Assembly: GCA_025927475.1 (NCBI GenBank)
Contig: JAICLL010000002.1
Coordinates: 1 to 64,000 of the forward strand
Origin: Pirellulales bacterium
GTDB lineage: Bacteria; Planctomycetota; Planctomycetia; Pirellulales; JAICIG01
Direction: 5' to 3'
DNA: 64,000 nucleotides
Below the pieces are notes generated by a model. It ran no database searches. It was not told the DNA's origin and saw nothing but the letters and a program-made list of their open reading frames with translations. Of the stretch, positions 1-64,000 are shown piece by piece (positions within the stretch are counted from its first letter, which is position 1; each line of letters begins with the position of its first letter). A program made the translations under genes and the position numbers.

Positions 1-780
1 GACTGGGGCGATGGCACGATGACCGACAACGCGTCCCTCACCGTCAGCGACGGCACGTTCACCGTCAGCAGCACGCACACTTATGCCGAGGAAGGCACGA
101 AGGCGCCGGTGGTGACGATCAGCCATGAGACGTCCGTTCCCACGACGGTCACGGCATCGGTCGTGGTAAGCGATCCATCGGTTATCGCCACGCCGGCCAC
201 TTCGCTGACGGCCGTGGAAGGCGCCTCGGCCACATTCAACGTGGCCACGTTCACCGATCCCGGCGGAGCGGAAGAGACCACCGACTACGACGCTTCGATT
301 GACTGGGGCGATGGCACGATGACCGACAACGCGTCCCTCACCGTCAGCGACGGCACGTTCACCGTCAGCAGCGCCCATATTTATGCCGAGGAAGGCGTCA
401 AGGCGCCGGTGGTGACGATCAGCCATGAGACGGCCGTTCCCACGACCGTCACGGCATCGGTCGTGGTAAGCGATCCTTCGGTCATCGCCACGCCAGCCAC
501 TTCCCTGACGGCCGTGGAAGGCGCCTCGGTTACGCTGAACGTGGCCACCTTTACCGATCCCGGCGGAGCGGAAGAGACCACTGACTACGACGCTTCGATT
601 GACTGGGGCGATGGCACGGTCACCAGCGACGCGCTCATCACCGTCGACAGCGGCACGTTCACGGTGAGCGGCACGCATACTTATGCCGAACAAGGCACGA
701 AGGCGCCGGTGGTGACGATCAGTCACGAGACGGCCGTTCCCACGACCGTCACGGCATCGGTCGTGGTGGCCGATGCGCCG
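1..780 (+). repeat. 300-bp in-frame tandem repeat inside the adhesin gene
   Basis: Units begin at about 1, 301 and 601, each with the segment gactggggcgatggcac. Units 1 and 2 differ at only a few positions. The third is recognisable but diverges after about 620 and ends near 780. The period of exactly 300 bp equals 100 codons, so unit gain or loss keeps the frame. The array continues upstream of the window. Confidence 0.92.
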
Positions 781-2955
781 CTGACCGTCCAAACTCGCAA
801 TATCAGCGCCGTCGAAGAATTGACGTTCGGGCCGGCCACGGTGGCCGCATTTACTGATGGAAATCCGTTCGCAACGTCCGCCGATTTTACGGCGATCATT
901 GTTTGGGGCGACGGTTCGAGCAGCACGGTCAGCGGTTCGGCGATCACCTCGTCAGGCGGGGGCTTTAACGTGTCGGGCAGCCATCTCTACGCGGAAGATG
1001 GAAGCTACCCGCTCTCCGTCACGGTTCTCGACGAGGGCGGCGCTACGGCCAGCAGTGCCGCCACCGCCACCGTGACCGACAACGTGGCCTTGCTGCTGTT
1101 GAACGCCAAGAGCAAGGGAAGCTTGAACCTGACCGGCAATGCCCGGGTGTCGCTCACCGGGGGCGGCGCGGCCATCGTCGATTCCAGCGGCAGCTCGGCC
1201 GTGATGGTCCGCGGCAATGCCTCGCTGTCGGCCGCCGAATTCGACCTGGCGGCCGCATCGGGCATTGACGCCAAAGGCAACGGCGTCGTCCAGGGCGCGC
1301 AGAACACCGGCGTCCCGGCCATGGCCGATCCGCTCGCCGCACTGAGCGCACCCACCGCGCCTGCCGCCACGTTCCGCGCCATCGATGCCGACTGTGTCGA
1401 CGTGCTCACGTTGCAACCAGGCACGTATGTCGGCGGCATCAGCGTCTCGGACCAGGCGGCGGTGACGCTCCTGCCCGGCGTGTATTACTTGCAGGGCGGC
1501 GGCCTGTCCGTGGGCGGCGAAAGCAGCCTCACCGGCCAGGGCGTGTTGATCTACAATTTGCCCCAGCACGGCAGCCGCGACGGCGTCCGCGTGTCGGGCG
1601 GCGCGGTGGTGCAATTGACCGCCCCGACCAGCGGATCCGATCAAGGCATCGCCCTGTTCCAGGACCGCAACTCGAACGCGCCGATTTCGATCTCCGGCGG
1701 CGCCGCCCTGACCGTCACCGGCGCCCTCTATGCCGCCGACGCGCCGCTCAATGTGACCGGCAACGGGCAACTGCACGTTTCGGGCAGTGCCGCCGCCGGC
1801 GCCAGCGCCCGGATCATTACCAACGATCTGAACGTGTCGGGCAACGGAGTGGTAACGGTCGACGCCGGCCACAACGCCCCGCTCCTCGCCGCCGGATCAA
1901 CCAGCGGAGGAACATCCGCTTCGCCGCTGTCGATGCAAAATGCCTCGATCTTCGCCGTGCAGGGCCAGCCCCTGGCGGACGTGGCCGTGGCATCGTTCAC
2001 CGACTCCGACACCAATACGAATGCCTCGGCTTATACCGCCAGCATCGACTGGGGCGACGGGTCGCCGCTCGATACCGGCGCTGCGGTCACTCTCGGTGGC
2101 GGCGTCTTCTCGGTGTCGGGCAGTCACACCTATGCCGCCGCCGGCAGCTACCAGGTCGTGGTCACCGCCACCGATGTCGCCGACGGCGCGACCAACTCGG
2201 TCGCCAGCACGGCCGTGATCTCCGACGTCGCACTGCAAACCGATCCGACCGATAGCGGCAAAATCGAACTGGCGATCGGCGGTACCGCGGCGAGCGACAC
2301 CATCAACATTGAGCCGGGGACGTCGGCGGGCACGATGATGGTAAGCATCAGCAACAGCACCGGCACCATCATCGAGGGGCCGTTCGCGCCCACGGGCCGG
2401 CTGGTGGTTTATGGTCAGTCGGGCGACGATGTGATCACCCTGGCTTCCTGCCTGGCAATCAATGCCGAACTGATCGCCGGCGACGGCAACGACGCCTTGG
2501 TGGGCGGATCGGGCAATGATACGCTGGTGGCCGGTGCGGGCCGCGATCTTCTCATCGGCGGCCGCGGCGCCGACTTGCTCATCGCCGGCAGCGGCGACGA
2601 CATTCTGATCGCCGGCAGCACCGACTACGACGCCAACGACGCCGCTCTGATGGCGATCATGGCCGAGTGGTCGTCCGCCGATTCCTATGCGCAGCGCATC
2701 GCCAATCTCAGCGATGCCGCGTTCGATGGCGTCAGCCCCACCGCCAGCCGCCTCAACGGCAACGCTTTCCTGTTGGCCGCCGACCTGGGAGCACAAGACG
2801 AGACCGTGCTCGACGATCTTTCGGTGGACAGCCTGGTGGCCGGCGCCGGCCAGGACTGGTTCTTTGGCCAGTTCAATTCAGCGGCAGCGGCCGATGTGGC
2901 GTCGAACCTCGCCGTCAGCGCCGGCGTCACCGAAACCGAAACCGATGAACTCTAG
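1..2955 (+). CDS. Giant secreted adhesin-like protein with PKD-type repeats and RTX-like calcium-binding motifs (5' end outside window)
   Basis: The frame is open from base 1, where it already reads DWGDGT, so the start lies upstream and about 985 C-terminal codons are visible. First come about 2.6 near-identical 100-residue units with the PKD-like hallmark DWGDGT, then a diverged fourth (VWGDGS). A glycine/serine-rich beta-helix-like middle (residues about 370-630) follows, then another DWGDGS domain (about 640-740). Near residues 820-870 there are RTX-type nonapeptides (GGSGNDTL, GGRGADLL, GSGDDIL), which in this class bind calcium. No C-terminal sorting motif or type I secretion genes are visible. 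Role inferred: large extracellular or surface protein for adhesion or matrix. The domain types are fairly secure, the biological role is not. Confidence 0.85.
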   Translation, partial: DWGDGTMTDNASLTVSDGTFTVSSTHTYAEEGTKAPVVTISHETSVPTTVTASVVVSDPSVIATPATSLTAVEGASATFNVATFTDPGGAEETTDYDASIDWGDGTMTDNASLTVSDGTFTVSSAHIYAEEGVKAPVVTISHETAVPTTVTASVVVSDPSVIATPATSLTAVEGASVTLNVATFTDPGGAEETTDYDASIDWGDGTVTSDALITVDSGTFTVSGTHTYAEQGTKAPVVTISHETAVPTTVTASVVVADAPLTVQTRNISAVEELTFGPATVAAFTDGNPFATSADFTAIIVWGDGSSSTVSGSAITSSGGGFNVSGSHLYAEDGSYPLSVTVLDEGGATASSAATATVTDNVALLLLNAKSKGSLNLTGNARVSLTGGGAAIVDSSGSSAVMVRGNASLSAAEFDLAAASGIDAKGNGVVQGAQNTGVPAMADPLAALSAPTAPAATFRAIDADCVDVLTLQPGTYVGGISVSDQAAVTLLPGVYYLQGGGLSVGGESSLTGQGVLIYNLPQHGSRDGVRVSGGAVVQLTAPTSGSDQGIALFQDRNSNAPISISGGAALTVTGALYAADAPLNVTGNGQLHVSGSAAAGASARIITNDLNVSGNGVVTVDAGHNAPLLAAGSTSGGTSASPLSMQNASIFAVQGQPLADVAVASFTDSDTNTNASAYTASIDWGDGSPLDTGAAVTLGGGVFSVSGSHTYAAAGSYQVVVTATDVADGATNSVASTAVISDVALQTDPTDSGKIELAIGGTAASDTINIEPGTSAGTMMVSISNSTGTIIEGPFAPTGRLVVYGQSGDDVITLASCLAINAELIAGDGNDALVGGSGNDTLVAGAGRDLLIGGRGADLLIAGSGDDILIAGSTDYDANDAALMAIMAEWSSADSYAQRIANLSDAAFDGVSPTASRLNGNAFLLAADLGAQDETVLDDLSVDSLVAGAGQDWFFGQFNSAAAADVASNLAVSAGVTETETDEL

Positions 2956-3130
2956 GACGACCGTCGTCGACAATCATTAGGCAGTCGGACCAAAAAACCT
3001 GTCAGAGAAATTTCCTTGGACGCGCTGGAAGCCGCAGCGCAGGACCGGAAGCCGCCAAGCAGGCCCCAAAGGTGGTACGATGCGCACCGCGGTGCGCATC
3101 GAGATCGGCATTCAGCACAGAAAACGCGCC

Positions 3131-4816
3131 CTACCCTTGCCGTTCATAATAGCGGCTCAGCGCGCGCACCCGTTCCACCTGGTGCGCCACCGCCGCGCCC
3201 ATCGCCGCCAGCCCGACCAGGAAATAAATGTGGTCGTCGCTGTCGAGCTGAAACTTGTCCCATAGCTCCGGGCGCCACAGATAATAATCGACGGCCAACA
3301 CCAGGTACGAGGCGATGGCCAGCGCCGTCATCGCCCACACCAGCCGCACCCGAAACCACAGCCCCGCGGCCACAATCAGGAGCGGATAGCTGATCATCAA
3401 CGGGCTCGCCCGGCCATCGGCCTTGAGCAACACCGCCAGCAGCCCGGCCGAGTCGACCACGGCCCAGGCGAAGGGAATGATGGTCTGCCATTGCGGCTTT
3501 CGCATCAGGCGTTGAAACACGAACGACAGCGCCGCCCACACGGCCAGAATGGCCGTGACCGAGTAATGAAAATCTCCGCCCCAACGATGCAGCGCGTAAT
3601 AGTTGATGCTTTCGACAAAATAAAACAGCCCCATCACGCCCAGCCGCGAGACGAGCGCCGGCTCGCGGCGTCCCCACCGCAACAGCCGCTGCCAAGGCCG
3701 CGCGGCTTGCACTTCGACCAGGTCGCCTTTCAAATACCGCTCCAGGTCGTCGGCCAAGGCCCCCGCCGACGGATATCGCATCGCCGGGTTTTTTTCCAGG
3801 CACCGCAGGCAGATGGTTGCCAACGTGCGCGAGATCGTGCGGTCGAGTTGCCGAGGATTGGCCGGCTCGCGCTCCAACACCTGAATCAACAAGTCGATGG
3901 CCGATTCGGCTTGAAACGGCGGCCTGCCGGTCAACAGTTCATAGAGGATCGCCCCCAGAGAATACACATCGCAGGCGGGCGTGACGCTGGCGCTGTGGCC
4001 GGCGGCCTGCTCCGGCGCCATATAGCTGGGCGTGCCGGCCGCCACACCGGTGCGCGTGAGCTGCGTCGCTTCGTGAACGAGCTTGGCCAGGCCAAAATCG
4101 GTGACCACCGGCTGGCCGTCGGCATCCATCAGAATGTTCGAGGGCTTCAAATCGCGGTGGATGATCCCCTGGCGATGTAGATAATCGACCGCGCGTGCGA
4201 CGGCGCACAGGTGCCGCACGGCGGTCTCGCGCGGCAGCCGCCGGCCGCGGATCAGCTCGGCCAGCGTGCAGCCTTCGATGTAGTCCATCGCCAGGTAGGG
4301 CAATCCCTCGACCTGTCCCGAGTCGAGCACGCGCACAATGTTGCTGTGCCGCAGGCTGGCGGCGGCCTGGGCCTCGGCGGCGAAACGGCGAAGCTGCTCG
4401 GGCGAGGCCAGCGAGCTGGCCAGCACCATCTTCAGAGCCACCAGCCTCCGCAGACTTTTTTGCCGGGCTTTGAAGACCACCCCCATGCCGCCGCGTCCCA
4501 ACTCGGCCAACAGTTCGTAATCGCCGAAATCGCGCGGCAGCGCGAAGCTCATACTGGGATCGCTGGCAGTATCGCACAGGGCGATCGTCGGCGCTTCGGC
4601 CGAGTCGCACTTTGGCGGCGGCTCGATGTCGGCCGGGCGAGCCGCCGCCGCGAACTCATCGAGCGCCTCCAGGCAGCACAGCGCGTCGGAAAGATCGGGG
4701 CGGCTCTCCAGCAGCCGGGCCTTGTCGGGCGGTTCGCCCCGCTGCAAACCGTCGAGGTAGGCGTCGAGCAGATCGAGCGTCGTGGGATCGGCTTGTGGAT
4801 CTTCCGGCTCGTTCAT
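3131..4816 (-). CDS. Membrane-anchored serine/threonine protein kinase (Pkn type)
   Basis: A 561-residue protein. A kinase domain (about residues 95-355) has the glycine loop ELGRGGMGVVFKA, the catalytic loop HRDLKPSN, DFGLAK and the APE motif (MAPEQ), so it looks catalytically active. The 90-residue N-terminus has an acidic helical segment seen in planctomycete kinases. The C-terminal part (about 395-520) holds several hydrophobic helices, so the kinase domain probably faces the cytoplasm from the membrane. The ATG at 4816 (MNEPEDP) is preferred; an upstream ATG at 4861 would add 15 residues without family character. Substrates are unknown and no partner phosphatase lies nearby. Confidence 0.92.
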   Translation of the reverse strand: MNEPEDPQADPTTLDLLDAYLDGLQRGEPPDKARLLESRPDLSDALCCLEALDEFAAAARPADIEPPPKCDSAEAPTIALCDTASDPSMSFALPRDFGDYELLAELGRGGMGVVFKARQKSLRRLVALKMVLASSLASPEQLRRFAAEAQAAASLRHSNIVRVLDSGQVEGLPYLAMDYIEGCTLAELIRGRRLPRETAVRHLCAVARAVDYLHRQGIIHRDLKPSNILMDADGQPVVTDFGLAKLVHEATQLTRTGVAAGTPSYMAPEQAAGHSASVTPACDVYSLGAILYELLTGRPPFQAESAIDLLIQVLEREPANPRQLDRTISRTLATICLRCLEKNPAMRYPSAGALADDLERYLKGDLVEVQAARPWQRLLRWGRREPALVSRLGVMGLFYFVESINYYALHRWGGDFHYSVTAILAVWAALSFVFQRLMRKPQWQTIIPFAWAVVDSAGLLAVLLKADGRASPLMISYPLLIVAAGLWFRVRLVWAMTALAIASYLVLAVDYYLWRPELWDKFQLDSDDHIYFLVGLAAMGAAVAHQVERVRALSRYYERQG

Positions 4817-5033
4817 GGCGGAGCAAATATGGGCGATGACAAACGCGCGGTCAACGATCAACCTCAGATATTGCGAGCATCAATCCGAATTGTGGGCGGC
4901 GCATGCGGGTAGTGTAACACCGCGCGCCCCGCCGACGCTAGAATTGCCTGGCGGGCATGACGCAGATCCCCGAGGCCATGCATGGCTCTGTTGTCTGCTT
5001 GATTCACCATCACTGGTGACATAAAATTATCTT

Positions 5034-5297
5034 ATGGGCGCGGATCTTCCCATCAATGTCAGTGACCTCGATGCCGCGCACCGCCGCGCGCTGGAAGAGA
5101 TGATTGGCCGAGAACTTACCCCAAACCAGCGACTGACCCTCAGCGTCAGTGAAATTGCCACACCGCCATCAACGCCCAAACCCGCGCAATCGCTCGACGA
5201 TTGGACGCAAGTCTATAACGGTTTGAGCGATGATGAAATCGACGAGATTGATAGGATCATCAAGACGCGCGCCAATCTCACACGTCTCGTTCCCTAG
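5034..5297 (+). CDS. Small antitoxin-like protein paired with PIN toxin
   Basis: This 87-residue acidic protein ends 3 bp before the PIN-domain gene, the usual antitoxin-first order of VapBC-type pairs. The N-terminal half (LDAAHRRALEEMIGREL, TPNQRLTLSV) could be a DNA-binding part, and the C-terminal half (LSDDEIDEIDRIIKTRANLTR) is a charged helix that could bind the toxin. I cannot assign a named antitoxin family. Its function rests on size, spacing and the neighbouring toxin. The upstream AT-rich stretch (about 5018-5032) may hold the promoter. Confidence 0.75.
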   Translation: MGADLPINVSDLDAAHRRALEEMIGRELTPNQRLTLSVSEIATPPSTPKPAQSLDDWTQVYNGLSDDEIDEIDRIIKTRANLTRLVP

Positions 5298-5300
5298 GCC

Positions 5301-5717
5301 ATGGGAGAAGCACTGCTCGACACCGATATGCTCTCCGAGATCCTCAAGGGAAAGGATTCTACGGTACTGGCGTCGGCGCAAGCTTACCTCGCGTTTCATC
5401 AGCGTTTTGCTTTTTCGGCGGTAACGTTTTACGAAGTTTTGCGAGGACTGCTCGCAAAAAAGGCAACACGGCAGCTTGGCAAGTTTTTGAAAACCGCGGA
5501 TACGAGCGATATTATGCCGATCAGCTTAGGCGTGCTCCGGCGTGCTGCCACACTCTGGGCCGAAGCGCAGCAGCATGGCTATCCTCGCGACGACGCAGAC
5601 CTGATTATTGCGGCAACCGCGCTCGAAGACGGACGAGAGCTGGTGACAGGCAATTTGCCGCATTTCGTATGGATTGGCGGCCTAAAAATCATCGATTGGC
5701 GATCTTCACAACCCTGA
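5301..5717 (+). CDS. vapC: PIN-domain toxin, VapC type (probable ribonuclease)
   Basis: A 138-residue protein with the PIN-domain acidic set: D7 in LLDTDMLSEIL, E45 in FYEVLRGL, D100 in DDADLIIAATAL, and N118 in the closing LVTGNLPHF. All metal-binding positions are present and the length is normal, so this toxin appears intact, unlike several others in the window. VapC proteins are Mg-dependent RNases held inactive by the cognate antitoxin; the small gene 3 bp upstream is the likely partner. The tRNA or rRNA target cannot be read from sequence. Confidence 0.9.
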   Translation: MGEALLDTDMLSEILKGKDSTVLASAQAYLAFHQRFAFSAVTFYEVLRGLLAKKATRQLGKFLKTADTSDIMPISLGVLRRAATLWAEAQQHGYPRDDADLIIAATALEDGRELVTGNLPHFVWIGGLKIIDWRSSQP

Positions 5718-5798
5718 AAACGCCACAATCGGGCCGACAAAGAGCCGGCCCAACGTCCCTGACGCTAATACGCGCCCACCGGGCGGCCTGCATTCCCG

Positions 5799-6704
5799 TT
5801 ACGCCCCACCGTCGCCGAGTTTCTCGACGACCTTGCGAAGCTGCTCAATTTGGCGATGCAAATCCTCGATGCGCCGATTTAGCCGCTCCTCCATGCCGTC
5901 CGTAGACTGGGTGTGCGGGCGCGTGGCCTGGGGGGGCGGAGCCGCATCGCCGGGCAGATGAGGAGCATACCGGACTTCGAACGCCGAAAGCCCGAGCATT
6001 TGTTGCGCGTAGTCACGGGCCTCTTCCGGCAGTTTGTCTAACGAGTCTTCGGCGGCCTGCCACGTTTTATCGCCTTGCTTCACGGTGACTTTCGCCGGCT
6101 TGTCGCCCTGCTTCTCGATGGTCACCGTCATGTCGCCGGGCAGCGACGGCGCCACCGACTTGCCGGGCGGCAGCACCATGCCGGGATGCCAAAACCGCAT
6201 CGACAGCGGACCGTCGCCCAAACGTTCAAACCAACGCTGCACCGAGCGCTGATCGTGCTGCCGCGGCACCATCACTCCCGGCCGTGGAACAGGCTTCACC
6301 ACAACCGTCTGCCGCTTGCCACCCCGCAAATACTCGATCTTCAGCTCTTCGCCCTTGGCTTCGGCCACCGCTTCGGCCACATCGCCTGCATTGCCGACGT
6401 CCTTGCCCGACACCGAAACAATGACGTCGAACGTCTTCAGCCCGGCCTGCTGCGCCGGGGCGTCGGCAATCACCTGATCGATGAGCACGCCTTGGTTCTG
6501 GGGCAGATCGAGTTGGGCGCGCAACAGTTCGGGCAATTCGGCGCAGCGCACGCCGATCCAGTAATCGGTGGCCTCGGCTCGTTCTGTGCGCTCGTCGTCG
6601 ATCAGCCGCACCGCTCGATCTTGCGCCGAAGCGTACGGCGCCGCCAGCATGACCAAAGCCGCTAGCGCGGCCAACCTCAGCCAACCCTGCGTGGAAACGG
6701 ACAT
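5799..6704 (-). CDS. Exported PDZ-domain protein
   Basis: A 301-residue protein with a clear signal peptide (cleavage likely after ASAQ, about residue 28). One PDZ domain spans about residues 48-125 (WIGVRCAEL, GVLIDQVIADAPAQQAGLKTFD). No trypsin-like protease domain precedes it, so this is a PDZ-only protein, not DegP or HtrA. The C-terminus is basic/acidic, with a predicted coiled coil (RIEDLHRQIEQLRKVVEKL). A good ribosome site (AAGGAGAA) lies 7 bp before the ATG. It follows an ECF sigma and anti-sigma pair on the same strand with a 120-bp gap that contains a palindromic repeat, so co-regulation is plausible but not shown. Confidence 0.82.
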   Translation of the reverse strand: MSVSTQGWLRLAALAALVMLAAPYASAQDRAVRLIDDERTERAEATDYWIGVRCAELPELLRAQLDLPQNQGVLIDQVIADAPAQQAGLKTFDVIVSVSGKDVGNAGDVAEAVAEAKGEELKIEYLRGGKRQTVVVKPVPRPGVMVPRQHDQRSVQRWFERLGDGPLSMRFWHPGMVLPPGKSVAPSLPGDMTVTIEKQGDKPAKVTVKQGDKTWQAAEDSLDKLPEEARDYAQQMLGLSAFEVRYAPHLPGDAAPPPQATRPHTQSTDGMEERLNRRIEDLHRQIEQLRKVVEKLGDGGA

Positions 6705-6775
6705 TGCTTGTTCTCCTTTTTATCGCTGACATCTAGAGATCATAGACATTCAACGTATGCGTTAAGCCGTAGCCG

Positions 6776-6824
6776 CTACTCCGCTCCGTGAATGACGCGC
6801 TACTTTCGCGGAGTGAAAAGCGAC
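6776..6824. repeat. Palindromic repeat, family R1 (copy 1 of 4)
   Basis: An imperfect inverted repeat with the right-hand core CTACTTTCGCGGAGTGAAAAG. It shares its core with copies at 12952-13003, 22328-22377 and 51444-51493. It ends on the base before the anti-sigma stop codon (read from the minus strand), between that gene and the PDZ gene. Confidence 0.8.
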
Positions 6825-7589
6825 TTACTGGAACGCGCGGTCGGTCACCGGTTGCACGTCGATCTGGTCAATCGGCACCATCACGCGCCGGCCGTCGTCC
6901 AGCGAAAACGGAACCAACTGCCGCTGCTGCCGCACACGATGGCCTAACCGTTCGAGCGCTTGTTGCACGTCGAACGGCATGGCCGGCTGCCGGCGCAGCC
7001 AGTCGTCGCCCGCTGACCGGCCATCGACCAGCGGCAATTGAATCTCGTCGGCGGCCCCCGCCGGACCGCCGACGACCAAGCGCACCTTGTCGCGCGGACC
7101 CTGTTCCGGGCGGTCCGACGACAAGGCGCCGCTGCCTGCCCCGCCGCGATCAGCGACCGTTGACAGCGCTTGGTGTTCGCCTGAAGCAAGCATCGAGCGG
7201 CTGGACGAAAATTCGCCCCGCGCCCACAAGCCAAGTGTAAACGCCACGAGCACGCTGGCCGCCAAGGCCAACGCCGAACCAAACCATGAGTGCGGCTGCA
7301 CGGCTCGCGAGCGTTCGACGGTGGCCGCGCCGGCCGCCGGCGCGGCCCAAAGCGGATCGTCGTTGATTCCTTTCGTTGCAACGCCGCGCTCAGCAACCAC
7401 GCGCTCAGTGGCCATTTGGCCCAGCACGCCCGACCAGCTTTGGGCGTCGAGAAACGCCAACGCGCATCGCCGCCAGCCCTGGGGCTCGCTCTCGCACCAG
7501 GCCAGCACTTCGCGCCGCTGCGCTTCGCTGAGTTCGCCGTCGACCAGCAGATCGAGCAGGCGTTGTTTGTCAGGATCAAAAGTGTTCAT
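6825..7589 (-). CDS. Putative membrane anti-sigma factor
   Basis: A 254-residue protein whose start codon lies inside the last codons of the upstream sigma gene (14-bp overlap), which implies translational coupling. The N-terminus (RLLDLLVDGELSEAQRREVL) is the short helical segment typical of planctomycete anti-sigma factors that contact ECF sigma. A single membrane helix lies at about residues 103-123 (ALALAASVLVAFTLGLWA), with an extracytoplasmic C-terminal half. No zinc-binding HxxxCxxC motif is visible, so it is not a classical ZAS protein. Function is inferred mainly from context. Confidence 0.8.
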   Translation of the reverse strand: MNTFDPDKQRLLDLLVDGELSEAQRREVLAWCESEPQGWRRCALAFLDAQSWSGVLGQMATERVVAERGVATKGINDDPLWAAPAAGAATVERSRAVQPHSWFGSALALAASVLVAFTLGLWARGEFSSSRSMLASGEHQALSTVADRGGAGSGALSSDRPEQGPRDKVRLVVGGPAGAADEIQLPLVDGRSAGDDWLRRQPAMPFDVQQALERLGHRVRQQRQLVPFSLDDGRRVMVPIDQIDVQPVTDRAFQ

Positions 7590-8145
7590 GATTCGCCATC
7601 AATTCATCTCGCAGCCGCCGCCGCGCTCGATGCAGCCGGGCTTCGACCGCGCTATGCCCGATGCCCAGCCGGGCGGCAATCTCGTGGTAGCTCCAGTCCT
7701 CTCCGTATTTCAGCAGCAAGATTTCGGCATCGCGTGCCGGCAGCCGCCCGAGCGCCTGCCGCACCAAGCTCTGTCGTTCGTCGTCCAGCAGCCACTCGAG
7801 GGGATCGCGGGTGCGCGAATCGCCTTCGCTGGGCCGCACTCGTTCGGCATAGTTGGTCGTCAGCTTGCGTCGCCGGCCCATTCGCCGGCGATACAAAAGC
7901 GCCTGGGTCACTGCCAGGCGGTAAAGCCACGGCGCCACTTTGCTGCGATCGGCGAGCGGCGCCCGTTGCTCGACCGCCGCCAAGGCCACCTCTTGCATTA
8001 CATCGTCAACCGCTTGCGGCTCGCCCAACCGGGCAAGCAGCACCGACCGCAGCCAGCGTTGGTGTTCGGCCAGCGCAGCCTGCCAGTCGATCGGCGACTC
8101 GGCCCCCCGGTCGCTTGCTTGGGCCTCATCGGTCCGCAGGGTCAT
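7576..8145 (-). CDS. ECF-family RNA polymerase sigma factor (cluster 1)
   Basis: A 189-residue protein with sigma-70 region 2 (AVDDVMQEVALAAVEQ, then WLYRLAVTQALLYRRR) and region 4 (LPARDAEILLLKYGEDWSYHEIAARLGIGHSAVEARLHRARR, a helix-turn-helix for the -35 element). There is no region 3, as expected of ECF sigma factors. It is first in a sigma, anti-sigma, PDZ cluster, an arrangement that suggests a response to envelope state. It does not closely resemble the other ECF sigma at 10478-11029. Confidence 0.93.
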   Translation of the reverse strand: MTLRTDEAQASDRGAESPIDWQAALAEHQRWLRSVLLARLGEPQAVDDVMQEVALAAVEQRAPLADRSKVAPWLYRLAVTQALLYRRRMGRRRKLTTNYAERVRPSEGDSRTRDPLEWLLDDERQSLVRQALGRLPARDAEILLLKYGEDWSYHEIAARLGIGHSAVEARLHRARRRLRDELMANHEHF

Positions 8146-8487
8146 GACTCTGGGATAGTTGCCGTGGAGTGAGGAATCTTGCAGGTCATTCTAACAGGCG
8201 CGGGCGGGACCGGCGTAAGGCACAGCCCGGCAAGGAGTTGGGGTGATTTTGGATTTTCGAGTTTGGATTTTCGATTTTGCCGACTTCCGGTGGCTGGGGC
8301 AGAGCCTTGGCGATGCCCCGGAGGGGATTCTCGCCCTGGCAACTTCCCGGTAGTCCCGGCCCTTGTGGCCGGCTGCGTGCCGAGCTCCCGCGCGCTGCTC
8401 TGCGCCCATCGCGCAGCGCATTGGGCGCAACAACTAACCGGTGGCCGAGACCAGCATTCGGGTCACGGACGAGCATTCGGCGGGTCC
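8146..8487. other. Intergenic region with low-complexity and dispersed repeats
   Basis: No gene is supported here. About 8240-8280 is a T-rich iteration of ggattttcga/gatttt, a common extragenic type. It is followed by the dispersed repeat R2 at 8286-8319 and GC-rich, weakly palindromic sequence to 8487. The sigma-gene promoter should lie at the left edge, but I see no convincing boxes. Confidence 0.6.
8286..8319. repeat. 34-bp dispersed repeat R2 (copy 1, inverted relative to copy 2)
   Basis: This segment is an exact reverse complement of 11730-11763. Its core can fold, with GGGGCA at one end pairing with TGCCCC. A 34-base perfect match between intergenic sites 3.4 kb apart marks a dispersed element. 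Confidence 0.85.
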
Positions 8488-9546
8488 TCAGTTCGCGGTT
8501 GATCCCGGCACGGCTTGCAATGTTGGGCCCGGCGCCGGCGCGATCATCGGCGTATCAATAAGCTGGTACTTTGTCGCATCGCCGGCGACGGGGAGCACGA
8601 GAATTCCATAATCGCGGAAGACAAACGTAGTCTCCGTTAAGTCGGCGATCGCTTGCAAGGCTGCCTGCACGGTCACTTTTTGCAGTACCAACGTTACCGG
8701 CGCGTCCAGACTCTTTTCTTTCTTCACAAATTGGATGCTGCCGTTCTTACTCGCCACAACTTCCATCATATAGTCAAGGGCGTCCCCCAGCGGCGTATCG
8801 TAAAAGTCCGTGCGGATGGGCGTCTCCAATGCCGCGCGTAGTTCGTCCGAAATCGATTGCTCGCTGGCCTCACGCGGACGCGGTTCCGACCGACGTGCCA
8901 AGTTCCTTACGCGGACGGATTCAGCGGCGTTCAGCCGCACTGTGTCCAGCCGCACCGGTCGCGCTTCGCGACGAGCATCAATACCAAGGATATAGACCAA
9001 ATTGGCTTTCGCGCGTTCAAAGCTCTCGCGTTGCTCCCGCAATTGCGGCTCGGCAACCGGAGAGCGCTGATAGCTCTCCAGCAACGTCTTCGACTGCGCG
9101 TACTCTCGAAACGCAAGCGTGACATCGTGCACGACACCCAGCGACACTTGGTCGTATTCGGCCTGAGCCGCGCGCATTTTCGCCTCGGCGACTCTCAAGA
9201 GCGGATTGCGGCTCAGCGCCATGGACAGGGCATCGCCCAAGTCGTCGGGAATCTCGTTGGCGGTTTTCAAATCCTCTCGGCGAGCCTCGGGGGTCGCTGC
9301 TTCGTCTCTCGCGGAATCGTCGGCTGGTTTGGTTCGCGACTCGGCCGGAGCGGCCTGCTCGCCGGTCGATTTTTCAATCGTCACTCGTGTGCGCCGCGCG
9401 CGTGGCAACTGAAGCTCACCGCCGTCGCGGGCCGCGCCCTCCGGTGTTGGCGGCTCTTCGCTTCTCTTGTCGCTTTCGTCGGCGCAAAAAGCGTCGCAGG
9501 GCCAAAGCAGCACTGTCATCACAAACAACCATCGAAGCTCGCACAT
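8488..9546 (-). CDS. Exported protein with TolC-like helix and secretin/TonB N-terminal (STN-like) domain
   Basis: The ATG at 9546 gives 352 residues with a signal peptide (MCELRWLFVMTVLLWPCDAFCA). A charged low-complexity stretch (residues 20-90) is followed by a helical segment like outer-membrane efflux proteins (DALSMALSRNPLLRVAEAKM, FREYAQSKTLLESYQRS, FERAKANLVYILGIDAR). Near residues 235-330 there is a small beta-alpha module (TPLGDALDYMMEVV, APVTLVLQKVTVQAALQAIA, FVFRDYGILVLP) like the STN domain of secretins and TonB receptors. Too short to be a channel. Similar STN-like proteins of unknown role are common in planctomycetes. Function not assigned. Confidence 0.78.
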   Translation of the reverse strand: MCELRWLFVMTVLLWPCDAFCADESDKRSEEPPTPEGAARDGGELQLPRARRTRVTIEKSTGEQAAPAESRTKPADDSARDEAATPEARREDLKTANEIPDDLGDALSMALSRNPLLRVAEAKMRAAQAEYDQVSLGVVHDVTLAFREYAQSKTLLESYQRSPVAEPQLREQRESFERAKANLVYILGIDARREARPVRLDTVRLNAAESVRVRNLARRSEPRPREASEQSISDELRAALETPIRTDFYDTPLGDALDYMMEVVASKNGSIQFVKKEKSLDAPVTLVLQKVTVQAALQAIADLTETTFVFRDYGILVLPVAGDATKYQLIDTPMIAPAPGPTLQAVPGSTAN

Positions 9547-9672
9547 ACTTGTCACTCCTTGCAAAGAGGGGCTTTAGTTCTTCTAGAAAAACGCCGCTGC
9601 TTGCCCGGCTGGAGCCTCATGCTGTCGGCCCCACCGAGCGAGAATCACAAATCTGAACGTTGCGCGAACGAC

Positions 9673-9896
9673 CCATCGAGCTTGTCTCGATGGTGAAGAA
9701 GATGGTGAGCTAATGGGAACACACTCCGTGCGCGTCGATCCCATCCAGCTTGCCTGGATGGTAAAGAAGATTTGATCTGCGGCGCGCCCAACGCGATCTG
9801 ATTCACCATCCAGGCAAGCTGGATGGGGTCTCTTTCTTCTTGGTGCGGCACTCGTTAGCCCACCATCTGGTTCACCGATCCGCACAAGGCGGATGG
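9673..9896. repeat. Cluster of four REP-like hairpins (family R3)
   Basis: Four 21-bp hairpins with 8-bp stems and 5-base loops: 9673-9693 (CCATCGAG/CTCGATGG), 9741-9761 (CCATCCAG/CTGGATGG), 9806-9826 (same stem, opposite orientation) and 9876-9896 (ATCCGC/GCGGAT with one mismatch outside). Conserved flanks read GGTRAAGAAGAT on one side and GATC or GACC on the other. Stem changes are compensated, so structure is conserved rather than sequence. The cluster fills the gap between two minus-strand genes. Confidence 0.85.
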
Positions 9897-9921
9897 GGTC
9901 CAGAAACCGCACCGGTTCAAC

Positions 9922-10476
9922 TTAGTCGCCATACGCCGCCGCTTTTGCCGCCTCGGACAGTTTCATCTCGGCCAACAGCCAATTGTCTTGCGGATCGGGC
10001 TGAGACAATTCCTTTTCGGGCGTCAATTCCACCACTTGCCGATAGCAATCGAGCGCCGCCCGCATGTCGGCCGAATCGTAGAAGTAACGATCGCCCGCCA
10101 GCCGCAGCAGCCGAATCTGCTCCGCCCGCGGCGCTCCAGGCACAGCAGCGCGCAATTGTTCTGGTTCGAGCGCGGCGATTTCCACGGGCGCCTGCGAGGC
10201 GCGCGGCGCGGCCTTTGGTGGTGGATCTACTCGTTGCTCGACCCGCAAATCGTCCGCTTCATTTCGTGACCAACTCAACGCGCTAAAAACCCCAACCACG
10301 TAGGCCAGCACGAAACCGCCCGCCACGCGCCACTTCCGCCGCCGCGCGCGGCGACGAACTAAGCCGCTGGTCTGTGTACGTAGGGAATCGGTAAAAAACG
10401 CCGACGCTCTCGGCACGGGCAAAGATGCCCAGCCAGCTTCTTCCAGCGGAGGCAGTTCGTCGTTCGGGAAGTTCAT
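9922..10476 (-). CDS. Single-span membrane protein, likely partner of adjacent ECF sigma factor
   Basis: A 184-residue protein starting 1 bp after the stop codon of the upstream ECF sigma gene. About 50 cytoplasmic residues, an arginine-rich patch (RRRARRRKWR) and one membrane helix (VAGGFVLAYVVGVFSALSW, about 49-67) precede an external part with a TPR-like unit (GDRYFYDSADMRAALDCYRQVVELTP). Position and topology fit a membrane partner or regulator of the sigma factor. No anti-sigma motif is recognisable. Function is inferred from context only. Confidence 0.72.
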   Translation of the reverse strand: MNFPNDELPPLEEAGWASLPVPRASAFFTDSLRTQTSGLVRRRARRRKWRVAGGFVLAYVVGVFSALSWSRNEADDLRVEQRVDPPPKAAPRASQAPVEIAALEPEQLRAAVPGAPRAEQIRLLRLAGDRYFYDSADMRAALDCYRQVVELTPEKELSQPDPQDNWLLAEMKLSEAAKAAAYGD

Positions 10477-10477
10477 A

Positions 10478-11029
10478 TCAATCGTGCGGGTTCAGATCCT
10501 GAAAAATGCTTCGAAACGCTTCGCGGGCGCGTGCGAGCAGCGATTCGGTGGCTTTGGCCGTAGCGCCCAGCCGCGCCGCGATTTCCGACACCGAGAGCCG
10601 TTCTTCGTATTTGGCCCGCAGCACCGCCTGATATCGCTGCGGCAACGCCGTCAACGCCAGGCCGATCAGTTCGCCGTTTTCGGGCGGCGGCGGTTCCTGA
10701 CATAAGTTATCGTCGTCAAGGGCTTTGGCTCGTGCGTCGCGCCGCCAGCGCCGTCGCTGGTTCCTGAGCACGTTGGCCGCGATGCCTTTCAACCAGGCGT
10801 CGAACGGCCCGCGCGCGGGATCGAACGCCTTGAGGCGCCGCACCGCCGTCAACCAGGTTTCCTGCACAACTTCTTCGGCGCGGTCGGACCGCCTGCCGCT
10901 GCGATACCAGGCGAAGGCGTACAGCGACTGCACGTGCCGATCGTAAAACACCTGCCAGGCGGCCTCGCTGCCGGCCAGAACCGCCGCGCGGAGCGCGATT
11001 TCATCATTCCCCGGCTGCTCAGGTTTCAT
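10478..11029 (-). CDS. ECF-family RNA polymerase sigma factor (cluster 2)
   Basis: A 183-residue protein. Region 2 is seen in LYAFAWYRSGRRSDRAEEVV followed by QETWLTAVRRLKAFDP and FDAWLKGIAANVLRNQRRR. Region 4 is LPQRYQAVLRAKYEERLSVSEIAARLGATAKATESLLARAREAFR. It forms a two-gene unit with the downstream one-helix protein. It is the second ECF sigma within 3 kb, each with its own membrane partner, which suggests two independent surface-signalling circuits. Confidence 0.93.
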   Translation of the reverse strand: MKPEQPGNDEIALRAAVLAGSEAAWQVFYDRHVQSLYAFAWYRSGRRSDRAEEVVQETWLTAVRRLKAFDPARGPFDAWLKGIAANVLRNQRRRWRRDARAKALDDDNLCQEPPPPENGELIGLALTALPQRYQAVLRAKYEERLSVSEIAARLGATAKATESLLARAREAFRSIFQDLNPHD

Positions 11030-11145
11030 CGCGCTCGGCAGGCTGTCCGTGTTTCGACCGCCCTCTGCAAGCCTATTGTCGCGGAAACGCCAAATCCTTC
11101 GGCTGATTGTAGCTTGGCCCGAATTTGCCCACTACAATGCCTCGC

Positions 11146-11628
11146 ATGAGCGGAACGAAGTATTGGCTGTTGAAGACCGAACCCGAGAGTTTTTCGATCG
11201 ACGATCTGGCGACCTGCCCCGAGCAGACGACCTGCTGGGACGGAGTGCGAAACTACCAGGCCCGCAACTTCATGCGCGATGAAATGCATGTCGGCGATGG
11301 GGTGCTGTTTTATCATTCGAATGCCAACCCGCCGGCAATTGTCGGCACGGCCCGCGTGGTGCGCGAGGCGTATCCCGACCACACGGCCTGGCAACGCGGC
11401 GATCCGCATTTCGATGCCAAGGCCTCGCCCGAAAACCCGATCTGGCTGATGGTCGATATTCAGTTGGAAAAGGTGTTTCGCGAGCCGATTGGGCTCGACC
11501 AGTTGCGCACGGCGCCGGCGCTGGTTGGCATGGAGTTGTTGCGGCGCGGCAGCCGGCTGTCGGTGCAGCCGGTGAAGAAGAGTGAATACGAGGCGATCAT
11601 CAAGCTCGCTCGTCAAAAACATCGTTGA
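11146..11628 (+). CDS. EVE-domain protein (PUA-like fold)
   Basis: A 160-residue protein from MSGTKYWLLKTEPESFSIDD. That start, the WDGVRNYQARNFMRDEMHVGD segment and FYHSNANPPAIVG are characteristic of EVE (thymocyte nuclear protein 1-like) proteins, PUA-like folds that bind modified bases. The domain covers the whole protein. ATG 11146 is chosen because family members begin with this KYWLLKTEP block; in-frame ATG 11137 is an alternative. No restriction or modification genes are close. Confidence 0.9.
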   Translation: MSGTKYWLLKTEPESFSIDDLATCPEQTTCWDGVRNYQARNFMRDEMHVGDGVLFYHSNANPPAIVGTARVVREAYPDHTAWQRGDPHFDAKASPENPIWLMVDIQLEKVFREPIGLDQLRTAPALVGMELLRRGSRLSVQPVKKSEYEAIIKLARQKHR

Positions 11629-11729
11629 GATCCGCGCCGGCATGGACAACGGGCGCGCGGCGAGTCTCGATCTCGCGCCGGTCGAAGCGGCCATCGCTGA
11701 AAGGGCCAAGCTGTTGCCAAAAGAACACC

Positions 11730-11763
11730 GGGGCATCGCCAAGGCTCTGCCCCAGCCACCGGA
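11730..11763. repeat. 34-bp dispersed repeat R2 (copy 2)
   Basis: An exact inverted copy of 8286-8319, lying 7 bp upstream of the bioF start codon. GGGGCA and TGCCCC within it could pair to form a hairpin in the bioF leader. Confidence 0.85.
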
Positions 11764-11770
11764 CGCGCGC

Positions 11771-12976
11771 ATGCAGATTTCCGAGCATAATTCGCTGGCC
11801 TGGATCGATGCGGAACTGTCGGCGCTAGCCGAGCGCGATCTGCTGCGGCGATTGATGGCCCATGAAGGCGCGCAGGGCGCGACGCTCTCGCTCGACGGGC
11901 GCGCATTTCTCAATTTCGGCTCGAATGACTACTTGGGGCTGGCGGCCGATCCGCGCCTGGCCGACGCGGCAAAACAGACGCTGGATCACGAGGGCTGCGG
12001 CAGCGGCGCCAGCCCATTGATCGTGGGACGCGCAGAGAGCCACCAGCGTCTTGAACGCCGATTAGCCGAGTTTGAACAAACCGAGGCCGCGCTCGTGTTC
12101 ACCTCGGGCTTCGCGGCCAACGTCGGCACGGTTGCCGCCCTGGTCGGATCGGGCGACGCCGTGTTCAGCGACGCCTTGAATCATGCCAGCCTGGTCGACG
12201 GCTGCCGGCTGTCACGGGCGGAAGTCCACGTCTATCCCCACGGCGATTGGCGGGCGCTCGAAACGCTGCTGCAAAAAAAGGCCGCTGCTCGCCGCCGGCT
12301 GATCGTGACCGACAGCCTGTTTAGCATGGACGGCGACCTGGCGCCGTTGGTCGAACTGAGCGAGCTGGCCCAAAAGCACGGCTGTATGTTGCTGGTCGAC
12401 GAGGCGCATGCGACGGGTGTGTTCGGCAATCAGGGCCGTGGCGCGTGCGAGTGGCTGGGCGTCGAGCGGCAGGTGGACATTCGCATCGGCACGCTCAGCA
12501 AAGCACTCGGCGCTGCGGGCGGATTTGTCTGCGGCAGCCGAGCGCTGATCGAATGGCTGGTCAACCGCGCGCGGACTTACGTGTTTTCGACCGCGTTGCC
12601 GCCGGCCATCGCCGCGGCCGCAATTGCCGCGCTGGACCTCGTGCGAGAAGAACCCCAGCGGCGCGCGCAGTTGCTGGACCGCTCGCGCCACTTGGCCGAC
12701 ACGCTGCGCGAACAGGGATGGCAGGTTGGGCCGACCGTCAGCCAGATTGTTCCGCTGGTGGTTGGCGAAGCGCGTCGAGCGCTGGAACTGTCGGGCGCGT
12801 TGGCAGAGCGAGGCATCTGGGCGCCGGCCATTCGCCCACCCAGCGTTCCCGCCGGCGCCGCGCGACTGCGCATCAGTCTCAGTTTCGCGCACGACGATGC
12901 GATGGTCGAGCGCCTAGTGAATGCGCTGAACGAAGTGCGCGGCGCCGCTCTGTCGCCTTTCGCTCCGCGCAAGTAG
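11771..12976 (+). CDS. bioF: 8-amino-7-oxononanoate synthase (BioF) or close alpha-oxoamine synthase
   Basis: A 401-residue PLP-dependent alpha-oxoamine synthase. Family motifs: FLNFGSNDYLGLAADPRL near the N-terminus, EGCGSGASPLIVGRAESHQRLE, FTSGFAANVGTVAAL, LLVDEAHATGVFGNQGRG, and the PLP lysine in GTLSKALGAAGGFVCG. BioF joins pimeloyl-ACP (or -CoA) and alanine in biotin synthesis. No other bio genes are near, so a related enzyme such as glycine C-acetyltransferase cannot be excluded. ATG 11771 gives the standard start; an upstream GTG at 11582 would add 63 residues encoded partly by repeat R2. The last residues (SPFAPRK) are encoded by repeat R1. Confidence 0.9.
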   Translation: MQISEHNSLAWIDAELSALAERDLLRRLMAHEGAQGATLSLDGRAFLNFGSNDYLGLAADPRLADAAKQTLDHEGCGSGASPLIVGRAESHQRLERRLAEFEQTEAALVFTSGFAANVGTVAALVGSGDAVFSDALNHASLVDGCRLSRAEVHVYPHGDWRALETLLQKKAAARRRLIVTDSLFSMDGDLAPLVELSELAQKHGCMLLVDEAHATGVFGNQGRGACEWLGVERQVDIRIGTLSKALGAAGGFVCGSRALIEWLVNRARTYVFSTALPPAIAAAAIAALDLVREEPQRRAQLLDRSRHLADTLREQGWQVGPTVSQIVPLVVGEARRALELSGALAERGIWAPAIRPPSVPAGAARLRISLSFAHDDAMVERLVNALNEVRGAALSPFAPRK

Positions 12977-13003
12977 CGATTCTTTCGCGGAGCGAAAGAC
13001 GAC
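12952..13003. repeat. Palindromic repeat, family R1 (copy 2), overlapping the bioF 3' end
   Basis: A near-perfect inverted repeat: CTTTCGCTCCGCG on the left pairs with CGCGGAGCGAAAG on the right around AAGTAGCGATT. The left arm encodes the last seven bioF residues and its stop codon, so the element forms the gene end. Confidence 0.88.
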
Positions 13004-13214
13004 ATTGGGTCGAGCGAGTGCGCTCAATCGCTGACGCGTCGGGGCTTCCACTTGAATGATCCGGGCAAGGTTGCCGTTCCGGGCGCAAGCATCTTGCGAT
13101 CTAATATTTTTTTGGGACCGGCCCCTTGGTGGGTGATTGTGTTTCGGGGTGGGGTTCGCTACAGTGTTCCGAATCTCCGCAACGGACGCGGGGCGCTGAG
13201 GTCACGATGGCCGA

Positions 13215-13244
13215 CTGACCGGTACGATTTCATCGGCCGGTCAG
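13215..13244 (+). other. Hairpin 1 of a two-hairpin intergenic element
   Basis: CTGACCGG and CCGGTCAG pair perfectly around a 14-base loop, ten bases before a second, perfect terminator hairpin. The pair lies in a 300-bp gap between converging bioF and glgC. It could be the bioF 3' UTR or the 3' end of an unrecognised small RNA. Confidence 0.55.
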
Positions 13245-13253
13245 ATTCTGCGA

Positions 13254-13295
13254 GGCCGCGCCAGTACGATCGCGTCTGGCGCGGCCTTGTTTCTT
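13254..13295 (+). terminator. Strong intrinsic terminator
   Basis: GGCCGCGCCAG pairs perfectly with CTGGCGCGGCC (11 bp, 11-base loop), followed by ttgtttctt. The T tract is only on the plus-strand side, so it stops rightward transcription from bioF or from something between, and shields the converging glgC. Confidence 0.8.
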
Positions 13296-13321
13296 GAAGT
13301 GGTTGTTTCGTTGCGTGGAGA

Positions 13322-14641
13322 TCAGCCTGTCGCGCCGGCGGCCAGCGCCTTGACGTCTAACTGCCAGCCGTCGGGCAGCACCGCGTCTTTGGGCAACACC
13401 ACAATGCCGTCGCAGACCATGCCCTGCTCGTTGTCGGGCGTTTCGGTCACCCCCGACTCATTGCACACGCACACCCGACGTCCCACGTGGCAATTCTTGT
13501 CGATGATCGCCCCTTCGATCGTGGCGCCTTCGCCAATGCCCATCGGCGGGCGTCCGGCGGCCAGGTCGGCGGCAATTTCGGCTTGCGTCTGAAACGTATC
13601 AGCGCCCATCAACACCGAATTGCGGATCGTCACGTTTCGCCCGATCCGGCAGCGCAGCCCGATCACGCTGTTCTCGATCGTCGCTCCGCTTTCGATCAGG
13701 CAGCCGTCGGCCAGCAGGCTGTTGCGGACGGTGGCCCCTTCGATGCGCGTGGGCGGTAAAAATCGCGGATGCGAATAAATCGGCGCCTCGGCCGAGGTCA
13801 GCTCGAACGGCGGCTCGGGCTTGGCCAAATCCAGATTGGCCTCGTAAAACGATTTGATCGTGCCGATGTCTTCCCAATAACCGTCGAACAAGTGAACGTG
13901 TACCTGATGCGTGCGGATCGACGCCGGAAAGATCTCTTTGCCAAAATCGCGGTAGTCGGTTTTGCTGAGCACGTTGAGCAGTGTGTCGCGGTTGAACAAG
14001 TAAATGCCCATGCTAGCTAGCAGGTCGCGCCCGCGGCTGGGCACGCCCTGGGCCTCGATCCAGGCCGGGTCGGTGCGGAATTGCTCGACCTCGGGCAGCG
14101 TCTTGGGCTTTTCGAGAAAGCCCGCCACGCGCCCCATGCCGTCGAGCCGCATGATTCCAAGCTGCGAGGCGGCCTCGCGCGCCACCGGCAGGGCCGCAAT
14201 GGTGGCGTCTGCCCGGTTGCGGCGGTGCGTCTCGAGCATGTCGAGATAATTCATGCGATAGAGCTGGTCGCCCGAAAGAATCAGCACATACTCGACGCCC
14301 GGCTGAAGCAGGTAGCGCAGGTTTTGGCGGACCGCGTCGGCGGTGCCTTGATACCAGTTGGCGTTTTCGGGCGTTTGCTGGGCAGCCAAAATCTCGACAA
14401 AGCCGCCGTTGAAGGCATCGAAGCGGTAGGTCTGCCGAATATGCCGGTGCAGGCTCACCGAATTGAACTGCGTGAGCACATAGAGCCGGTTCAGCCCGCT
14501 GTTGATGCAGTTCGACAGCGGAATGTCGATCAGGCGGTACTTGCCCGCCAACGGCACGGCGGGCTTCGAGCGCACTTTGGTGAGCGGATGCAGCCGGGTG
14601 CCGCGGCCCCCGCCCAGCACCATGGTAATGATGTTTTTCAT
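13322..14641 (-). CDS. glgC: Glucose-1-phosphate adenylyltransferase (ADP-glucose pyrophosphorylase)
   Basis: A 439-residue protein. The N-terminal nucleotidyltransferase domain carries VLGGGRGTRLHPLTKVRSKP and AGKYRLIDIPLSNCINSG; a left-handed beta-helix C-terminus has hexapeptide repeats (SVIGLRCRIGRNVTIRNSVL). GlgC makes ADP-glucose from ATP and glucose-1-phosphate, the committed step of bacterial glycogen synthesis. The ATG at 14641 has a strong ribosome site (GGAGGGACGACC directly before it), so longer upstream starts are rejected. It is divergent from the PhnD-patatin gene, with a shared 130-bp promoter region. No other glg genes are visible. Confidence 0.95.
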   Translation of the reverse strand: MKNIITMVLGGGRGTRLHPLTKVRSKPAVPLAGKYRLIDIPLSNCINSGLNRLYVLTQFNSVSLHRHIRQTYRFDAFNGGFVEILAAQQTPENANWYQGTADAVRQNLRYLLQPGVEYVLILSGDQLYRMNYLDMLETHRRNRADATIAALPVAREAASQLGIMRLDGMGRVAGFLEKPKTLPEVEQFRTDPAWIEAQGVPSRGRDLLASMGIYLFNRDTLLNVLSKTDYRDFGKEIFPASIRTHQVHVHLFDGYWEDIGTIKSFYEANLDLAKPEPPFELTSAEAPIYSHPRFLPPTRIEGATVRNSLLADGCLIESGATIENSVIGLRCRIGRNVTIRNSVLMGADTFQTQAEIAADLAAGRPPMGIGEGATIEGAIIDKNCHVGRRVCVCNESGVTETPDNEQGMVCDGIVVLPKDAVLPDGWQLDVKALAAGATG

Positions 14642-14771
14642 GGTCGTCCCTCCGGCCAGCCCAAGAAGCTCCGCGGCGGCAAGCGCCGCGCGTGAACGAC
14701 ATTGTAATGTTCCCTGAGCGATCGGAAAGCCCGCGGCCTGACGAACTTTCAACCATCCATCTCAATCCCGT

Positions 14772-17234
14772 ATGATAACCCCCATGACCAACCTGCTTGC
14801 CTTCTATCTCTTCTGCGCGGCATGCGGCCAGCCGGGCGATGCCGAAGTGCGCGTCGGCGTGGTGGCCTTTGAAGATTCCGCCCGAACGGAGAGCGACAAT
14901 GAGCGGCTGTTTGCCGAGTTGGAGGCCGAGATCGATCGACCACCGCGGTTTCGGCTGGCGCTGGGCACCTACGGCGACGTGCTCTTTTGGCTCGACCGAG
15001 GGCTCGTCGATGTGGCGGTGCTGACGCCGGGCGTGTTGGTGCAAGCGCTGCGGTTGCGCCATGATGGCCAGCCCGCCTGCCAGTATCTCGCCAGCCGCCG
15101 CCTGCCCGCGGTGCGGGGCGGACTGCTGTCTGACGCCCAGCCCGGCTATCGCCAACATTACCATGCGGTGTGCGTGGTCGCCGAGAGCTCGTCGCTCAAG
15201 AACATCGACGACCTGCGTCGGGCGTTCGCGGCTGATCGCCTGCGGTTCGTGTTTGTCGATCCGATCTCGGCCTCCGGGCGAATCGTACCGGCAGCCGCCT
15301 TGAAAGCGATCGACATACGCCCCACGCAGGAACAATTCGAGTATAGCTATTCGCACACCAACTCGCTGCGGTCGCTGGCCGCCGACGACGGCAAACAGCG
15401 GGTGGCCTTTGTCTGGGACGGCGCGTGGACCGAGGTCGACGACCTGCCGCCGTTCCGCCGCTTGGAATTCGCCGAACTCGAACAGAGGGAAGTGCCCGCC
15501 GATGCGGTCGTCGCCCGTCGCGGTTTTCCCCATGCCGAACAGGTCGCCAAGTTGCTGGCCCAGCACCGCGATGCCGCGGGCGAGCACGATTTTGAGCGCG
15601 TCGATGATTGGCAAGATCGCTACCGTCCGCTCAGCCAGTGGGCCGGCGAACTGCGCATTCCGCTGGAAGGCGACGAGGTGCAATCGGTCTCGCTCGACGG
15701 GCTGGGACAGATGCTCTTGCACTATCTGCGCACGCGGCGAGCAAGCGAACCGCCAAGAATCGCCTTGGTTCTGTCGGGCGGCGGCGCCAAATGCGCTTAC
15801 CAGGTCGGGGCCGCCACCGCGCTGGAAGAAAAGCTGGCCGAGCTGCGCCAGGCAACCGGCGAAGACGACCTGCGCATCTCGCTGATCGCCGGCACGTCGG
15901 GCGGAGCGCTCAACGCATTGGCCATGGCGCTGGGCACATCGGCGACGCCCGGTGGCCAGGCCGAGCTGCGCCGAACCTGGCGCGGCCTCGACCAGCGCGA
16001 AATCGTCCGCCCCTCGCGGTTGGTGCGCGGCAACATGGGGCTGTGGTTCGTTTCGATCGAGTTCGCGCTGACGCTGTGGCTGGTTCGCAAGGCGGTGCAT
16101 GCGCCCGCCCGTCGCGCCTGGACGGTCATCGGTTGCATGTTCGCGCTGGCCGCGGCGCAGATTGCCGCCAGCCACGCGGTGTTCTCGCCCTGGGCCTGGC
16201 TGGGCCAGCATCACTGGCTACACCACGCCTGGCTGTGGGCCACCTTTGGCGTCGAAGGGGCGGGCTGGTGCCTGCTCGCTCTGGCCGTGGCCGCGGCAAT
16301 CGGGCAAACGCTGCTCGCACGGTCGGACAAGTCGCTCGCCTTGCCGCGCTGGGCCGCCACCTGGCTGCTCACCGTCGGCTTGCTCGGATTGCCGCTGGCG
16401 CAGTTGCTGACCATTCTTTTTTACGAACGCACGCTCTCCGACGGCGCGGGAACCGAACGGCGGCTGCTGGCCGGCTTTACCGACCTGGCCAACTTTCGGG
16501 CGAGCGAACTGGGCCAGCCGCGTTTGCGGCAAACGCCCGGCGACAGCACAACGGAGCGGCTCAAAAGCGTCAGCCGGCAGATCTTCGAGCGACATCTGTT
16601 GGCCCGCGACCTGGTGGTCACCGGATCGTGCTTGGAGCAAACCAGCGCCGATCTGCCCAGCGATCTGTATTTCTACGCGGCGGCTGCTTCTCGTGCTTCG
16701 CCGCCCGATTACGGCGAGCGCGGCGTAGCGCTGGCCGAGCGGCCCGAGATGCTGCTCGACGTGGTGCTGGGTTCGGGTTCGGTGTTTCCGGTCTTTCCTG
16801 CGCGGACCTTGGAAGATTTTCCGCGGCCGGGCGAGCGGGTCGAACTCATCGACGGCGGCTTTATTCACAACAGTCCGGTCGAGGCGGCGGTGCGGTGGGG
16901 CGCCACGCATGTGGTGTTGATCGAGGCCGATCCGCACGAGCGTTCCGAGCGGCGCAACTTTTTGCAAAACGCGACCGGGGCCTTCAACCACTTATATCAA
17001 CAGGCCCAGCAGGTCGACGCCCGCTCGCGCGAGCGCGAGCAGGTGGTGATCTTCAGCCTGCGGCCCGAGTCGCCGCATCTGTGCTTGCTCGATTTCGCCG
17101 ACAACCTGATCGACGCCGCCATTGCCAAAGGCTACCGCGAGGCCCGCGGCGAGTCGCTCTCTTTCGGCGGCCTCACCGGTCTCCGCCGCTTCCGCAAAGA
17201 GCTTGGCCAGCCGCGGTTTGTTGGTGATCGTTGA
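14772..17234 (+). CDS. PhnD-like periplasmic-binding domain fused to a membrane-interrupted patatin lipase
   Basis: An 820-residue protein of unusual build. A short hydrophobic leader (LLAFYLFCAACG) is followed by a PhnD-type substrate-binding domain (about residues 25-300: VDVAVLTPGVLV, YHAVCVVAESSSLKNIDDLR, FVDPISASGRIVPAAALKA). A patatin-like domain starts near 330: oxyanion loop LSGGGAKCAYQ, nucleophile elbow GTSGG (S about 376), and the catalytic Asp in DGGFIHNSP (about 694). Between elbow and Asp, residues about 417-553 form several hydrophobic helices. So a lipid acyl-hydrolase is split by a membrane domain and joined to a ligand-binding domain. The oxyanion loop has KC where patatins usually have RG. 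Alternative start: ATG 14784. Substrate and ligand unknown; reaction inferred from the family. Confidence 0.85.
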   Translation: MITPMTNLLAFYLFCAACGQPGDAEVRVGVVAFEDSARTESDNERLFAELEAEIDRPPRFRLALGTYGDVLFWLDRGLVDVAVLTPGVLVQALRLRHDGQPACQYLASRRLPAVRGGLLSDAQPGYRQHYHAVCVVAESSSLKNIDDLRRAFAADRLRFVFVDPISASGRIVPAAALKAIDIRPTQEQFEYSYSHTNSLRSLAADDGKQRVAFVWDGAWTEVDDLPPFRRLEFAELEQREVPADAVVARRGFPHAEQVAKLLAQHRDAAGEHDFERVDDWQDRYRPLSQWAGELRIPLEGDEVQSVSLDGLGQMLLHYLRTRRASEPPRIALVLSGGGAKCAYQVGAATALEEKLAELRQATGEDDLRISLIAGTSGGALNALAMALGTSATPGGQAELRRTWRGLDQREIVRPSRLVRGNMGLWFVSIEFALTLWLVRKAVHAPARRAWTVIGCMFALAAAQIAASHAVFSPWAWLGQHHWLHHAWLWATFGVEGAGWCLLALAVAAAIGQTLLARSDKSLALPRWAATWLLTVGLLGLPLAQLLTILFYERTLSDGAGTERRLLAGFTDLANFRASELGQPRLRQTPGDSTTERLKSVSRQIFERHLLARDLVVTGSCLEQTSADLPSDLYFYAAAASRASPPDYGERGVALAERPEMLLDVVLGSGSVFPVFPARTLEDFPRPGERVELIDGGFIHNSPVEAAVRWGATHVVLIEADPHERSERRNFLQNATGAFNHLYQQAQQVDARSREREQVVIFSLRPESPHLCLLDFADNLIDAAIAKGYREARGESLSFGGLTGLRRFRKELGQPRFVGDR

Positions 17235-17242
17235 CAAATTGC

Positions 17243-17486
17243 TGGCGTTAATTGGAATTTGATCGCTCACCAGAAAGACGCCCGGCATGGCATGTCCCGA
17301 GCGAACGCGGTCGTGACGCGGCCGGTCATGCCCGCGGCTTCCAGCTTCTGGCGGACGGCCTCGGCCTTTTCGTCGCACTGGCGCAAGTACTCCTCGAAGG
17401 GAGCGGGGTTTGCCAAATAACGCCTGGCGGATCATCATACAGCGGTACCGACAAGGTAAGCGGTTGCTGGTCGAGAACAGTCATTT
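17243..17486 (-). pseudogene. Collapsed remnant of a DUF433/DUF5615 antitoxin-toxin module
   Basis: Reading leftward from an ATG at 17486, the start of a DUF433-type protein is visible (PLYDDPPGVIW). It then jumps to what resembles a DUF433 C-terminus in another frame (FEEYLRQCDEKAEAVRQKL) and, in a third frame, to a fragment like a DUF5615 C-terminus (PGVFLVSDQIPIN). The central parts of both genes are missing and the frames disagree, so this is debris of a second module beside the one at 17937-18534. The identification rests on remembered family patterns and needs a profile search. Confidence 0.55.
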
Positions 17487-17560
17487 CGATTCCTCCGATA
17501 GTTCCCTTCTACGCTACCTGATTTGCCGAATGCCGATAACCGTTTTTCACGGGAGCGAAA
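17471..17560. repeat. Duplicated segment D1 (copy 1)
   Basis: About 90 bp align with 18591-18684, sharing tttcgattcctccg, ctgatttgc and aatgccgataaccg in the same order with scattered mismatches. It covers the leader of the collapsed DUF433 remnant. Confidence 0.75.
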
Positions 17561-17825
17561 GCGGATCGGTCCATCCGTGGCTGCCGGGCTTTGACCGTCG
17601 TTCCCTGTTCCCTACTGGGCCTTCCGCTTCATGGCCCGGCTGGCACGACGGCTGAGGGCAACGCTCGGTTCAGTAGCGGCCGCCCTGCGCCGCGCTCAAC
17701 AGCGCCGCCGCCGCTGACGACTGCTATCATTCACAATTCGAGCGACCGTCGAAAAGCTGCCGGTATGCCGATCCGCTTGCGGTGGTTGCCTGAGACGACA
17801 ACGCCGGCAGACAGCAAGGGCGCCC

Positions 17826-17884
17826 GCGTTACAAGGTGTTGTAGGCCCGCAGCCGGCCGGCGGTGATCTCGCGCGTGAACTTGC
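17826..17884 (-). pseudogene. Detached copy of the 3' end of the radical SAM gene
   Basis: These bases match the end of the radical SAM gene at 18828-18883 with only about two differences and encode the same tail (KFTREITAGRLRAYNTL and stop). The rest of the gene is absent here, so this is a fragment produced by local duplication about 1 kb away. Confidence 0.8.
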
Positions 17885-17936
17885 ATCGGCATGTCGGCCG
17901 CCCTCGTCAGCTACTTCGAGAAGGCGTCGTGCGTAG

Positions 17937-18303
17937 TCATGAACCGCTTCCGTGCCGGACGCGCATTCCGATCTCGTCAACGACCCAAAGGCTGCCAGTC
18001 AGAACTTCGGTCGCAAAAAGCGGGATGAGTCGCGAGACGGCCTTTACCGCGGCGGGCCGGCTTTGGTCGTGTAGTCTCAACACGATGATGCCCGCGTAGT
18101 CGTGCGGCGGATATGCTAGAATGTTGGAAAAGTCGAAGGTCTTGCGTGACGACCGCGCGTCCTTCCTGTCGGCAAATCGCCGCCACGATCTCGTCCGGTT
18201 GTCCCTGCATGTGTTGATCGTAAACCGTCACGGCGTCGTGACCGTGTTGACGCAACAGCTCCGCCACCTCGTCGTGTAGGTTCTCGTCGACCTTGAATCG
18301 CAT
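17937..18303 (-). pseudogene. DUF5615 PIN-like toxin gene with a one-base frameshift
   Basis: The start (MRFKVDENLHDEVAELLRQHGHDAVTVYDQ) and the first half through GRAVVTQD are typical of DUF5615 PIN-like toxins. Near 18131-18140 the frame shifts by one base. After removing one base the reading continues as DLDFSNILAYPPHDYAGIIV and on to EIGMRVRHGSGS, with a stop at 17937-17939, which restores a normal full-length protein. Without the correction the tail is arginine-rich and unlike the family. The gene starts immediately after the intact DUF433 antitoxin gene. A true mutation would inactivate the toxin; a sequencing indel is the alternative. Confidence 0.85.
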
Positions 18304-18534
18304 TCAGGTCAGCTCCGGCACGGGCACGTAGCGATCCTGAGCCATTTCAGCCGCGTAGTGCAGCGCCGCCTGAATGTCCTCGCGCTCGATATGATAGCCG
18401 CTCATGATGGCGTCAAACGATTCGCCTGCCGCGACGTTCGCGAGGACCACCGACACCATTACCCGCGTCCCTTTAATGCAGGGCTTGCCATGACATACGC
18501 GAGGATTCACGCTGACCCGATCTTGCCAGTTCAT
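18304..18534 (-). CDS. DUF433-family antitoxin
   Basis: A 76-residue protein with the DUF433 core: RVSVNPRVCHGKPCIKGTRV, a helix-turn-helix-like middle (VMVSVVLANVAAGESFDAIM) and DIQAALHYAAEMA. The ribosome site AGGAGAATGT directly precedes the ATG at 18534. It abuts the frameshifted DUF5615 gene with no gap. DUF433/DUF5615 pairs are predicted toxin-antitoxin modules in which DUF433 is the DNA-binding antitoxin. This half is intact. Confidence 0.88.
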   Translation of the reverse strand: MNWQDRVSVNPRVCHGKPCIKGTRVMVSVVLANVAAGESFDAIMSGYHIEREDIQAALHYAAEMAQDRYVPVPELT

Positions 18535-18590
18535 ACATTCTCCTGTTGAGCGCGCCCCCGTTTGCGCCGGCCGCGACCGACGCCGCGGCA

Positions 18591-18684
18591 TCGTCGAGAA
18601 CAGCCTTTCGATTCCTCCGCTAGTTCTCTTCCATTCTAGCTGATTTGCACAATGCCGATAACCGCCTTCACGGCAGCGAAAGCG
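18591..18684. repeat. Duplicated segment D1 (copy 2)
   Basis: Partner of 17471-17560. Here the ATG of the remnant is replaced (cct instead of cat on the plus strand), so it is not a start. It lies in the 293-bp gap upstream of the DUF433 gene; the rest of that gap shows nothing else I can name. Confidence 0.72.
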
Positions 18685-18827
18685 TAGATCCAGGCCTGGC
18701 CAATGAGCTCTGACATTCGGCTCCTTTCCATCCCATTGCCAGCTCAAACGGTGCTGTGCCAGTAGACCGATTCGCCGGCGGTCGCTGCGAGGGAGCACAA
18801 AGCCGATAAACAGCAGGGACGCCCTCG

Positions 18828-20444
18828 TTACAAGGTGTTGTAGGCCCGCAGCCGGCCGGCGGTCATCTCGCGCGTGAATTTGTAGAAGTGCCAATGCGTC
18901 GCGCAGCGGCTCATGAACTGGGCAAAGCCGACGATGTCCCTGCGATGCCGTAAATTCCGCGTGAAGAAATAACTTGCATAGATCATGCCGACCGAGAGCA
19001 ATGATCCGTCACGCAGGAGCGCCCGAAACAGCGACCAGAGAAGAACGAGCGCGTATCCCAGCGTCGACACGCTCTTTCCTTCGCCCGCTTTGCGACAGAT
19101 GTCGGCGCGCCGTTGCAGATAGTCCCGCGACCGGTACACCTGGAAGTGTCGGTCCAGGTACGCCTGCGGGGAATAAAGCCGCGTGACCAGATCCCAGTAG
19201 CCGTCGCGCAATTCGCGGCGGGTCATCTGCCGTGGAACGAAATTGCAGCTCGCGTCTTCCTCCACCAGGCGGCCCTCGCGCTGGAGCCGCTCGTAGAGGG
19301 GCGTCCGCGGGATCGCTTGCAGCATTCCCACCATCGCCAGAGCGATGCCGTTTTCCTGGATGAATCGGAATTGGTCGTCGAAGATGCTCCGGTCGTCGCT
19401 GTCGAAGCCGACGATGAATCCGCCGCTGACGTCCAGCCCGGCCGCCTGAATCCGCGAGAGCTTCGCCTGCAAGGAATCGCCCCGGGCGTTCTGAAACTTC
19501 TTCGTTTCCTGCAGCGATGCCAGGCGAGGCGTCTCGATTCCGATGAAGACGCTGCGGAAGTTCGCGCGGTACATCAGTTCCAGAAGCTCGGGATCGTCGG
19601 CCAAGTCGATGCTCGCCTCGGTCGTCAGACGCAGCGGGTACCGGTGGCGCTCCATCCAGGGAACAATTTTTTCCAGCAGCGCTTTGGCCTTTTTCTTGTT
19701 GCCGATGAAATTGTCGTCGACGATGAATGCGGAGTGAAAGCCCGCCTGCCGCATGTCGTCCAGCTCTTGGAGCAGTTGGTCCGGCTGCTTGACTCGCGGC
19801 CGGCGCCCGTAAATCACGATGATGTCGCAGAATTCACATTGGAACGGGCAGCCCCGCGAATACTGCAAGGCCCCGCAGGCATAGCGGTCGGCCTTGAGCA
19901 GATCGAACCGCGGCCGGGGCACGTTGGTCATGTCGGTCGGCGCGGACTGCTCATACCGTTTCTCGGTCGGCGCCCCGCAGGCAAAGTCCCGCAGAAATGC
20001 CGGCCAGGTCGTCTCGGCCTCGCCGATGAAAGCGGCGTCGCACAGGCCGTCGAAGAAGTCCTCTTGCACCGACACGAACGGGCCGCCCACGACGGTGAAT
20101 ACATCCAGCCCCCGGAGCCGGCCCAGGATCTGCCGCATGCGCACCTTTTGGACATTCATGCCCGTGACGCCGACGATGTCGAACGTTTCCAGAAATTCCC
20201 AATCGATCTCCTCGACGTTCTCGTCGAGCACGTGGACGTGGTGGTCTCCGCAGAGCCCGGCCACGGCGGCCAACGAGCCGGGAATCATCGTGCTGCGCTT
20301 GTCGCCGGGATAGAGCGGAAGAGCAAATTCAAATCCCCAGTAGGACGGCTCAAAGCGCGGATTGATGAGGCAGATGGAAAGCGTTCTGGCGACGGGAGAC
20401 GCGACCGTCTCACACTTGACCGCGGGGTGAAGGGTTGTACTCAT
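18828..20444 (-). CDS. B12-binding-type radical SAM protein
   Basis: A 538-residue protein. An N-terminal Rossmann-like cobalamin-binding-type domain (residues about 20-160: LINPRFEPSYWGFE, PGSLAAVAGL, DIVGVTGMNVQK, VVGGPFVSVQED) precedes a radical SAM core with the cluster motif SRGCPFQCEFC near residue 198. Later come EASIDLADDPELLELMYRAN, FIGIETP and GGFIVGFDSD. The C-terminal about 150 residues resemble DUF4070, common in this class. These enzymes methylate or rearrange unactivated carbons; the substrate is unknown and no biosynthetic cluster surrounds the gene. The ATG at 20444 is preferred over one at 20483. Its last 56 bp are duplicated at 17828-17883. Confidence 0.9.
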   Translation of the reverse strand: MSTTLHPAVKCETVASPVARTLSICLINPRFEPSYWGFEFALPLYPGDKRSTMIPGSLAAVAGLCGDHHVHVLDENVEEIDWEFLETFDIVGVTGMNVQKVRMRQILGRLRGLDVFTVVGGPFVSVQEDFFDGLCDAAFIGEAETTWPAFLRDFACGAPTEKRYEQSAPTDMTNVPRPRFDLLKADRYACGALQYSRGCPFQCEFCDIIVIYGRRPRVKQPDQLLQELDDMRQAGFHSAFIVDDNFIGNKKKAKALLEKIVPWMERHRYPLRLTTEASIDLADDPELLELMYRANFRSVFIGIETPRLASLQETKKFQNARGDSLQAKLSRIQAAGLDVSGGFIVGFDSDDRSIFDDQFRFIQENGIALAMVGMLQAIPRTPLYERLQREGRLVEEDASCNFVPRQMTRRELRDGYWDLVTRLYSPQAYLDRHFQVYRSRDYLQRRADICRKAGEGKSVSTLGYALVLLWSLFRALLRDGSLLSVGMIYASYFFTRNLRHRRDIVGFAQFMSRCATHWHFYKFTREMTAGRLRAYNTL

Positions 20445-20692
20445 CGTGTGCGCTGACCGGTGTGCCCATCTCCTCCATGACACCTGGAAAATGAAAATGG
20501 TCTGTGCCTAGGATACGGCAGACCGCCGCAAATCCGAAGACCAATCTTGACCGACCCCCGGGGCGATGGCGAGCCGCTCGCCACACGCCGGGTATCGGGC
20601 CCCGGTGTGCGGGCCGTAGACTGCTTGGGGCAGACGAGAATAACCGCTTGATAACGCACCGCGGGTCCACGCCCGCGGCGGGCGGGGCCACC

Positions 20693-22240
20693 TTATTGAT
20701 CGACCCGGCGATACTCGCCGTAGTTCTCGTCGGAGAGGGCCTTGAGAAAGGCGTCAAACGGATTGGCGGGGCCGGGCAGGCCAACACCCACCCCGATGGA
20801 GTTCACCGTCACTCGGCGCGTCCGGTTCAGTTGCGTAATGACTGCCACAATTTCGTCGGGATCCACCACCTTGCCGCCGTGCGGGGCGCCATCGGTCAGA
20901 AAGAAAACCGACTCGGTGTCGTAATCGAACGCCGCTTCCAGCGCATCGTAGGATGCCGTCGAGTTGCCCAGGTCTTGCCGCTCGACAAACGCGACGGCGC
21001 GCTGCTTGTTCTCGCCCGATGCCACAACCAGTTTGCGCTGCCAGGGAACCACACGCGAATTAAACGCCAGCACGCCAAAATGAACTCCATCGGCCAGGCT
21101 GTTAATGGCGCTGGTCAACTCGCGCTTGGCCGCCACAATCCGCCCGTCGCGCAGCATGCTGCGCGAGGTATCGAGCACAAACACCACCCGCGCCGCGTAA
21201 ATGGGCATGCCGTAGTAGGCCGACATCGAGGGCGCCGGGGCGGCAGTGCGGTTGGCGGCCATCTCGGCAATGCCGGGGAAGTCGAAATCGTCTTGGTGTT
21301 GTTTCCACCATTCGGTCCAGGCCTCCGCGTCGAGCCCGAAGTGCTCACCGCTGATCTCGGTGAGGCGGCGGACTATGTCGCCCCGCACTTCGCCCTTGGC
21401 CTTGGGCAGCAGCGTCACCAGGGCGTGGACCGCTTCAACCGAGCGGATGCTGGCCATGGCTTGCACCACCGAACGCCGCACGGCGAACTGGCCTTCAAAA
21501 ATCGGCCGCTGCGAGATCTTCACCAGCGTTGCCAGGCTCGTGTCGCCCGCTTCCGTTCCCAGGGCGTCGGCCAACGAAACCACCAACCGCAGGCCGCCCT
21601 TGGGTTGCTCGACCGCCGCATCGAGTAGTTCAAACGCCCGGTCGAGCGTGCCAGCCTCTTGCGAAGCCAACGCGACTGACAGCATGGTGCCGGCCGAATT
21701 GGGCGGGGCGCCGCGCTGGATGCCTTTCTCGACGCTGTCTAGCAATGCGGTGGTAACCTCGCGCTCGTCTTTGAAGCCCAGCAGCGTCTCGTAGGCGGCT
21801 TTACGGACGTCGTCAAACTCGCTGTTCAGCCCCTGCTCGATGAGCAGGCGCGCGGCGTCGGGCGTGGGATGATCGGCCAGGCGCCGCACCGCCTGCAAGC
21901 GCACCTCGGGGTTTTTGTTTCGCATCTGCTGCACGATGCTGCGCTGCACCTGCCGGAACGCTTTTTCTTTCGCCGGATCGGCTTTGGCCTTAGGCGTCTT
22001 GGGCCTGGCGTTGCGTCCGCGAGCTGCCTTGCGTTTGCCGGCGGCCGGAGTTTCTTCAGCGGATTGGCCATCGGCGGGCTCGCTGGCTGAGGCATCGTCC
22101 ACCGCGTCGGCCGCCCGTGGTGCGGCGCCCCGCTGTTTGGCCACCCGCGCCGTTCGTTGCCGATCGGCCGACCAGAGTGTGGTCGAAGCCAGCAGCACCG
22201 CAAACAGCACGGCCGACCGAAACAGTGAAACGCGTGGCAC
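20693..22240 (-). CDS. Exported HEAT-repeat and von Willebrand A domain protein (paralogue 1)
   Basis: A 515-residue protein starting at GTG 22240 with ribosome site AGGGAGTCAGTC. A signal peptide (LFAVLLASTTLWSA) and a basic low-complexity linker precede HEAT-like repeats (residues about 90-290: RSIVQQMRNKNPEVRLQAVRR, EVRGDIVRRLTEISG). A VWA domain occupies about 345-510, with an intact MIDAS (DTSRSM and FLTDGAP). The downstream paralogue (22525-24069) has the same plan, so the pair arose by tandem duplication. Likely role: metal-dependent adhesion or assembly at the envelope. No associated MoxR ATPase is present. Confidence 0.85.
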   Translation of the reverse strand: MPRVSLFRSAVLFAVLLASTTLWSADRQRTARVAKQRGAAPRAADAVDDASASEPADGQSAEETPAAGKRKAARGRNARPKTPKAKADPAKEKAFRQVQRSIVQQMRNKNPEVRLQAVRRLADHPTPDAARLLIEQGLNSEFDDVRKAAYETLLGFKDEREVTTALLDSVEKGIQRGAPPNSAGTMLSVALASQEAGTLDRAFELLDAAVEQPKGGLRLVVSLADALGTEAGDTSLATLVKISQRPIFEGQFAVRRSVVQAMASIRSVEAVHALVTLLPKAKGEVRGDIVRRLTEISGEHFGLDAEAWTEWWKQHQDDFDFPGIAEMAANRTAAPAPSMSAYYGMPIYAARVVFVLDTSRSMLRDGRIVAAKRELTSAINSLADGVHFGVLAFNSRVVPWQRKLVVASGENKQRAVAFVERQDLGNSTASYDALEAAFDYDTESVFFLTDGAPHGGKVVDPDEIVAVITQLNRTRRVTVNSIGVGVGLPGPANPFDAFLKALSDENYGEYRRVDQ

Positions 22241-22327
22241 GACTGACTCCCTTCACCGCAAGGCAAAAAAGCGAAAAAATGAACGTTGATGATGTTACAC
22301 CGATGCTAAATAGCCGTCTGCGGGATT

Positions 22328-22377
22328 GTCGCTTTTCGCTCCGCGGAAGCATCGCTACTTTCGCGGAGCGAAAGGCG
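22328..22377. repeat. Palindromic repeat, family R1 (copy 3)
   Basis: CTTTTCGCTCCGCGG on the left pairs with the right arm TTTCGCGGAGCGAAAG around AAGCATCGCTAC. It lies between the two HEAT/VWA paralogues. Confidence 0.86.
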
Positions 22378-22524
22378 TTTGGGCGGCGTCTGCTATAGGT
22401 GCATGGCTATTTCACTCCATTCTCGCGCTGCCAGCGAACGCTGTCAACGAATCAGTGAGGCGGCAGGGACGCAACGAGGGGAAAGCCGTGAGCGGTCCTC
22501 GCTTATGCGTTTTGATATTGCCAC

Positions 22525-24069
22525 CTACTGATCGACCCGCGTGTATTCGCCGTGATTGCTCTCTGCCAAGACGCGCAGGAAGGTGTCGAAGGGGTTCGCC
22601 AGCCCGGGCAGCCCGACACCGATGCCGATCGAGTTGATCGTCAGCCGCCGTGTGCGGTTCATCTCGGTGAGCAGAGCGATGATTTGCAGCGGATCGTTGA
22701 TGGCGCCGCCGGCCGGCTCCCCGTCGGTCAAGAAATAGATCGACTCGGTGTCGAAATCAAACGCCGCATTCAGGGCGTCGTACGATGCCGTGGCCGGTCC
22801 CAAACCGCGCACCAGCACCCAGGCCACCGCTTCTGCTTTGTTCTCTTCAGTCGCCGGCAGCAACTCTTTCGACCAGGGCGTGACGGCAATGTCGAATGCC
22901 AGCACGCTGAAACGCACGCTGCGGGGCAGCGACAAGATGGTGCTGGTCAGCTCGCGCTTGGCGGCTTCGATCCGCCCGCCGCTCATGCTGGCCGAAGTGT
23001 CGATCACAAACACAATCCGCTCGGCGCAGAGCGGCAGGCCGTAATAGGTCGAGCTCGATTTTTTGACGGCCTGCGACATGCTGGGCACGTGCTTGCCCGA
23101 CAGCGGATAGGCAAATCCTTCTTGATTGCCCTTCCACCATTTGGTCCAAGCTTCGTCGTCGAGGCCATGCGACTCACCGGTGACCGCGGTGAGGTGGCGA
23201 ACGATATCGCCGCGGACTTCGCCCGTCACGGTGGGGAGCAGCTTGACCAAGGCGTCGACGGCGGCGGCCAGCGGCACGCGGCACATGGCCGCCACCACCG
23301 CCCGCCGCAGCGCGAAGCGTTCGTTGAACACGGGCCGGTTCGACATTTTGACGAGCGTGCCTAGGCTCGTCTCGTCGGCCATCACGCCGAGCTGATCGGC
23401 CAGGCCCAGCACGAGCGGAGCGCCGGCGGGTTGCCGACTGGCTTGATCGAACAGTTCGAGCGCGCGGCTTTCGGTTAGCGAATCGTCGGAGGCCAGCGCC
23501 ACCGCCAGCAGGCTGCCGGCGGTGTCGACCGAGTCGCCGCGTTTGAACGATTTCTCGATGGCCGCCAGCACATAATCGGCCACCGGTCGCTGATCGCTCA
23601 GCTTAATGAGTGTCGAATAGGCGGCCACGCGAACATCGTCCAGCGAGCTGCCCAGCCCGTGCTGAACGAGCAGCCGAGCGGCCTCGGCCGTCGGGTATTG
23701 TTCAAGTTGGCGCACCGCCGCGAGACGCGTGTCGGGCTTTTTGCTTTTCATTTGCCGCAGCAGCGTGAGCTGCACCTGCCGCGGCGGAGCGAGCGGCTCT
23801 TTCGGCGCTGACCTGGCCGATTTCTTCGCCGACCGGGTGCGCGTGCGCTTGGCTTCCACCGAGGGCGGATCGGCCGCTGACTCGTCGGCCGCCGTTGCCG
23901 CGGACGGTGGCTCCTTGGTTGGTGGATCATCGTCCGCCGCGCTGGCCGGCAGGCCGATACCGCACCAGATCAAGCTGACGAGCAGAGCGACAAGCGACGC
24001 ATCGTAGCCATCACGCTCCGCGTGACGTAAGCCCGTGGCCGAAAGGCAGGCAGGAGCGGTTCGAGTCAT
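22525..24069 (-). CDS. Exported HEAT-repeat and von Willebrand A domain protein (paralogue 2)
   Basis: A 514-residue protein closely parallel to its neighbour: hydrophobic export segment (SLVALLVSLIWCGIGLPASA), acidic/basic linker, HEAT-like repeats (VQLTLLRQMKSKKPDTRLAA, EVRGDIVRHLTAVTG) and a VWA domain with an intact MIDAS (DTSASMSGGRI, FLTDGEPAGG). The C-termini of both end in the same pattern (GEY, then RRVDQ or TRVDQ). The ATG at 24069 follows a GGGAGACTG ribosome site. About 280 bp with an R1 repeat separate the two genes. Substrate or partner unknown. Confidence 0.86.
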   Translation of the reverse strand: MTRTAPACLSATGLRHAERDGYDASLVALLVSLIWCGIGLPASAADDDPPTKEPPSAATAADESAADPPSVEAKRTRTRSAKKSARSAPKEPLAPPRQVQLTLLRQMKSKKPDTRLAAVRQLEQYPTAEAARLLVQHGLGSSLDDVRVAAYSTLIKLSDQRPVADYVLAAIEKSFKRGDSVDTAGSLLAVALASDDSLTESRALELFDQASRQPAGAPLVLGLADQLGVMADETSLGTLVKMSNRPVFNERFALRRAVVAAMCRVPLAAAVDALVKLLPTVTGEVRGDIVRHLTAVTGESHGLDDEAWTKWWKGNQEGFAYPLSGKHVPSMSQAVKKSSSTYYGLPLCAERIVFVIDTSASMSGGRIEAAKRELTSTILSLPRSVRFSVLAFDIAVTPWSKELLPATEENKAEAVAWVLVRGLGPATASYDALNAAFDFDTESIYFLTDGEPAGGAINDPLQIIALLTEMNRTRRLTINSIGIGVGLPGLANPFDTFLRVLAESNHGEYTRVDQ

Positions 24070-24203
24070 CTTTCAGTCTCCCAAGGCGGGCGATTGTCTC
24101 GATTGTCGCCACCGGGCGGCCCCAAGTCAACAAATTCACTGCCATATCAAATTCACTGCCACATCTTTACCTCGGAATTCGTCGCACCGCGACAACGAAA
24201 GCG

Positions 24204-26231
24204 CTACTCACCCACATTCAGGACGCTGTTGTTATACGTCCCGGCGCGGCGCGGATTGCCGGGGTCGGCGCGCCACTTCGTGCCGTCGAGCACATATTTA
24301 TACTCGTGCCGGCCGCCTTTCAGCTTCAGCGTGGTGGTGTAGCGACCTTTAGCATCGGGACCCTCCATCCGGTGCGCGGTCGGCTGCCAATCGTTGAAGC
24401 CGCCGGCCAAATACACCGCGTCGGCTTTGGCGTCGGGCCGATAGGTGAAACGCACCTCGTAATCGTCGCCTTGCAAATGCGCGACCGCAGGACCGCCCAG
24501 CTTCAGGTCCTGGTCGGCGGGCACCGTCTCGAACGTGGCCACCATCATCTCTTCCCAGGTCTGATCGCCCCAATGCACGGTTTCCTTCGGGTTGGGATTC
24601 ATCAGGTTGTCGGCCGAGTTGTCGAACGTGGCCGTGCCGTGCAGCACCGTTCCCTCGGGCATCAACAGCGGCGCGACCGGCACATAAGAGTTTTGCCAAT
24701 TAAAATCGTAACGCGGCACGTCGAGCACCGTTTCTTTGCGTCCGTCGGGATACAAGGCATCGAGCCGGAACGACTTGCCGCGCAAGTGCATGTGCGGCAG
24801 CAACGCGTAAATATACGTGTTTTGGCCAAAGCGGTATTCGGCCTCGACCTGATGGTCGGTGGCGCCGGGCGGAATGGCAAACCGCACGTTGATCAACGCC
24901 TTCGTTCGCAGTTCACGTCCAACGTTCGCCCGATCGGCAAAGACCAATCCGCCCACGCTCTGATCGACCTGCTCGCTGCCGTTGGGCGTATAGTGGGCCT
25001 GAATCACCAGCTTCGATCCTTTCGGCACCAGCTTGGCCGAGCCAGGGGCGAACACCGAGGCCGGCATGCCGGGCGAATAGGCCGCCAAGGCGTTGAACAG
25101 CGGCAGCTCGGGGCGGCGGGGGTCCTCGCCCGGCGGCACATAGAACACGATCAAATGGTGCACCACCGAACGATTGCCCGGACGCACTTCGGCAGCCTGA
25201 ATCCACCGGTCCTCGTCAAACTCGACGTCGAGGTCGAAGTGCTGATAGGCCACCACGCCCTTGGCCGGCACGGTGTAGGGTTCGGGCATCGAAAACACCA
25301 CGTCGGGCTTGGGAATTCGCCAACCCTCGACAAACTGCGGCGGCGTCGGCAGGTCGGCCGCATCGCCCTCGGGCGCGCCGTTGTCGATCCACTCGAACAC
25401 CAGCCGCTTTTCTTCGTCGCTCAACCGGCTGTCGTTGCTGAAGTGGCCAAACTCGGGGTTGGCGTGCCAGGGAGGCATGCGGCCTTCGTCGATCACCTCG
25501 CGAATCATCGCCGTCCAACCCAGCACGTCGTCGTAAGAGGTGAGCGTGAACGGGCCGATTTCTCCCTGCCGATGGCAGCGCACGCAATGGCTGTTGAAAA
25601 TGCCGGCGATGTGCCTGGTGTAGGTGATGTCGCCCGTGGGCGGTTTGCGGATCTCGCGGCCGATGAGACAGCCAATCGCTTTGGTCACCGGGGTGGGCAC
25701 GGCCTCGCCCGTCAGCACACGGTCGATCGCCGTCGCCAGATCGCGTTGCTGGGGCTGGGGCCGCGCATAGCCCACGCCATATTGATCGTCGATTCTTCCC
25801 CAGTAACGCACCGTGCGCTCGGCGTCGAGCAAGAAGACTTCGGGCGTGCGCTGGGCGCCGAACTGATCGGCCACCTTGTTGCCCGCGTCTTTCAAGATTG
25901 TAAACTCGATGCCGTGCACTCGCGCGTAATGGGCGATCTCGGCCAAGGAATCTTGCCGATTGGCATTGATGCCGACGAAGGCCACCTCGCGCGGCTCATA
26001 CTGCTTGGCCAGTTCGGCCAGCCGCGGGCCATACTGCAAGCTCAACGGGCATTCGGTCCCCAGAAAGGCGACGACCACCGCCTTCTTGTCCGACCAGTCG
26101 TCGAGTTGGCGCCAAGCGCCCAGGTAATCTTGCAGCTTGAAGTTGTCGATGTGCTTGCCGAGGGGCGCTTCGGGCCGATCGGCGGCGAAAATCGTCGAAC
26201 AGGCGACGAGCAAAGGTGCGAGCGTGTGCAT
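24204..26231 (-). CDS. Four-domain exported redox protein: redoxin, cytochrome c, PHM-like copper monooxygenase, CBM48-like
   Basis: A 675-residue protein with a short export signal. Residues 22-175 are a thioredoxin-fold redoxin (VVAFLGTECPLSLQYGP) with one cysteine, C61, in place of CXXC. A haem c site CVRCH is at 216-220. Residues about 310-575 resemble the copper type II monooxygenase fold of PHM and DBH: HH at 358-359, QAHY (H413), HMH at 480-482 and methionines near 562-563 are the candidate copper ligands. Residues about 604-673 are a CBM48/AMPK-type glycan-recognition module (VYLAGGFNDW, HEYKYVLDG). It would act outside the cytoplasm as a copper enzyme with built-in electron delivery and sugar binding. 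Substrate unknown. Confidence 0.86.
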   Translation of the reverse strand: MHTLAPLLVACSTIFAADRPEAPLGKHIDNFKLQDYLGAWRQLDDWSDKKAVVVAFLGTECPLSLQYGPRLAELAKQYEPREVAFVGINANRQDSLAEIAHYARVHGIEFTILKDAGNKVADQFGAQRTPEVFLLDAERTVRYWGRIDDQYGVGYARPQPQQRDLATAIDRVLTGEAVPTPVTKAIGCLIGREIRKPPTGDITYTRHIAGIFNSHCVRCHRQGEIGPFTLTSYDDVLGWTAMIREVIDEGRMPPWHANPEFGHFSNDSRLSDEEKRLVFEWIDNGAPEGDAADLPTPPQFVEGWRIPKPDVVFSMPEPYTVPAKGVVAYQHFDLDVEFDEDRWIQAAEVRPGNRSVVHHLIVFYVPPGEDPRRPELPLFNALAAYSPGMPASVFAPGSAKLVPKGSKLVIQAHYTPNGSEQVDQSVGGLVFADRANVGRELRTKALINVRFAIPPGATDHQVEAEYRFGQNTYIYALLPHMHLRGKSFRLDALYPDGRKETVLDVPRYDFNWQNSYVPVAPLLMPEGTVLHGTATFDNSADNLMNPNPKETVHWGDQTWEEMMVATFETVPADQDLKLGGPAVAHLQGDDYEVRFTYRPDAKADAVYLAGGFNDWQPTAHRMEGPDAKGRYTTTLKLKGGRHEYKYVLDGTKWRADPGNPRRAGTYNNSVLNVGE

Positions 26232-26707
26232 CGTAATACGCTTTCTAATTGGTCCAGGTGCCGCTTGTTATCATATCGCCCCGCCGACAAGCCTGGCAAT
26301 CCAATGCACCCGGCGGCAGTGTCCAAACATGTGTTTGTTGTTCACCGAGAGCATGTGGCACAGCCGCCCCCGGCTGCGGCCTGGTCGACGTCACCGGAGG
26401 CGGCGACGTCACAGCCGAGGGCGGCCGTGCCACATGGGCCGCCAGAAGGCCGCCAGCGATACACGATTAGGATGCTACCCCACCGGCGTGCCGAGCACGC
26501 TATAATCGCCGGTCGGGCGCGGCGGCCAATCTGACCCAGCGGCGCGAAAAAGGACCTTCCGCAGGTCAATGAGACTGGCAATCCGTATCAAGCTCCGAGC
26601 TATCCCGAGCGGCGTTGAAGCCGGGCCTCTTTGCCCGACGGCGTTTTGTTGGTAATTTAGAAGGTCCGCCGGCCCACCGCCTCAACCAGGCTGGCCGGCG
26701 CAAGCAT
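26232..26707. other. Intergenic region upstream of tRNA-His, with a long inverted repeat
   Basis: No protein gene is supported. It holds the 83-bp inverted repeat at 26353-26435 and, nearer the tRNA, GC-rich inverted sequence at about 26664-26702. The tRNA promoter must lie in the last 100 bp, but I see no clear -10/-35 pair. Confidence 0.6.
26353..26435. repeat. 83-bp inverted-repeat element (family R4)
   Basis: The ends ATGTGGCA and TGCCACAT are perfect complements. The arms continue as CAGCCGCCCCCGGCTG against CAGCCGAGGGCGG, and the centre has paired GACGTC boxes. No coding capacity; it looks like a miniature dispersed element. Confidence 0.85.
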
Positions 26708-26782
26708 GGTGGCTATAGCTCAGTTGGTTAGAGCACCAGATTGTGGATCTGGGGGTCGTGGGTTCAAGTCCCATTAGCCACC
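26708..26782 (+). tRNA. tRNA-His (anticodon GTG)
   Basis: The acceptor stem pairs gtggcta (26709-26715) with tagccac (26775-26781), and the extra G at 26708 faces C at 26782, the G-1:C73 identity pair of tRNA-His. The anticodon loop ttgtgga carries GTG at 26743-26745. The T arm has the standard ggttcaagtcc. The CCA end is not encoded. A toxin-antitoxin module lies 9 bp beyond, converging on it. Confidence 0.97.
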
Positions 26783-26791
26783 CTTAGCGGT

Positions 26792-27181
26792 TTAGGTTGC
26801 TTTCTTCGTCTTGCTTTTGCCGCGGGCTTTGGCCTTGGCGGCTTCGGCTTCGCCGGCTTGCAGGGCGCGATGCACCTTGTCGAACGTGCTCAGGCTCGGC
26901 GAACGCTTGGCTTGTTCGATGCGGTTCAAGGTTTCCGCGCGGATGCCGGCCCGGCGGGCCAACTCGACTTGCGACCAGCCCAGCGCCCGCCGCGAACGGA
27001 TAATGTCGCGGCCCATGATCGCCCGCATGGATTCCAAGGCGGGATAGTTGCCTCGCTCATTCAGCGGCGGCAATTCGGGTTCCGGCGGCTCGCCGGCAAT
27101 CCGCAGAAATTCCGCCTCGGGCAAGACAACAAACCGCTCGCCAGCCAAGGTTAAGGTTTGAACGCTCGCAAAATCAATCAT
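26792..27181 (-). CDS. XRE-family helix-turn-helix antitoxin, HigA-like
   Basis: A 129-residue protein from ATG 27181 (MIDFASVQ). An N-terminal 45-residue segment precedes a Cro/C1-type helix-turn-helix (about residues 55-110: MGRDIIRSRRALGWSQVELARRAGIRAETLNRIEQ) and a lysine-rich tail. The domain covers the expected antitoxin of RelE/HigB modules. Its start overlaps the restored stop of the upstream toxin gene (ATGATTGA), so the pair was coupled. This gene is intact although its toxin is frameshifted. Confidence 0.86.
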   Translation of the reverse strand: MIDFASVQTLTLAGERFVVLPEAEFLRIAGEPPEPELPPLNERGNYPALESMRAIMGRDIIRSRRALGWSQVELARRAGIRAETLNRIEQAKRSPSLSTFDKVHRALQAGEAEAAKAKARGKSKTKKAT

Positions 27182-27444
27182 CGTAAAACCCATCGCGGTG
27201 TCCAATTTTCTCCACAATCACCAGCCAATCGTCTTCTTGCCAACCGCTGCACTCGAAATTGAACGCGGTAATCGCCCGAGCGGACGCGGTGAAGACCGGA
27301 TAGGTCGCCTGACAACGACTTAACGCCGCTCACTTCCGGCCACCGTGCCAGCCGCTCCACCAAACGTTCAACGCGAAATTGCATCGGCTTGGGAAGCGCA
27401 TCGAACTGCTTCAGCGCTTCAACCAACACGTCGATCCTGGCCAT
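27174..27444 (-). pseudogene. RelE/HigB-type toxin gene with a one-base frameshift
   Basis: The start ARIDVLVEALKQFDALPKPM and the core LSGLHRVRSGDYRVQFRV are typical of RelE/ParE toxins. At about 27242 an extra T (cggttgg) shifts the frame. Removing it reads WQEDDWLVIVEKIGHRDGFY and then DD with a stop at 27174-27176, the standard family ending, whereas the unshifted frame ends in an arginine-rich tail. The last beta strand and the usual catalytic tail are therefore lost. Toxin first, antitoxin second is the HigBA order. Confidence 0.85.
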
Positions 27445-27614
27445 GTCCTAGTATCGTCCGCAGTTGACGCGGCGGTCAAGCTGTTGACGCGCCGGCGTCA
27501 ACGCCCCTGGCCGATGCCTCGGGGAAAAGATCGGTTTTGGAGCCTTTGGCGCGCGCTCTTGTGCCCGCAAGGGGTTTCGGCGATTCTGGTGATTCCTTAA
27601 ACCGATTTCCGAAG

Positions 27615-28169
27615 ATGTACGACCCTCAGCTTCTCAAGCAACTGGTGCGCGAACGGGCCTTGCGGTTCGGCGACTTCACGCTGGTGTCGGGCAAAAAGGC
27701 CAAATACTATCTCGACGGCAAGCAAGTGACGCTCGACGCCACCGGCGCCCGCCTGGTGGGCGAGGGCATTCTCGACCTGTTGGGCGACGACCTGCCCCAG
27801 GCGGTGGGCGGCATGTCGATCGGCGCCGATCCGATCACGGCGGCCATCGTCACCATGGCCGGCGTCCGCGGCCTGTCCCTGGCCGGATTCATGGTGCGCA
27901 AGGAACCCAAGGGCCACGGCACCGAACGTTATATCGAGGGACCGGTGCAGCCGGGCGACCGCGTGGCCATTGTCGAAGACGTGGTGACCACCGGCGGCTC
28001 TTCGCTGCTGGCCATCGAGCGTGCCGAGGCGTTCGGCCTGGTGGTAACCCGCGTGATTGCCATCATCGATCGGCTCGAAGGGGGCGCGGCTGCCTTCGCC
28101 GCGCGTGGCTGCGCCTTCGCCAGCTTGCTTACCATCGCCGATTTTGGCATCGAACCGCCCGCGCCGTAG
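27615..28169 (+). CDS. pyrE: Orotate phosphoribosyltransferase
   Basis: A 184-residue protein with the PRPP-binding motif VAIVEDVVTTGGSSLL (type I PRTase) and the orotate site GKKAKYYLDGKQVTLD. It makes OMP from orotate and PRPP in pyrimidine synthesis. ATG 27615 (MYDPQLLKQLV) is chosen: the in-frame extension to 27537 has no family character. Length is close to typical PyrE. No other pyr genes are adjacent. Confidence 0.95.
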   Translation: MYDPQLLKQLVRERALRFGDFTLVSGKKAKYYLDGKQVTLDATGARLVGEGILDLLGDDLPQAVGGMSIGADPITAAIVTMAGVRGLSLAGFMVRKEPKGHGTERYIEGPVQPGDRVAIVEDVVTTGGSSLLAIERAEAFGLVVTRVIAIIDRLEGGAAAFAARGCAFASLLTIADFGIEPPAP

Positions 28170-28363
28170 GCGACAGCCGCTGCATGCCGCTGGCGCGGAA
28201 TGGGCGGAATTGAAACGCCGCATCGCCGGCGCATTCGGCGCCACCCGAACTACGGTCGCGTCGCCCAAGAAAATGCGGAAAACTTCCGCCATTTTCGCTC
28301 GTTTCTCAAAACCGCGATTTATGTTTTACTGTGCTTTTGGGGGCCTCGGCGGGGAGTCGGACC

Positions 28364-29680
28364 ATGTTTTGGCTTGTCTTGGGCGGCGCGGTCAATTTGT
28401 CGCTGGCCGGCGTCCTGCTGTATCTGATTCTCATGCGGCTGAGGCCCACCGACGCGGCGCCGCCGCCCGCTTCGCTGCCGACGACGGCCAACGGCGAAGC
28501 CCCGCCAGCCGCGAAGGCCGCAAACCAGCCCCGCGAGACGCCCAAATCGGACAAATCGAAGGCCACCGAACACGAGCAACGCCGCCGCTGGCTCGATAAC
28601 CTCACTACCCGCGTCGAAGGCGAAATCGGCCTGCACTCGTATCGCATCGAAGAGATCAGCGAGGAACTGCGGGGCGTGGCGGGCGGAGACCCAGAGATGG
28701 TGCTCGCCGCCGCCGCACGAATTCTGGTGGCCAATCAACGGCTGCAAGCCGACCTGGCCAGTGCCCGAGCCGAAATCCAACAGCAACGCCAGCAGGTCGA
28801 AGAACTTGTGGCCGAAGCCCGCACCGACACGCTCACCGGCTTGCCCAATCGCCGCAGCTTCAACGAAGACCTGCAGCGGCGCTTCGATCAATGGCGCCGG
28901 CACCAGATGCCGCTGGCGCTGATTATGCTCGACCTCGATCACTTCAAACGCTTCAACGACAGCTTTGGGCATCAGGCCGGCGACGCCGTGTTGCGGCTGG
29001 CCGCCCAGGCGATCTCCAACACCCTGCGGCAAATGGATCTGCCGGCCCGCTTCGGGGGCGAAGAGTTCGCCGTAGTCCTGCCCGGCACCAAGCTGCGCGA
29101 AGCCATGAAAGTGGCCGAACGCGTGCGGGCGATGGTGGCGGCGCAACATTTTGAATACGACGGTCAGCCTTTGCAGGTTACGGTAAGTGTCGGTGTGGCC
29201 CCCGCGGTCGAGGGCGATGAACCGGCCCACCTGATCGAGCGGGCCGACGAGGCGCTCTACGCCGCTAAAGAACGCGGACGCAATTGCGCTCTGGCCCACG
29301 ATGGCGAACAGATTATCGCGATCGAGCAAGATCACGCGGCGGTGCGGCTGCCTTTCACCGAGCTGCAGCGCGTGGCCCCCTATGGCGGCGGCGGCGAGCT
29401 GCCCGACGAAGCCGCGTTCCACGAGGTGCGCTGCCACGATCTTTCGGCCGGCGGCATCTCGTTCTTGTGCGCCGAGCCGCCCGACTCGCAGAGCCTGGTG
29501 GTGCAGTTGGGCAAAGGGCCGAACGTGCGATACATGATCGCCCGGGTGGCTCACATCGTGGCCGTCGGCGAAAGCGCCGAGGCGCGGTTTCGCGTGGGCT
29601 GCTCGTTCATCGAGCGGCTGCACCCGCCGGGCTTGCCCGCTACCGAACCCGAGCTGGTTGCCGCCGGCGAGCCCGCCTAG
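28364..29680 (+). CDS. GGDEF diguanylate cyclase with C-terminal PilZ-like domain
   Basis: A 438-residue protein. A hydrophobic helix at the N-terminus (VLGGAVNLSLAGVLLYLILM) anchors it. A helical linker (residues about 70-155) is followed by a GGDEF domain (about 160-325) with an intact active loop RFGGEEF and an inhibitory-site RxxD (RQMD) five residues before it, so product feedback is likely. The last 95 residues (VRCHDLSAGGISFLCAEP, then VGCSFIERL) look like a PilZ c-di-GMP receptor, although its RxxxR motif is not clear. Synthesis and sensing in one chain would form a local c-di-GMP circuit. ATG 28364 is preceded by a good GGGGAG site. Confidence 0.9.
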   Translation: MFWLVLGGAVNLSLAGVLLYLILMRLRPTDAAPPPASLPTTANGEAPPAAKAANQPRETPKSDKSKATEHEQRRRWLDNLTTRVEGEIGLHSYRIEEISEELRGVAGGDPEMVLAAAARILVANQRLQADLASARAEIQQQRQQVEELVAEARTDTLTGLPNRRSFNEDLQRRFDQWRRHQMPLALIMLDLDHFKRFNDSFGHQAGDAVLRLAAQAISNTLRQMDLPARFGGEEFAVVLPGTKLREAMKVAERVRAMVAAQHFEYDGQPLQVTVSVGVAPAVEGDEPAHLIERADEALYAAKERGRNCALAHDGEQIIAIEQDHAAVRLPFTELQRVAPYGGGGELPDEAAFHEVRCHDLSAGGISFLCAEPPDSQSLVVQLGKGPNVRYMIARVAHIVAVGESAEARFRVGCSFIERLHPPGLPATEPELVAAGEPA

Positions 29681-29918
29681 CCCGGACGCCCGAAAGGCGC
29701 CTCGGCGCTCTTCTTCGGCCTGCTCTGCGGGCATTGCCCACCAGCGGTTCCTCGTCAAAACTCGGTGAATGTCGCTAAGCTCCGAGTTTCGCGCAAGCCG
29801 GGCAAACCCTGCCGACGATAGCGATTTTCTCGATTGTGGCGACTCTGCGCTCCGATAAGTCCTGGGGGGAGAACCCGGGGACAATCTCGAAACAAAAACT
29901 TGCAGGAGCGCAACTGTC

Positions 29919-30449
29919 ATGAAAACTCTCGTGTCAGCGTCTTTCGCCGCGCTGGTGCTCTGCGGCAGCAGCGGCTGCGGGCAACTCTGTTGCCGCCCGT
30001 TGTTCCCCTTCTTGCACCACGCCTGCACCAGCGCCTGCACGCAAGGCTGCGAAGCGACGGGCATTTTTAATTGGTCGCATCACTGCGATACCTGCGATCA
30101 ATGCGCCCACTGGACCGGCGAAGACATCGTGGCCGAGACCGGCGACGCTTACCAGCCGCGCCATGCGGCCACGCCCAACCGCCCGATCAAACACCACCAC
30201 GCCAAGCGCTCTCATCCGAACGCCTATCACGTGACGAGCCGCACGGCTCGGCCCATGCGGCAGACCCTTGGCCAGCCCATCGACCCGTCTGCTGAGCAGC
30301 CCGTCGAAGAGACCGAAGTGGTCGAATCGTCCGACGACGCCGTCGAGGCCGATCAGCTTGTTGACGACTCGGACGAGGTGGAAGAAGAAGTCGTTGCCAG
30401 GCCGGTCAAGGCCCGTCGCGTTCGCTCCACCCGGTCACGCAACCGCTAA
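29919..30449 (+). CDS. Small cysteine-rich lipoprotein
   Basis: A 176-residue protein with ribosome site GCAGGAGCG. The N-terminus is a lipoprotein signal ending in SSGC (C20). A cysteine/histidine-rich segment follows (residues about 21-65, CC, CTSACTQGC, CDTCDQC), which could bind metal. The rest is low-complexity, changing from basic to acidic (EETEVVESSDDAVEAD) and ending basic. No named family recognised. Transcription probably ends at the hairpin at 30490-30525. Confidence 0.75.
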   Translation: MKTLVSASFAALVLCGSSGCGQLCCRPLFPFLHHACTSACTQGCEATGIFNWSHHCDTCDQCAHWTGEDIVAETGDAYQPRHAATPNRPIKHHHAKRSHPNAYHVTSRTARPMRQTLGQPIDPSAEQPVEETEVVESSDDAVEADQLVDDSDEVEEEVVARPVKARRVRSTRSRNR

Positions 30450-30489
30450 ACGGCGAACCATGCGGCGAAGCGGAGCTTCGGCTCCACCT

Positions 30490-30525
30490 GGGGGGTGATC
30501 GGCAGCGCGCAGCCGATCACCCCCC
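30490..30525. terminator. Perfect 14-bp hairpin, probable terminator
   Basis: GGGGGGTGATCGGC pairs perfectly with GCCGATCACCCCCC around an 8-base loop, 40 bp after the lipoprotein stop. No U tract directly follows (atctggttt), so it may act with Rho or as a 3' stabiliser. Confidence 0.65.
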
Positions 30526-30984
30526 ATCTGGTTTACGGTCCAATTGCCGAACCCGGCATGGTTGCGGAAAACCAAGCCGCTCCGGGCAGATTGCCTCACC
30601 TAGAACGCGCCTGTGCCTCATAGTTTCAACGGGCTTTCGCGCATCAATACCGCAGCACGATCAACAAGCTGGCGGCAAGGTAGCCTCCGGCTAGGTAGCC
30701 AGCCGCCGGAGCCCGCGACGCTCTCCTTGCGTCCGCACCGTCAAACTCGATTAGAAAAGGTCTTCAACTCGATATCGCCCTCGTCAAGCACCACGGGCGC
30801 TGGCGATGCCGTCTCGGTCGCATCCCCGCCCGAACGGCCGGTGGCCAGATCGGCTTTCCGCCATTGCAGGCGCGTCTTCGCGATCGGCGGAGCGCCGCGA
30901 ATGAATTGCCTCGTGACCGCTGAAAGATTATTCTCAAGCCACCTCGGGGAAGAAGCTGAAGCGTGACGTATCGTAGGCCCAACT
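30526..30984. other. Intergenic region between lipoprotein and hpt
   Basis: About 460 bp with no convincing gene. A short inverted stretch (about 30680-30712, aggtagcctccggct against agccgccgg) is present. Open frames run on both strands but have no start signals or family character. Confidence 0.5.
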
Positions 30985-31521
30985 TTGAAAATCCTCTTGC
31001 CCGAGCACGAAATCAAAGCCGGCGTGGCCCGACTTGCCTCTGAGGTGAAAGCGCACTACGGGCGGCGTCCGCTCACGATCATCGGCGTGCTCACCGGCAG
31101 CATCGTGCTGGTGGCCGACTTGATTCGTTTGCTCGAGATGCCGCTGCGCGTGGGGGTGGTGCAAGCCCGCAGCTATCGCGGCACGGCTACCCTGCCCGGC
31201 GACCTGGCGGTCAACGCCGATCTGCTGCCGCCGATCGCCGATCGCGAGGTGTTGCTGATCGACGACATCTTCGACACCGGGCAAACGTTGCAAGCGCTGC
31301 TTGCGCAGTTCCGTTTGCTGTCCCCGCGCTCGCTGCGCAGCGCCGTGCTGCTGCGCAAGCTGGGTCGGCAACGCGTTGACGAGAACCCCGATCACGTGGT
31401 TTTTGAGATTCCGAACGAATTCGTGGTGGGTTACGGGCTTGACTATCAGGACGCCTTTCGCAATCTGCCGCACGTGGCCTCGCTGGAGGCCCACGAACTG
31501 GCCGAAGGATTGGTGTCGTGA
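30985..31521 (+). CDS. hpt: Hypoxanthine phosphoribosyltransferase
   Basis: A 178-residue protein that appears to start at TTG 30985 (KILLPEHEIKAGVARLASEV). Motifs: GVLTGSIVLVADLIR near residue 38 and the PRPP loop VLLIDDIFDTGQTL near 92. The end FVVGYGLDYQDAFRNLPHV is the family C-terminus. It salvages hypoxanthine or guanine with PRPP. Its stop overlaps the GTG start of the downstream glycosyltransferase by 4 bp (GTGA), so the two are translationally coupled. Confidence 0.92.
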   Translation: MKILLPEHEIKAGVARLASEVKAHYGRRPLTIIGVLTGSIVLVADLIRLLEMPLRVGVVQARSYRGTATLPGDLAVNADLLPPIADREVLLIDDIFDTGQTLQALLAQFRLLSPRSLRSAVLLRKLGRQRVDENPDHVVFEIPNEFVVGYGLDYQDAFRNLPHVASLEAHELAEGLVS

Positions 31522-32705
31522 CGCTGCCGCGGCTGGTGTTGATCACGCGCCGCTTTTGGCCCCTGGTGGGCGGGGCCGAAATGGTGGCGGCCCGGCTGGC
31601 GGCGGGTTTGCAGGCCCGCGGCGCGGCCACCACCCTTCTCACCGCTCGCTGGCATCGCCAGTGGCCGGCCGAAATCGAGCACCACGGCGTGCGCGTGGTG
31701 CGGCTGAACCATCCCCGGCTGCGCGGCTGGGGCACCTGGCGCTATATGCAGGCGGTTGCCCGCTGGCTGACCGAGCATCGCGAGTCGTTCGACCTGGTGT
31801 ATGTCTCGATGCTCAAACACGACGCTTACGCCGCCGTCACGGCCGGGCGGCGCGGTCGGTTTCCCGTCGCTCTGCGGGCCGAGGGAGCGGGCGTGACGGG
31901 CGATTGCTACTGGCAGCTCGAGGCCAATTGCGGCCTGCGCATCAAACGCCGCTGCTTTCAGGCCGACGCCTTCGTGGCCCCCAGCCCGGCCATCGAACGC
32001 GAGCTGATCGCCGCTGGCTATGCGCGCGATCGCATCCATTATCTTCCCAACGGCGTGCCGATGCCCGATGAAGGGGCAAGCTCGCGCGCCCAGGTCCGCG
32101 CCGACCTGGCCGCGGCCGAGCCGGCGCTGGCCGCCGACACCGAAGCGCCGTTGGTGCTCTATACCGGTCGGCTGCACGAGATGAAGGGGCTGGAGTATTT
32201 GCTCGCCGCCTGGCCCGAAGTGCTGCGGCGGATCGGCCAGGCGCGGCTTTGGATCGTTGGCGACGGGCCCGACCGTTGGCGATTGATGGGCCTGATCGAA
32301 ACAATGGGCCTGTCCACTTCAGTTCGGCTAGTCGGGCCGTTCGACGATGTCGAAGATTTGTTGCGGGCCGCCGACGTGTTTGTGCTTCCTTCGCTCGAAG
32401 AAGGCATGTCGTTGGCATTGCTGGAAGCGATGGTGATGGGCTTGCCGGTGATCGCCACGGCGATTCCCGCCAATGAGGTGCTCGTCGACGACCAGGTTGG
32501 GCGGCTGGCGCCGACTCGCGATCCCGCCGCGCTGGCCGCCGCGATCATCACGTTGTTGATGGATCGAGAAACCGCCGCGCGGTTGGGCTGCGCCGGTCGG
32601 GCACGCGTCGCCGAACTTTTTTCCTTAGATAAGATGGTCACGGAGCACCTGCAATTGTTTGAACGGTTGATGTCTGTAAGGAACGGACTCCGTGCCGTTC
32701 CGTGA
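31518..32705 (+). CDS. Family 4 glycosyltransferase (GT-B)
   Basis: A 395-residue GT-B enzyme: N-terminal acceptor domain with the start LVLITRRFWPLVGGAEMVAARLA, and a C-terminal donor-binding domain with LYTGRLHEMKGLEYLL, VLPSLEEGMSLALLEAMVMG and the PVIATAIPANEVLV loop. GT4 enzymes transfer sugars from nucleotide donors to glycolipids or polysaccharide. It is coupled to hpt by a 4-bp overlap, and a second GT4 gene follows 61 bp later, so the pair may act in sequence. Donor and acceptor unknown. Confidence 0.9.
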   Translation: MTLPRLVLITRRFWPLVGGAEMVAARLAAGLQARGAATTLLTARWHRQWPAEIEHHGVRVVRLNHPRLRGWGTWRYMQAVARWLTEHRESFDLVYVSMLKHDAYAAVTAGRRGRFPVALRAEGAGVTGDCYWQLEANCGLRIKRRCFQADAFVAPSPAIERELIAAGYARDRIHYLPNGVPMPDEGASSRAQVRADLAAAEPALAADTEAPLVLYTGRLHEMKGLEYLLAAWPEVLRRIGQARLWIVGDGPDRWRLMGLIETMGLSTSVRLVGPFDDVEDLLRAADVFVLPSLEEGMSLALLEAMVMGLPVIATAIPANEVLVDDQVGRLAPTRDPAALAAAIITLLMDRETAARLGCAGRARVAELFSLDKMVTEHLQLFERLMSVRNGLRAVP

Positions 32706-32766
32706 TGGGCGGTGCGGCATCGCGCCGCCCGCCAGCGGAACGCCTGCCGATTTATTCGTTAAAACC

Positions 32767-33864
32767 ATGCCGCGCATCCTGCAAATCATTCCCACACTCG
32801 ATCGTTCCGGCGCCGAGAAACAGCTTACGCTGCTCGCCACACGGCTGCCGCGAGACGAGTTCGATGTGCATGTGTGCGTGCTGACGCGGACGGGGCCGTT
32901 CGAGCAAGACGTGCGGCAGGACGGCGTGCCGGTGACGCTGATCGGAAAACCTCACAAGCTCGACCCGGCTGCCTTCTGGCGACTGAAACGGCACCTCGCG
33001 TCGTTGCGCCCCGACCTGGTGCACACCTGGTTGTTCGCCGCCAACAGCTATGGACGTGCGGCGGCGTTGGCCACCGGCGTGCGGCGCCTCGTTGCGGGCG
33101 AGCGGTGCGTCGATCTCTGGAAAAGTTGGCACGAGCTGGCCATCGACCGCTGGTTGGCTCGGCGAACCGATCGGATTGCGGTCAACAGCAGCGGCGTGCG
33201 CGATTTTTATGTGCGGCACGGCTTGCCCGCCGAGAAATTCGTCACGATTCCCAATGGCATCGAGCCCGTGGAAGCGGTCCAAGTCGCCCGCGACGCGTTG
33301 CTCGCCGAACTGGGTCTGCCGCAAAACGCTCGGCTGATCGGCGCGGTCGGGCGGCTCTGGCCGCAGAAACGCCTTAAAGATCTGATTTGGGCCGCCGATT
33401 TGCTCAAGGTCATCCGCGACGACGTGCATCTGTTGATCATCGGCGACGGACCGCACCGGCGCCGGCTGGAGCGCTATCGACGTCAGGTGCGCATCGAAGA
33501 TAAAGTTCACTTCCTGGGACATCGCGGCGATGTGCTTCGGCTGATGCCGCATTTCGACGTGCTCTGGCTCGGCAGCGAATATGAAGGCATGCCCAACGTG
33601 GTGATGGAGGCGATGCTGGCCGGTGTGCCGGTGGTGGCCACCGACATTTCGGGCACCCGCGATCTGGTAATCAGCGGCCAAACCGGCTTTCTCGTGCGCG
33701 TGGGCGATCGGGCGGCGTTTGCCCGGCAAACGAAGAAGCTGCTGGACGACGCCGAGCTGTCACGGCGGCTGGGCGCGGCGGGACGCGAGCGAATTCTCAG
33801 CGAGTTCACGGTCGAGCGGATGGTCGCGCGCCATGTCGAATTGTATCGTGAACTGCTGGGCTAG
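32767..33864 (+). CDS. Family 4 glycosyltransferase (GT-B), second gene
   Basis: A 365-residue GT-B enzyme beginning PRILQIIPTLDRSGAEKQLT, with LRPDLVHTWLFAANSYGRAA, the donor domain IGAVGRLWPQKRLKDLIWA and the EYEGMPNVVMEAMLAGVPVV nucleotide-sugar loop. It is diverged from the preceding GT4 gene, so not a recent duplicate. ATG 32767 is chosen: the open frame upstream to 32692 overlaps the preceding stop and lacks conserved sequence. A GTAGGGTGGG repeat lies about 75 bp after its stop. Confidence 0.92.
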   Translation: MPRILQIIPTLDRSGAEKQLTLLATRLPRDEFDVHVCVLTRTGPFEQDVRQDGVPVTLIGKPHKLDPAAFWRLKRHLASLRPDLVHTWLFAANSYGRAAALATGVRRLVAGERCVDLWKSWHELAIDRWLARRTDRIAVNSSGVRDFYVRHGLPAEKFVTIPNGIEPVEAVQVARDALLAELGLPQNARLIGAVGRLWPQKRLKDLIWAADLLKVIRDDVHLLIIGDGPHRRRLERYRRQVRIEDKVHFLGHRGDVLRLMPHFDVLWLGSEYEGMPNVVMEAMLAGVPVVATDISGTRDLVISGQTGFLVRVGDRAAFARQTKKLLDDAELSRRLGAAGRERILSEFTVERMVARHVELYRELLG

Positions 33865-33939
33865 GCATTGGCTCGATTTAAAAAAGGCATGTACACCATT
33901 GCGGCTTGGTTGTACCGCTGGTGCCGGTCGTTGTGGAAC

Positions 33940-33970
33940 GTAGGGTGGGCCGAGCGCAGCGAGTCCCACC
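33940..33970. repeat. GTAGGGTGGG dispersed repeat (family R5), single arm
   Basis: A 31-bp palindromic unit: GTAGGGTGGGCCGAGC, then GCAGCGAGTCCCACC. It matches the arms at 38230-38259, 38301-38331 (inverted) and 56938-57038. This copy has only one arm and lies 37 bp upstream of the Mut7-C gene. Confidence 0.9.
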
Positions 33971-34006
33971 ATTTTTGCGTTGTTGAGCCGGCCGGTTTGT
34001 TGGGCG

Positions 34007-34753
34007 ATGAATGAAACAAACCTCGATCATTGCGAGCAAATCTTTCGCAGTTTGCTGTGGCGGCTTCAACCCGCCGAGCTCGCTGACGCTGTCGAGCGGC
34101 GCAGCGCCGAGGTGTGCGGCATGGCCGATGGCGCCACGCCATGGGAGGCCGCTCTGTACATCGTCTCTCGGCGCACGCGCGACGAAACGGTGGCCGAGTT
34201 GCTTGCCCGATCGGCCGGCAAGCTTCGCTCGCGGCGGTTGATCGAAACTACGATCGCGCCCCTGCCGCCCGCCGCCGGACCCGACTTTCATTGCGACGCC
34301 GCTTTGGGCGGTCTCGCCCGGTGGCTAAGAGCGGCGGGTTACGACGCCGCCTATTGGCCCGGCATCGACGACGACGATCTGTTGCGCAAAATGATCGGCA
34401 GCCCCGCCATTCTGCTGACCACCGACAGACGGCTTTGCCAGCGCGGTGTGATCGCCAGCCGCGCGATTGCCGCGCTGTTGGTCTCGGTCGAACACAAGAA
34501 GCGCGGGCAGTTCGCCGACGTCGTGGCCCGGCTTGGGCTGCGCCGCAGGTCGCCCCGCTGCATGGCCTGCGGCGGGCGTTTGCAGGCGGTCGCTAAAGAA
34601 ACCGTGCGCGACCGCATTCCGCCAAAAACCTATCCCTGGCGCGATGATTATTACATTTGCGAAAGCTGTGACCGCCTGTTTTGGCAAGGCACGCATTGGC
34701 AGCGCGTCGAGGCGGAGTTGGCACAGGCATTTCCAGGCGGTTTTGCATTTTAA
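34007..34753 (+). CDS. Mut7-C RNase-domain protein with zinc ribbon
   Basis: A 248-residue protein. The N-terminal about 80 residues have no clear family. Residues about 95-180 match the Mut7-C (DUF82) PIN-like RNase fold: FHCDAALGGLARWLRAAGYDA and ILLTTDRRLCQRG supply acidic residues. A zinc ribbon follows with CMACGG and CESC. Mut7-C domains are predicted nucleases, here stand-alone rather than part of a Mut7 exonuclease. Start ATG 34007 (MNETNLDHCEQ). Role unknown; RNA processing is inferred. Confidence 0.85.
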   Translation: MNETNLDHCEQIFRSLLWRLQPAELADAVERRSAEVCGMADGATPWEAALYIVSRRTRDETVAELLARSAGKLRSRRLIETTIAPLPPAAGPDFHCDAALGGLARWLRAAGYDAAYWPGIDDDDLLRKMIGSPAILLTTDRRLCQRGVIASRAIAALLVSVEHKKRGQFADVVARLGLRRRSPRCMACGGRLQAVAKETVRDRIPPKTYPWRDDYYICESCDRLFWQGTHWQRVEAELAQAFPGGFAF

Positions 34754-34866
34754 CTTTTGCATTTTGACTTTCCCCCTCCGCCGGCCCTTGGACTTCGCCG
34801 CCTCGACCGATTAAGATGCTTCGCAACGCATCCTACTCGCCTTAACCCCGTTAAGGAGCAAACTCC

Positions 34867-36036
34867 GTGGGTCATCGCCAGACCAAAGAGCATCGTCACG
34901 GCAAGCATTCGTTCCATCAAATTGGGCTGGTTCGCGGGCAATTCGGCAACGTGCCCGAAGACCAGTGGCTCGACTGGATCGCCCAGACCGGTTTCGACGG
35001 TTGGGAAGAAGCCAGTTGGGAGCTCGACTTGGCGCGCTGCGGCGATGACGCGGGTGCCAAGGCCTACGCCGGCGAGCGCGTGGCCAAGGCGCGGCAGCGC
35101 GGTCTGGAGATTTTTTCGGTGGCGGCCCATCTGCAAGGCCAGGCCCTGGGTGACGAGCCGAGCGCCAAGACCGTGCAGTTCCTGGGCGGCGAGGCAGCCG
35201 AGGCATATGCCCGCTGGCGCGCGGCGGGCAACCAGCCGCCAAGGACCGATCCCTTCTTTGTGCCGGCGGAAGTCGGCGAGATCGCCCAACGCCAGGCAAC
35301 CACCGCGCTGGTCAATGCCGTGCGGCTGGCTCATCATCTGGGGCAGTTGCAAGACCGCGTGGTGCCGGTGTCCGGTTTTGTCGGTTCGCCCGCGCATTGC
35401 TGGAGCCACTGGTTTTTGTTTCCGCCGCTGCCACGGTCGATCGGCGGGCATGCGATTCCCGACGTATTTCAAGTGAGTCTTGAATTGCTCGTCGAGCGGT
35501 TCTCGCCGGTCTTTCAGGCCTGCTTGAAATATGGCACGACGTACGACCTGGAATGCCATCCCAGCGAACGAGCGATGGGCGACATCACCAGCGCCGGAGA
35601 ATACCTGGCGGCGGTCGACCGCGCGGGCTTTGCCAAAGCGGCGGGCTTCAACTTCGACTGCTCGCACATGGAATGGCAGGGCGTGTCGGGCGTCGACTTC
35701 ATTCGCGCCTATGGCGACCGCATCCACTGCGCCCACATCAAAGGCGTGCAGGTCATCGACGGCTACACCCGCAACGGCCTGCTGGGCGGGCATCGGCCGA
35801 TGGGCGACAAGCACAACGGCTGGAATTTCGTGACCCCCGGCACCGCCCGCGACGCCACCTCGATCGAAGCCTTGTTTGTCGAGCTGAACCGGGCGGGCTA
35901 TGGCGGCGCCGTCACGATCGAGTGGGAAGACAACGACGTCGAACAGCACGCCGGCGCACGGCAAGCGTTGGCCAACGTGCATCGCGCCGACCAGCCGCCC
36001 AGCGGCATGCGCCACGACGAACAGCTCAAGGGATAG
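34867..36036 (+). CDS. Sugar phosphate isomerase/epimerase-like TIM barrel protein
   Basis: A 389-residue AP-endonuclease-2-type barrel. Metal-binding positions are suggested by DLECHPSE, FNFDCSHMEW, RIHCAHIKG and VTIEWEDND. It belongs to the large planctomycete group related to xylose isomerase, myo-inosose dehydratase and hydroxypyruvate isomerase. GTG start at 34867 with a TAAGGAGC ribosome site. Convergent with ftsH, 7 bp apart. Substrate cannot be told from sequence. Confidence 0.88.
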   Translation: MGHRQTKEHRHGKHSFHQIGLVRGQFGNVPEDQWLDWIAQTGFDGWEEASWELDLARCGDDAGAKAYAGERVAKARQRGLEIFSVAAHLQGQALGDEPSAKTVQFLGGEAAEAYARWRAAGNQPPRTDPFFVPAEVGEIAQRQATTALVNAVRLAHHLGQLQDRVVPVSGFVGSPAHCWSHWFLFPPLPRSIGGHAIPDVFQVSLELLVERFSPVFQACLKYGTTYDLECHPSERAMGDITSAGEYLAAVDRAGFAKAAGFNFDCSHMEWQGVSGVDFIRAYGDRIHCAHIKGVQVIDGYTRNGLLGGHRPMGDKHNGWNFVTPGTARDATSIEALFVELNRAGYGGAVTIEWEDNDVEQHAGARQALANVHRADQPPSGMRHDEQLKG

Positions 36037-36043
36037 GGCGGCC

Positions 36044-38173
36044 TTAGCCCTCTTCCGCGCGGCGGAGATCTTCGGGCGTTTCCGCCGAGGCCACTTCGAG
36101 CGACTCGGCGACCAGCGGCCGCTTGCGCGAGGTGGTGCCGGGCACAATCTGCGGACTCGGCGAATTCTCTTCAATGATCTGCCGCAGCTCGTCGGCATCG
36201 ATCACCTCGCGCTCGATCAGCCGCTTGGCCAGGCCCACCAGCGCGGGCTTGCGCGAACCGAGAATGGTCCGCACCTTTTCGATCGCTTCGTCGATGATCC
36301 GCTGCACCTCGCTGTCGATCTCGCGGGCGGTGTGCTCGCTGTAGCTGCGTTCGCGCGGCAAGTCGCCACCACCCGCCAGGAAAGGCGAGCGGGCGCTTTC
36401 GCGAAAGTTGATCCGCCCCAGGCGGCTCATGCCGTAATCCATCACCATGCTGCGGGCAATCTCGGTCGCCCGCTCCAGATCGTTCTGGGCGCCGGTCGAA
36501 ACGTCGTTGAAAATCAGCTCCTCGGAAAGGGTGCCGGCCAGCAGCACCTGAATGCGGCTTTCCAGTTCGGGCTGGGTCATCAGATAGCGGTCGCCCTCGG
36601 GCCGTTGCATCATGTAGCCCAGCGCCGCCAGGCCGCGCGGAATGATCGAAACTTTGTGTACCGGGTCGGTGTTGGGCAGACTGTAAGCCACCAGCGCGTG
36701 GCCGCTCTCGTGATAGGCGACACGTTGCTTTTCGTCTTCGTGCATGATCCGCTGCTTTTTCTCCAAGCCGGCGGTGACGCGCTCGACGCCTTCGTTGAAC
36801 TCTTCCATGCCCACGGCCGACTTGCCTTTGCGGGCGGCCAAGAGCGCCGACTCGTTGACCAGGTTGGCCAGATCGGCCCCCACAAAGCCCGAGGTGATGG
36901 CCGCCACTTCTTTCAAATGGACGCTGCTGTCGAGCTTGACGTTCTGCACATGCACATCGAGGATCTTTTCGCGGCCTTTCACGTCGGGACGATCGACCAG
37001 CACGTGGCGGTCGAAGCGACCGGGACGCAGCAGCGCGGGATCGAGCGTTTCGGGCCGGTTGGTGGCCGCCAGCACAATCACGCCGCTGTTGGAGTTGAAG
37101 CCGTCCATCTCGACCAGCAGCGCGTTGAGCGTTTGCTCGCGTTCATCGTGTCCGCCCACGACACTGGTGCCGCGGGTCTTGCCCAGGGCGTCGAGCTCGT
37201 CGATGAAAATGATGCAGGGGGCTTTGGCTTCGGCTTGCTGGAACATGTCGCGCACGCGGGCGGCGCCGACGCCGACAAACATCTCGACAAAGTCGGAGCC
37301 CGAGAGGCTGAAGAACGGCACGCCCGCCTCGCCGGCGATGGCCTTGGCCAGCAACGTTTTGCCGGTGCCGGGCGGCCCGACCAGCAGCACTCCCTTGGGA
37401 ATGCGTCCGCCGAGCACCTGATATTTTTCGGGGCTGCGCAAGAACTCGACCACTTCGCGCAGCTCATCGACGGCCTCGTCGATGCCCGCCACGTCTTCAA
37501 ACGTCACGCCGATGTCTTCCTGCGCGTACATTTTGCCTCGGCTGCGCCCGAAGGCCATGGGGCTGCCGGCGCCACCGAAGCGGCGCATCATGATCAGCAC
37601 AAACAGCACCAGCAGGGCGGCGAACATCAGGCCCGGCAGGTAATCGCGCCAGCCGCTGGGGGCATAGTCGCCGGCGGCGGTGAAATGGTTGTCTTCCAGC
37701 AGCTTGGCCAACCGCGGCGTGTCGAACTCGAAACCGCGCCGCCCGCAGCGAAAGGCAAGATGCTCGGGCGTGGCGCCCGGCTTCTGCGGGCGTCGCTGAT
37801 CGCGCGTGATTTTGCCGGTGATCTCGGTCTGGCTGACCTTCAGGTCGGTCGGGTCGGAATACCAGATGACCAGGTCTTCGCCGCCGGGTCCTTCTTCGAC
37901 GACTTCGATGTGGGGCGTCTCGGCGGGCGCCTCGCCCGGCTGGGTTTTGGGCTCGGTGGCGCGTGGATTCCCTTTTTTGATGATCTCGATGAAATCGGTG
38001 TACTTAATGTCGATCTCGCGGCCGCTGTTGATCACGATAAAAATCAGCGTGGCGCAGATGCCGATGGCCAGCAAATAGCCAATCGCGTTGGCGCCGACGG
38101 GCGGCAGGCGTTTTTCGGGCGATTTGCGACCCGATTCCGAGGGTTTGCGGCCGTTCTCGTTTTTGTTTTCCAT
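36044..38173 (-). CDS. ftsH: ATP-dependent zinc metalloprotease FtsH
   Basis: A 709-residue protein: N-terminal membrane helix ([19 protein letters not shown]), a periplasmic segment, a second helix near residues 182-200, then an AAA domain with Walker [18 protein letters not shown] (about residue 265) and Walker [13 protein letters not shown], the second region of homology, and a zinc protease domain with HESGH (about residue 485). It degrades unassembled or damaged membrane proteins and selected regulators. All catalytic residues are present. Length is at the upper end for FtsH; the extra lies in the periplasmic part and C-terminal tail. It is followed by an R5 repeat pair. Confidence 0.97.
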
Positions 38174-38229
38174 GCGCCTGTTGGTCCTCAGCCCGATTTA
38201 CCGTTTGTGCCCAGCAATCTTGGAAGCTC

Positions 38230-38331
38230 GTAGGGTGGGACGAGCTTGCGAGTCCCACCTTAAAGCCGGCACGACGATCCGTGGTTGTGTCCTAGTCAGT
38301 GGTGGGACTCGCTTCGCTCGGCCCACCCTAC
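38230..38331. repeat. GTAGGGTGGG repeat pair (family R5), 102-bp inverted element
   Basis: Left arm GTAGGGTGGGACGAGC (38230-38259), right arm its inverted form (38301-38331), with about 40 unrelated bp between. The same arm-loop-arm plan, with a different loop, is at 56938-57038. It lies in the ftsH-dxr intergenic space. Confidence 0.9.
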
Positions 38332-38518
38332 GGCGTAAACACGATGTTCCACCAGACATAGTATGCCCTACACTTGTGCGATACAACGCCGTGGGCGGCT
38401 GCCGCGTGGGCCGACTGCGCCGATTCCTCGCTTGTGGGGCGGCGGCAACGCGGTTTACAATGCGGCTGGCCGCCCGAACTTGAAGATCCACCAGCAATTA
38501 GCACACCGGAAGGCGGTC

Positions 38519-39742
38519 ATGAACACACTTCTGTCGAGTGGCACGCAGCATACTACCGGCCCCGAACTGTTCCCCGTGACAACCCCCCGAGTCACGAATG
38601 TCGCTGTCCTCGGCTCAACCGGCAGCATCGGCAAAAGCACGCTGGAAGTCATTGCCGCTTCGGGGGGAAAGCTGCGGGCGGTGGCCCTCTCGGCCCACGC
38701 CAGCCTGGCGGCCTTGGCCGGGCAGGCCATCGAAGTGCAGCCGCGCTGGCTGATCGCTACCGATGCCGCCGCCGCCCGGGCGCACGCTTGGCCGCGGTTG
38801 CCCGCCGGCGTAGAATTGCTGGTCGGCGCCGAGAGCTTGGAGGCAACCGTCTCTCGGCCCGAGGTTGACATTGTGGTTTCGGCAATCGTGGGCAGTGCCG
38901 GGCTGCGGGGAACCTGGGCTGCGCTGGAGGCCGGCAAGACCGTCGCTCTGGCCAACAAGGAAACGCTGGTCATGGCCGGTCCGCTGGTGACCGACCTGGC
39001 CCGGCGGCGCCGCGCGGCACTGCTGCCGGTCGATAGCGAGCACAGTGCGGTCTTTCAGGCTTTGCAGGCGGGGCGGCGCTGCGAACTGCGGCGCATCGTG
39101 CTGACGGCCAGTGGAGGGCCGTTCCGCAACTACACGTCCGATCAATTGGCCGGCGTCACCGTGGCCGACGCTTTGGCCCATCCGACCTGGAAGATGGGCC
39201 CGAAGATTACGGTCGATTCGGCCACCCTGATGAACAAGGCTCTGGAGATTATCGAGGCCCGCTGGCTGTTCGACCTGACCGCCGACGAGATCGCCGTGGT
39301 GATCCATCCGCAATCGATCGTCCATTCGATGGTCGAGTTTGTCGATGGCTCGGTGATCGCCCAAATGAGCCCGCCCGACATGAAGTTGCCGATCCAATAT
39401 GCCCTGACCTGGCCCGAGCGCACACCGGGCGTGGCCGCCCGGTTCGACTGGACGCAAGCCAGCCGGCTGGAGTTTCATCCGGCCGACGCCGAGCGTTTTC
39501 CGGCGTTGGGGCTGGGCATGGAGTGCGCCCGCCGCGGCGGCACCACCGGGGCGGTGCTCAACGCGGCCAACGAAGCGGCGGTGGCAGGTTTTCTCAACGG
39601 CAGCTTAAAATTCAACCAAATCGTGCCGCTCTGCCGGAGCGTGCTCGAAGCACATCATTTCGACCCGCGCCCGACGCTCGACGAGCTGACTCGGCTCGAC
39701 GGCTGGGCGCGTCAGGAGGTATCGCGTTGCATTGGCAATTGA
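38519..39742 (+). CDS. dxr: 1-deoxy-D-xylulose 5-phosphate reductoisomerase
   Basis: A 407-residue protein with the NADPH site VAVLGSTGSIGKSTLEVI, NKETLVMAG, LLPVDSEHSAVFQAL, ASGGPFRN and GPKITVDSATLMNKALEIIEA. It catalyses the first committed step of the MEP isoprenoid pathway; ispD lies 5 kb downstream on the other strand. ATG 38519 (MNTLLSSG) is the best start. It overlaps rseP by 16 bp, the classic dxr-rseP arrangement. Confidence 0.96.
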   Translation: MNTLLSSGTQHTTGPELFPVTTPRVTNVAVLGSTGSIGKSTLEVIAASGGKLRAVALSAHASLAALAGQAIEVQPRWLIATDAAAARAHAWPRLPAGVELLVGAESLEATVSRPEVDIVVSAIVGSAGLRGTWAALEAGKTVALANKETLVMAGPLVTDLARRRRAALLPVDSEHSAVFQALQAGRRCELRRIVLTASGGPFRNYTSDQLAGVTVADALAHPTWKMGPKITVDSATLMNKALEIIEARWLFDLTADEIAVVIHPQSIVHSMVEFVDGSVIAQMSPPDMKLPIQYALTWPERTPGVAARFDWTQASRLEFHPADAERFPALGLGMECARRGGTTGAVLNAANEAAVAGFLNGSLKFNQIVPLCRSVLEAHHFDPRPTLDELTRLDGWARQEVSRCIGN

Positions 39743-41844
39743 TTGCGGGGCTGGCCTGGTTCATGGAGCCGGCCAATTGGCCGATTGTGTTGGAAGTCGC
39801 CATTGGCATTGGCATGGTCATCTTCGTGCATGAGTTGGGCCACTTTGCCGTGGCCAAGGCCTGCGGAGTGAAGTGCGAAAAGTTCTACCTGGGGTTCGAC
39901 ATCGGCGGCTGGAAGCTCTGCAAGTTTCAGTGGGGCGAAACCGAATACGGCATCGGCGTGCTGCCGCTGGGCGGCTATGTGAAGATGCTGGGGCAAGACG
40001 ACAATCCCAGCCGTCAGCGCGAAGAGATGGAACGGGCCAAGCTCAAGTCGGCGTCCGCCGCGACTGCCGGCGCGGCGCCGGCCTCTGCCGCGGCGACCAA
40101 TCCCGCCGAACCCAATTCCCCCGAGCAGCCGGCCGCGGAGGCGGTCTTCGATCCCCGTAGCTATCTGGCCAAGAGCGTGCCGCAACGCATGGCCATTATT
40201 TCCGCCGGCGTCATCATGAACGTGATCTTCGCGTTCGTGGCCTCGAGCATCGCCTTCGGCATGGGCGTCGAGCAAATCGCATGTGTCGTGGGAGGCGTGG
40301 TGCCGGGCAGCCCGGCGTGGAAGTCGGGCATCGAAGCCGGCGACCGTATTACCCAGATGGGTTCAGAGAAGAACCCGATCTTCCGCGACATTGTGAACGG
40401 CGTACCGTTGGCGGATGACATCCAGAAAGGGGTCAATTTCGTCATTGAGCGTCCGGGCCACGAACAACCGCTGAAGGTCAACGTCGTGCCCGAGAAGAAA
40501 GGAATCATTCACCAGATCGGCATGCGAAGCGCGCACACGCGGCAGTTGGCAGATCCGGTGATCTCATTGCCCTATGCGCCGTTGGCGCTTGACAAGCCCG
40601 ACCTGCAGCCGGGCGATGTGATTGTGGCGGTCGATGGCCAACCCGTTGCCGATGGCGCGGAGCTCGACCAGGCTCTGCTGCGGCACCCCGGCAAAACGGC
40701 GCTCACGGTCGAGCGCACCGAGAAGCCAACGGAAGCGACCGGCGATGTGAAAGCCGAGACTCGCATCCTGGAGGTCGAGCTTCCGCCGCTCGCCACGATG
40801 ACGCCGGGCATCGTCATGCAGATGGGCCCCATCACGGCAATTCGTAAAGGCAGCCCCGCCGACGCGGCCGACCTGCGAACAGAAGACATTTTGGAAAAAA
40901 TCGACGGCGAACCGCCGGGAGATCCGCTCACACTGGCGGCGCGCCTGGCGGCCCGAGCCGGAGAAACGGTGACGCTCACCTTGCGGCGGGCGGGCAAATC
41001 GCTCGAACGAACCGTCGAGCTGAGCCAAGACACGACGGACAACACCTTCCCGGCGGGCGACAGCCCCGTGGCCGTGCCCGTGCTGGGCATTGCCGTATCG
41101 GTGGAAAACACCATCGCCTCGGTCGAGGGCGAGGCGGCCGCCGCTCTCAAGCCCGGCGACGAAATCGTCATCGCGGCGCTAGTGCCTCCCAGCGAAGAAA
41201 CGCAAGCCGAAAAGTTCGGCTTGAAAAAAGGCGAGTTTCAGCAACGCCACGAAGTGAAATTCGCCGGCAAGCGAAACTGGCCGGTGTTTTTCGACCTCAT
41301 GCAAGCGGTTTTGCCCGGCACGAAACTCGAGCTCACGCTCAACGACGAGCGCACGGTGACGGTCGATCTGCGTCCCGACGCGGCTCGCCCGAACCCTGAC
41401 CGCGCGCTGGTGCTGGAACCCGTCACCGTATTGCAAAAGGCCGACTCGTTGGGCGAAGCGCTTCGCCTGGGCGAGCGCGAAACGGCCTATTCGCTCTCGA
41501 TCGTGTTTCGCTTTCTGCGAAAGATCTTCAGTGGGCAAGTGCCGATCACCGGCATGGGCGGCCCCGTGACTATCGCCCAGCAGGCGGGCATGGAGGCCTC
41601 GGCGGGCCTGCCCAAGCTGCTGCTCTTTCTGGCCATGCTCAGCGCGAATCTGGCGGTGCTCAACTTCCTGCCGATTCCGCTGCTCGACGGCGGACACATG
41701 GTGTTCCTGGCCGCCGAAGGCGTGCGCGGCAAGCCGGTCAACGAGCAAGTGGTCGCCTGGTTTCAGTTCGCCGGGCTGTTTTTTCTGGCCGGGCTGATGC
41801 TGTTCGTATTCCTGCTCGACGTGGGGTTGATCCCACGCGGGTAA
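39727..41844 (+). CDS. rseP: Site-2 protease RseP with PDZ domains
   Basis: A 705-residue intramembrane zinc protease: HELGH near residue 34 in the first helix, and NFLPIPLLDGGHM with the metal aspartate in the C-terminal helix. Between are PDZ-like domains (VVPGSPAWKSGIEAGD, AIRKGSPADAADLRTED) and inserts that make it longer than the about 450-residue Escherichia coli form. RseP cuts anti-sigma factors; the two ECF clusters in this window contain membrane partners. TTG 39727 with AGGAGGT eight bases upstream is preferred; ATG 39763 is an alternative. Confidence 0.92.
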   Translation: MHWQLIAGLAWFMEPANWPIVLEVAIGIGMVIFVHELGHFAVAKACGVKCEKFYLGFDIGGWKLCKFQWGETEYGIGVLPLGGYVKMLGQDDNPSRQREEMERAKLKSASAATAGAAPASAAATNPAEPNSPEQPAAEAVFDPRSYLAKSVPQRMAIISAGVIMNVIFAFVASSIAFGMGVEQIACVVGGVVPGSPAWKSGIEAGDRITQMGSEKNPIFRDIVNGVPLADDIQKGVNFVIERPGHEQPLKVNVVPEKKGIIHQIGMRSAHTRQLADPVISLPYAPLALDKPDLQPGDVIVAVDGQPVADGAELDQALLRHPGKTALTVERTEKPTEATGDVKAETRILEVELPPLATMTPGIVMQMGPITAIRKGSPADAADLRTEDILEKIDGEPPGDPLTLAARLAARAGETVTLTLRRAGKSLERTVELSQDTTDNTFPAGDSPVAVPVLGIAVSVENTIASVEGEAAAALKPGDEIVIAALVPPSEETQAEKFGLKKGEFQQRHEVKFAGKRNWPVFFDLMQAVLPGTKLELTLNDERTVTVDLRPDAARPNPDRALVLEPVTVLQKADSLGEALRLGERETAYSLSIVFRFLRKIFSGQVPITGMGGPVTIAQQAGMEASAGLPKLLLFLAMLSANLAVLNFLPIPLLDGGHMVFLAAEGVRGKPVNEQVVAWFQFAGLFFLAGLMLFVFLLDVGLIPRG

Positions 41845-41913
41845 TCACCTTAAGACTAGAATCGCTGCGGCCGCTAGCCGGTGCGAGAGGTTTTGATCGA
41901 AGAGGAGCTTCAT
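41845..41913 (-). pseudogene. Truncated DUF5615 toxin gene (22 codons)
   Basis: The ATG overlaps the stop of the DUF433 gene (ATGA). The product reads KLLFDQNLSHRLAAAAILVLR, the recognisable first strand and helix of DUF5615, and stops at 41845-41847, exactly beside the rseP stop. The remaining about 90 residues are absent. It is thus a toxin stump next to an intact antitoxin. The stump is short, but its start, overlap and motif agree. Confidence 0.8.
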
Positions 41914-42137
41914 GCCGGCGGCAAGACACAGAGTCGGCGTTCTCGGTCGGCCGCGAATGCCAGGCAGGCCCGGATGTCTTCCTCAGTTAGATCGGGAAAG
42001 TCCGCGAGGATTTCATCAATGGACATTCCGCCAGCGAGATATTCGAGCACATCGGTCACCGTCATTCGCAGCCCGCGGATGCATGGCTTGCCGCTGCGCT
42101 TGCCTGGCTCGATCGTGATCAAATGGTCGTAGTTCAT
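41910..42137 (-). CDS. DUF433-family antitoxin
   Basis: A 75-residue DUF433 protein: LITIEPGKRSGKPCIRGLRM, then MTVTDVLEYLAGGMSIDEIL, then DFPDLTEEDIRACLAFAADR. Ribosome site GAGGATGAA. It overlaps the truncated toxin by ATGA. It is diverged from the DUF433 protein at 18304-18534. Possible roles are autorepression or neutralising toxins in trans; neither is shown. Confidence 0.9.
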   Translation of the reverse strand: MNYDHLITIEPGKRSGKPCIRGLRMTVTDVLEYLAGGMSIDEILADFPDLTEEDIRACLAFAADRERRLCVLPPA

Positions 42138-42211
42138 TTCATCCTCGAATTGCCTTTACCTCTCCCTACAATCATATCGCGGTCGAATACGAATCGCCAG
42201 CCGCTCCATCC

Positions 42212-42862
42212 ATGTCGCATGAAATCCGAGCCGTCCTATTCGACGCGGTGGGAACGCTGATTTACCCCGATCCGCCGGTGGCGGCGGCCTATGCCGCCAC
42301 AGGGGCGCGGTTCGGGTCGCGATGGATGGCCGACGAAATCCAGCCGCGATTCCGCGCGGCCTTCGCGCGGCAAGAAGCACTCGATGTCCGGCAGCACGGC
42401 GAGCGCACGAGCGAGGCCCGCGAAAAGGCTCGCTGGCAAGCGATCGTCTCCGAGGTGTTTGATGATGTTGCTGATCCGTCGGGCCTCTTCGCGGCGCTGT
42501 GGCAACATTTTGCCGAGCCGCGGCATTGGCGGCCGCATGCCGACGCCCTGGAGCTATGGAGCGGCTACGCCGCGCAAGACATCGTGCTGGGCATCGCTTC
42601 AAACTTCGACGGCCGCCTGCGGACGATTTGCCAGGGCCTGCCGCCGCTCGATACTTGCCGCCACCTCTTTGTGTCGTCGGAACTTGGCGTGCGCAAGCCG
42701 TCGACACAGTTCTTTCGCGCGATTGAACAGCGGCTGAAGCTACGCCCCGACCAGCTCTTGTTGATCGGCGACGATTGGCAGAACGACTATCTGGGGGCCA
42801 CCGCGGCGGGCTGGAAGGCAAAAGAGGTCAGAGGTCGGAGGCCAGAGGTCAGGGAAGATTGA
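42212..42862 (+). CDS. HAD-family hydrolase
   Basis: A 216-residue protein with HAD motifs: LFDAVGTL (nucleophile Asp), IASNFDG (motif II region), RKPSTQFFRAI (motif III lysine) and LIGDDWQNDYLGA (motif IV). The small-molecule phosphatase group is likely; the substrate is unknown. The last 14 residues (KEVRGRRPEVRED) come from a purine-rich gaggtcagaggtcgg iteration, so the reading frame may have been extended by repeat sequence beyond the original end. Confidence 0.85.
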   Translation: MSHEIRAVLFDAVGTLIYPDPPVAAAYAATGARFGSRWMADEIQPRFRAAFARQEALDVRQHGERTSEAREKARWQAIVSEVFDDVADPSGLFAALWQHFAEPRHWRPHADALELWSGYAAQDIVLGIASNFDGRLRTICQGLPPLDTCRHLFVSSELGVRKPSTQFFRAIEQRLKLRPDQLLLIGDDWQNDYLGATAAGWKAKEVRGRRPEVRED

Positions 42863-42872
42863 GATTCCTGCA

Positions 42873-44153
42873 TCATTGAAACCGCAACAGGGCGTATTTC
42901 TTTTTGCCCGCGCGAAGTACCAACACGGTCTCGCTGGCCAAATCGGACTCGTTCAGGCGGCGCTCGATCGAGTCGATGCGGCGGTTGTTGACATAGCCGC
43001 CGCCCTGCTCAATGGTGCGGCGAGCTTCGCCTTTGCTTTTGGACAGCCCGGCGGAAACCAAGGCGTCGATGGCGGTCAGTCCCGCGGCCAAGGTTGAGCG
43101 CGGCAAAGTCTGACTGGGCACGTCGGCGAAAATCTCGCCCAATTCCAGGTCGCTCAGCTCGCTGATTTCCGCGCCAAACAAGATCTCGCTGGCGCGCCGG
43201 GCTTTGGTCAGGCCGGATTCGCCATGCACCAGCCGCGTAATCTCTTCGGCCAACCGCCGCTGGCTTTGCCGTGCTTCCGGCGATTCGCGCCGCGCCGCGT
43301 CGAGCGCCTCGATCTCTTCGCGGCCCAGGTCGGTAAAGAAACGCAGACACTTGTCGGCGTCGGCGTCGTCGACGTTGATCCAGTATTGATAGAACTGGTA
43401 CGGGCTGGTGCGGCGGGGCGAGAGCCAGACCGCCCCCGACTCGGTTTTGCCCATTTTGCTGCCATCGCTCTTGGTCAACAGCGGCCAGGTGAGGCCATAA
43501 AGCTGCGCTCCGCGCATCCGCCGGGCCAGGTCGATGCCGGCGGTAATGTTGCCCCACTGATCACTGCCGCCTACCTGCAGCTCGCAACTGTGATGATCGT
43601 GCAGATGGACGAAGTCGTAAGCCTGCAACAGCATATAGCTGAACTCCGTGAAGCTCAGCCCCACATCGGACCGCTCGAGCCTTGCCCGCACCGAGTCTTT
43701 CGCCAGCATGACGTTGACCGGAAAATTTTTGCCGACGTCTCGCAAGAAATCGAGGTAACTAAAGCGGCTCATCCAATCAAAGTTGTTGACCAACAAAGCC
43801 GACGTGGCCGACTTACCGAACTCCAGAAACGACGTCATCTGCGTCTCGATTGCCGCGACGTTAGCGCGCAGTTCTTCCAGCGAAAGAAGCTTGCGTTCTT
43901 CGCTTTTGCCGCTGGGATCTCCAATCATGCCGGTCGCTCCGCCGACGACGGCGATAGGGCGATGCCCGGCTCGTTGAAAGCGGCGCAGCGTGCTCAGCCC
44001 CAGCATGTGGCCCACGTGCAGGCTATCGGCGGTCGGGTCGAAGCCGGCGTAAACGGTGCGGCTTTTTTCCATCAACCACTTGCCGAGTTGCTGCTCGTCG
44101 GTCGTCTGATGGATCAGGCCCCGCCAGGCAAGGTCGGAGTAGAGGTCGGTCAT
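42873..44153 (-). CDS. tyrS: Tyrosyl-tRNA synthetase
   Basis: A 426-residue class I synthetase: HVGH at 46-49 in the HIGH position, KMGKT in SDGSKMGKTESG as the KMSKS loop, and a C-terminal S4-like RNA-binding domain (VSAGLSKSKGEARRTIEQGG). It charges tRNA-Tyr. It starts 3 bp after the ispD stop, so the two are probably co-transcribed. Confidence 0.96.
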   Translation of the reverse strand: MTDLYSDLAWRGLIHQTTDEQQLGKWLMEKSRTVYAGFDPTADSLHVGHMLGLSTLRRFQRAGHRPIAVVGGATGMIGDPSGKSEERKLLSLEELRANVAAIETQMTSFLEFGKSATSALLVNNFDWMSRFSYLDFLRDVGKNFPVNVMLAKDSVRARLERSDVGLSFTEFSYMLLQAYDFVHLHDHHSCELQVGGSDQWGNITAGIDLARRMRGAQLYGLTWPLLTKSDGSKMGKTESGAVWLSPRRTSPYQFYQYWINVDDADADKCLRFFTDLGREEIEALDAARRESPEARQSQRRLAEEITRLVHGESGLTKARRASEILFGAEISELSDLELGEIFADVPSQTLPRSTLAAGLTAIDALVSAGLSKSKGEARRTIEQGGGYVNNRRIDSIERRLNESDLASETVLVLRAGKKKYALLRFQ

Positions 44154-44156
44154 GCG

Positions 44157-44903
44157 CTATCGCCACATATCGTCATCGGCAAACGGGTGGGCGGGGCCTT
44201 TGAACTTGGGTTTGGGCATCGCCTTGAGCGCTTGCTCGGCCAAGCGCAGGTCTTCTTGCGTGGTGATTTTCAAATTGATGGGCGATCCTGGCACGACGCT
44301 CACCGGATGCCCGAGGCGCTCGACCAGTTGGGCGTCGTCGGTCGCTTGAAAACCGCCGCGTTTGGCGTAAGCATCCAACAACAACTGGCGGCGAAACACC
44401 TGGGGCGTCTGGGCCTCCCAGAGGCCGGCGCGAGGCACCGTCTCTTCGATCGTCTGGTTGCCTTTCACACGCTTCAGCGTCGCCGCTACGGGCACCGCCA
44501 GAATCGCCGCGCCCGATTTCTCGGCGGCCTCGAAGACCCGGCTGATCCATTCGTCGGCCAGACACGGCCGAGCGGCGTCGTGAACGGCCACGAATCCAAT
44601 CTCCGGCTTGACACGGGCCAAGGCGCGCTCGATCGAATCTGCCCGTTCTTGGCCGCCCTCGACCACGTCGATGCCCAGGACGACCACATTCGACGAAAAC
44701 CGCGAATCAAAATCTTCGCGGTCTTCGGGCGAGACGACCAGCAGCACTTGCTTGACGTCACCGCGGTTCAGGAACCGTTCGGCCGAGTGCAGCCACACCG
44801 CGCGGTTGGCCAGCGGCGCGAACGGTTTTTTATAGTGCTTATCCTTGAATCGGCTGCTGGCGCCGGCGGCCGGCAGAATGACGGCGAAAGTCGACACGGC
44901 CAA
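44157..44903 (-). CDS. ispD: 2-C-methyl-D-erythritol 4-phosphate cytidylyltransferase
   Basis: A 248-residue protein with the nucleotidyltransferase loop VILPAAGASSRFKDKHYKKP, VLLVVSPEDRE, VAVHDAARPCL (a conserved IspD segment) and GSPINLKITTQEDL. It converts MEP to CDP-ME in the MEP pathway, two steps after... the product of dxr. It appears to start with TTG 44903 after GAGGGAGCA; GTG 44897 is an alternative. Three base pairs separate it from tyrS. Confidence 0.94.
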   Translation of the reverse strand: MAVSTFAVILPAAGASSRFKDKHYKKPFAPLANRAVWLHSAERFLNRGDVKQVLLVVSPEDREDFDSRFSSNVVVLGIDVVEGGQERADSIERALARVKPEIGFVAVHDAARPCLADEWISRVFEAAEKSGAAILAVPVAATLKRVKGNQTIEETVPRAGLWEAQTPQVFRRQLLLDAYAKRGGFQATDDAQLVERLGHPVSVVPGSPINLKITTQEDLRLAEQALKAMPKPKFKGPAHPFADDDMWR

Positions 44904-44968
44904 TGCTCCCTCAAAACCTCAGCGACGCATCCGGCAAGCGCCGGCCTGATGAGGGATTATTGTATCGG

Positions 44969-46264
44969 CTATCCGCCGCCAGGGAAGCGACCCTGCGGGG
45001 GCTCAGGACCGCCGCTGTGGATTTTCGACTGAAGCAACGCGCGCTGTTCATCGGCGAGCAGTCGCAGCAAGGCTTGCATGGCCGCCGTGTCGTTGGGATC
45101 AAGATAGAGTGCCGATCGCAACCAGGTTTTGGCCGCCGCGGGCATTTCCAGATCGATGGCCAACATGCCCAGCGAGCGACGAACGGGCTCGTCGCGTGGG
45201 TCGCTGCGCGCTTTTTCGGCCAGCGCATCGTAATCGGCTCGCAGCGTTCGCAACTGATCGAACAGCCGCCGCTGCTCGGCGGCCTTGTCCAACTCGTCCA
45301 AACGGCGATACACGATCGCCAATTGAAACCGTATTTCGCCATCCTTCGGCGCCAATTCGGCGGCGTGCTCCAGCAGCCGGCGGGCCGTTGGCATTTTGCC
45401 GCGCTCGATCATGATTTTCGCTTCCAGCACCAAGGCGGTGATTTGATCGGGATCCGCCGCCAGCGCCTGCTCTAATAATGCCAGGGCCTCGTCGGTATGG
45501 CTCAGGCCCATTTCGCAGTCGGCACGCAGGGTGAGCACATCGGCCGAAAGCGGGCATTCTCGCAACACCGCCAGCGCTTCGGGGTATTGCCGCAAGCGAT
45601 GGTGCGCGTCGGCGAGCTCAAACAAGATTTGGTTCCGATCCGATTGGTCAGGTTGCCGGCGGAGCGATTCCTGATAGGCCTTGATCGCGTCGCTCGGATC
45701 TTCGTCGCGGCGGATCAGCCCGATCGTTCGATGTGGACGAGGATCGGAGGGGGCCATGCCTGCGGCCTTATCCAGGAAGTAAATGGCATCCCGCGAGGCG
45801 CCCAGTTCATAATACGCTACGCCCAACCAGCGGTGCGCATCGACATTGTCGGGCGCGAGTTGGACGACCTGCGTCCAAGTTTTTCCCGCTTCTGAAAAAC
45901 GCCCCATCCAATAAAGACATTCTCCGCGCAGCACCATGGCGCGAATGCGGATGTCGGGATCGCGTAGCGCAATCTCCAGTTCGTCCAGCGCCAAATCCGG
46001 ATGGCCCCCCGCCAGCAACAATCGCCCGCGAAATAGGTTCGCTAGATATTGAAACTCGCCGGAGTCGGGCATGCCGATCGTTTCGTACTGCAGCCGCTCG
46101 ATGTCGTTGGCGCCCAAGGCCGCCAGGGCTCGGCCAATGCAGGCCGCCGGACGATAAACGCTCATCACCGCCAACCACACCGCCAGCAATCCCAGGGCCA
46201 GGGCAAGTATTGCGGCCCGGCGACCGACTGTCTTGATAGCAGGCAACATAATCTGGCAGAGCAT
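44969..46264 (-). CDS. Membrane-anchored TPR protein
   Basis: A 431-residue protein with an N-terminal membrane helix (AAILALALGLLAVWLAVMSVY) and about eight TPR-type units (YLANLFRGRLLLAGGHPDLA, AHRWLGVAYYELGASRDAI, FQLAIVYRRLDELDKAAEQ). The last about 20 residues are low-complexity. It lies 3 bp after the preceding TPR gene, in a probable operon led by the DUF1559 gene. Likely a scaffold; no catalytic motif. Start ATG 46264 or 46249. Confidence 0.82.
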   Translation of the reverse strand: MLCQIMLPAIKTVGRRAAILALALGLLAVWLAVMSVYRPAACIGRALAALGANDIERLQYETIGMPDSGEFQYLANLFRGRLLLAGGHPDLALDELEIALRDPDIRIRAMVLRGECLYWMGRFSEAGKTWTQVVQLAPDNVDAHRWLGVAYYELGASRDAIYFLDKAAGMAPSDPRPHRTIGLIRRDEDPSDAIKAYQESLRRQPDQSDRNQILFELADAHHRLRQYPEALAVLRECPLSADVLTLRADCEMGLSHTDEALALLEQALAADPDQITALVLEAKIMIERGKMPTARRLLEHAAELAPKDGEIRFQLAIVYRRLDELDKAAEQRRLFDQLRTLRADYDALAEKARSDPRDEPVRRSLGMLAIDLEMPAAAKTWLRSALYLDPNDTAAMQALLRLLADEQRALLQSKIHSGGPEPPQGRFPGGG

Positions 46265-46267
46265 GAT

Positions 46268-47590
46268 TTATTGGAGGGGGGCCGCGGCGTCGGCGTCGGC
46301 CGCCTGCGGGGCTTCGGCGCGCTCCTCCGACTCTGCCGCCCAGTCGCGATGCCGCTGCGCCAAGCGGGCGTCTCCCTCGCTCGAATAGTAATCGGCCAAG
46401 GCGCGATGCGTTTCCGCGCGCCAGTGATCCCGGCGCAGGGCCGAGACCAGCCACATCAAGCCGTCCTTGCGCCTGCCTTGCTCCAGCAAGATTTCGCCCG
46501 CCTCGCAGCGCAAGGCGGCGCTTTCGGGATCGCGCATGATGCCTTGCAGCACATCGCTCAAGCGTTGGGCGCGGTCTTGCAGCCGGCGGCTTTTTTCCAA
46601 ATGCTCGTTCGCCTCGTCGGTTTTACCCAGGCGCGACAAGGCCATGGCCAACGAATAGTGCGCCGCGTCGTTTCCCGGCGACGCCTCGACCGCGCGTCGC
46701 AAGTATTCAACCACCTCGGAATATTGTTTCCGCGCCATGGCCAGTTGGCCGCGCTCGGTCAGAGCGAAGGCGCGCTGCGCATCGGGAACGTCTTCCTCCA
46801 GCGCCTCCGCCAACTCCGCTTCGGCCTCGTCGAGTTTGCCTAAATGGCGATGGCAGGCCGCCACGCCCACCAGCGCGCTGGCGTCGTCGGGGGCGAGCTC
46901 GCGCCAGCGACTGAATTGTTCGAGCGCGCCACGGGCATCGTTCGCGTCGAGCAACGTATAACCATATTGCCGTCGAATCTGGGCATTGTCGGGGGCCAAT
47001 TCGACGATCTCGCGGAACAACGCAATCAGCGCGTCGGTTTGCATCAAGGCCGCTAGAATCTCCGCCCGCAGAAGCAGCGCCTGCAACGATCTCGGCCGCC
47101 ACTGGAGCCAATAATCAAGACAGAGTTCGGCCTCGTGCAGCCGCATATCGGACAAATAGCCTTTGACGAGGCACTCGTAGATCTCGGCGGCCTGATCGTC
47201 CGGGCAGCCGCTCTTCACGAACTTCAACAGGAACGGCTCAGCCGATGCGACGTCGCCGGCCTGGAAACTGAGCATTTGCTGTTGCAGCAAGACGTCTTTG
47301 GCCGGCCAACCCAGCTCTTCGGCGCGGCGCAGATCGTCGCGGGCCCGGTTGGTGAGGCCGGCGCGGCGGCGAGCCACCGACAACAAATAAGCCAACTCGG
47401 CGTTGCGCGGATGGCGCGCCTCGAACGGTTCAAGCCGCTGAATAATGGCGTGCGGCTCCCCGCTCTCCGCCGCCTGACGCCGCGAGGCGTGCATCGCCCA
47501 GTCAAATCGCAGATAGCTGATCAAGGGCGCGACGGCGGCGAGCACCATCGCCACCGCGCCGAACTTAAGCACCCGCCGCCAAGCGGTCAT
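46268..47590 (-). CDS. Membrane-anchored TPR protein (upstream partner)
   Basis: A 440-residue protein from ATG 47590 with ribosome site CAGGAGAG. One membrane helix (VLKFGAVAMVLAAVAPLISYL) precedes repeated TPR helices (AELAYLLSVARRRAGLTNRA, IRRQYGYTLLDANDARGALE, AHYSLAMALSRLGKTDEANE). Same plan as the downstream TPR gene but low identity by eye. Position after the lipoprotein gene suggests one operon. Role unknown. Confidence 0.85.
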   Translation of the reverse strand: MTAWRRVLKFGAVAMVLAAVAPLISYLRFDWAMHASRRQAAESGEPHAIIQRLEPFEARHPRNAELAYLLSVARRRAGLTNRARDDLRRAEELGWPAKDVLLQQQMLSFQAGDVASAEPFLLKFVKSGCPDDQAAEIYECLVKGYLSDMRLHEAELCLDYWLQWRPRSLQALLLRAEILAALMQTDALIALFREIVELAPDNAQIRRQYGYTLLDANDARGALEQFSRWRELAPDDASALVGVAACHRHLGKLDEAEAELAEALEEDVPDAQRAFALTERGQLAMARKQYSEVVEYLRRAVEASPGNDAAHYSLAMALSRLGKTDEANEHLEKSRRLQDRAQRLSDVLQGIMRDPESAALRCEAGEILLEQGRRKDGLMWLVSALRRDHWRAETHRALADYYSSEGDARLAQRHRDWAAESEERAEAPQAADADAAAPLQ

Positions 47591-47655
47591 CGAACTCTCC
47601 TGCCCGTGTGCTGCGCCCGCGGGGCCAGCCCCGCTCCGTTTGAAACCAGGCGGCA

Positions 47656-48249
47656 CTACCCGTCTACAAGGTCGAATTTCATGTCCTGTTTTCCCTCAGC
47701 GGGAACCGTCACCGTCAGCCCCGATTCGTTCGGCTTGGAATATTTTTCAGGCGTCAGCCGTTTTGGCCCGGTGTCCAGCGGCTTGTTGCCCTCTCTTGCC
47801 TCCTGCGTATTGGCCCGCTGCTGCAGTTGCATCTTTGCGAGGACCTCGCCCGTCGGCGGGCCGCCGCTGGCAACGACCGGAGTGCCGTTAGGCGCGGGGG
47901 CCGTCGTATCGAGCTTTTGCACAGTAACCTTATAGTCGCCGGGCAAGGCCCCGCTGGCGCTGCTCGTGCCGCCCAAAAAAGTCGACAACGTAAATTTTCC
48001 ACTAGCGTCGGTCACACCGCGCGCCTGTCGGGTGTCGTTGGGGCTGGTGGGTTGCAAGACGACTTCGGCCCCTTCCAGTGGGTTACCGTTGTAGGTAACG
48101 ATGCCTCCAGCCGGCACGGTGCCCGACAACTTCGCACTGCCGCCGCAACCGGCGAAGGTGCAGCTCACCAGCGCCGCCAGGCTGGCAAGCCACGGCAACC
48201 GCGCAGCACGCGGACGCCGGTCGAAGGGCAAATCACCAATTCGTTGCAT
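47656..48249 (-). CDS. Lipoprotein with carboxypeptidase-regulatory-like domain
   Basis: A 197-residue protein with a lipobox (TFAGC). A transthyretin-like beta-sandwich (TVPAGGIVTYNGNPLEGAEVVL, ARGVTDASGKFTL, LPGDYKVTVQKL) follows. This domain frequently sits beside DUF1559 genes in planctomycetes, and here it lies 40 bp downstream of one. It is probably surface-exposed or periplasmic. Function not established. Confidence 0.86.
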   Translation of the reverse strand: MQRIGDLPFDRRPRAARLPWLASLAALVSCTFAGCGGSAKLSGTVPAGGIVTYNGNPLEGAEVVLQPTSPNDTRQARGVTDASGKFTLSTFLGGTSSASGALPGDYKVTVQKLDTTAPAPNGTPVVASGGPPTGEVLAKMQLQQRANTQEAREGNKPLDTGPKRLTPEKYSKPNESGLTVTVPAEGKQDMKFDLVDG

Positions 48250-48289
48250 GCTTATATATTCCTTCCGAGAACGTTTGGCGCTGATTTAT

Positions 48290-49423
48290 TTATTGCGAGA
48301 TTCCGCGATCCCAGTCGGAGCCGACCGAACGGTTGTCCATCCGGTTGCCCAGCCGCTGATAAATGTCGTAGTTGATGGTCTCATTGATAAAGTGTACCGC
48401 GCCATCCGCGAACACCATCAGAGCGCCATTAGGATGCTTTGATTTCGCACCGTTGCGTGACGCATAGTCGTTCCAATAGGGGCCGGTGTAGCCGCCGGCC
48501 CAAATGGAAGTGTAATCAATCAGATTGCCCGTGATATCACGCTCGTTCATGCAAACCGGGAAGTTAATTGGCGCTACTGTGAACGCGAAGGAACCGTTGG
48601 TGCTTTCCCAGCCGTTCCATTGCTCTGGACTGCACAGCCGCGGATTCTCCATGATGGCGATCGTGTTGGAGGTGCCATCGGGAATCTCGCTGTAGGAGGC
48701 CGCCCAGTTGCCGCGGGCGAAGACGCCGTGGCTCATGTTGGGGTCGGTGTTCCAGCCGTCGCTGTTCCAGCCGCCCGGTGCGTCGCCCAAATAGCCGGAC
48801 CATTGACTCTGTGGATACGGCGAGAGGGGAATGAAGCCGCTGGTTTGGAGCAGCAAGCCTTGACCAAATTGCGCGCTCATCGATGGGGCCGCCAGACACA
48901 CCGCATAGTCGCACATGGCGTGGCCGCCAGTTGGGTAATTGCCGCCGTCGTCGAGCGGCCCGGTAACGCTTGGACACAAGAACGCCGGCAGGTGCGTCTT
49001 GATAAGATTCGTGGGCGGGTCCGTGCTAAAGTTCATTCCGCCAATGCCGGGAGTTGGGCCGCCGCCTTCGTTCCAGTCAATGCCAACATTAAAGTTGAAC
49101 TGTTGATATAAGGTCATCAACTCCAGATAGGGCAAACAACGCAAAAAGTTACTGCCTTGGTCTCCGTCGTTCTTCTGCTGGGGCGCTTGGCCATTTTGTC
49201 CGCGTGTATTCGAGCGAATGGGGAAGCGGCCATATACATCGCTGTAATTGCTGATGGCGATGCCCAGTTGCTTGAGATTATTGGTGCAAGAGGAGCGGCG
49301 CGCGGCTTCGCGGGCCGCCTGCACCGCCGGAAGCAGCAGAGCGATCAAGATGCCGATTATGGCGATAACTACCAGTAGCTCAACGAGGGTGAAACCTCGC
49401 CGCGGGGAACGCTGACGGTACAT
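48290..49423 (-). CDS. DUF1559 protein with pilin-like N-terminus
   Basis: A 377-residue protein from ATG 49423. It begins with a prepilin-type leader and helix ([20 protein letters not shown]), then [20 protein letters not shown], the signature of the DUF1559 family. The C-terminus has the family [22 protein letters not shown]1559 proteins are very numerous in planctomycetes and are exported by a type IV pilin or type II secretion-like route. It probably leads the operon through 44969. An upstream extension to 49567 is rejected because the pilin leader would be buried. Confidence 0.95.
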
Positions 49424-49681
49424 AATCCGATCTCCGAAAAAAATGTATAAAGACACCACCGACCGCGCGGCCAGCCTCACGTATGAAGCCTCTTGCCGGA
49501 ACACACTGCCTTTTCGGGGCAAGCCGTACTTATTCACACCTATACCAGCGGCCTGCAATACAGTCAAGCAAATGTACGCCGATTTGCTAGCAGGCGCGGT
49601 GTTATTACCGCAAACGGGGGGGTGCGCCGTCGTTTACCATGCAAAAAGCTCAACAACGAGCTTCCCAAATCATCCAGAATA
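49424..49681. other. Intergenic region between divergent DUF1559 and amidohydrolase units
   Basis: About 260 bp between divergent genes, so two promoters should lie here. It is AT-richer than the coding parts. I see no clear operator or riboswitch and no gene. Confidence 0.5.
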
Positions 49682-49774
49682 ATGCTCAAGTCTTCATCGT
49701 CGCGTCTGTCGCTCCAACTTGAAGGGCGCTCGATGCTTGCTCGCCGGTCTCTCGGAAGAAAGGTAACGCCATGA
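49682..49774 (+). CDS. 30-residue LEPR-XLL-like leader peptide
   Basis: A short frame starting at ATG 49682 reads LKSSSSRLSLQLEGRSMLAR and stops at 49772-49774. RLSLQLEGRSMLA resembles the N-terminal LEPR-XLL motif of large planctomycete surface proteins. Its stop overlaps the start of the amidohydrolase gene (ATGA). It may be the stump of a lost large protein, or an N-terminus separated from the following gene by a frameshift. Speculative. Confidence 0.4.
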   Translation: MLKSSSSRLSLQLEGRSMLARRSLGRKVTP

Positions 49775-50805
49775 CCGCGTCACGAAGAGTGTTTGCACCA
49801 CTGATGCCGTCTGCCGTTGTCGAGCGCCCCTCGGGTTATTCCCGCCGCGGATGGCTCGAAGTGATCGCGGCAGGTTCTCTCTTGGGGCGACATCTGACGT
49901 CTGACGATCATCTCGCAGCCGCGGCGGAGCGGAATGGCGCTTCCGATGCCGGACTGGCTGACCCGAGCAGCGGGGCCATCGATGCGCATGTGCATGTCTG
50001 GACGCCCGACACGCGGCGGTATCCGCTGGCCGCCGGCTTCCGCCGCGAGGAGATGAAGCCGCCCAGCTTCACGCCCGAAGAGCTGTTCGAGCACGCGCGG
50101 CCCTGCGGCATCGCCCGAGTGGTGCTCATCCAAATGAGTTTTTACGGCTTCGACAATTCGTACATGCTCGACACCATGCGGCGGTTCGCTGGCGTGTTTT
50201 CGGGCGTAGCGGTCATCGACGACTCGGCGCCGGATCCCGCCGCCGAAATGCGGCGATTGGCCCGGCAGGGCGTGCGCGGGTTTCGCATTTATCCGCGCAA
50301 CATGCCAATCGGTCGCTGGCTCGACGGGCCGGGCATGCAGGCCATGTGGCGCTGCGGCGGCGAAGAAGGGCTGGCTATGTGCCACCTGATTAACCCCGAC
50401 GCACTGGATGCCGTCGACCGCGCTTGCGCGAAGTTTCCCGACACGCCGGTGGTGATCGACCATCTGGCGCGAATCGGCATCGACGGCCGCATCCACGAAG
50501 TCGATGTCGAACGGCTCTGCCGTCTGGCCCGCCATCGCCAAACGCACGTCAAAGTCTCGGCCTTTTACGCGCTGGGCAAGAAGCAGGCGCCGTATCTCGA
50601 TCTGGCGCCGCTGGTCCGCCGCTTGCTCGATGCGTTTGGTCCCGAGCGATTGATGTGGGCCACCGACTGTCCCTATCAGGTGCAGGCCGGGCACACCTAT
50701 GCCGACTCGATCGCGCTGGTGCGCGAGCGGCTCGATTTCCTCTCGCCCGGAGATCGAGAGTGGCTGCTGCGCAAGACGGCGGAGAAGGTGTTCTTCTCTT
50801 CGTAG
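49771..50805 (+). CDS. Amidohydrolase-2 family protein, probably Tat-exported
   Basis: A 344-residue TIM-barrel hydrolase. An N-terminal twin-arginine segment (SRRGWLEVIAAGSLLG) suggests Tat export. IDAHVHVW is the first metal site (HxH); VVIDHLARIG and MWATDCPYQ supply further conserved residues of the family that includes L-fuconolactonase. Most members are lactonases, decarboxylases or hydrolases acting on sugar lactones; the substrate is unknown here. The start overlaps a possible leader peptide by ATGA. Confidence 0.87.
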   Translation: MTASRRVFAPLMPSAVVERPSGYSRRGWLEVIAAGSLLGRHLTSDDHLAAAAERNGASDAGLADPSSGAIDAHVHVWTPDTRRYPLAAGFRREEMKPPSFTPEELFEHARPCGIARVVLIQMSFYGFDNSYMLDTMRRFAGVFSGVAVIDDSAPDPAAEMRRLARQGVRGFRIYPRNMPIGRWLDGPGMQAMWRCGGEEGLAMCHLINPDALDAVDRACAKFPDTPVVIDHLARIGIDGRIHEVDVERLCRLARHRQTHVKVSAFYALGKKQAPYLDLAPLVRRLLDAFGPERLMWATDCPYQVQAGHTYADSIALVRERLDFLSPGDREWLLRKTAEKVFFSS

Positions 50806-50926
50806 GACGAATTGGTTTAGTTCCCTACGAGGCCCAATTGCGGTTGATTGCCGAGCCAGCGAACATGGCTTAAGATAATGGTTAGACGTACCCGAGCCGA
50901 AAACAACGTCAAGCACGAGGTCTCCT

Positions 50927-51157
50927 ATGACTCGAATCGTCGTCAATGAAGCTCTTCGCGGGCTCTTGCCCGATCTGACCCGACCTCTTGAGCTCTTCGA
51001 CGAGACCGGGCGGATGTTGGGGCATTTCGTGCCCGCGGCCAATGCCGTCGAATTGCGCGGCGAGCCGCAGTTCTCCGAGGAGGAGCTTCGGCAACTCGAA
51101 AATGAGCCTTTTTATACGACTGCGGAAGTTCTCGCCTATTTGGAAAGTCTTCCATGA
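50927..51157 (+). CDS. Putative antitoxin of the RelE-type pair
   Basis: A 76-residue protein (TRIVVNEALRGLLPDLTRPL start, FSEEELRQLENEPFYTTAEV end). It overlaps the downstream toxin by ATGA. Its acidic C-terminal helix fits an antitoxin interface. No named DNA-binding family is recognised, so the assignment rests on context. Confidence 0.75.
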   Translation: MTRIVVNEALRGLLPDLTRPLELFDETGRMLGHFVPAANAVELRGEPQFSEEELRQLENEPFYTTAEVLAYLESLP

Positions 51158-51408
51158 CTACCGTCCATTGGAACCGGACGGCAAGGAATGCGCTTGCGTC
51201 GGCGTGGAATAATGCCGATGCCGCAGGACGACGCGAAATCAGCAATGCTGCGCGAGAGATCGATCGTCGGCTGCAGGGCGATCCAGAGCAAGAAGGGGAA
51301 TCTCGCCCTAACGGCTGCCGCGTCCTCTTTGTACGGCCGCTCGCCGCGCTCTATCGCGTTGTGCCCCAACCGTCGGCAGTTCGCGTTTTATCGGTTTGGC
51401 GATATTGA
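51154..51408 (+). CDS. RelE/ParE-like toxin (intact)
   Basis: An 84-residue protein with a compact RelE/ParE-like pattern: helices in RNALASAWNNADAAGRREIS followed by strands RVLFVRPLAALYRVV and AVRVLSVWRY. No frame disruption. It overlaps the upstream antitoxin gene by ATGA. One of two apparently intact toxins in the window. RelE toxins usually cut mRNA on the ribosome, while ParE forms target gyrase; which applies is unknown. Confidence 0.78.
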   Translation: MTTVHWNRTARNALASAWNNADAAGRREISNAAREIDRRLQGDPEQEGESRPNGCRVLFVRPLAALYRVVPQPSAVRVLSVWRY

Positions 51409-51443
51409 GCGCTGGTCCTAATTGCGGCGGGGCATCGCCAATG

Positions 51444-51493
51444 CCGTCTTCGCTCCGCGAAAGTAGTGTTTCTTTCGCGGACCGAAAGACGAC
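51444..51493. repeat. Palindromic repeat, family R1 (copy 4)
   Basis: CTTCGCTCCGCGAAAG pairs with CTTTCGCGGACCGAAAG around TAGTGTTT. It lies between the RelE-type toxin and dapL. The preceding ggggcatcgcca (51429-51440) matches the edge of repeat R2. Confidence 0.86.
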
Positions 51494-51538
51494 AAAACCA
51501 ACCACCACCCACCAACACCAGTCACTAGCCACCACCCC

Positions 51539-52771
51539 ATGCCCGACCCTTACTTTCAAAAACTCTTCGCTGACCGCATTGGCGGCGTTAACTACGGCAA
51601 AGGCACCGAGATCTATAAGTTCGAGAAGATCAAACGTGCCAAGCGCAAAGCCCTGGCCGAGCATCCGCAGCGCAAGCTGATCGATTTTGGCATTGGCGAA
51701 AACGACGAGCCGGCTGATGAAGCGGTGCGGGCCGTTATGGCCACCGAGATCCATCAGCCCGAAAACCGCGGCTACGCCGACAACGGCATCGCGGCGTTCA
51801 AGGAAGCCGCGGCCCGGTTCATGGAGCGGCGGTTTGGCGTGCAGCTCGATCCGGCGAGGGAAGTGAACCACTCGATCGGCTCGAAGCCTGCCCTGGCCAT
51901 GCTGCCCGCCGCCTTCATCAATCCCGGCGACGTGACGCTGATGACCGTGCCGGGCTATCCGGTGGCGGGCACGCACACCAAATACTACGGCGGCGAAGTC
52001 TACCGGCTGCCGTTGCTCGCCGAGAACGACTTCTTTCCCGATCTCGACTCGATTCCCGCCGACATCCGCCGCCGCGCGAAGCTGCTGGTGCTGAATTATC
52101 CCAACAGCCCCACGGGCCGGCTGGCCACGCGCGAGTTTTACCAGCGGGTGATCGACTTCGCCCAGCAAAACGACGTGGTGGTGGTGCAAGACGCCGCCCA
52201 CGTTCTGCTCACCTACGACGGAGAGCCGCTCAGCTTCTTGCAGGCGCCGGGAGCCAGGGAGGTGGGCGTCGAGGTGCATTCGCTCTCGAAGGGTTTTCAT
52301 ATGATCGGCTGGCGGATGGGTTGGGTGTGCGGGCATGAGCGCATCGTGCAGGCTTTTGCCGACGTCAAAGACAACAGCGACTCGGGGCAATTCATCGCCA
52401 TTCAAAAGGCGGCGGCCGCGGCGCTCGACAACGACGCCATTCCGCATCGCGTGCGCGAAAAGTACCGTCGCCGGCTCGAAAAGCTGGTGGCGGTGCTCGG
52501 TCGGTGCGGCTTCGATTGCCGAATGCCCGGCGGGACGTATTTTCTCTACACGCGTTCGCCCCGGGGGCTTGCCGACGGGCAGGTCTTCGCGACGGCTGAG
52601 GCGGCCAGTCAATATCTGATCACGGAGCATTCGATCTGCACGGTGCCGTGGGACGACGCGGGTTCGTTCTTGCGTTTCAGCGTCACCTATGAAGCCGCCG
52701 ACGAAGCCGCCGAAGACGAGCTGATGCGCCAGACCGAACAGCGGCTGAAGCAGATTCGGCTTACCTTCTGA
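51539..52771 (+). CDS. dapL: LL-diaminopimelate aminotransferase
   Basis: A 410-residue class I/II PLP aminotransferase with YFQKLFADRIGGVNYGKGT at the start, LIDFGIGENDEP, NRGYADNGIAAF, LVLNYPNSPTGRLA and the PLP lysine in HSLSKGFHMIGWRMGW. DapL converts tetrahydrodipicolinate to LL-diaminopimelate in one step, for lysine and peptidoglycan. It agrees with a planctomycete carrying the aminotransferase DAP route. No other dap genes are near. Confidence 0.94.
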   Translation: MPDPYFQKLFADRIGGVNYGKGTEIYKFEKIKRAKRKALAEHPQRKLIDFGIGENDEPADEAVRAVMATEIHQPENRGYADNGIAAFKEAAARFMERRFGVQLDPAREVNHSIGSKPALAMLPAAFINPGDVTLMTVPGYPVAGTHTKYYGGEVYRLPLLAENDFFPDLDSIPADIRRRAKLLVLNYPNSPTGRLATREFYQRVIDFAQQNDVVVVQDAAHVLLTYDGEPLSFLQAPGAREVGVEVHSLSKGFHMIGWRMGWVCGHERIVQAFADVKDNSDSGQFIAIQKAAAAALDNDAIPHRVREKYRRRLEKLVAVLGRCGFDCRMPGGTYFLYTRSPRGLADGQVFATAEAASQYLITEHSICTVPWDDAGSFLRFSVTYEAADEAAEDELMRQTEQRLKQIRLTF

Positions 52772-52832
52772 GACGAACATCATCTGCCTTTGTTTGAGTC
52801 GTTGCGACCGCTGAAACGAGTCGGGCGCAAAT

Positions 52833-52872
52833 GGGAAGGGGATATGGGGATGAAGAAGAGATAGGGGGATGG
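52833..52872 (+). repeat. G-rich low-complexity repeat (family R6), upstream copy
   Basis: gggaaggggatatgggg then atgaagaagag and atagggggatgg. Similar copies are at 53213-53252 and, inverted, 53308-53350. It contains the start codon of the truncated GxxExxY frame. Confidence 0.75.
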
Positions 52873-53225
52873 CGTTCGAACTAGCCCAGCGCGGTATCCG
52901 GTTCGAGATCGAGAAGAAAATCATGATCTACTGCTCTTGCCATCCGATGGGTTTGCACCGGCTCGACATGCTCGTCGCCGATCGGGTAATTCTTGAAACA
53001 AAAGCAGTCAATGACTTTTGCACGTACGACTATGCCCGACTCCGGTCGTATCTCAAAGCCGCCGGCTGTCGGGTCGGGCTGCTTGTGAACTTCAACAAAG
53101 AGAAAGCCGATTTCCGCCGCGTCGAATTCAAAGGCGATTTGCAGACGCAGAAAAGAACCGCCGACTCGGCAACGGAATATCGAGGCGATCACGATGAATG
53201 GCCGACGGACGAGGGAAGGGGATGA
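52869..53225 (+). pseudogene. N-terminally truncated GxxExxY-family gene
   Basis: The 118-residue frame aligns only with the later part of GxxExxY proteins: FELAQRGIRFEIEKK, HRLDMLVADRVILETKAV and LRSYLKAAGCRVGLLVNFN (the conserved nuclease-like strand pattern). The N-terminal helix with the GxxExxY motif is missing, and the sequence upstream is repeat R6, which provides the start ATG. Frame ends in another R6 copy. The protein family is of unknown function with a predicted nuclease-like fold. Likely a remnant. Confidence 0.78.
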
Positions 53226-53350
53226 GGAGATGACAACGAGATAGAGAGATGGTGACGATGTTCACCTCCCGCTCTCACGTTCACATGCCGCAGCCCAATC
53301 AAAACCATCCCCCGATCTCTTCCGTATCCCCCTATCCCCTTCCCAATGGT
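53213..53350. repeat. G-rich repeat R6: direct copy (53213-53252) and inverted copy (53308-53350)
   Basis: The first copy reads gggaaggggatgaggagatg and contains the GxxExxY-frame stop; the second is a reverse complement (atcccccgatctcttcc, then tatccccttccc) running over the nagA ATG. With the upstream copy they bracket the fragment. Confidence 0.72.
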
Positions 53351-54542
53351 CCATGCAATTTTCCGCGGCCGCTTGATTTTAGCCGATCGCGTCTTGGACG
53401 ACGGCGAGATCCACGTTAGCGATGGCCGGATCGCGGCGGTCGGCAAACGGGGAGAGTTGGCGCCGCCGCCCGAGGGCGCGGCGGTCGTGGATGCCGGCAA
53501 CGGCTATCTCGGTCCCGGCTATGTCGACCTCCACGTACACGGCGGGGCGGGAGCCGATTTCATGGACGGCAGCCATGAGGCGTTTGCCACCGTGCTGGCC
53601 GCGCACGCCCGGCACGGCACCACCAGCATCGTGCCCACGACCACCGCCGCGGGGCACGAGCAGATTCTGGCGATGCTCGCGTGCTGCGGGCATTTTCGCG
53701 ACGGCAATTCCCCCGGCGCGCGTGTGTTGGGCGCGCACCTCTACGGTCCCTATTTTCGCTACGAAGCGCGGGGCTGCCACCCCGCCGCGCCGGTGCGTCC
53801 GCCGGTAGCCGACGAATATCGGCAATATCTCGAATCGGGCGTGGTGCTCACCGCCTCGATCGCTCCCGAACTGCCCGGCGCCGAAAGCTTCACCCGCGAC
53901 TGCCGCGACCGCGGCATCTTCATGAACGCCGGGCATACGCACGCCACCTTCGATCAGATGGCCGAGGCCGTGCGGTGGGGCGTGCGGCATGTCGATCATC
54001 TTTATTGCGCCATGTCTGACAAAAGTAAGTTGCGGCAGCAGCAGCCCTATCCGATGCGCGGCGGCGTGCTCGAGGCCACGCTGTATTTCGATGAGCTGAC
54101 GACCGAAGTGATCGCCGACGGCAAGCATCTTTCGGCCGACCTGCTGCTGCTGGCCCTGAAGCTCAAGGGCTGCGACCGGCTGGCGCTGGTGACCGACTGC
54201 AACCGCGCGCTCGACATGCCCGAGGGAGAGTACCTTTTTGGACCGCTCGCAGGCGGCGAGCCTTTCGTGCATGAAGACGGCGTGGGCAAGATGCCGGGCG
54301 GAGCGGCGCTGGCCTCCAGTGTGCGCGGCATGGACCATATGGTGCGGACCTTTGTCAGAATGACCGGCAGGCCGGTCTGGGAAGCCGTGCGAATGGCCTC
54401 GCTGACGCCCGCGGCCATCGTGGGCCACGAGCGCGAGATCGGCAGCATCGCGGTCGGCAAGCGGGCCGATCTACTGGTGCTTGACGATGATTTGCGGGTA
54501 CAACAGGTGTTTGTGCATGGAAAATGCGTTTTTCTCCTTTGA
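53346..54542 (+). CDS. nagA: N-acetylglucosamine-6-phosphate deacetylase
   Basis: A 398-residue amidohydrolase. VDLHVHGGAGADFMDG holds the metal-binding HxH; HARHGTTSIVPTT, NAGHTHATFDQM, HLYCAMS and LVTDCNRAL are conserved NagA segments. It releases acetate from GlcNAc-6-P in amino-sugar recycling. The expected HPPF loop is LYGPYFRYEARGCH here, a modest deviation, so specificity for another acylated sugar is possible. Its 3' end overlaps tmk by 26 bp. Confidence 0.9.
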   Translation: MVHAIFRGRLILADRVLDDGEIHVSDGRIAAVGKRGELAPPPEGAAVVDAGNGYLGPGYVDLHVHGGAGADFMDGSHEAFATVLAAHARHGTTSIVPTTTAAGHEQILAMLACCGHFRDGNSPGARVLGAHLYGPYFRYEARGCHPAAPVRPPVADEYRQYLESGVVLTASIAPELPGAESFTRDCRDRGIFMNAGHTHATFDQMAEAVRWGVRHVDHLYCAMSDKSKLRQQQPYPMRGGVLEATLYFDELTTEVIADGKHLSADLLLLALKLKGCDRLALVTDCNRALDMPEGEYLFGPLAGGEPFVHEDGVGKMPGGAALASSVRGMDHMVRTFVRMTGRPVWEAVRMASLTPAAIVGHEREIGSIAVGKRADLLVLDDDLRVQQVFVHGKCVFLL

Positions 54543-55146
54543 CGGCATCGACGGCAGCGGCAAGACAACTCAAATCGAGTTGTTTTGCCAGTGGCTGCGC
54601 GAGCAAGGCCGCCAAGTCGCGCAGTGCCGCGATCCGGGCAGCACGCGGCTGGGCGAAGCCGTGCGAGAGATCCTGCTCAACCGGAACGACCTGGCCTTTG
54701 CTCGCCGCAGCGAAATGCTGCTCTATATGGCCGCGCGGGCGCAATTGGTTGACGAGGTCATCGCGCCGGCGTTGGCCGCGGGCACGACCGTGGTCTGCGA
54801 TCGCTTTCTGTTGGCCAATGTGGTGTATCAGGGGCACGCGGGTGGTCTCGACGTGGCCGCGCTGTGGCAGGTGGGTCAGGTGGCCACCGGCGGCCTAAAG
54901 CCCGATCTGACGTTCCTGCTCGATTTGCCCGACGGGCAGGCGGCCGCGCGGCTCGACCGTCCACTCGACCGGATGGAGCAGCAAGGCGCGGCGTTCCGCG
55001 CCGCGTTGCGATCGGGCTATCTGGCCGAAGCTGCCCGTCAGCCGGAGCAAATTGTCGTCATCGATGCGGGCCGTTCGATCGACGACGTTCAACGCGACGT
55101 GCGCGCTGCTGCCGGGCGGGTGCTGCCATCGTGCAAGGTCATTTAA
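54517..55146 (+). CDS. tmk: Thymidylate kinase
   Basis: A 209-residue P-loop kinase: FSFDGIDGSGKTTQIELF (Walker A), CRDPGSTRLGEAVREILL (the conserved DR/EPGGT region), VVCDRFLLANVVYQG and the LID-like segment. It phosphorylates dTMP. ATG 54517 (MENAFFSFDG) is inside nagA; the longer frame from 54481 lacks family sequence. Its stop overlaps the converging NHL gene by 4 bp. Confidence 0.94.
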   Translation: MENAFFSFDGIDGSGKTTQIELFCQWLREQGRQVAQCRDPGSTRLGEAVREILLNRNDLAFARRSEMLLYMAARAQLVDEVIAPALAAGTTVVCDRFLLANVVYQGHAGGLDVAALWQVGQVATGGLKPDLTFLLDLPDGQAAARLDRPLDRMEQQGAAFRAALRSGYLAEAARQPEQIVVIDAGRSIDDVQRDVRAAAGRVLPSCKVI

Positions 55147-56096
55147 CGATCCGCCGCGGGGCGAACTGGCGCCGAGCTCGTCGCAGCCATTGACGGCGCA
55201 ACGGTCGAAATCTTGCCCTGCGGGTCAATTTGAAATATCGCCTTGGCGTGCGGGTCGGCCACCAGCAGCTTTTCGCCTTGCCAGGTCATGCCGACAGGGT
55301 TGAGCAGAGGCTCGCCCGACACCCACTTGGCGGCCTTACCCTCGCCATCGACTTTCCAGACGGCCTTGCCATAGCCGTCGGAAAGATAGGCCGTCCCCTC
55401 GCCGTCGAGCAACACGGCATGCGGGAACCCGAAAACCCGGCCGGTCACGATTACCTCCACTTTGCGTTCCGACGAAACGCGCAGCAGCGCGTCGGTGCGG
55501 CGCGAGACGACCCATAGCCGGTCTTCCTGATCGAGAAACACGCCCGCCGGCGCCGGCACGTCGACATACTTTTCGACGCGCGGCGCGTCATCGCCGGAAA
55601 GCGTGACTTTGACAATTCGATTCAGCTCCAGGTCCGACACCAGCAGGTCGCCGGCGCGGTCGACGGCAATGCCCAGCGGGATGCCGATGCCGCCCTTGGT
55701 GAGCGGCACGAGCTTGCCCTCTTCGATGCGATACACCTCGCGCGTGGCGCTGTCGCCCACCAGCACGCGGCCTTCGGCATCGACCGCCACACACCGAGGC
55801 GCGTTCAGCGGCGTGCGAAACGTCTTCTCGCCGCGGTAATAGACGCTCGGCTTGCCGTCTTCGATTTTCCACACGCCGGGCAGTTTGCGGTCGGCCACGT
55901 AAATCGTGTCGCCGTGCGCGGCGACCGCCAGCGGATATTGAAACGATTCGTCGTCGGCGTGGGACGTCGCCGAAGCGAGGCAGATGGCAGCGGCGAACAA
56001 TGCCGAACTGGCAATCGCCCGAAGTCCGTTCCCTACAGACGTCGGGCGTCGTGCAAACGCGGCCAGCGGCCACCGCAATGGATTCGATCGGTTCAT
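55143..56096 (-). CDS. Exported NHL-repeat protein
   Basis: A 317-residue protein with a signal peptide (SSALFAAAICLASATSHA) and a six-bladed-type series of NHL/SMP-30-like repeats (YPLAVAAHGDTIYVADRKLP, APRCVAVDAEGRVLVGD, GIAVDRAGDLLVSDLELN, FGFPHAVLLDGEGTAYLSDG). NHL propellers bind proteins or carbohydrate. It starts 13 bp after the giant FG-GAP/ASPIC gene, so probably an operon. ATG 56096 chosen to retain the signal peptide. Confidence 0.86.
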   Translation of the reverse strand: MNRSNPLRWPLAAFARRPTSVGNGLRAIASSALFAAAICLASATSHADDESFQYPLAVAAHGDTIYVADRKLPGVWKIEDGKPSVYYRGEKTFRTPLNAPRCVAVDAEGRVLVGDSATREVYRIEEGKLVPLTKGGIGIPLGIAVDRAGDLLVSDLELNRIVKVTLSGDDAPRVEKYVDVPAPAGVFLDQEDRLWVVSRRTDALLRVSSERKVEVIVTGRVFGFPHAVLLDGEGTAYLSDGYGKAVWKVDGEGKAAKWVSGEPLLNPVGMTWQGEKLLVADPHAKAIFQIDPQGKISTVAPSMAATSSAPVRPAADR

Positions 56097-56109
56097 TCCG
56101 CAGTTACCT

Positions 56110-59100
56110 TTATCGATGATTCGTCGCGTCAAAAATATTTCGCCAAAAGCCGCCGGGGTCCTGAGTGCGCGTCTGATAGGTCCGCAGATATCGGCGATGC
56201 CGATCGCTGTCCGGATATGATTCATCGCCACCATAGGGATAGCCGCTCATGGCGGCGAATGGCAGCGGCTCGACCGTTTCGCCGTACACGGTATTCAGAT
56301 CGCAGTCTTTATCCCAACCGACGTTATACAGCAGAAAATCTCGCGTCCAGCCCTCGGGTGGTTCTTCGGTGGGAGCGGCGAAGCTCAGCGACAATTCATC
56401 GCCCGCTCCGACAACGACGAGCATATCGTCGGTCTCGCTCAGCAGCTCATCGACCGGGCCATAGCGCGTAAAATTGCCCTCCATCGGCGCCCATTTCGGC
56501 GCGGTGCTGACGCGCTGATAGTCGTAGCGTTCGGGGCCGAAATCCTGACCGGGGCTGCGATGCGAAAAGCCGCGGAAGTGCAAGTCGGCCGCGCTCAAAC
56601 TCAGCTCTTTCAACTCCATCGGCGCCGGCTCTTCGTCGACCGTCAAAAACGCCTCGTCCCAAAAAATCTCCAGGTTGGTGGCAATCCGCAGCCGATAGTC
56701 GTCGGTCAAAAAAGCGTCGCTCACATCGATAGCGATCGTTTTGGTCTTCCCGCCCGGAAAACCCATGTACGATCGTACCTCGCGCCACTGGCCTTTTTCG
56801 TCGGGCGCCCAGAGCGAGGGCGGGCGTGGATCGCTGAGCTTGGGATTGCGTGAAATCGCCACGTTCATCGACGTGCCGCTGGGAAAAATCCAGCCGGTGA
56901 GGAATAGCGTCATGCGTGGGCGGGTTTGTTTGGCGTCGGGTGGGACGAGCTCGCGAGTCCCATCGTTTCCGGCGGCGCCGCGCTGTGGGGTGGCCTGCGC
57001 CACAAGGCGGGATTCGCTTTGCTCGGCCCACCCTACGTCGCGTTCCATGCGGCTTCGCGCCAGCTCACCAAAATCGAGTTCCACATAATGATCTTCGGCA
57101 AGCCCGAATGCCAGTTGACGGTCGAATGCCTTCACATACACGCCGTCGCGCTGGCGAATGCGCTGGAGGATGTCGCGTCCGAATGAATCGCGGGCGGCGA
57201 CCGGCCGGATCGGCTGTCGCACGGTGTGTACCTTGAACTCGGCGATTTCCGCCGGCCCGACTTTTTCGTTCGAGTACACTTCAATCTCGGCGGGATGATC
57301 GACCGCAATCAGCTTGACCTGGTCGAAATAGGCAGCCTCCCACAACTCTTCGGTGATGCGCAGTTGATACTGACCGCCCGCGGGCTGGAGCATCTCGCCA
57401 GGAATCCGCAGATACTCCCACGACCGCGACGGCGCCAATACCCCCTCGGCAAGCTGCAATCCCAGCGGCGCCGCCCACAGCAAGTCGGTGCAAAAGGCGA
57501 ATTGCTCGCCGTCCCAGGTATACAGATAAGGGCATGACCCGGTGAGCACCTGTTCGTCGCAAATCACCAGGTCGGTTTCCGGTTCGATCAGGTTCTGCGG
57601 CACGCCGGTGGTCCAGGTCACTCGCACGACGTCGGGCTTGGCGTTATCTCCTAATCCGAAATGCGTGGTGTGCCCCGAGGCAATCTGCCGCTGCACATGG
57701 CTGCCAGAGCGAACTTCGATCACGCTGCCGAGGCCATAGTGATCGGCGCGGAAGCTGCCGGTCTGGCCGCCGCCCACGTCGACAATGCCGGCCCGCAGTT
57801 CCACATCGAGCCAATGGTTGCCATTTCCGCCGTCGTTGGAATAAAGCAGCACGCGGTCGGCCTCGGCAATCGCCAGGTCTTGATCGCCATCGCCATCGAG
57901 ATCGGCGACGCGGCACGTCCGAATATCTTGCAGTGCCCCGGTGAGCAGCGGAGGCACGGCGGCCAGGCTGCCGTCATCGGCGCCGCGGAAGAAATCGATG
58001 GTCTTATTTCCCCAAGCTAGCAAGTCGGGCGAGCCGTCGTTGTCGAAATCCCAGCTCGCAATGCCGCGGCGGGCGCTGCGGGTCAGCGGCACAATGGCCT
58101 TGGGCGAGATTTGGCCCGCCCGGCTGATGTCGGTACGGATGAGCGTCACGCCCGTCTCGCCCGTGGACGCCAGGTCCCAAGCGCCATTGCCTTCGCCATC
58201 GAACAGCGCCACGGCCTGGGCGCCGCCCAGCGCATCAAAACCTTTGTCGAACGCCCGCCAGCGGAACCGAGCGTGCCGCAGGTTTTCCAGATACCCCGCG
58301 GGTTCACCCGAGGCATTGACCACCAGCAGATCGAGATCGACGTCGCGGTCCCAATCGACGGCCACCAGCGCCGTGGCCTGCATCGCCTCGGGAAGCTGCG
58401 CCCCGGAGGTGATGTCGGCGAAGTTCATGTCGCCGTCGTTCGACCAGATCCGCAAGCCGTCCTTGGTGGCCAGTGCCAGATCGAGATTGCCATCGTGGTA
58501 AAGATCGGCGGCGACCGCGGCGTGTACATTTTTGAGTTCCGCCAACGGGCCGGCCAACTCAACCGGCGCCAGCGACCGAGCGCCGGTTTGCAGGTCGAGC
58601 TCGTTGCGAATCAGATCAACGCCGGCCTGCCCATAGACGACGATGTCGAGATCGACATAAGGACATGCTTTGGCGCCGGCGCCGCCGGTCGGCTCCGCCT
58701 CGGTTCCATCGCGCGGCGATTCCTCGCGGCCGCCGCTGTCCGCGGCATGCTGCTGCGCTTGCCGATAAGCTTCGGTGCCGGGCTGCTTGGGATTGTCTTG
58801 ATCGAAATCGGCGACCAGCAGTCGGTCGTAGGTCGCGCGAAGCTGCAGCTCGACCAGCCGCCGCCAGCCGGGGCCGTCGGTCCGACTATAGACTTCCAGC
58901 ATCGTGCCGCGCAGCACCACGATATCCAGCCGTCCGTCGAGATCGACATCGGCCAGTTGGATGTCGGCGATGCCCAGCAGCCCGCTGGAAAGCTGCTCGG
59001 CGGCGGCGAACTCAGCCAGCTTCACTTCGGCCGGCGGTTCGCCGCCGGGCCGGCGAGCGGATCGCGGACAGAGATCCTTGAACTCGTGAATCACATATTC

Positions 59101-60015
59101 CAAGGCATGCCGCCGGACGCGACGCAGGTCGCTTTGCGCCCAGGGTTGCGATTTCAGCGGGCTGTCGAGCGGGCGGACGCGCCGCTGCACCGTGGCCCAA
59201 TCGTTCTTTTCAGCGGCCGCGGCGGCTTCGTCGATCCAGGCGAGCACGTCGGGAATTTTGCCGCGCGTGCTGTTGCTGATTTGCTCGGCCACGCCCGGCA
59301 TGGTGACCAGCGTTGTGCGCAGCGAGTTCAAGGCGTGGCCGATGTCGGGGTCTTTTCGCGCGGCCTGCGCTTCGGCCCAGGCCAGGGCAATGAACAGGTT
59401 GTCGGGAGCGGCTTCAAAGGCGCGGCCCAGGGCGGCATCGGCCTTGACTTGCCACGCCCGGTCGGGCAGGTCTTTGAGCAATTCATAGATTTCATACCAG
59501 ATGGCGGCGTCGTGCGGCTCGAGTTCGGCGGCCCGCGCCAACTCGGCCGCGGCCTGCTCGGCGTCGCCGGTCTGGGCGGCAATGCGCCCCGCCAGCACGT
59601 GGGCGATCGCCGAGTGATCGTCGCTGGCCAGCAGCCGCTGCGCCGCTTGCCGGGCTTGCTGAACGACGTCGTCCTTATCGCTGCCTTCCTTGGCGGCGCC
59701 CAGCTCTAACAGCCGCGTGATCGCCAAATTTCGCAACCCCAGCGGATCGCCGGGACGCTGCGCGGCGATCGACTGAAACAGCGCATCGGCCTCGGCAAGC
59801 CGCAGCGGACGCGCCGGACTCAAGTCGGCGTTCTCCAAATAACCCAAGGCCAGGTTTTTATCGGCTTCGAGCTGCTGGCATTCCTCGGGCGACAGGTCGT
59901 TGCGGAACGAGAAATAGGCCACCGCGGCCGTGATGGCCACCGCGGCGACGGCTGCGCCCAGCAGAATCTTCCAGCCGTGCCGCGCTGAGGAAGGCGAATC
60001 CGCTTGTTGAGCCAT
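56110..60015 (-). CDS. Giant membrane-anchored TPR / FG-GAP / ASPIC-UnbV protein
   Basis: A 1301-residue protein from ATG 60015. A membrane helix (ILLGAAVAAVAITAAVAYF) is followed by TPR-like helices (to about residue 330), then VCBS/FG-GAP beta-propeller repeats (IADIQLADVDLDGRLDIVVL, ATALVAVDWDRDVDLDLLVV, WDFDNDGSPDLLAWG, RVADLDGDGDQDLAIAEADR) with calcium-type loops, and an ASPIC/UnbV module (QIASGHTTHFGLGDNAKPDV, about residue 790). About 400 further residues are of unknown fold. About residues 993-1026 are encoded by an inserted R5 element. Likely an external structural or binding protein. Confidence 0.88.
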   Translation of the reverse strand: MAQQADSPSSARHGWKILLGAAVAAVAITAAVAYFSFRNDLSPEECQQLEADKNLALGYLENADLSPARPLRLAEADALFQSIAAQRPGDPLGLRNLAITRLLELGAAKEGSDKDDVVQQARQAAQRLLASDDHSAIAHVLAGRIAAQTGDAEQAAAELARAAELEPHDAAIWYEIYELLKDLPDRAWQVKADAALGRAFEAAPDNLFIALAWAEAQAARKDPDIGHALNSLRTTLVTMPGVAEQISNSTRGKIPDVLAWIDEAAAAAEKNDWATVQRRVRPLDSPLKSQPWAQSDLRRVRRHALEYVIHEFKDLCPRSARRPGGEPPAEVKLAEFAAAEQLSSGLLGIADIQLADVDLDGRLDIVVLRGTMLEVYSRTDGPGWRRLVELQLRATYDRLLVADFDQDNPKQPGTEAYRQAQQHAADSGGREESPRDGTEAEPTGGAGAKACPYVDLDIVVYGQAGVDLIRNELDLQTGARSLAPVELAGPLAELKNVHAAVAADLYHDGNLDLALATKDGLRIWSNDGDMNFADITSGAQLPEAMQATALVAVDWDRDVDLDLLVVNASGEPAGYLENLRHARFRWRAFDKGFDALGGAQAVALFDGEGNGAWDLASTGETGVTLIRTDISRAGQISPKAIVPLTRSARRGIASWDFDNDGSPDLLAWGNKTIDFFRGADDGSLAAVPPLLTGALQDIRTCRVADLDGDGDQDLAIAEADRVLLYSNDGGNGNHWLDVELRAGIVDVGGGQTGSFRADHYGLGSVIEVRSGSHVQRQIASGHTTHFGLGDNAKPDVVRVTWTTGVPQNLIEPETDLVICDEQVLTGSCPYLYTWDGEQFAFCTDLLWAAPLGLQLAEGVLAPSRSWEYLRIPGEMLQPAGGQYQLRITEELWEAAYFDQVKLIAVDHPAEIEVYSNEKVGPAEIAEFKVHTVRQPIRPVAARDSFGRDILQRIRQRDGVYVKAFDRQLAFGLAEDHYVELDFGELARSRMERDVGWAEQSESRLVAQATPQRGAAGNDGTRELVPPDAKQTRPRMTLFLTGWIFPSGTSMNVAISRNPKLSDPRPPSLWAPDEKGQWREVRSYMGFPGGKTKTIAIDVSDAFLTDDYRLRIATNLEIFWDEAFLTVDEEPAPMELKELSLSAADLHFRGFSHRSPGQDFGPERYDYQRVSTAPKWAPMEGNFTRYGPVDELLSETDDMLVVVGAGDELSLSFAAPTEEPPEGWTRDFLLYNVGWDKDCDLNTVYGETVEPLPFAAMSGYPYGGDESYPDSDRHRRYLRTYQTRTQDPGGFWRNIFDATNHR
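56938..57038. repeat. GTAGGGTGGG element (family R5) inserted in frame in a coding sequence
   Basis: A 101-bp element with inverted arms (right arm ctcggcccaccctac on the plus strand, left arm gggtgggacgagctcgc) around a 45-bp loop. The minus-strand reading passes through it without a stop, adding about 34 residues (VGWAEQSESRL ... TRELVPPDA) to the ASPIC protein. Confidence 0.88.
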
Positions 60016-60091
60016 GACTCGTGACAATGAACGAGATAACGGAAGGAATCTCAGGGCCGATTGTAACCCAATCGCCGGCCGCCGACGAGAT

Positions 60092-61741
60092 TCAAGGCCA
60101 ATCGCAGAACAACTCGCACAGATCTCCCAGGGCGCGGCCCACCCGCGCGCGGTCGGCGGAACCCTTGGTCGGCATGTTGTTGACGAAGGCGGCAAAAGCA
60201 AGTTGCCGGCCGGCGGTGGTCGTCAGATAGCCGGCCAGCGCCTTGCTGGTCAAAAGCTCGTTGCCGTTCATCACGTTGCTCCAGAAGAGCGTGCCCGTCT
60301 TGGCCTGCACTTTGCCCCGAGCGCGGCTCTTTCCACTCACCGACTTGGCCAAGGTGCCATCGACACCCAAAACGGGCAGGGCCTCGCGGTAGCATGAAAA
60401 ATCGTCTCGCGTCGACATGTATCGCAGCAATTGCACCGTGGCCCGCGGCGTGACAAAGTCGGCGACATCGCCGCCCGCCGCCCCGCCGAAAGAAATCGTC
60501 TCGACCTCGACTCCCGCTTTGGCCAGAAAATCGTGCTGCCGCCGCAGCCCTTCGGCCAGGGTCCGCTGGCCGTGCTTGGCGGCCACGAGCAACGGCAAGG
60601 TGCTGGCCTGCAAGTTGTGGCTGACCTTGAGCACCAGCCGGGCGGATTCGGCAAACGGCGGCGAAGTCAGCAGCGCCACCCGCCGCTGCTGGGCATAGCT
60701 CTCGCGCGGCGGCAGCCGATCGCCGCGGTTGGTTTCCAGCGCCGACGCTTGCACGCGCACGCCCGCCCGCGCCAGCGCCTCGATCAACAGCGAGCGCGCG
60801 AACGACGCGGGATCTTCAATTTCCTCGCTGCGAACGAGCGGCTTTCGCCCGGCGGCGATTTCTCCCCGCACCACCAGGCGATTGCGACCGGCAGATTCGA
60901 TGTGGACCTTCGTGCGGCCGTCCGCGGCGATCGTTCGCAGTTGCGCGTCGATCTGGATGGCGTCGGTCTTGGGGCGGCATTCGATCGTGGCCGGTTGGTC
61001 TTTCGCGGCGGGCGAGATCACCAGATCAAGCAGATTGTCGTTGACCATGATGGGCGTCAGCCGTGAGGGACCGCTGCCGGTGCCGTGGGCGTGATCGAAC
61101 AGCCGATCATCGACCAGCACATCGCCTTGCACCACTTGAACCCCCGACGCCGCCACTTGTCGAGCAAGCTCATTCAGCCCGGCCAGCGGGTCGCCCGTGG
61201 TCAGCTCCACGCCATCACCGCCATAGATATGGTCGGCATTGGTATAGGCGATGTGACCGGCCTCATCGGTTCGACCGCCCATGCTCAGATCGCCGCTGGC
61301 CACCAGAATCAGGTCGCCCTCGAGCCGGCCCGAGGCATCGACTTCGCCGCGCGCGTAGACGGGCGTTTCAAACTTATAGTCCGCCCCGAGTGCATCGAGC
61401 GCCGCCGCGACCGAGTAGAGCTTGGTCACCGAGGCGGGGGCGAAGAGCTTGTCGGCCTCATGCTCATAAAGCGACTCGCCCGAGCCGAGATCGACCACCA
61501 GCACACCCCAATGGGCCTGCTTGTAGGCGGGCGCCTGCAGGAAAGCGTCGAGCTTGGCGATCAGTTCAGTCGCCGTCGCGGCTTCGGTCGGCTTGGTCTC
61601 AGCGGGCTTGGTCTCGACGGGCTTGGCAGCGTCTTCCGCCGCGCCGGCTAAACGCTCGCCGACGAAATTCGCACCGCCGAGCAAAACGGCGATCAGCAGC
61701 CCGTATAGGAGAACTTGGAAACAGAATTTTCGGCCGTGCAT
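60092..61741 (-). CDS. dacB: D-alanyl-D-alanine carboxypeptidase/endopeptidase (PBP4, DacB type)
   Basis: A 549-residue protein with a signal segment (VLLYGLLIAVLLGGANFVG) and the three PBP motifs: SVTK (about residue 103), SHN in KVSHNLQAST (about 373) and KTG in QAKTGTLFWSN (about 481). Inserted domain between motifs as in PBP4. It trims or cuts peptidoglycan cross-links, supporting peptidoglycan in this organism together with dapL. ATG 61741 retains the signal. A low-complexity KPAETKPTE linker follows the signal. Confidence 0.93.
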   Translation of the reverse strand: MHGRKFCFQVLLYGLLIAVLLGGANFVGERLAGAAEDAAKPVETKPAETKPTEAATATELIAKLDAFLQAPAYKQAHWGVLVVDLGSGESLYEHEADKLFAPASVTKLYSVAAALDALGADYKFETPVYARGEVDASGRLEGDLILVASGDLSMGGRTDEAGHIAYTNADHIYGGDGVELTTGDPLAGLNELARQVAASGVQVVQGDVLVDDRLFDHAHGTGSGPSRLTPIMVNDNLLDLVISPAAKDQPATIECRPKTDAIQIDAQLRTIAADGRTKVHIESAGRNRLVVRGEIAAGRKPLVRSEEIEDPASFARSLLIEALARAGVRVQASALETNRGDRLPPRESYAQQRRVALLTSPPFAESARLVLKVSHNLQASTLPLLVAAKHGQRTLAEGLRRQHDFLAKAGVEVETISFGGAAGGDVADFVTPRATVQLLRYMSTRDDFSCYREALPVLGVDGTLAKSVSGKSRARGKVQAKTGTLFWSNVMNGNELLTSKALAGYLTTTAGRQLAFAAFVNNMPTKGSADRARVGRALGDLCELFCDWP

Positions 61742-61937
61742 GAGCGTCACTCGCTTTGGGTCTCCGATGAATCGATGAATCGGTGCGATTTGTTTGCGAA
61801 GAACAAGCGTCGTTAGTCCAGGCGCGCGCATCGCAACAGCGTAGTCTAGACAAGCTTATGGCGTCTTTCCAACGCATCAACCTCTGCTTATGCAAGCGCC
61901 GTTCGCAAGCTCCCTTGCTCGCCGCGCGTGGGCGCCG

Positions 61938-61969
61938 CGATGCAGATTGGGACATGTCCCAATCTGCAT
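61938..61969. repeat. Perfect 32-bp palindrome
   Basis: GATGCAGATTGGGACA is followed directly by its exact reverse complement TGTCCCAATCTGCATC, with no loop and the centre ACATGT. It lies about 200 bp upstream of dacB. It could be an operator for a dimeric regulator, or a dispersed palindrome. Confidence 0.85.
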
Positions 61970-62021
61970 CAGGCGATACTCCACCTCGAATTCGCATGAT
62001 TCGAAGTGCCTCTCTCCTCAG

Positions 62022-62474
62022 TCGACCAAAAAACTGGCTTGGTGGGTTTTTCGCGTGGTGATCGAAAATTGGCCGCGCTAGGACAGAGCCAAAACCGGCC
62101 TCTTCCCGCTTTATACCAGATGGTTGGCTTGGTCGGTTTTCAGCGAAAGAGGATCGCGATCCACGGGGGACGTCGCGAGTTTCACACGCCGCAGGTTTCA
62201 GCCGCGGGATTAAGAATTGCGTCCTTATCACTTCGACGCCCTTCGCGGCCCTTTGGTTCCCTGGGCGCCGCGCTGTACCGCGAACCGCCACATATTGCCC
62301 GCTACTTGTCTCTACGAAGCTCGTAGCTGCCCGGTTCGCCGGTCACGAGAGCGGCCGATTTGGCAATGACTCACCGGTGGTAGCTGGGGCAAGCGACTCG
62401 TGCGACACGGCGAGCCGCCGTCTCTATCCTCAGGCGAACCAGAACACTGGCTTGGCGGATTCTCGCTGATCCGG
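62022..62474 (+). repeat. Three copies of a 40-bp ACTGGCTTGG repeat (family R7)
   Basis: Copies at about 62022-62064, 62115-62157 and 62434-62474 share the pattern (A)ACCA, then TGGCTTGG, then GG.TTTTC.GC or GGATTCTCGC. All have the same orientation. Moderate divergence suggests old elements. Confidence 0.7.
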
Positions 62475-62536
62475 TGCTCGGCTTCGCTCCCCTAAGGTTT
62501 ATGCCGATCCGTCGGACTGCGCAACCGGCGTCCGCT

Positions 62537-62815
62537 CTACGCGGTCGCGGGGACTATAAAACCTGACGCGTCAGGGCGGATGCGCTGCGCGGCGACGGCT
62601 TGCTGAATTGCTGAGTTGCCTAATTCGGCGAGTTGCGTCCCGATGCGCCTAAAACCCATGGCGTGCAGCGTCGCGGCCGGCAAGTCATCGAGCGGAATGC
62701 CGAACTCTCGCTGCAAGAGAAGAATCGCCGCTTGCGCAACTTCTTCAGCGCAGATCAATTCGGCGCTGGTCACGGCGTCGCCGTTGCCGCGCCAGCGAAC
62801 CGGCGGCTCATCCAT
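62537..62815 (-). CDS. Hypothetical short protein, possibly a DUF3320-like tail
   Basis: A 92-residue frame (VTSAELICAEEVAQAAILLL, FGIPLDDLPAATLHAMGFRR, AIQQAVAAQRIRPDASGFIV). The end pattern resembles the C-terminal helical tail of DUF3320 helicase-type proteins. It is much shorter than those proteins, so a remnant is likely. Same strand as the gene upstream, 66 bp away. Low certainty that it is expressed. Confidence 0.4.
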   Translation of the reverse strand: MDEPPVRWRGNGDAVTSAELICAEEVAQAAILLLQREFGIPLDDLPAATLHAMGFRRIGTQLAELGNSAIQQAVAAQRIRPDASGFIVPATA

Positions 62816-62881
62816 GCCGCACACTTGCGAAGGACTGCAATACTGGTGCTGAAGATTCGCGTTTTACGGGGCATTCCGGGC

Positions 62882-64000
62882 CTACCGGTCGCGGCGATGT
62901 TGCCTGGGCGGTGGTGGAGGCGGTATTTTAATGTCAGTCGTTCTCGGTGAAGGCGCCGCAGCCGGCCCTGGCCGCGACCGAGGCGGCGGAGGCGGCGGTA
63001 CGTAGAACGTGTTCGCTGCCTTTGTCGGTACGCGAACCACCGATTCCGACGCATCGACTTGAGACTTCGCCGGTGCAAAGGCTGCGCTGGGCTTGGCCGT
63101 AGTGGCCGCCGCGAGCGTAAGCACAAAGGGAAAATTCTCGTGCGACACTTCGGCGCCGACAATCTGACAGGTCCATCGCCCCGCGGCAGTCTGCGCGACT
63201 TCACAGCCGAGCGGGGGTTGGTTGCTCAACTTGTCACAATAAAGATTGCCCGAAGGGTCTTTGACAATCAGCCGCAGCCGCGCGGTGCCGCTCCAATTGA
63301 CGAAGTAGAGCAAGCTCTGCCCGACCGCGGCGTCGAAGACGAACGGTGGGGAGGTTTGGCCGCAATTGATGGTTGAAAAGATTTGCCGGCCTGGCTGGAA
63401 CTGCCGGCTTTCGATGGCTTGCGCGGCGTCCACCGCCGCACTGGCCAGAATTGGCTGCAACACCAGGAAGCGAAGCAGGCGCCGTTCTTGGTCGGACGTT
63501 TGCGATTTGTTGTGAAACGACGTGCATAGCACATTGCCCCGGCCGTGGCGAAAACCTACAACAATCGGCAGCCCCGCCGACGCGTTGGCCGTGCCTTGGC
63601 CCGCCGCCGCCATATACACGCGCACCGACGAGTCGACTCGCGCGATCCGGCGCCACGAGCCGATATCAAACTCGATGTTGATTCGCCTGCCAATCATTTC
63701 TTGAAGGCCCCGATCGACGACGTCGCAATGCGCTTGTCCTTTGCCTCCCAGGCTGTCTAGCTGAAGCATGTCGGGAAACGCACGTTGGACCGCGCGCATG
63801 GCCCAGTCGGAGGCGTAAAGTGTGCCCCCCGCGGCGACGAATTCACTGATCATGCCGGCGACTTTCCTCGCATATCCAAACCCAAACCGCATGGCGCAAT
63901 TGAGAAAAAGCACGTCGCGCGGGGCCGTGGCTTGCCAGTGTTTCAGCTCGCCCCAGCCAAGCACGTCGTGCGCAAAGCCTTCGCCCATCGCTTTAAGCAC
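62882..64000 (-). CDS. Proline-rich protein with ThuA-like segment (5' end beyond window)
   Basis: Open to the right edge, so the start probably lies beyond 64000 (a GTG at the edge is possible but unsupported). 372 residues seen. The N-terminal visible part (RDVLFLNCAMRFGFG, ISEFVAAGGTLYASDWA, VVGFRHGRGNVLCTSFHNK) looks like a class-I glutamine-amidotransferase/ThuA-like fold. A beta-rich segment follows, and the C-terminus is proline-rich (YVPPPPPPRSRPG, KIPPPPPPRQ). Function unknown. Confidence 0.78.
   Translation of the reverse strand: MLKAMGEGFAHDVLGWGELKHWQATAPRDVLFLNCAMRFGFGYARKVAGMISEFVAAGGTLYASDWAMRAVQRAFPDMLQLDSLGGKGQAHCDVVDRGLQEMIGRRINIEFDIGSWRRIARVDSSVRVYMAAAGQGTANASAGLPIVVGFRHGRGNVLCTSFHNKSQTSDQERRLLRFLVLQPILASAAVDAAQAIESRQFQPGRQIFSTINCGQTSPPFVFDAAVGQSLLYFVNWSGTARLRLIVKDPSGNLYCDKLSNQPPLGCEVAQTAAGRWTCQIVGAEVSHENFPFVLTLAAATTAKPSAAFAPAKSQVDASESVVRVPTKAANTFYVPPPPPPRSRPGPAAAPSPRTTDIKIPPPPPPRQHRRDR

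Follow-up and report, generated by a model that had tools for sequence, protein, structure and literature searches.

Known outputs of flytrap binding domains include transporters, kinases and cyclases. PhnD, PtxB and HtxB (PF12974) have a two-lobed fold, with an S-x-S...H oxyanion site and pocket tyrosines, and are separate components of ABC transporters. The STS-H motif is characteristic of phosphite binders, and the pockets of solved PhnD-type structures close on the ligand and bury it (PMC5700983). AioX and ArrX belong to a family that serves oxyanion sensing rather than transport, and five residues of AioX, Tyr88, Tyr131, Ser161, Ser163 and His192, are common to PhnD around the phosphate (PMC5908839). 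The AioX subfamily has Cys106 in addition. AioX and ArrX are each a periplasmic protein in its own right, with a sensor kinase as the means of action.

Patatins (PF01734), such as CapE, CapV and potato patatin, contain a GGG oxyanion loop, a GxSGG motif with the catalytic serine and a DGG motif with the aspartate, in one fold made up of two halves. In PlpD, a patatin is tied to a membrane module in the diderm envelope, an Omp85 β-barrel of the outer membrane that lies outside the patatin (PMC11116518).

The window, meaning the entire 64,000-nucleotide stretch of DNA analyzed here, contains a gene (14772..17234, on the + strand, as are all of its parts described below) for a protein of 820 residues. 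From the reading frame, Pfam and homologues, it consists of a signal segment, a PhnD-type binding domain, and a patatin that is split by four membrane helices. The three patatin motifs and the two-half fold are present. In comparison with the known patatins, however, the protein has about 185 additional residues, including four membrane helices, between the Ser and the Asp, a probable export signal, an N-terminal binding domain, and the sequence GGGxKC in the oxyanion loop. The binding domain shares the fold, the S-x-S...H site and the tyrosines of PhnD, PtxB and HtxB, but it is covalently fused to an enzyme. While ArrX and AioX act through a separate kinase, the proposed lipase output here is located in the same chain; and in contrast to PlpD, the membrane helices belong to the inner membrane and lie inside the patatin, with a binding domain in addition.

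In the literature searched, we found neither a relevant description of a patatin–PhnD fusion nor a lipase output fused to a flytrap domain. The preliminary description of this locus had called it a novel design. The fusion of a membrane lipase to a binding domain indeed appears to be undescribed in that literature, whereas membrane insertion alone is not unique to it, as the genome encodes another patatin with such helices (L095, see below). The new element is the combination with the flytrap domain, and this is a new patatin architecture.

Domain organization and the patatin fold

The open reading frame is uninterrupted, with zero internal stops. In Pfam, residues 28–264 match Phosphonate-bd (PF12974; 5.2e-21, 75.6 bits against a cut-off of 27), and residues 332–706 match Patatin (PF01734; 1.3e-17, 65.1 bits against a curated cut-off of 27.7). 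The latter match covers positions 1–190 of the 191 in the profile, with about 185 extra residues inserted. The frame and the Pfam matches agree with the preliminary description, which had placed the binding domain, GTSGG, hydrophobic helices and DGG in one chain, and its motif positions are exact: GGGAKC at residues 336–341, GTSGG at 374–378 (with Ser376) and DGG at 694–696 (with Asp694). A frame error or a chimaeric artefact was rejected, as about 30 distinct homologues have the same architecture. A chance arrangement is excluded since, among 30 members scanned with Pfam, Patatin is matched in all and Phosphonate-bd in 28.

The first half of the patatin (residues about 330–404; 15759..15983) and the second half (residues about 613–790; 16608..17141) are defined by Pfam and the structure model. 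The AlphaFold model of residues 300–820, covering the patatin and the helices, was obtained with a 29-sequence alignment and has a pLDDT of 87.7 and a pTM of 0.88. All 19 PDB matches with E < 0.001 are patatin-type structures (CapE, CapV, potato patatin, VipD). The alignments to CapE, CapV and patatin have about 490–530 columns, for targets of mostly about 300–360 residues, so the alignment runs without a break across the inserted block. The packing of the two halves, which the split patatin of the preliminary description presupposes, is thus borne out by this model, with one patatin fold at that pTM and matches that span both halves. The TM-scores of CapE and CapV over the target are moderate, 0.5–0.6, with sequence identity of 10–13%. 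The full-chain model (10-sequence alignment) has a pLDDT of 78.4 and a pTM of 0.72, and the geometry between its domains is unconstrained. Its PDB matches are PhnD1, PtxB, ArrX and other PhnD-type structures (TM-score up to 0.78 over the target), GpxB (9lf9; TM-score 0.68), and the patatin CapE.

Ser376 in the nucleophile elbow (GTSGG, 15891..15905), Asp694 (DGG, 16851..16859) and the three glycines 336–338 of the oxyanion loop (GGGAKC, 15777..15794) are invariant in the family alignment (30/30). Ser376 and Asp694 would form the dyad of a putative acyl hydrolase. In one clade (L063, L068–L072 and L082), the sequence around the catalytic Asp is DGSFAHR in place of DGGFAHN, with the Asp kept. 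Residue 341 is Cys in 28 of the 30 members and Ala in the remaining two, both of them gammaproteobacterial forms. The preliminary description had contrasted GGGAKCAY with GGGxRG. The departure is real, with Cys at the last Gly, but minor: Lys or Arg is normal at position 340, and the other patatins compared here have Ala, Gly, Ser or Thr at the equivalent of Cys341. Because of this variation, Cys341 is a mark of the family; judged from the alignment, GGGAKC is a family hallmark and a mild change, with no break of the site.

The N-terminal hydrophobic segment (residues 1–21; 14772..14834) is a probable export signal, based on hydropathy and the N-termini of homologues. In the window protein it is devoid of basic residues; the homologues start with clearer, typical export segments. 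The inserted membrane block (residues about 416–550; 16017..16421) was recognized by hydropathy, loop charges and models, and hydropathy and models locate its four helices at about residues 416–441, 445–468, 481–518 and 526–550. In the family, the mean number of Lys and Arg residues is 4.1 for loop 1–2 and 4.0 for loop 3–4, versus 1.2 for loop 2–3. Given the signal segment, the positive-inside rule and four crossings, the binding domain and both patatin halves would be located outside the cytoplasm. In the window protein, loops 1–2 and 3–4 are positively charged, and loop 2–3 is neutral and bears a His-rich segment (480-HHWLHHAWLW). A reading of its HxxHH sequence as a di-iron site of the desaturase type was rejected, as there is a single motif only, which L063, L064, L068–L072, L080, L084 and L085 either lack or have in a changed form.

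In the second patatin of the source genome (L095; G000:C221, about 50684–53956; L095:685–3957), membrane helices likewise separate the serine motif from DGG. This patatin differs from the window protein in its serine motif, TVSGGG, and has no recognized binding domain and no visible signal segment. Pfam recognizes a stretch of only about 50 residues in this patatin.

The PhnD-type domain and its predicted pocket

In Foldseek, the two-lobed binding domain (residues 28–264; 14853..15563) matches PhnD1, PtxB and ArrX at TM-scores of 0.75–0.78 over the target, and has their fold. Of the solved chains, ArrX is the closest in sequence. The predicted oxyanion pocket, placed by alignments with the published structures (PMC5908839, PMC5700983), is made up of Tyr67 (14970..14972; Tyr88 of AioX), Tyr130 (15159..15161; Tyr131 of AioX), the S-x-S turn of Ser166-Ala167-Ser168 (15267..15275; Ser161 and Ser163 of AioX, and STS of PhnD) and His195 (15354..15356; His192 of AioX and His158 of Prochlorococcus PhnD). 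These are the five residues that AioX and PhnD have in common, and each is retained in about 25–29 of the 30 aligned members. With respect to the STS-H motif, Ser166, Ser168 and His195 are present, while the middle Thr of PhnD is Ala here and Ala, Val or Leu across the fusion family. This position is also not Thr in ArrX, which has a hydrophobic residue, and in AioX.

There are exceptions in a few members. The pocket is lost in both gammaproteobacterial forms (L086 and L087), and L084 has two changes in it, Y67E and H195Q. The catalytic dyad is retained in all three, which suggests that ligand binding is dispensable in some members.

The score for the PhnD equivalog of phosphonate ABC transporters (NCBIfam TIGR03431) is 44.1 bits, far from its cut-off of 261.1. 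No PF12974 domain other than the fused one was found in the source genome (88.7% complete), so a separate PhnD-type binding protein was not seen there. As the pocket residues are retained and the nearest solved chain belongs to the oxyanion-sensing branch, our best guess for the ligand, from sequence comparison, is a tetrahedral oxyanion, either free or as a small ester.

Distribution and genomic neighborhood of the family

Among 397 genomes of the order, 8, including the source genome, have a homologue that spans most or all of the protein; in a sample of 392 genomes from across the phylum, 3 have one at profile level. When 84,980 genomes were scanned for the motif, 40 loci were recovered, with about 32 clear members (a few truncated by contig ends, and L083 disrupted) and the two diverged gammaproteobacterial forms. 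Homologues with the same domain order, on which the preliminary description had staked its proposal, thus number about 30 distinct proteins in several phyla. From the titles of their records, members belong to Planctomycetota, Verrucomicrobia (Verrucomicrobiota), Eremiobacterota (Vulcanimicrobiota), Deltaproteobacteria (Myxococcota in the NCBI reading), Acidobacteria (Acidobacteriota), UBP16 or unassigned bacteria, and Gammaproteobacteria. Almost all of them are from metagenome-assembled genomes (MAGs), and the list of phyla is provisional because the titles of MAGs can be wrong. The gammaproteobacterial relatives are longer (about 1,020–1,030 residues), with more putative membrane helices, an intact dyad and a degenerate N-terminal binding domain, which by eye looks like a worn-down PhnD-type domain.

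No match to the fusion protein was found in 58 near relatives, nor in a single-sequence scan of genome contigs with the window protein. These blanks reflect limits of the method together with true rarity, as wider and profile searches found the family. A plasmid-borne origin has no match among 72,556 plasmids. The family tree, from a quick search, is deep, with mixed phyla, patchy occurrence and unsure placement of long branches. A gene that is old and rare and has undergone loss or transfer would be expected to show such a pattern. As judged by these comparisons, the patatin–PhnD fusion is a real, old and rare protein family.

The gene is preceded by a divergent glgC-type gene. Downstream, on the opposite strand, is a DUF433/DUF5615 (PIN-like) pair (17977–18894, −), likely of the toxin–antitoxin type. 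No gene neighbor conserved across the clades of the family was found, and none that indicates phosphate metabolism or an operon partner. The seven loci of one pirellulacean clade have, directly upstream and on the same strand, a gene for an Lnb_N-domain membrane protein (L077:6784–7917, with equivalents in L065, L067, L073, L075, L076 and L078). Lnb is a lipoprotein N-acyltransferase (PMC12345273), and this neighbor fits lipid work outside the membrane, in that clade only.

An open frame of 733 residues (14013–16214, −) runs antisense to the fusion gene and into the glgC-type gene. It has counterparts opposite other family members, and is most likely a shadow of high-GC coding sequence. Elsewhere in the window, the 15-bp core TTTCGCTCCGCGAAA recurs at 12951–13004, 22330–22377 and 51448–51487 as inverted pairs and at 6804–6818 as a single copy (7 matches, against 0.4 expected). 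This element is a small interspersed palindromic repeat. Two similar, adjoining HEAT-repeat and VWA-domain proteins (20693–22240 and 22525–24069, −) are probably a tandem duplication.

Possible functions of the fusion protein

The anatomy of the protein, with its single chain, part folds, packed patatin halves, catalytic dyad, pocket and family-wide domain order, is well supported. As the same design recurs in several other phyla, it is probably a lipase for which a small ion on the outside of the cell membrane acts as a switch or a guide. We give an even chance to the reading that it is a patatin-type acyl hydrolase of the inner membrane, facing the periplasm and gated by a phosphate-like ligand through its PhnD/ArrX-like domain. 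The enzyme would be similar to a phospholipase A or lysophospholipase, with the Ser376–Asp694 dyad, and the candidate ligands of the Venus-flytrap domain are phosphate, phosphonate, arsenate and a small phosphate ester. After export of the chain, the binding domain and the first patatin half would remain outside, the four helices would traverse the membrane out-in-out-in-out, and the second half would return outside and complete the fold beside the surface of the bilayer. The helices may anchor the patatin on the lipid, or feed lipid to it. Closure of the flytrap on the ligand would alter its contact with the lipase and turn it on or off, for example in lipid turnover tuned to phosphate supply.

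Alternatively, the binding domain could hold the phosphate headgroup of a lipid, or a glycerophosphate product, and position or capture it for the patatin. The existence of glycerol-phosphate-binding proteins with the PhnD fold (GpxB, 9lf9; PMC12718374) and the near-constant presence of the binding domain with the enzyme (28/30) are consistent with such substrate presentation. However, a phosphate linked to a lipid would have to fit into a pocket that closes and buries its ligand (PMC5700983), some members keep the dyad after loss of the pocket, and ArrX, the closest relative in sequence, has free oxyanions as its ligands. The conserved pocket and the kinship with ArrX favor sensing, and we consider substrate presentation unlikely.

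The enzyme might instead be a periplasmic transacylase, which moves an acyl group from phospholipid to another lipid or to a lipoprotein acceptor, with the binding domain as a regulator or a dock for the acceptor. From the periplasmic side of the inner membrane, phospholipid acyl donors would be within reach, and the Lnb_N protein directly precedes the gene at those seven loci. This neighbor is limited to the one clade, however, being absent at the window and in other clades, and nothing in the active site separates a hydrolase from a transferase, so we regard this function as quite doubtful.

Should the protein be a constitutive membrane patatin, the binding domain would now serve only as a structural or protein-docking module. 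The degenerate pockets of L086 and L087 and the altered pocket of L084 agree with this, but nearly all other members, in whichever phylum, retain the five pocket residues, which makes it improbable. A role as an anti-phage effector resembling the CBASS patatins is scarcely credible, and a defence system was rejected: CapE and CapV are the best structural matches of the catalytic domain and there are weak PADLOC effector matches, but the NCBIfam scores are far under their cut-offs (CBASS_lipase, 21.6 bits against 200), no defence partner such as a CD-NTase was recognized beside the window gene, and an export segment, membrane helices and a domain for binding a small ion are all part of the protein.

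A ligand-gated, extracytoplasmic lipase is the most economical reading of the mechanism. More tentatively, the protein may be a one-component receptor, in which an oxyanion outside the cell, such as phosphate, directly gates a membrane-embedded phospholipase through the fused flytrap. If so, the signal would pass without a kinase, a second messenger or a step of gene regulation, and this would be a new kind of output for a bacterial receptor. The family is in addition an example of how a globular hydrolase accommodates a membrane block of four helices that lies between the two residues of its dyad, and a clear target for structure determination. If the gating is real, a single protein could convert the availability of phosphate-type ions into turnover of membrane lipids in planctomycetes, where the biology of the envelope is still debated.
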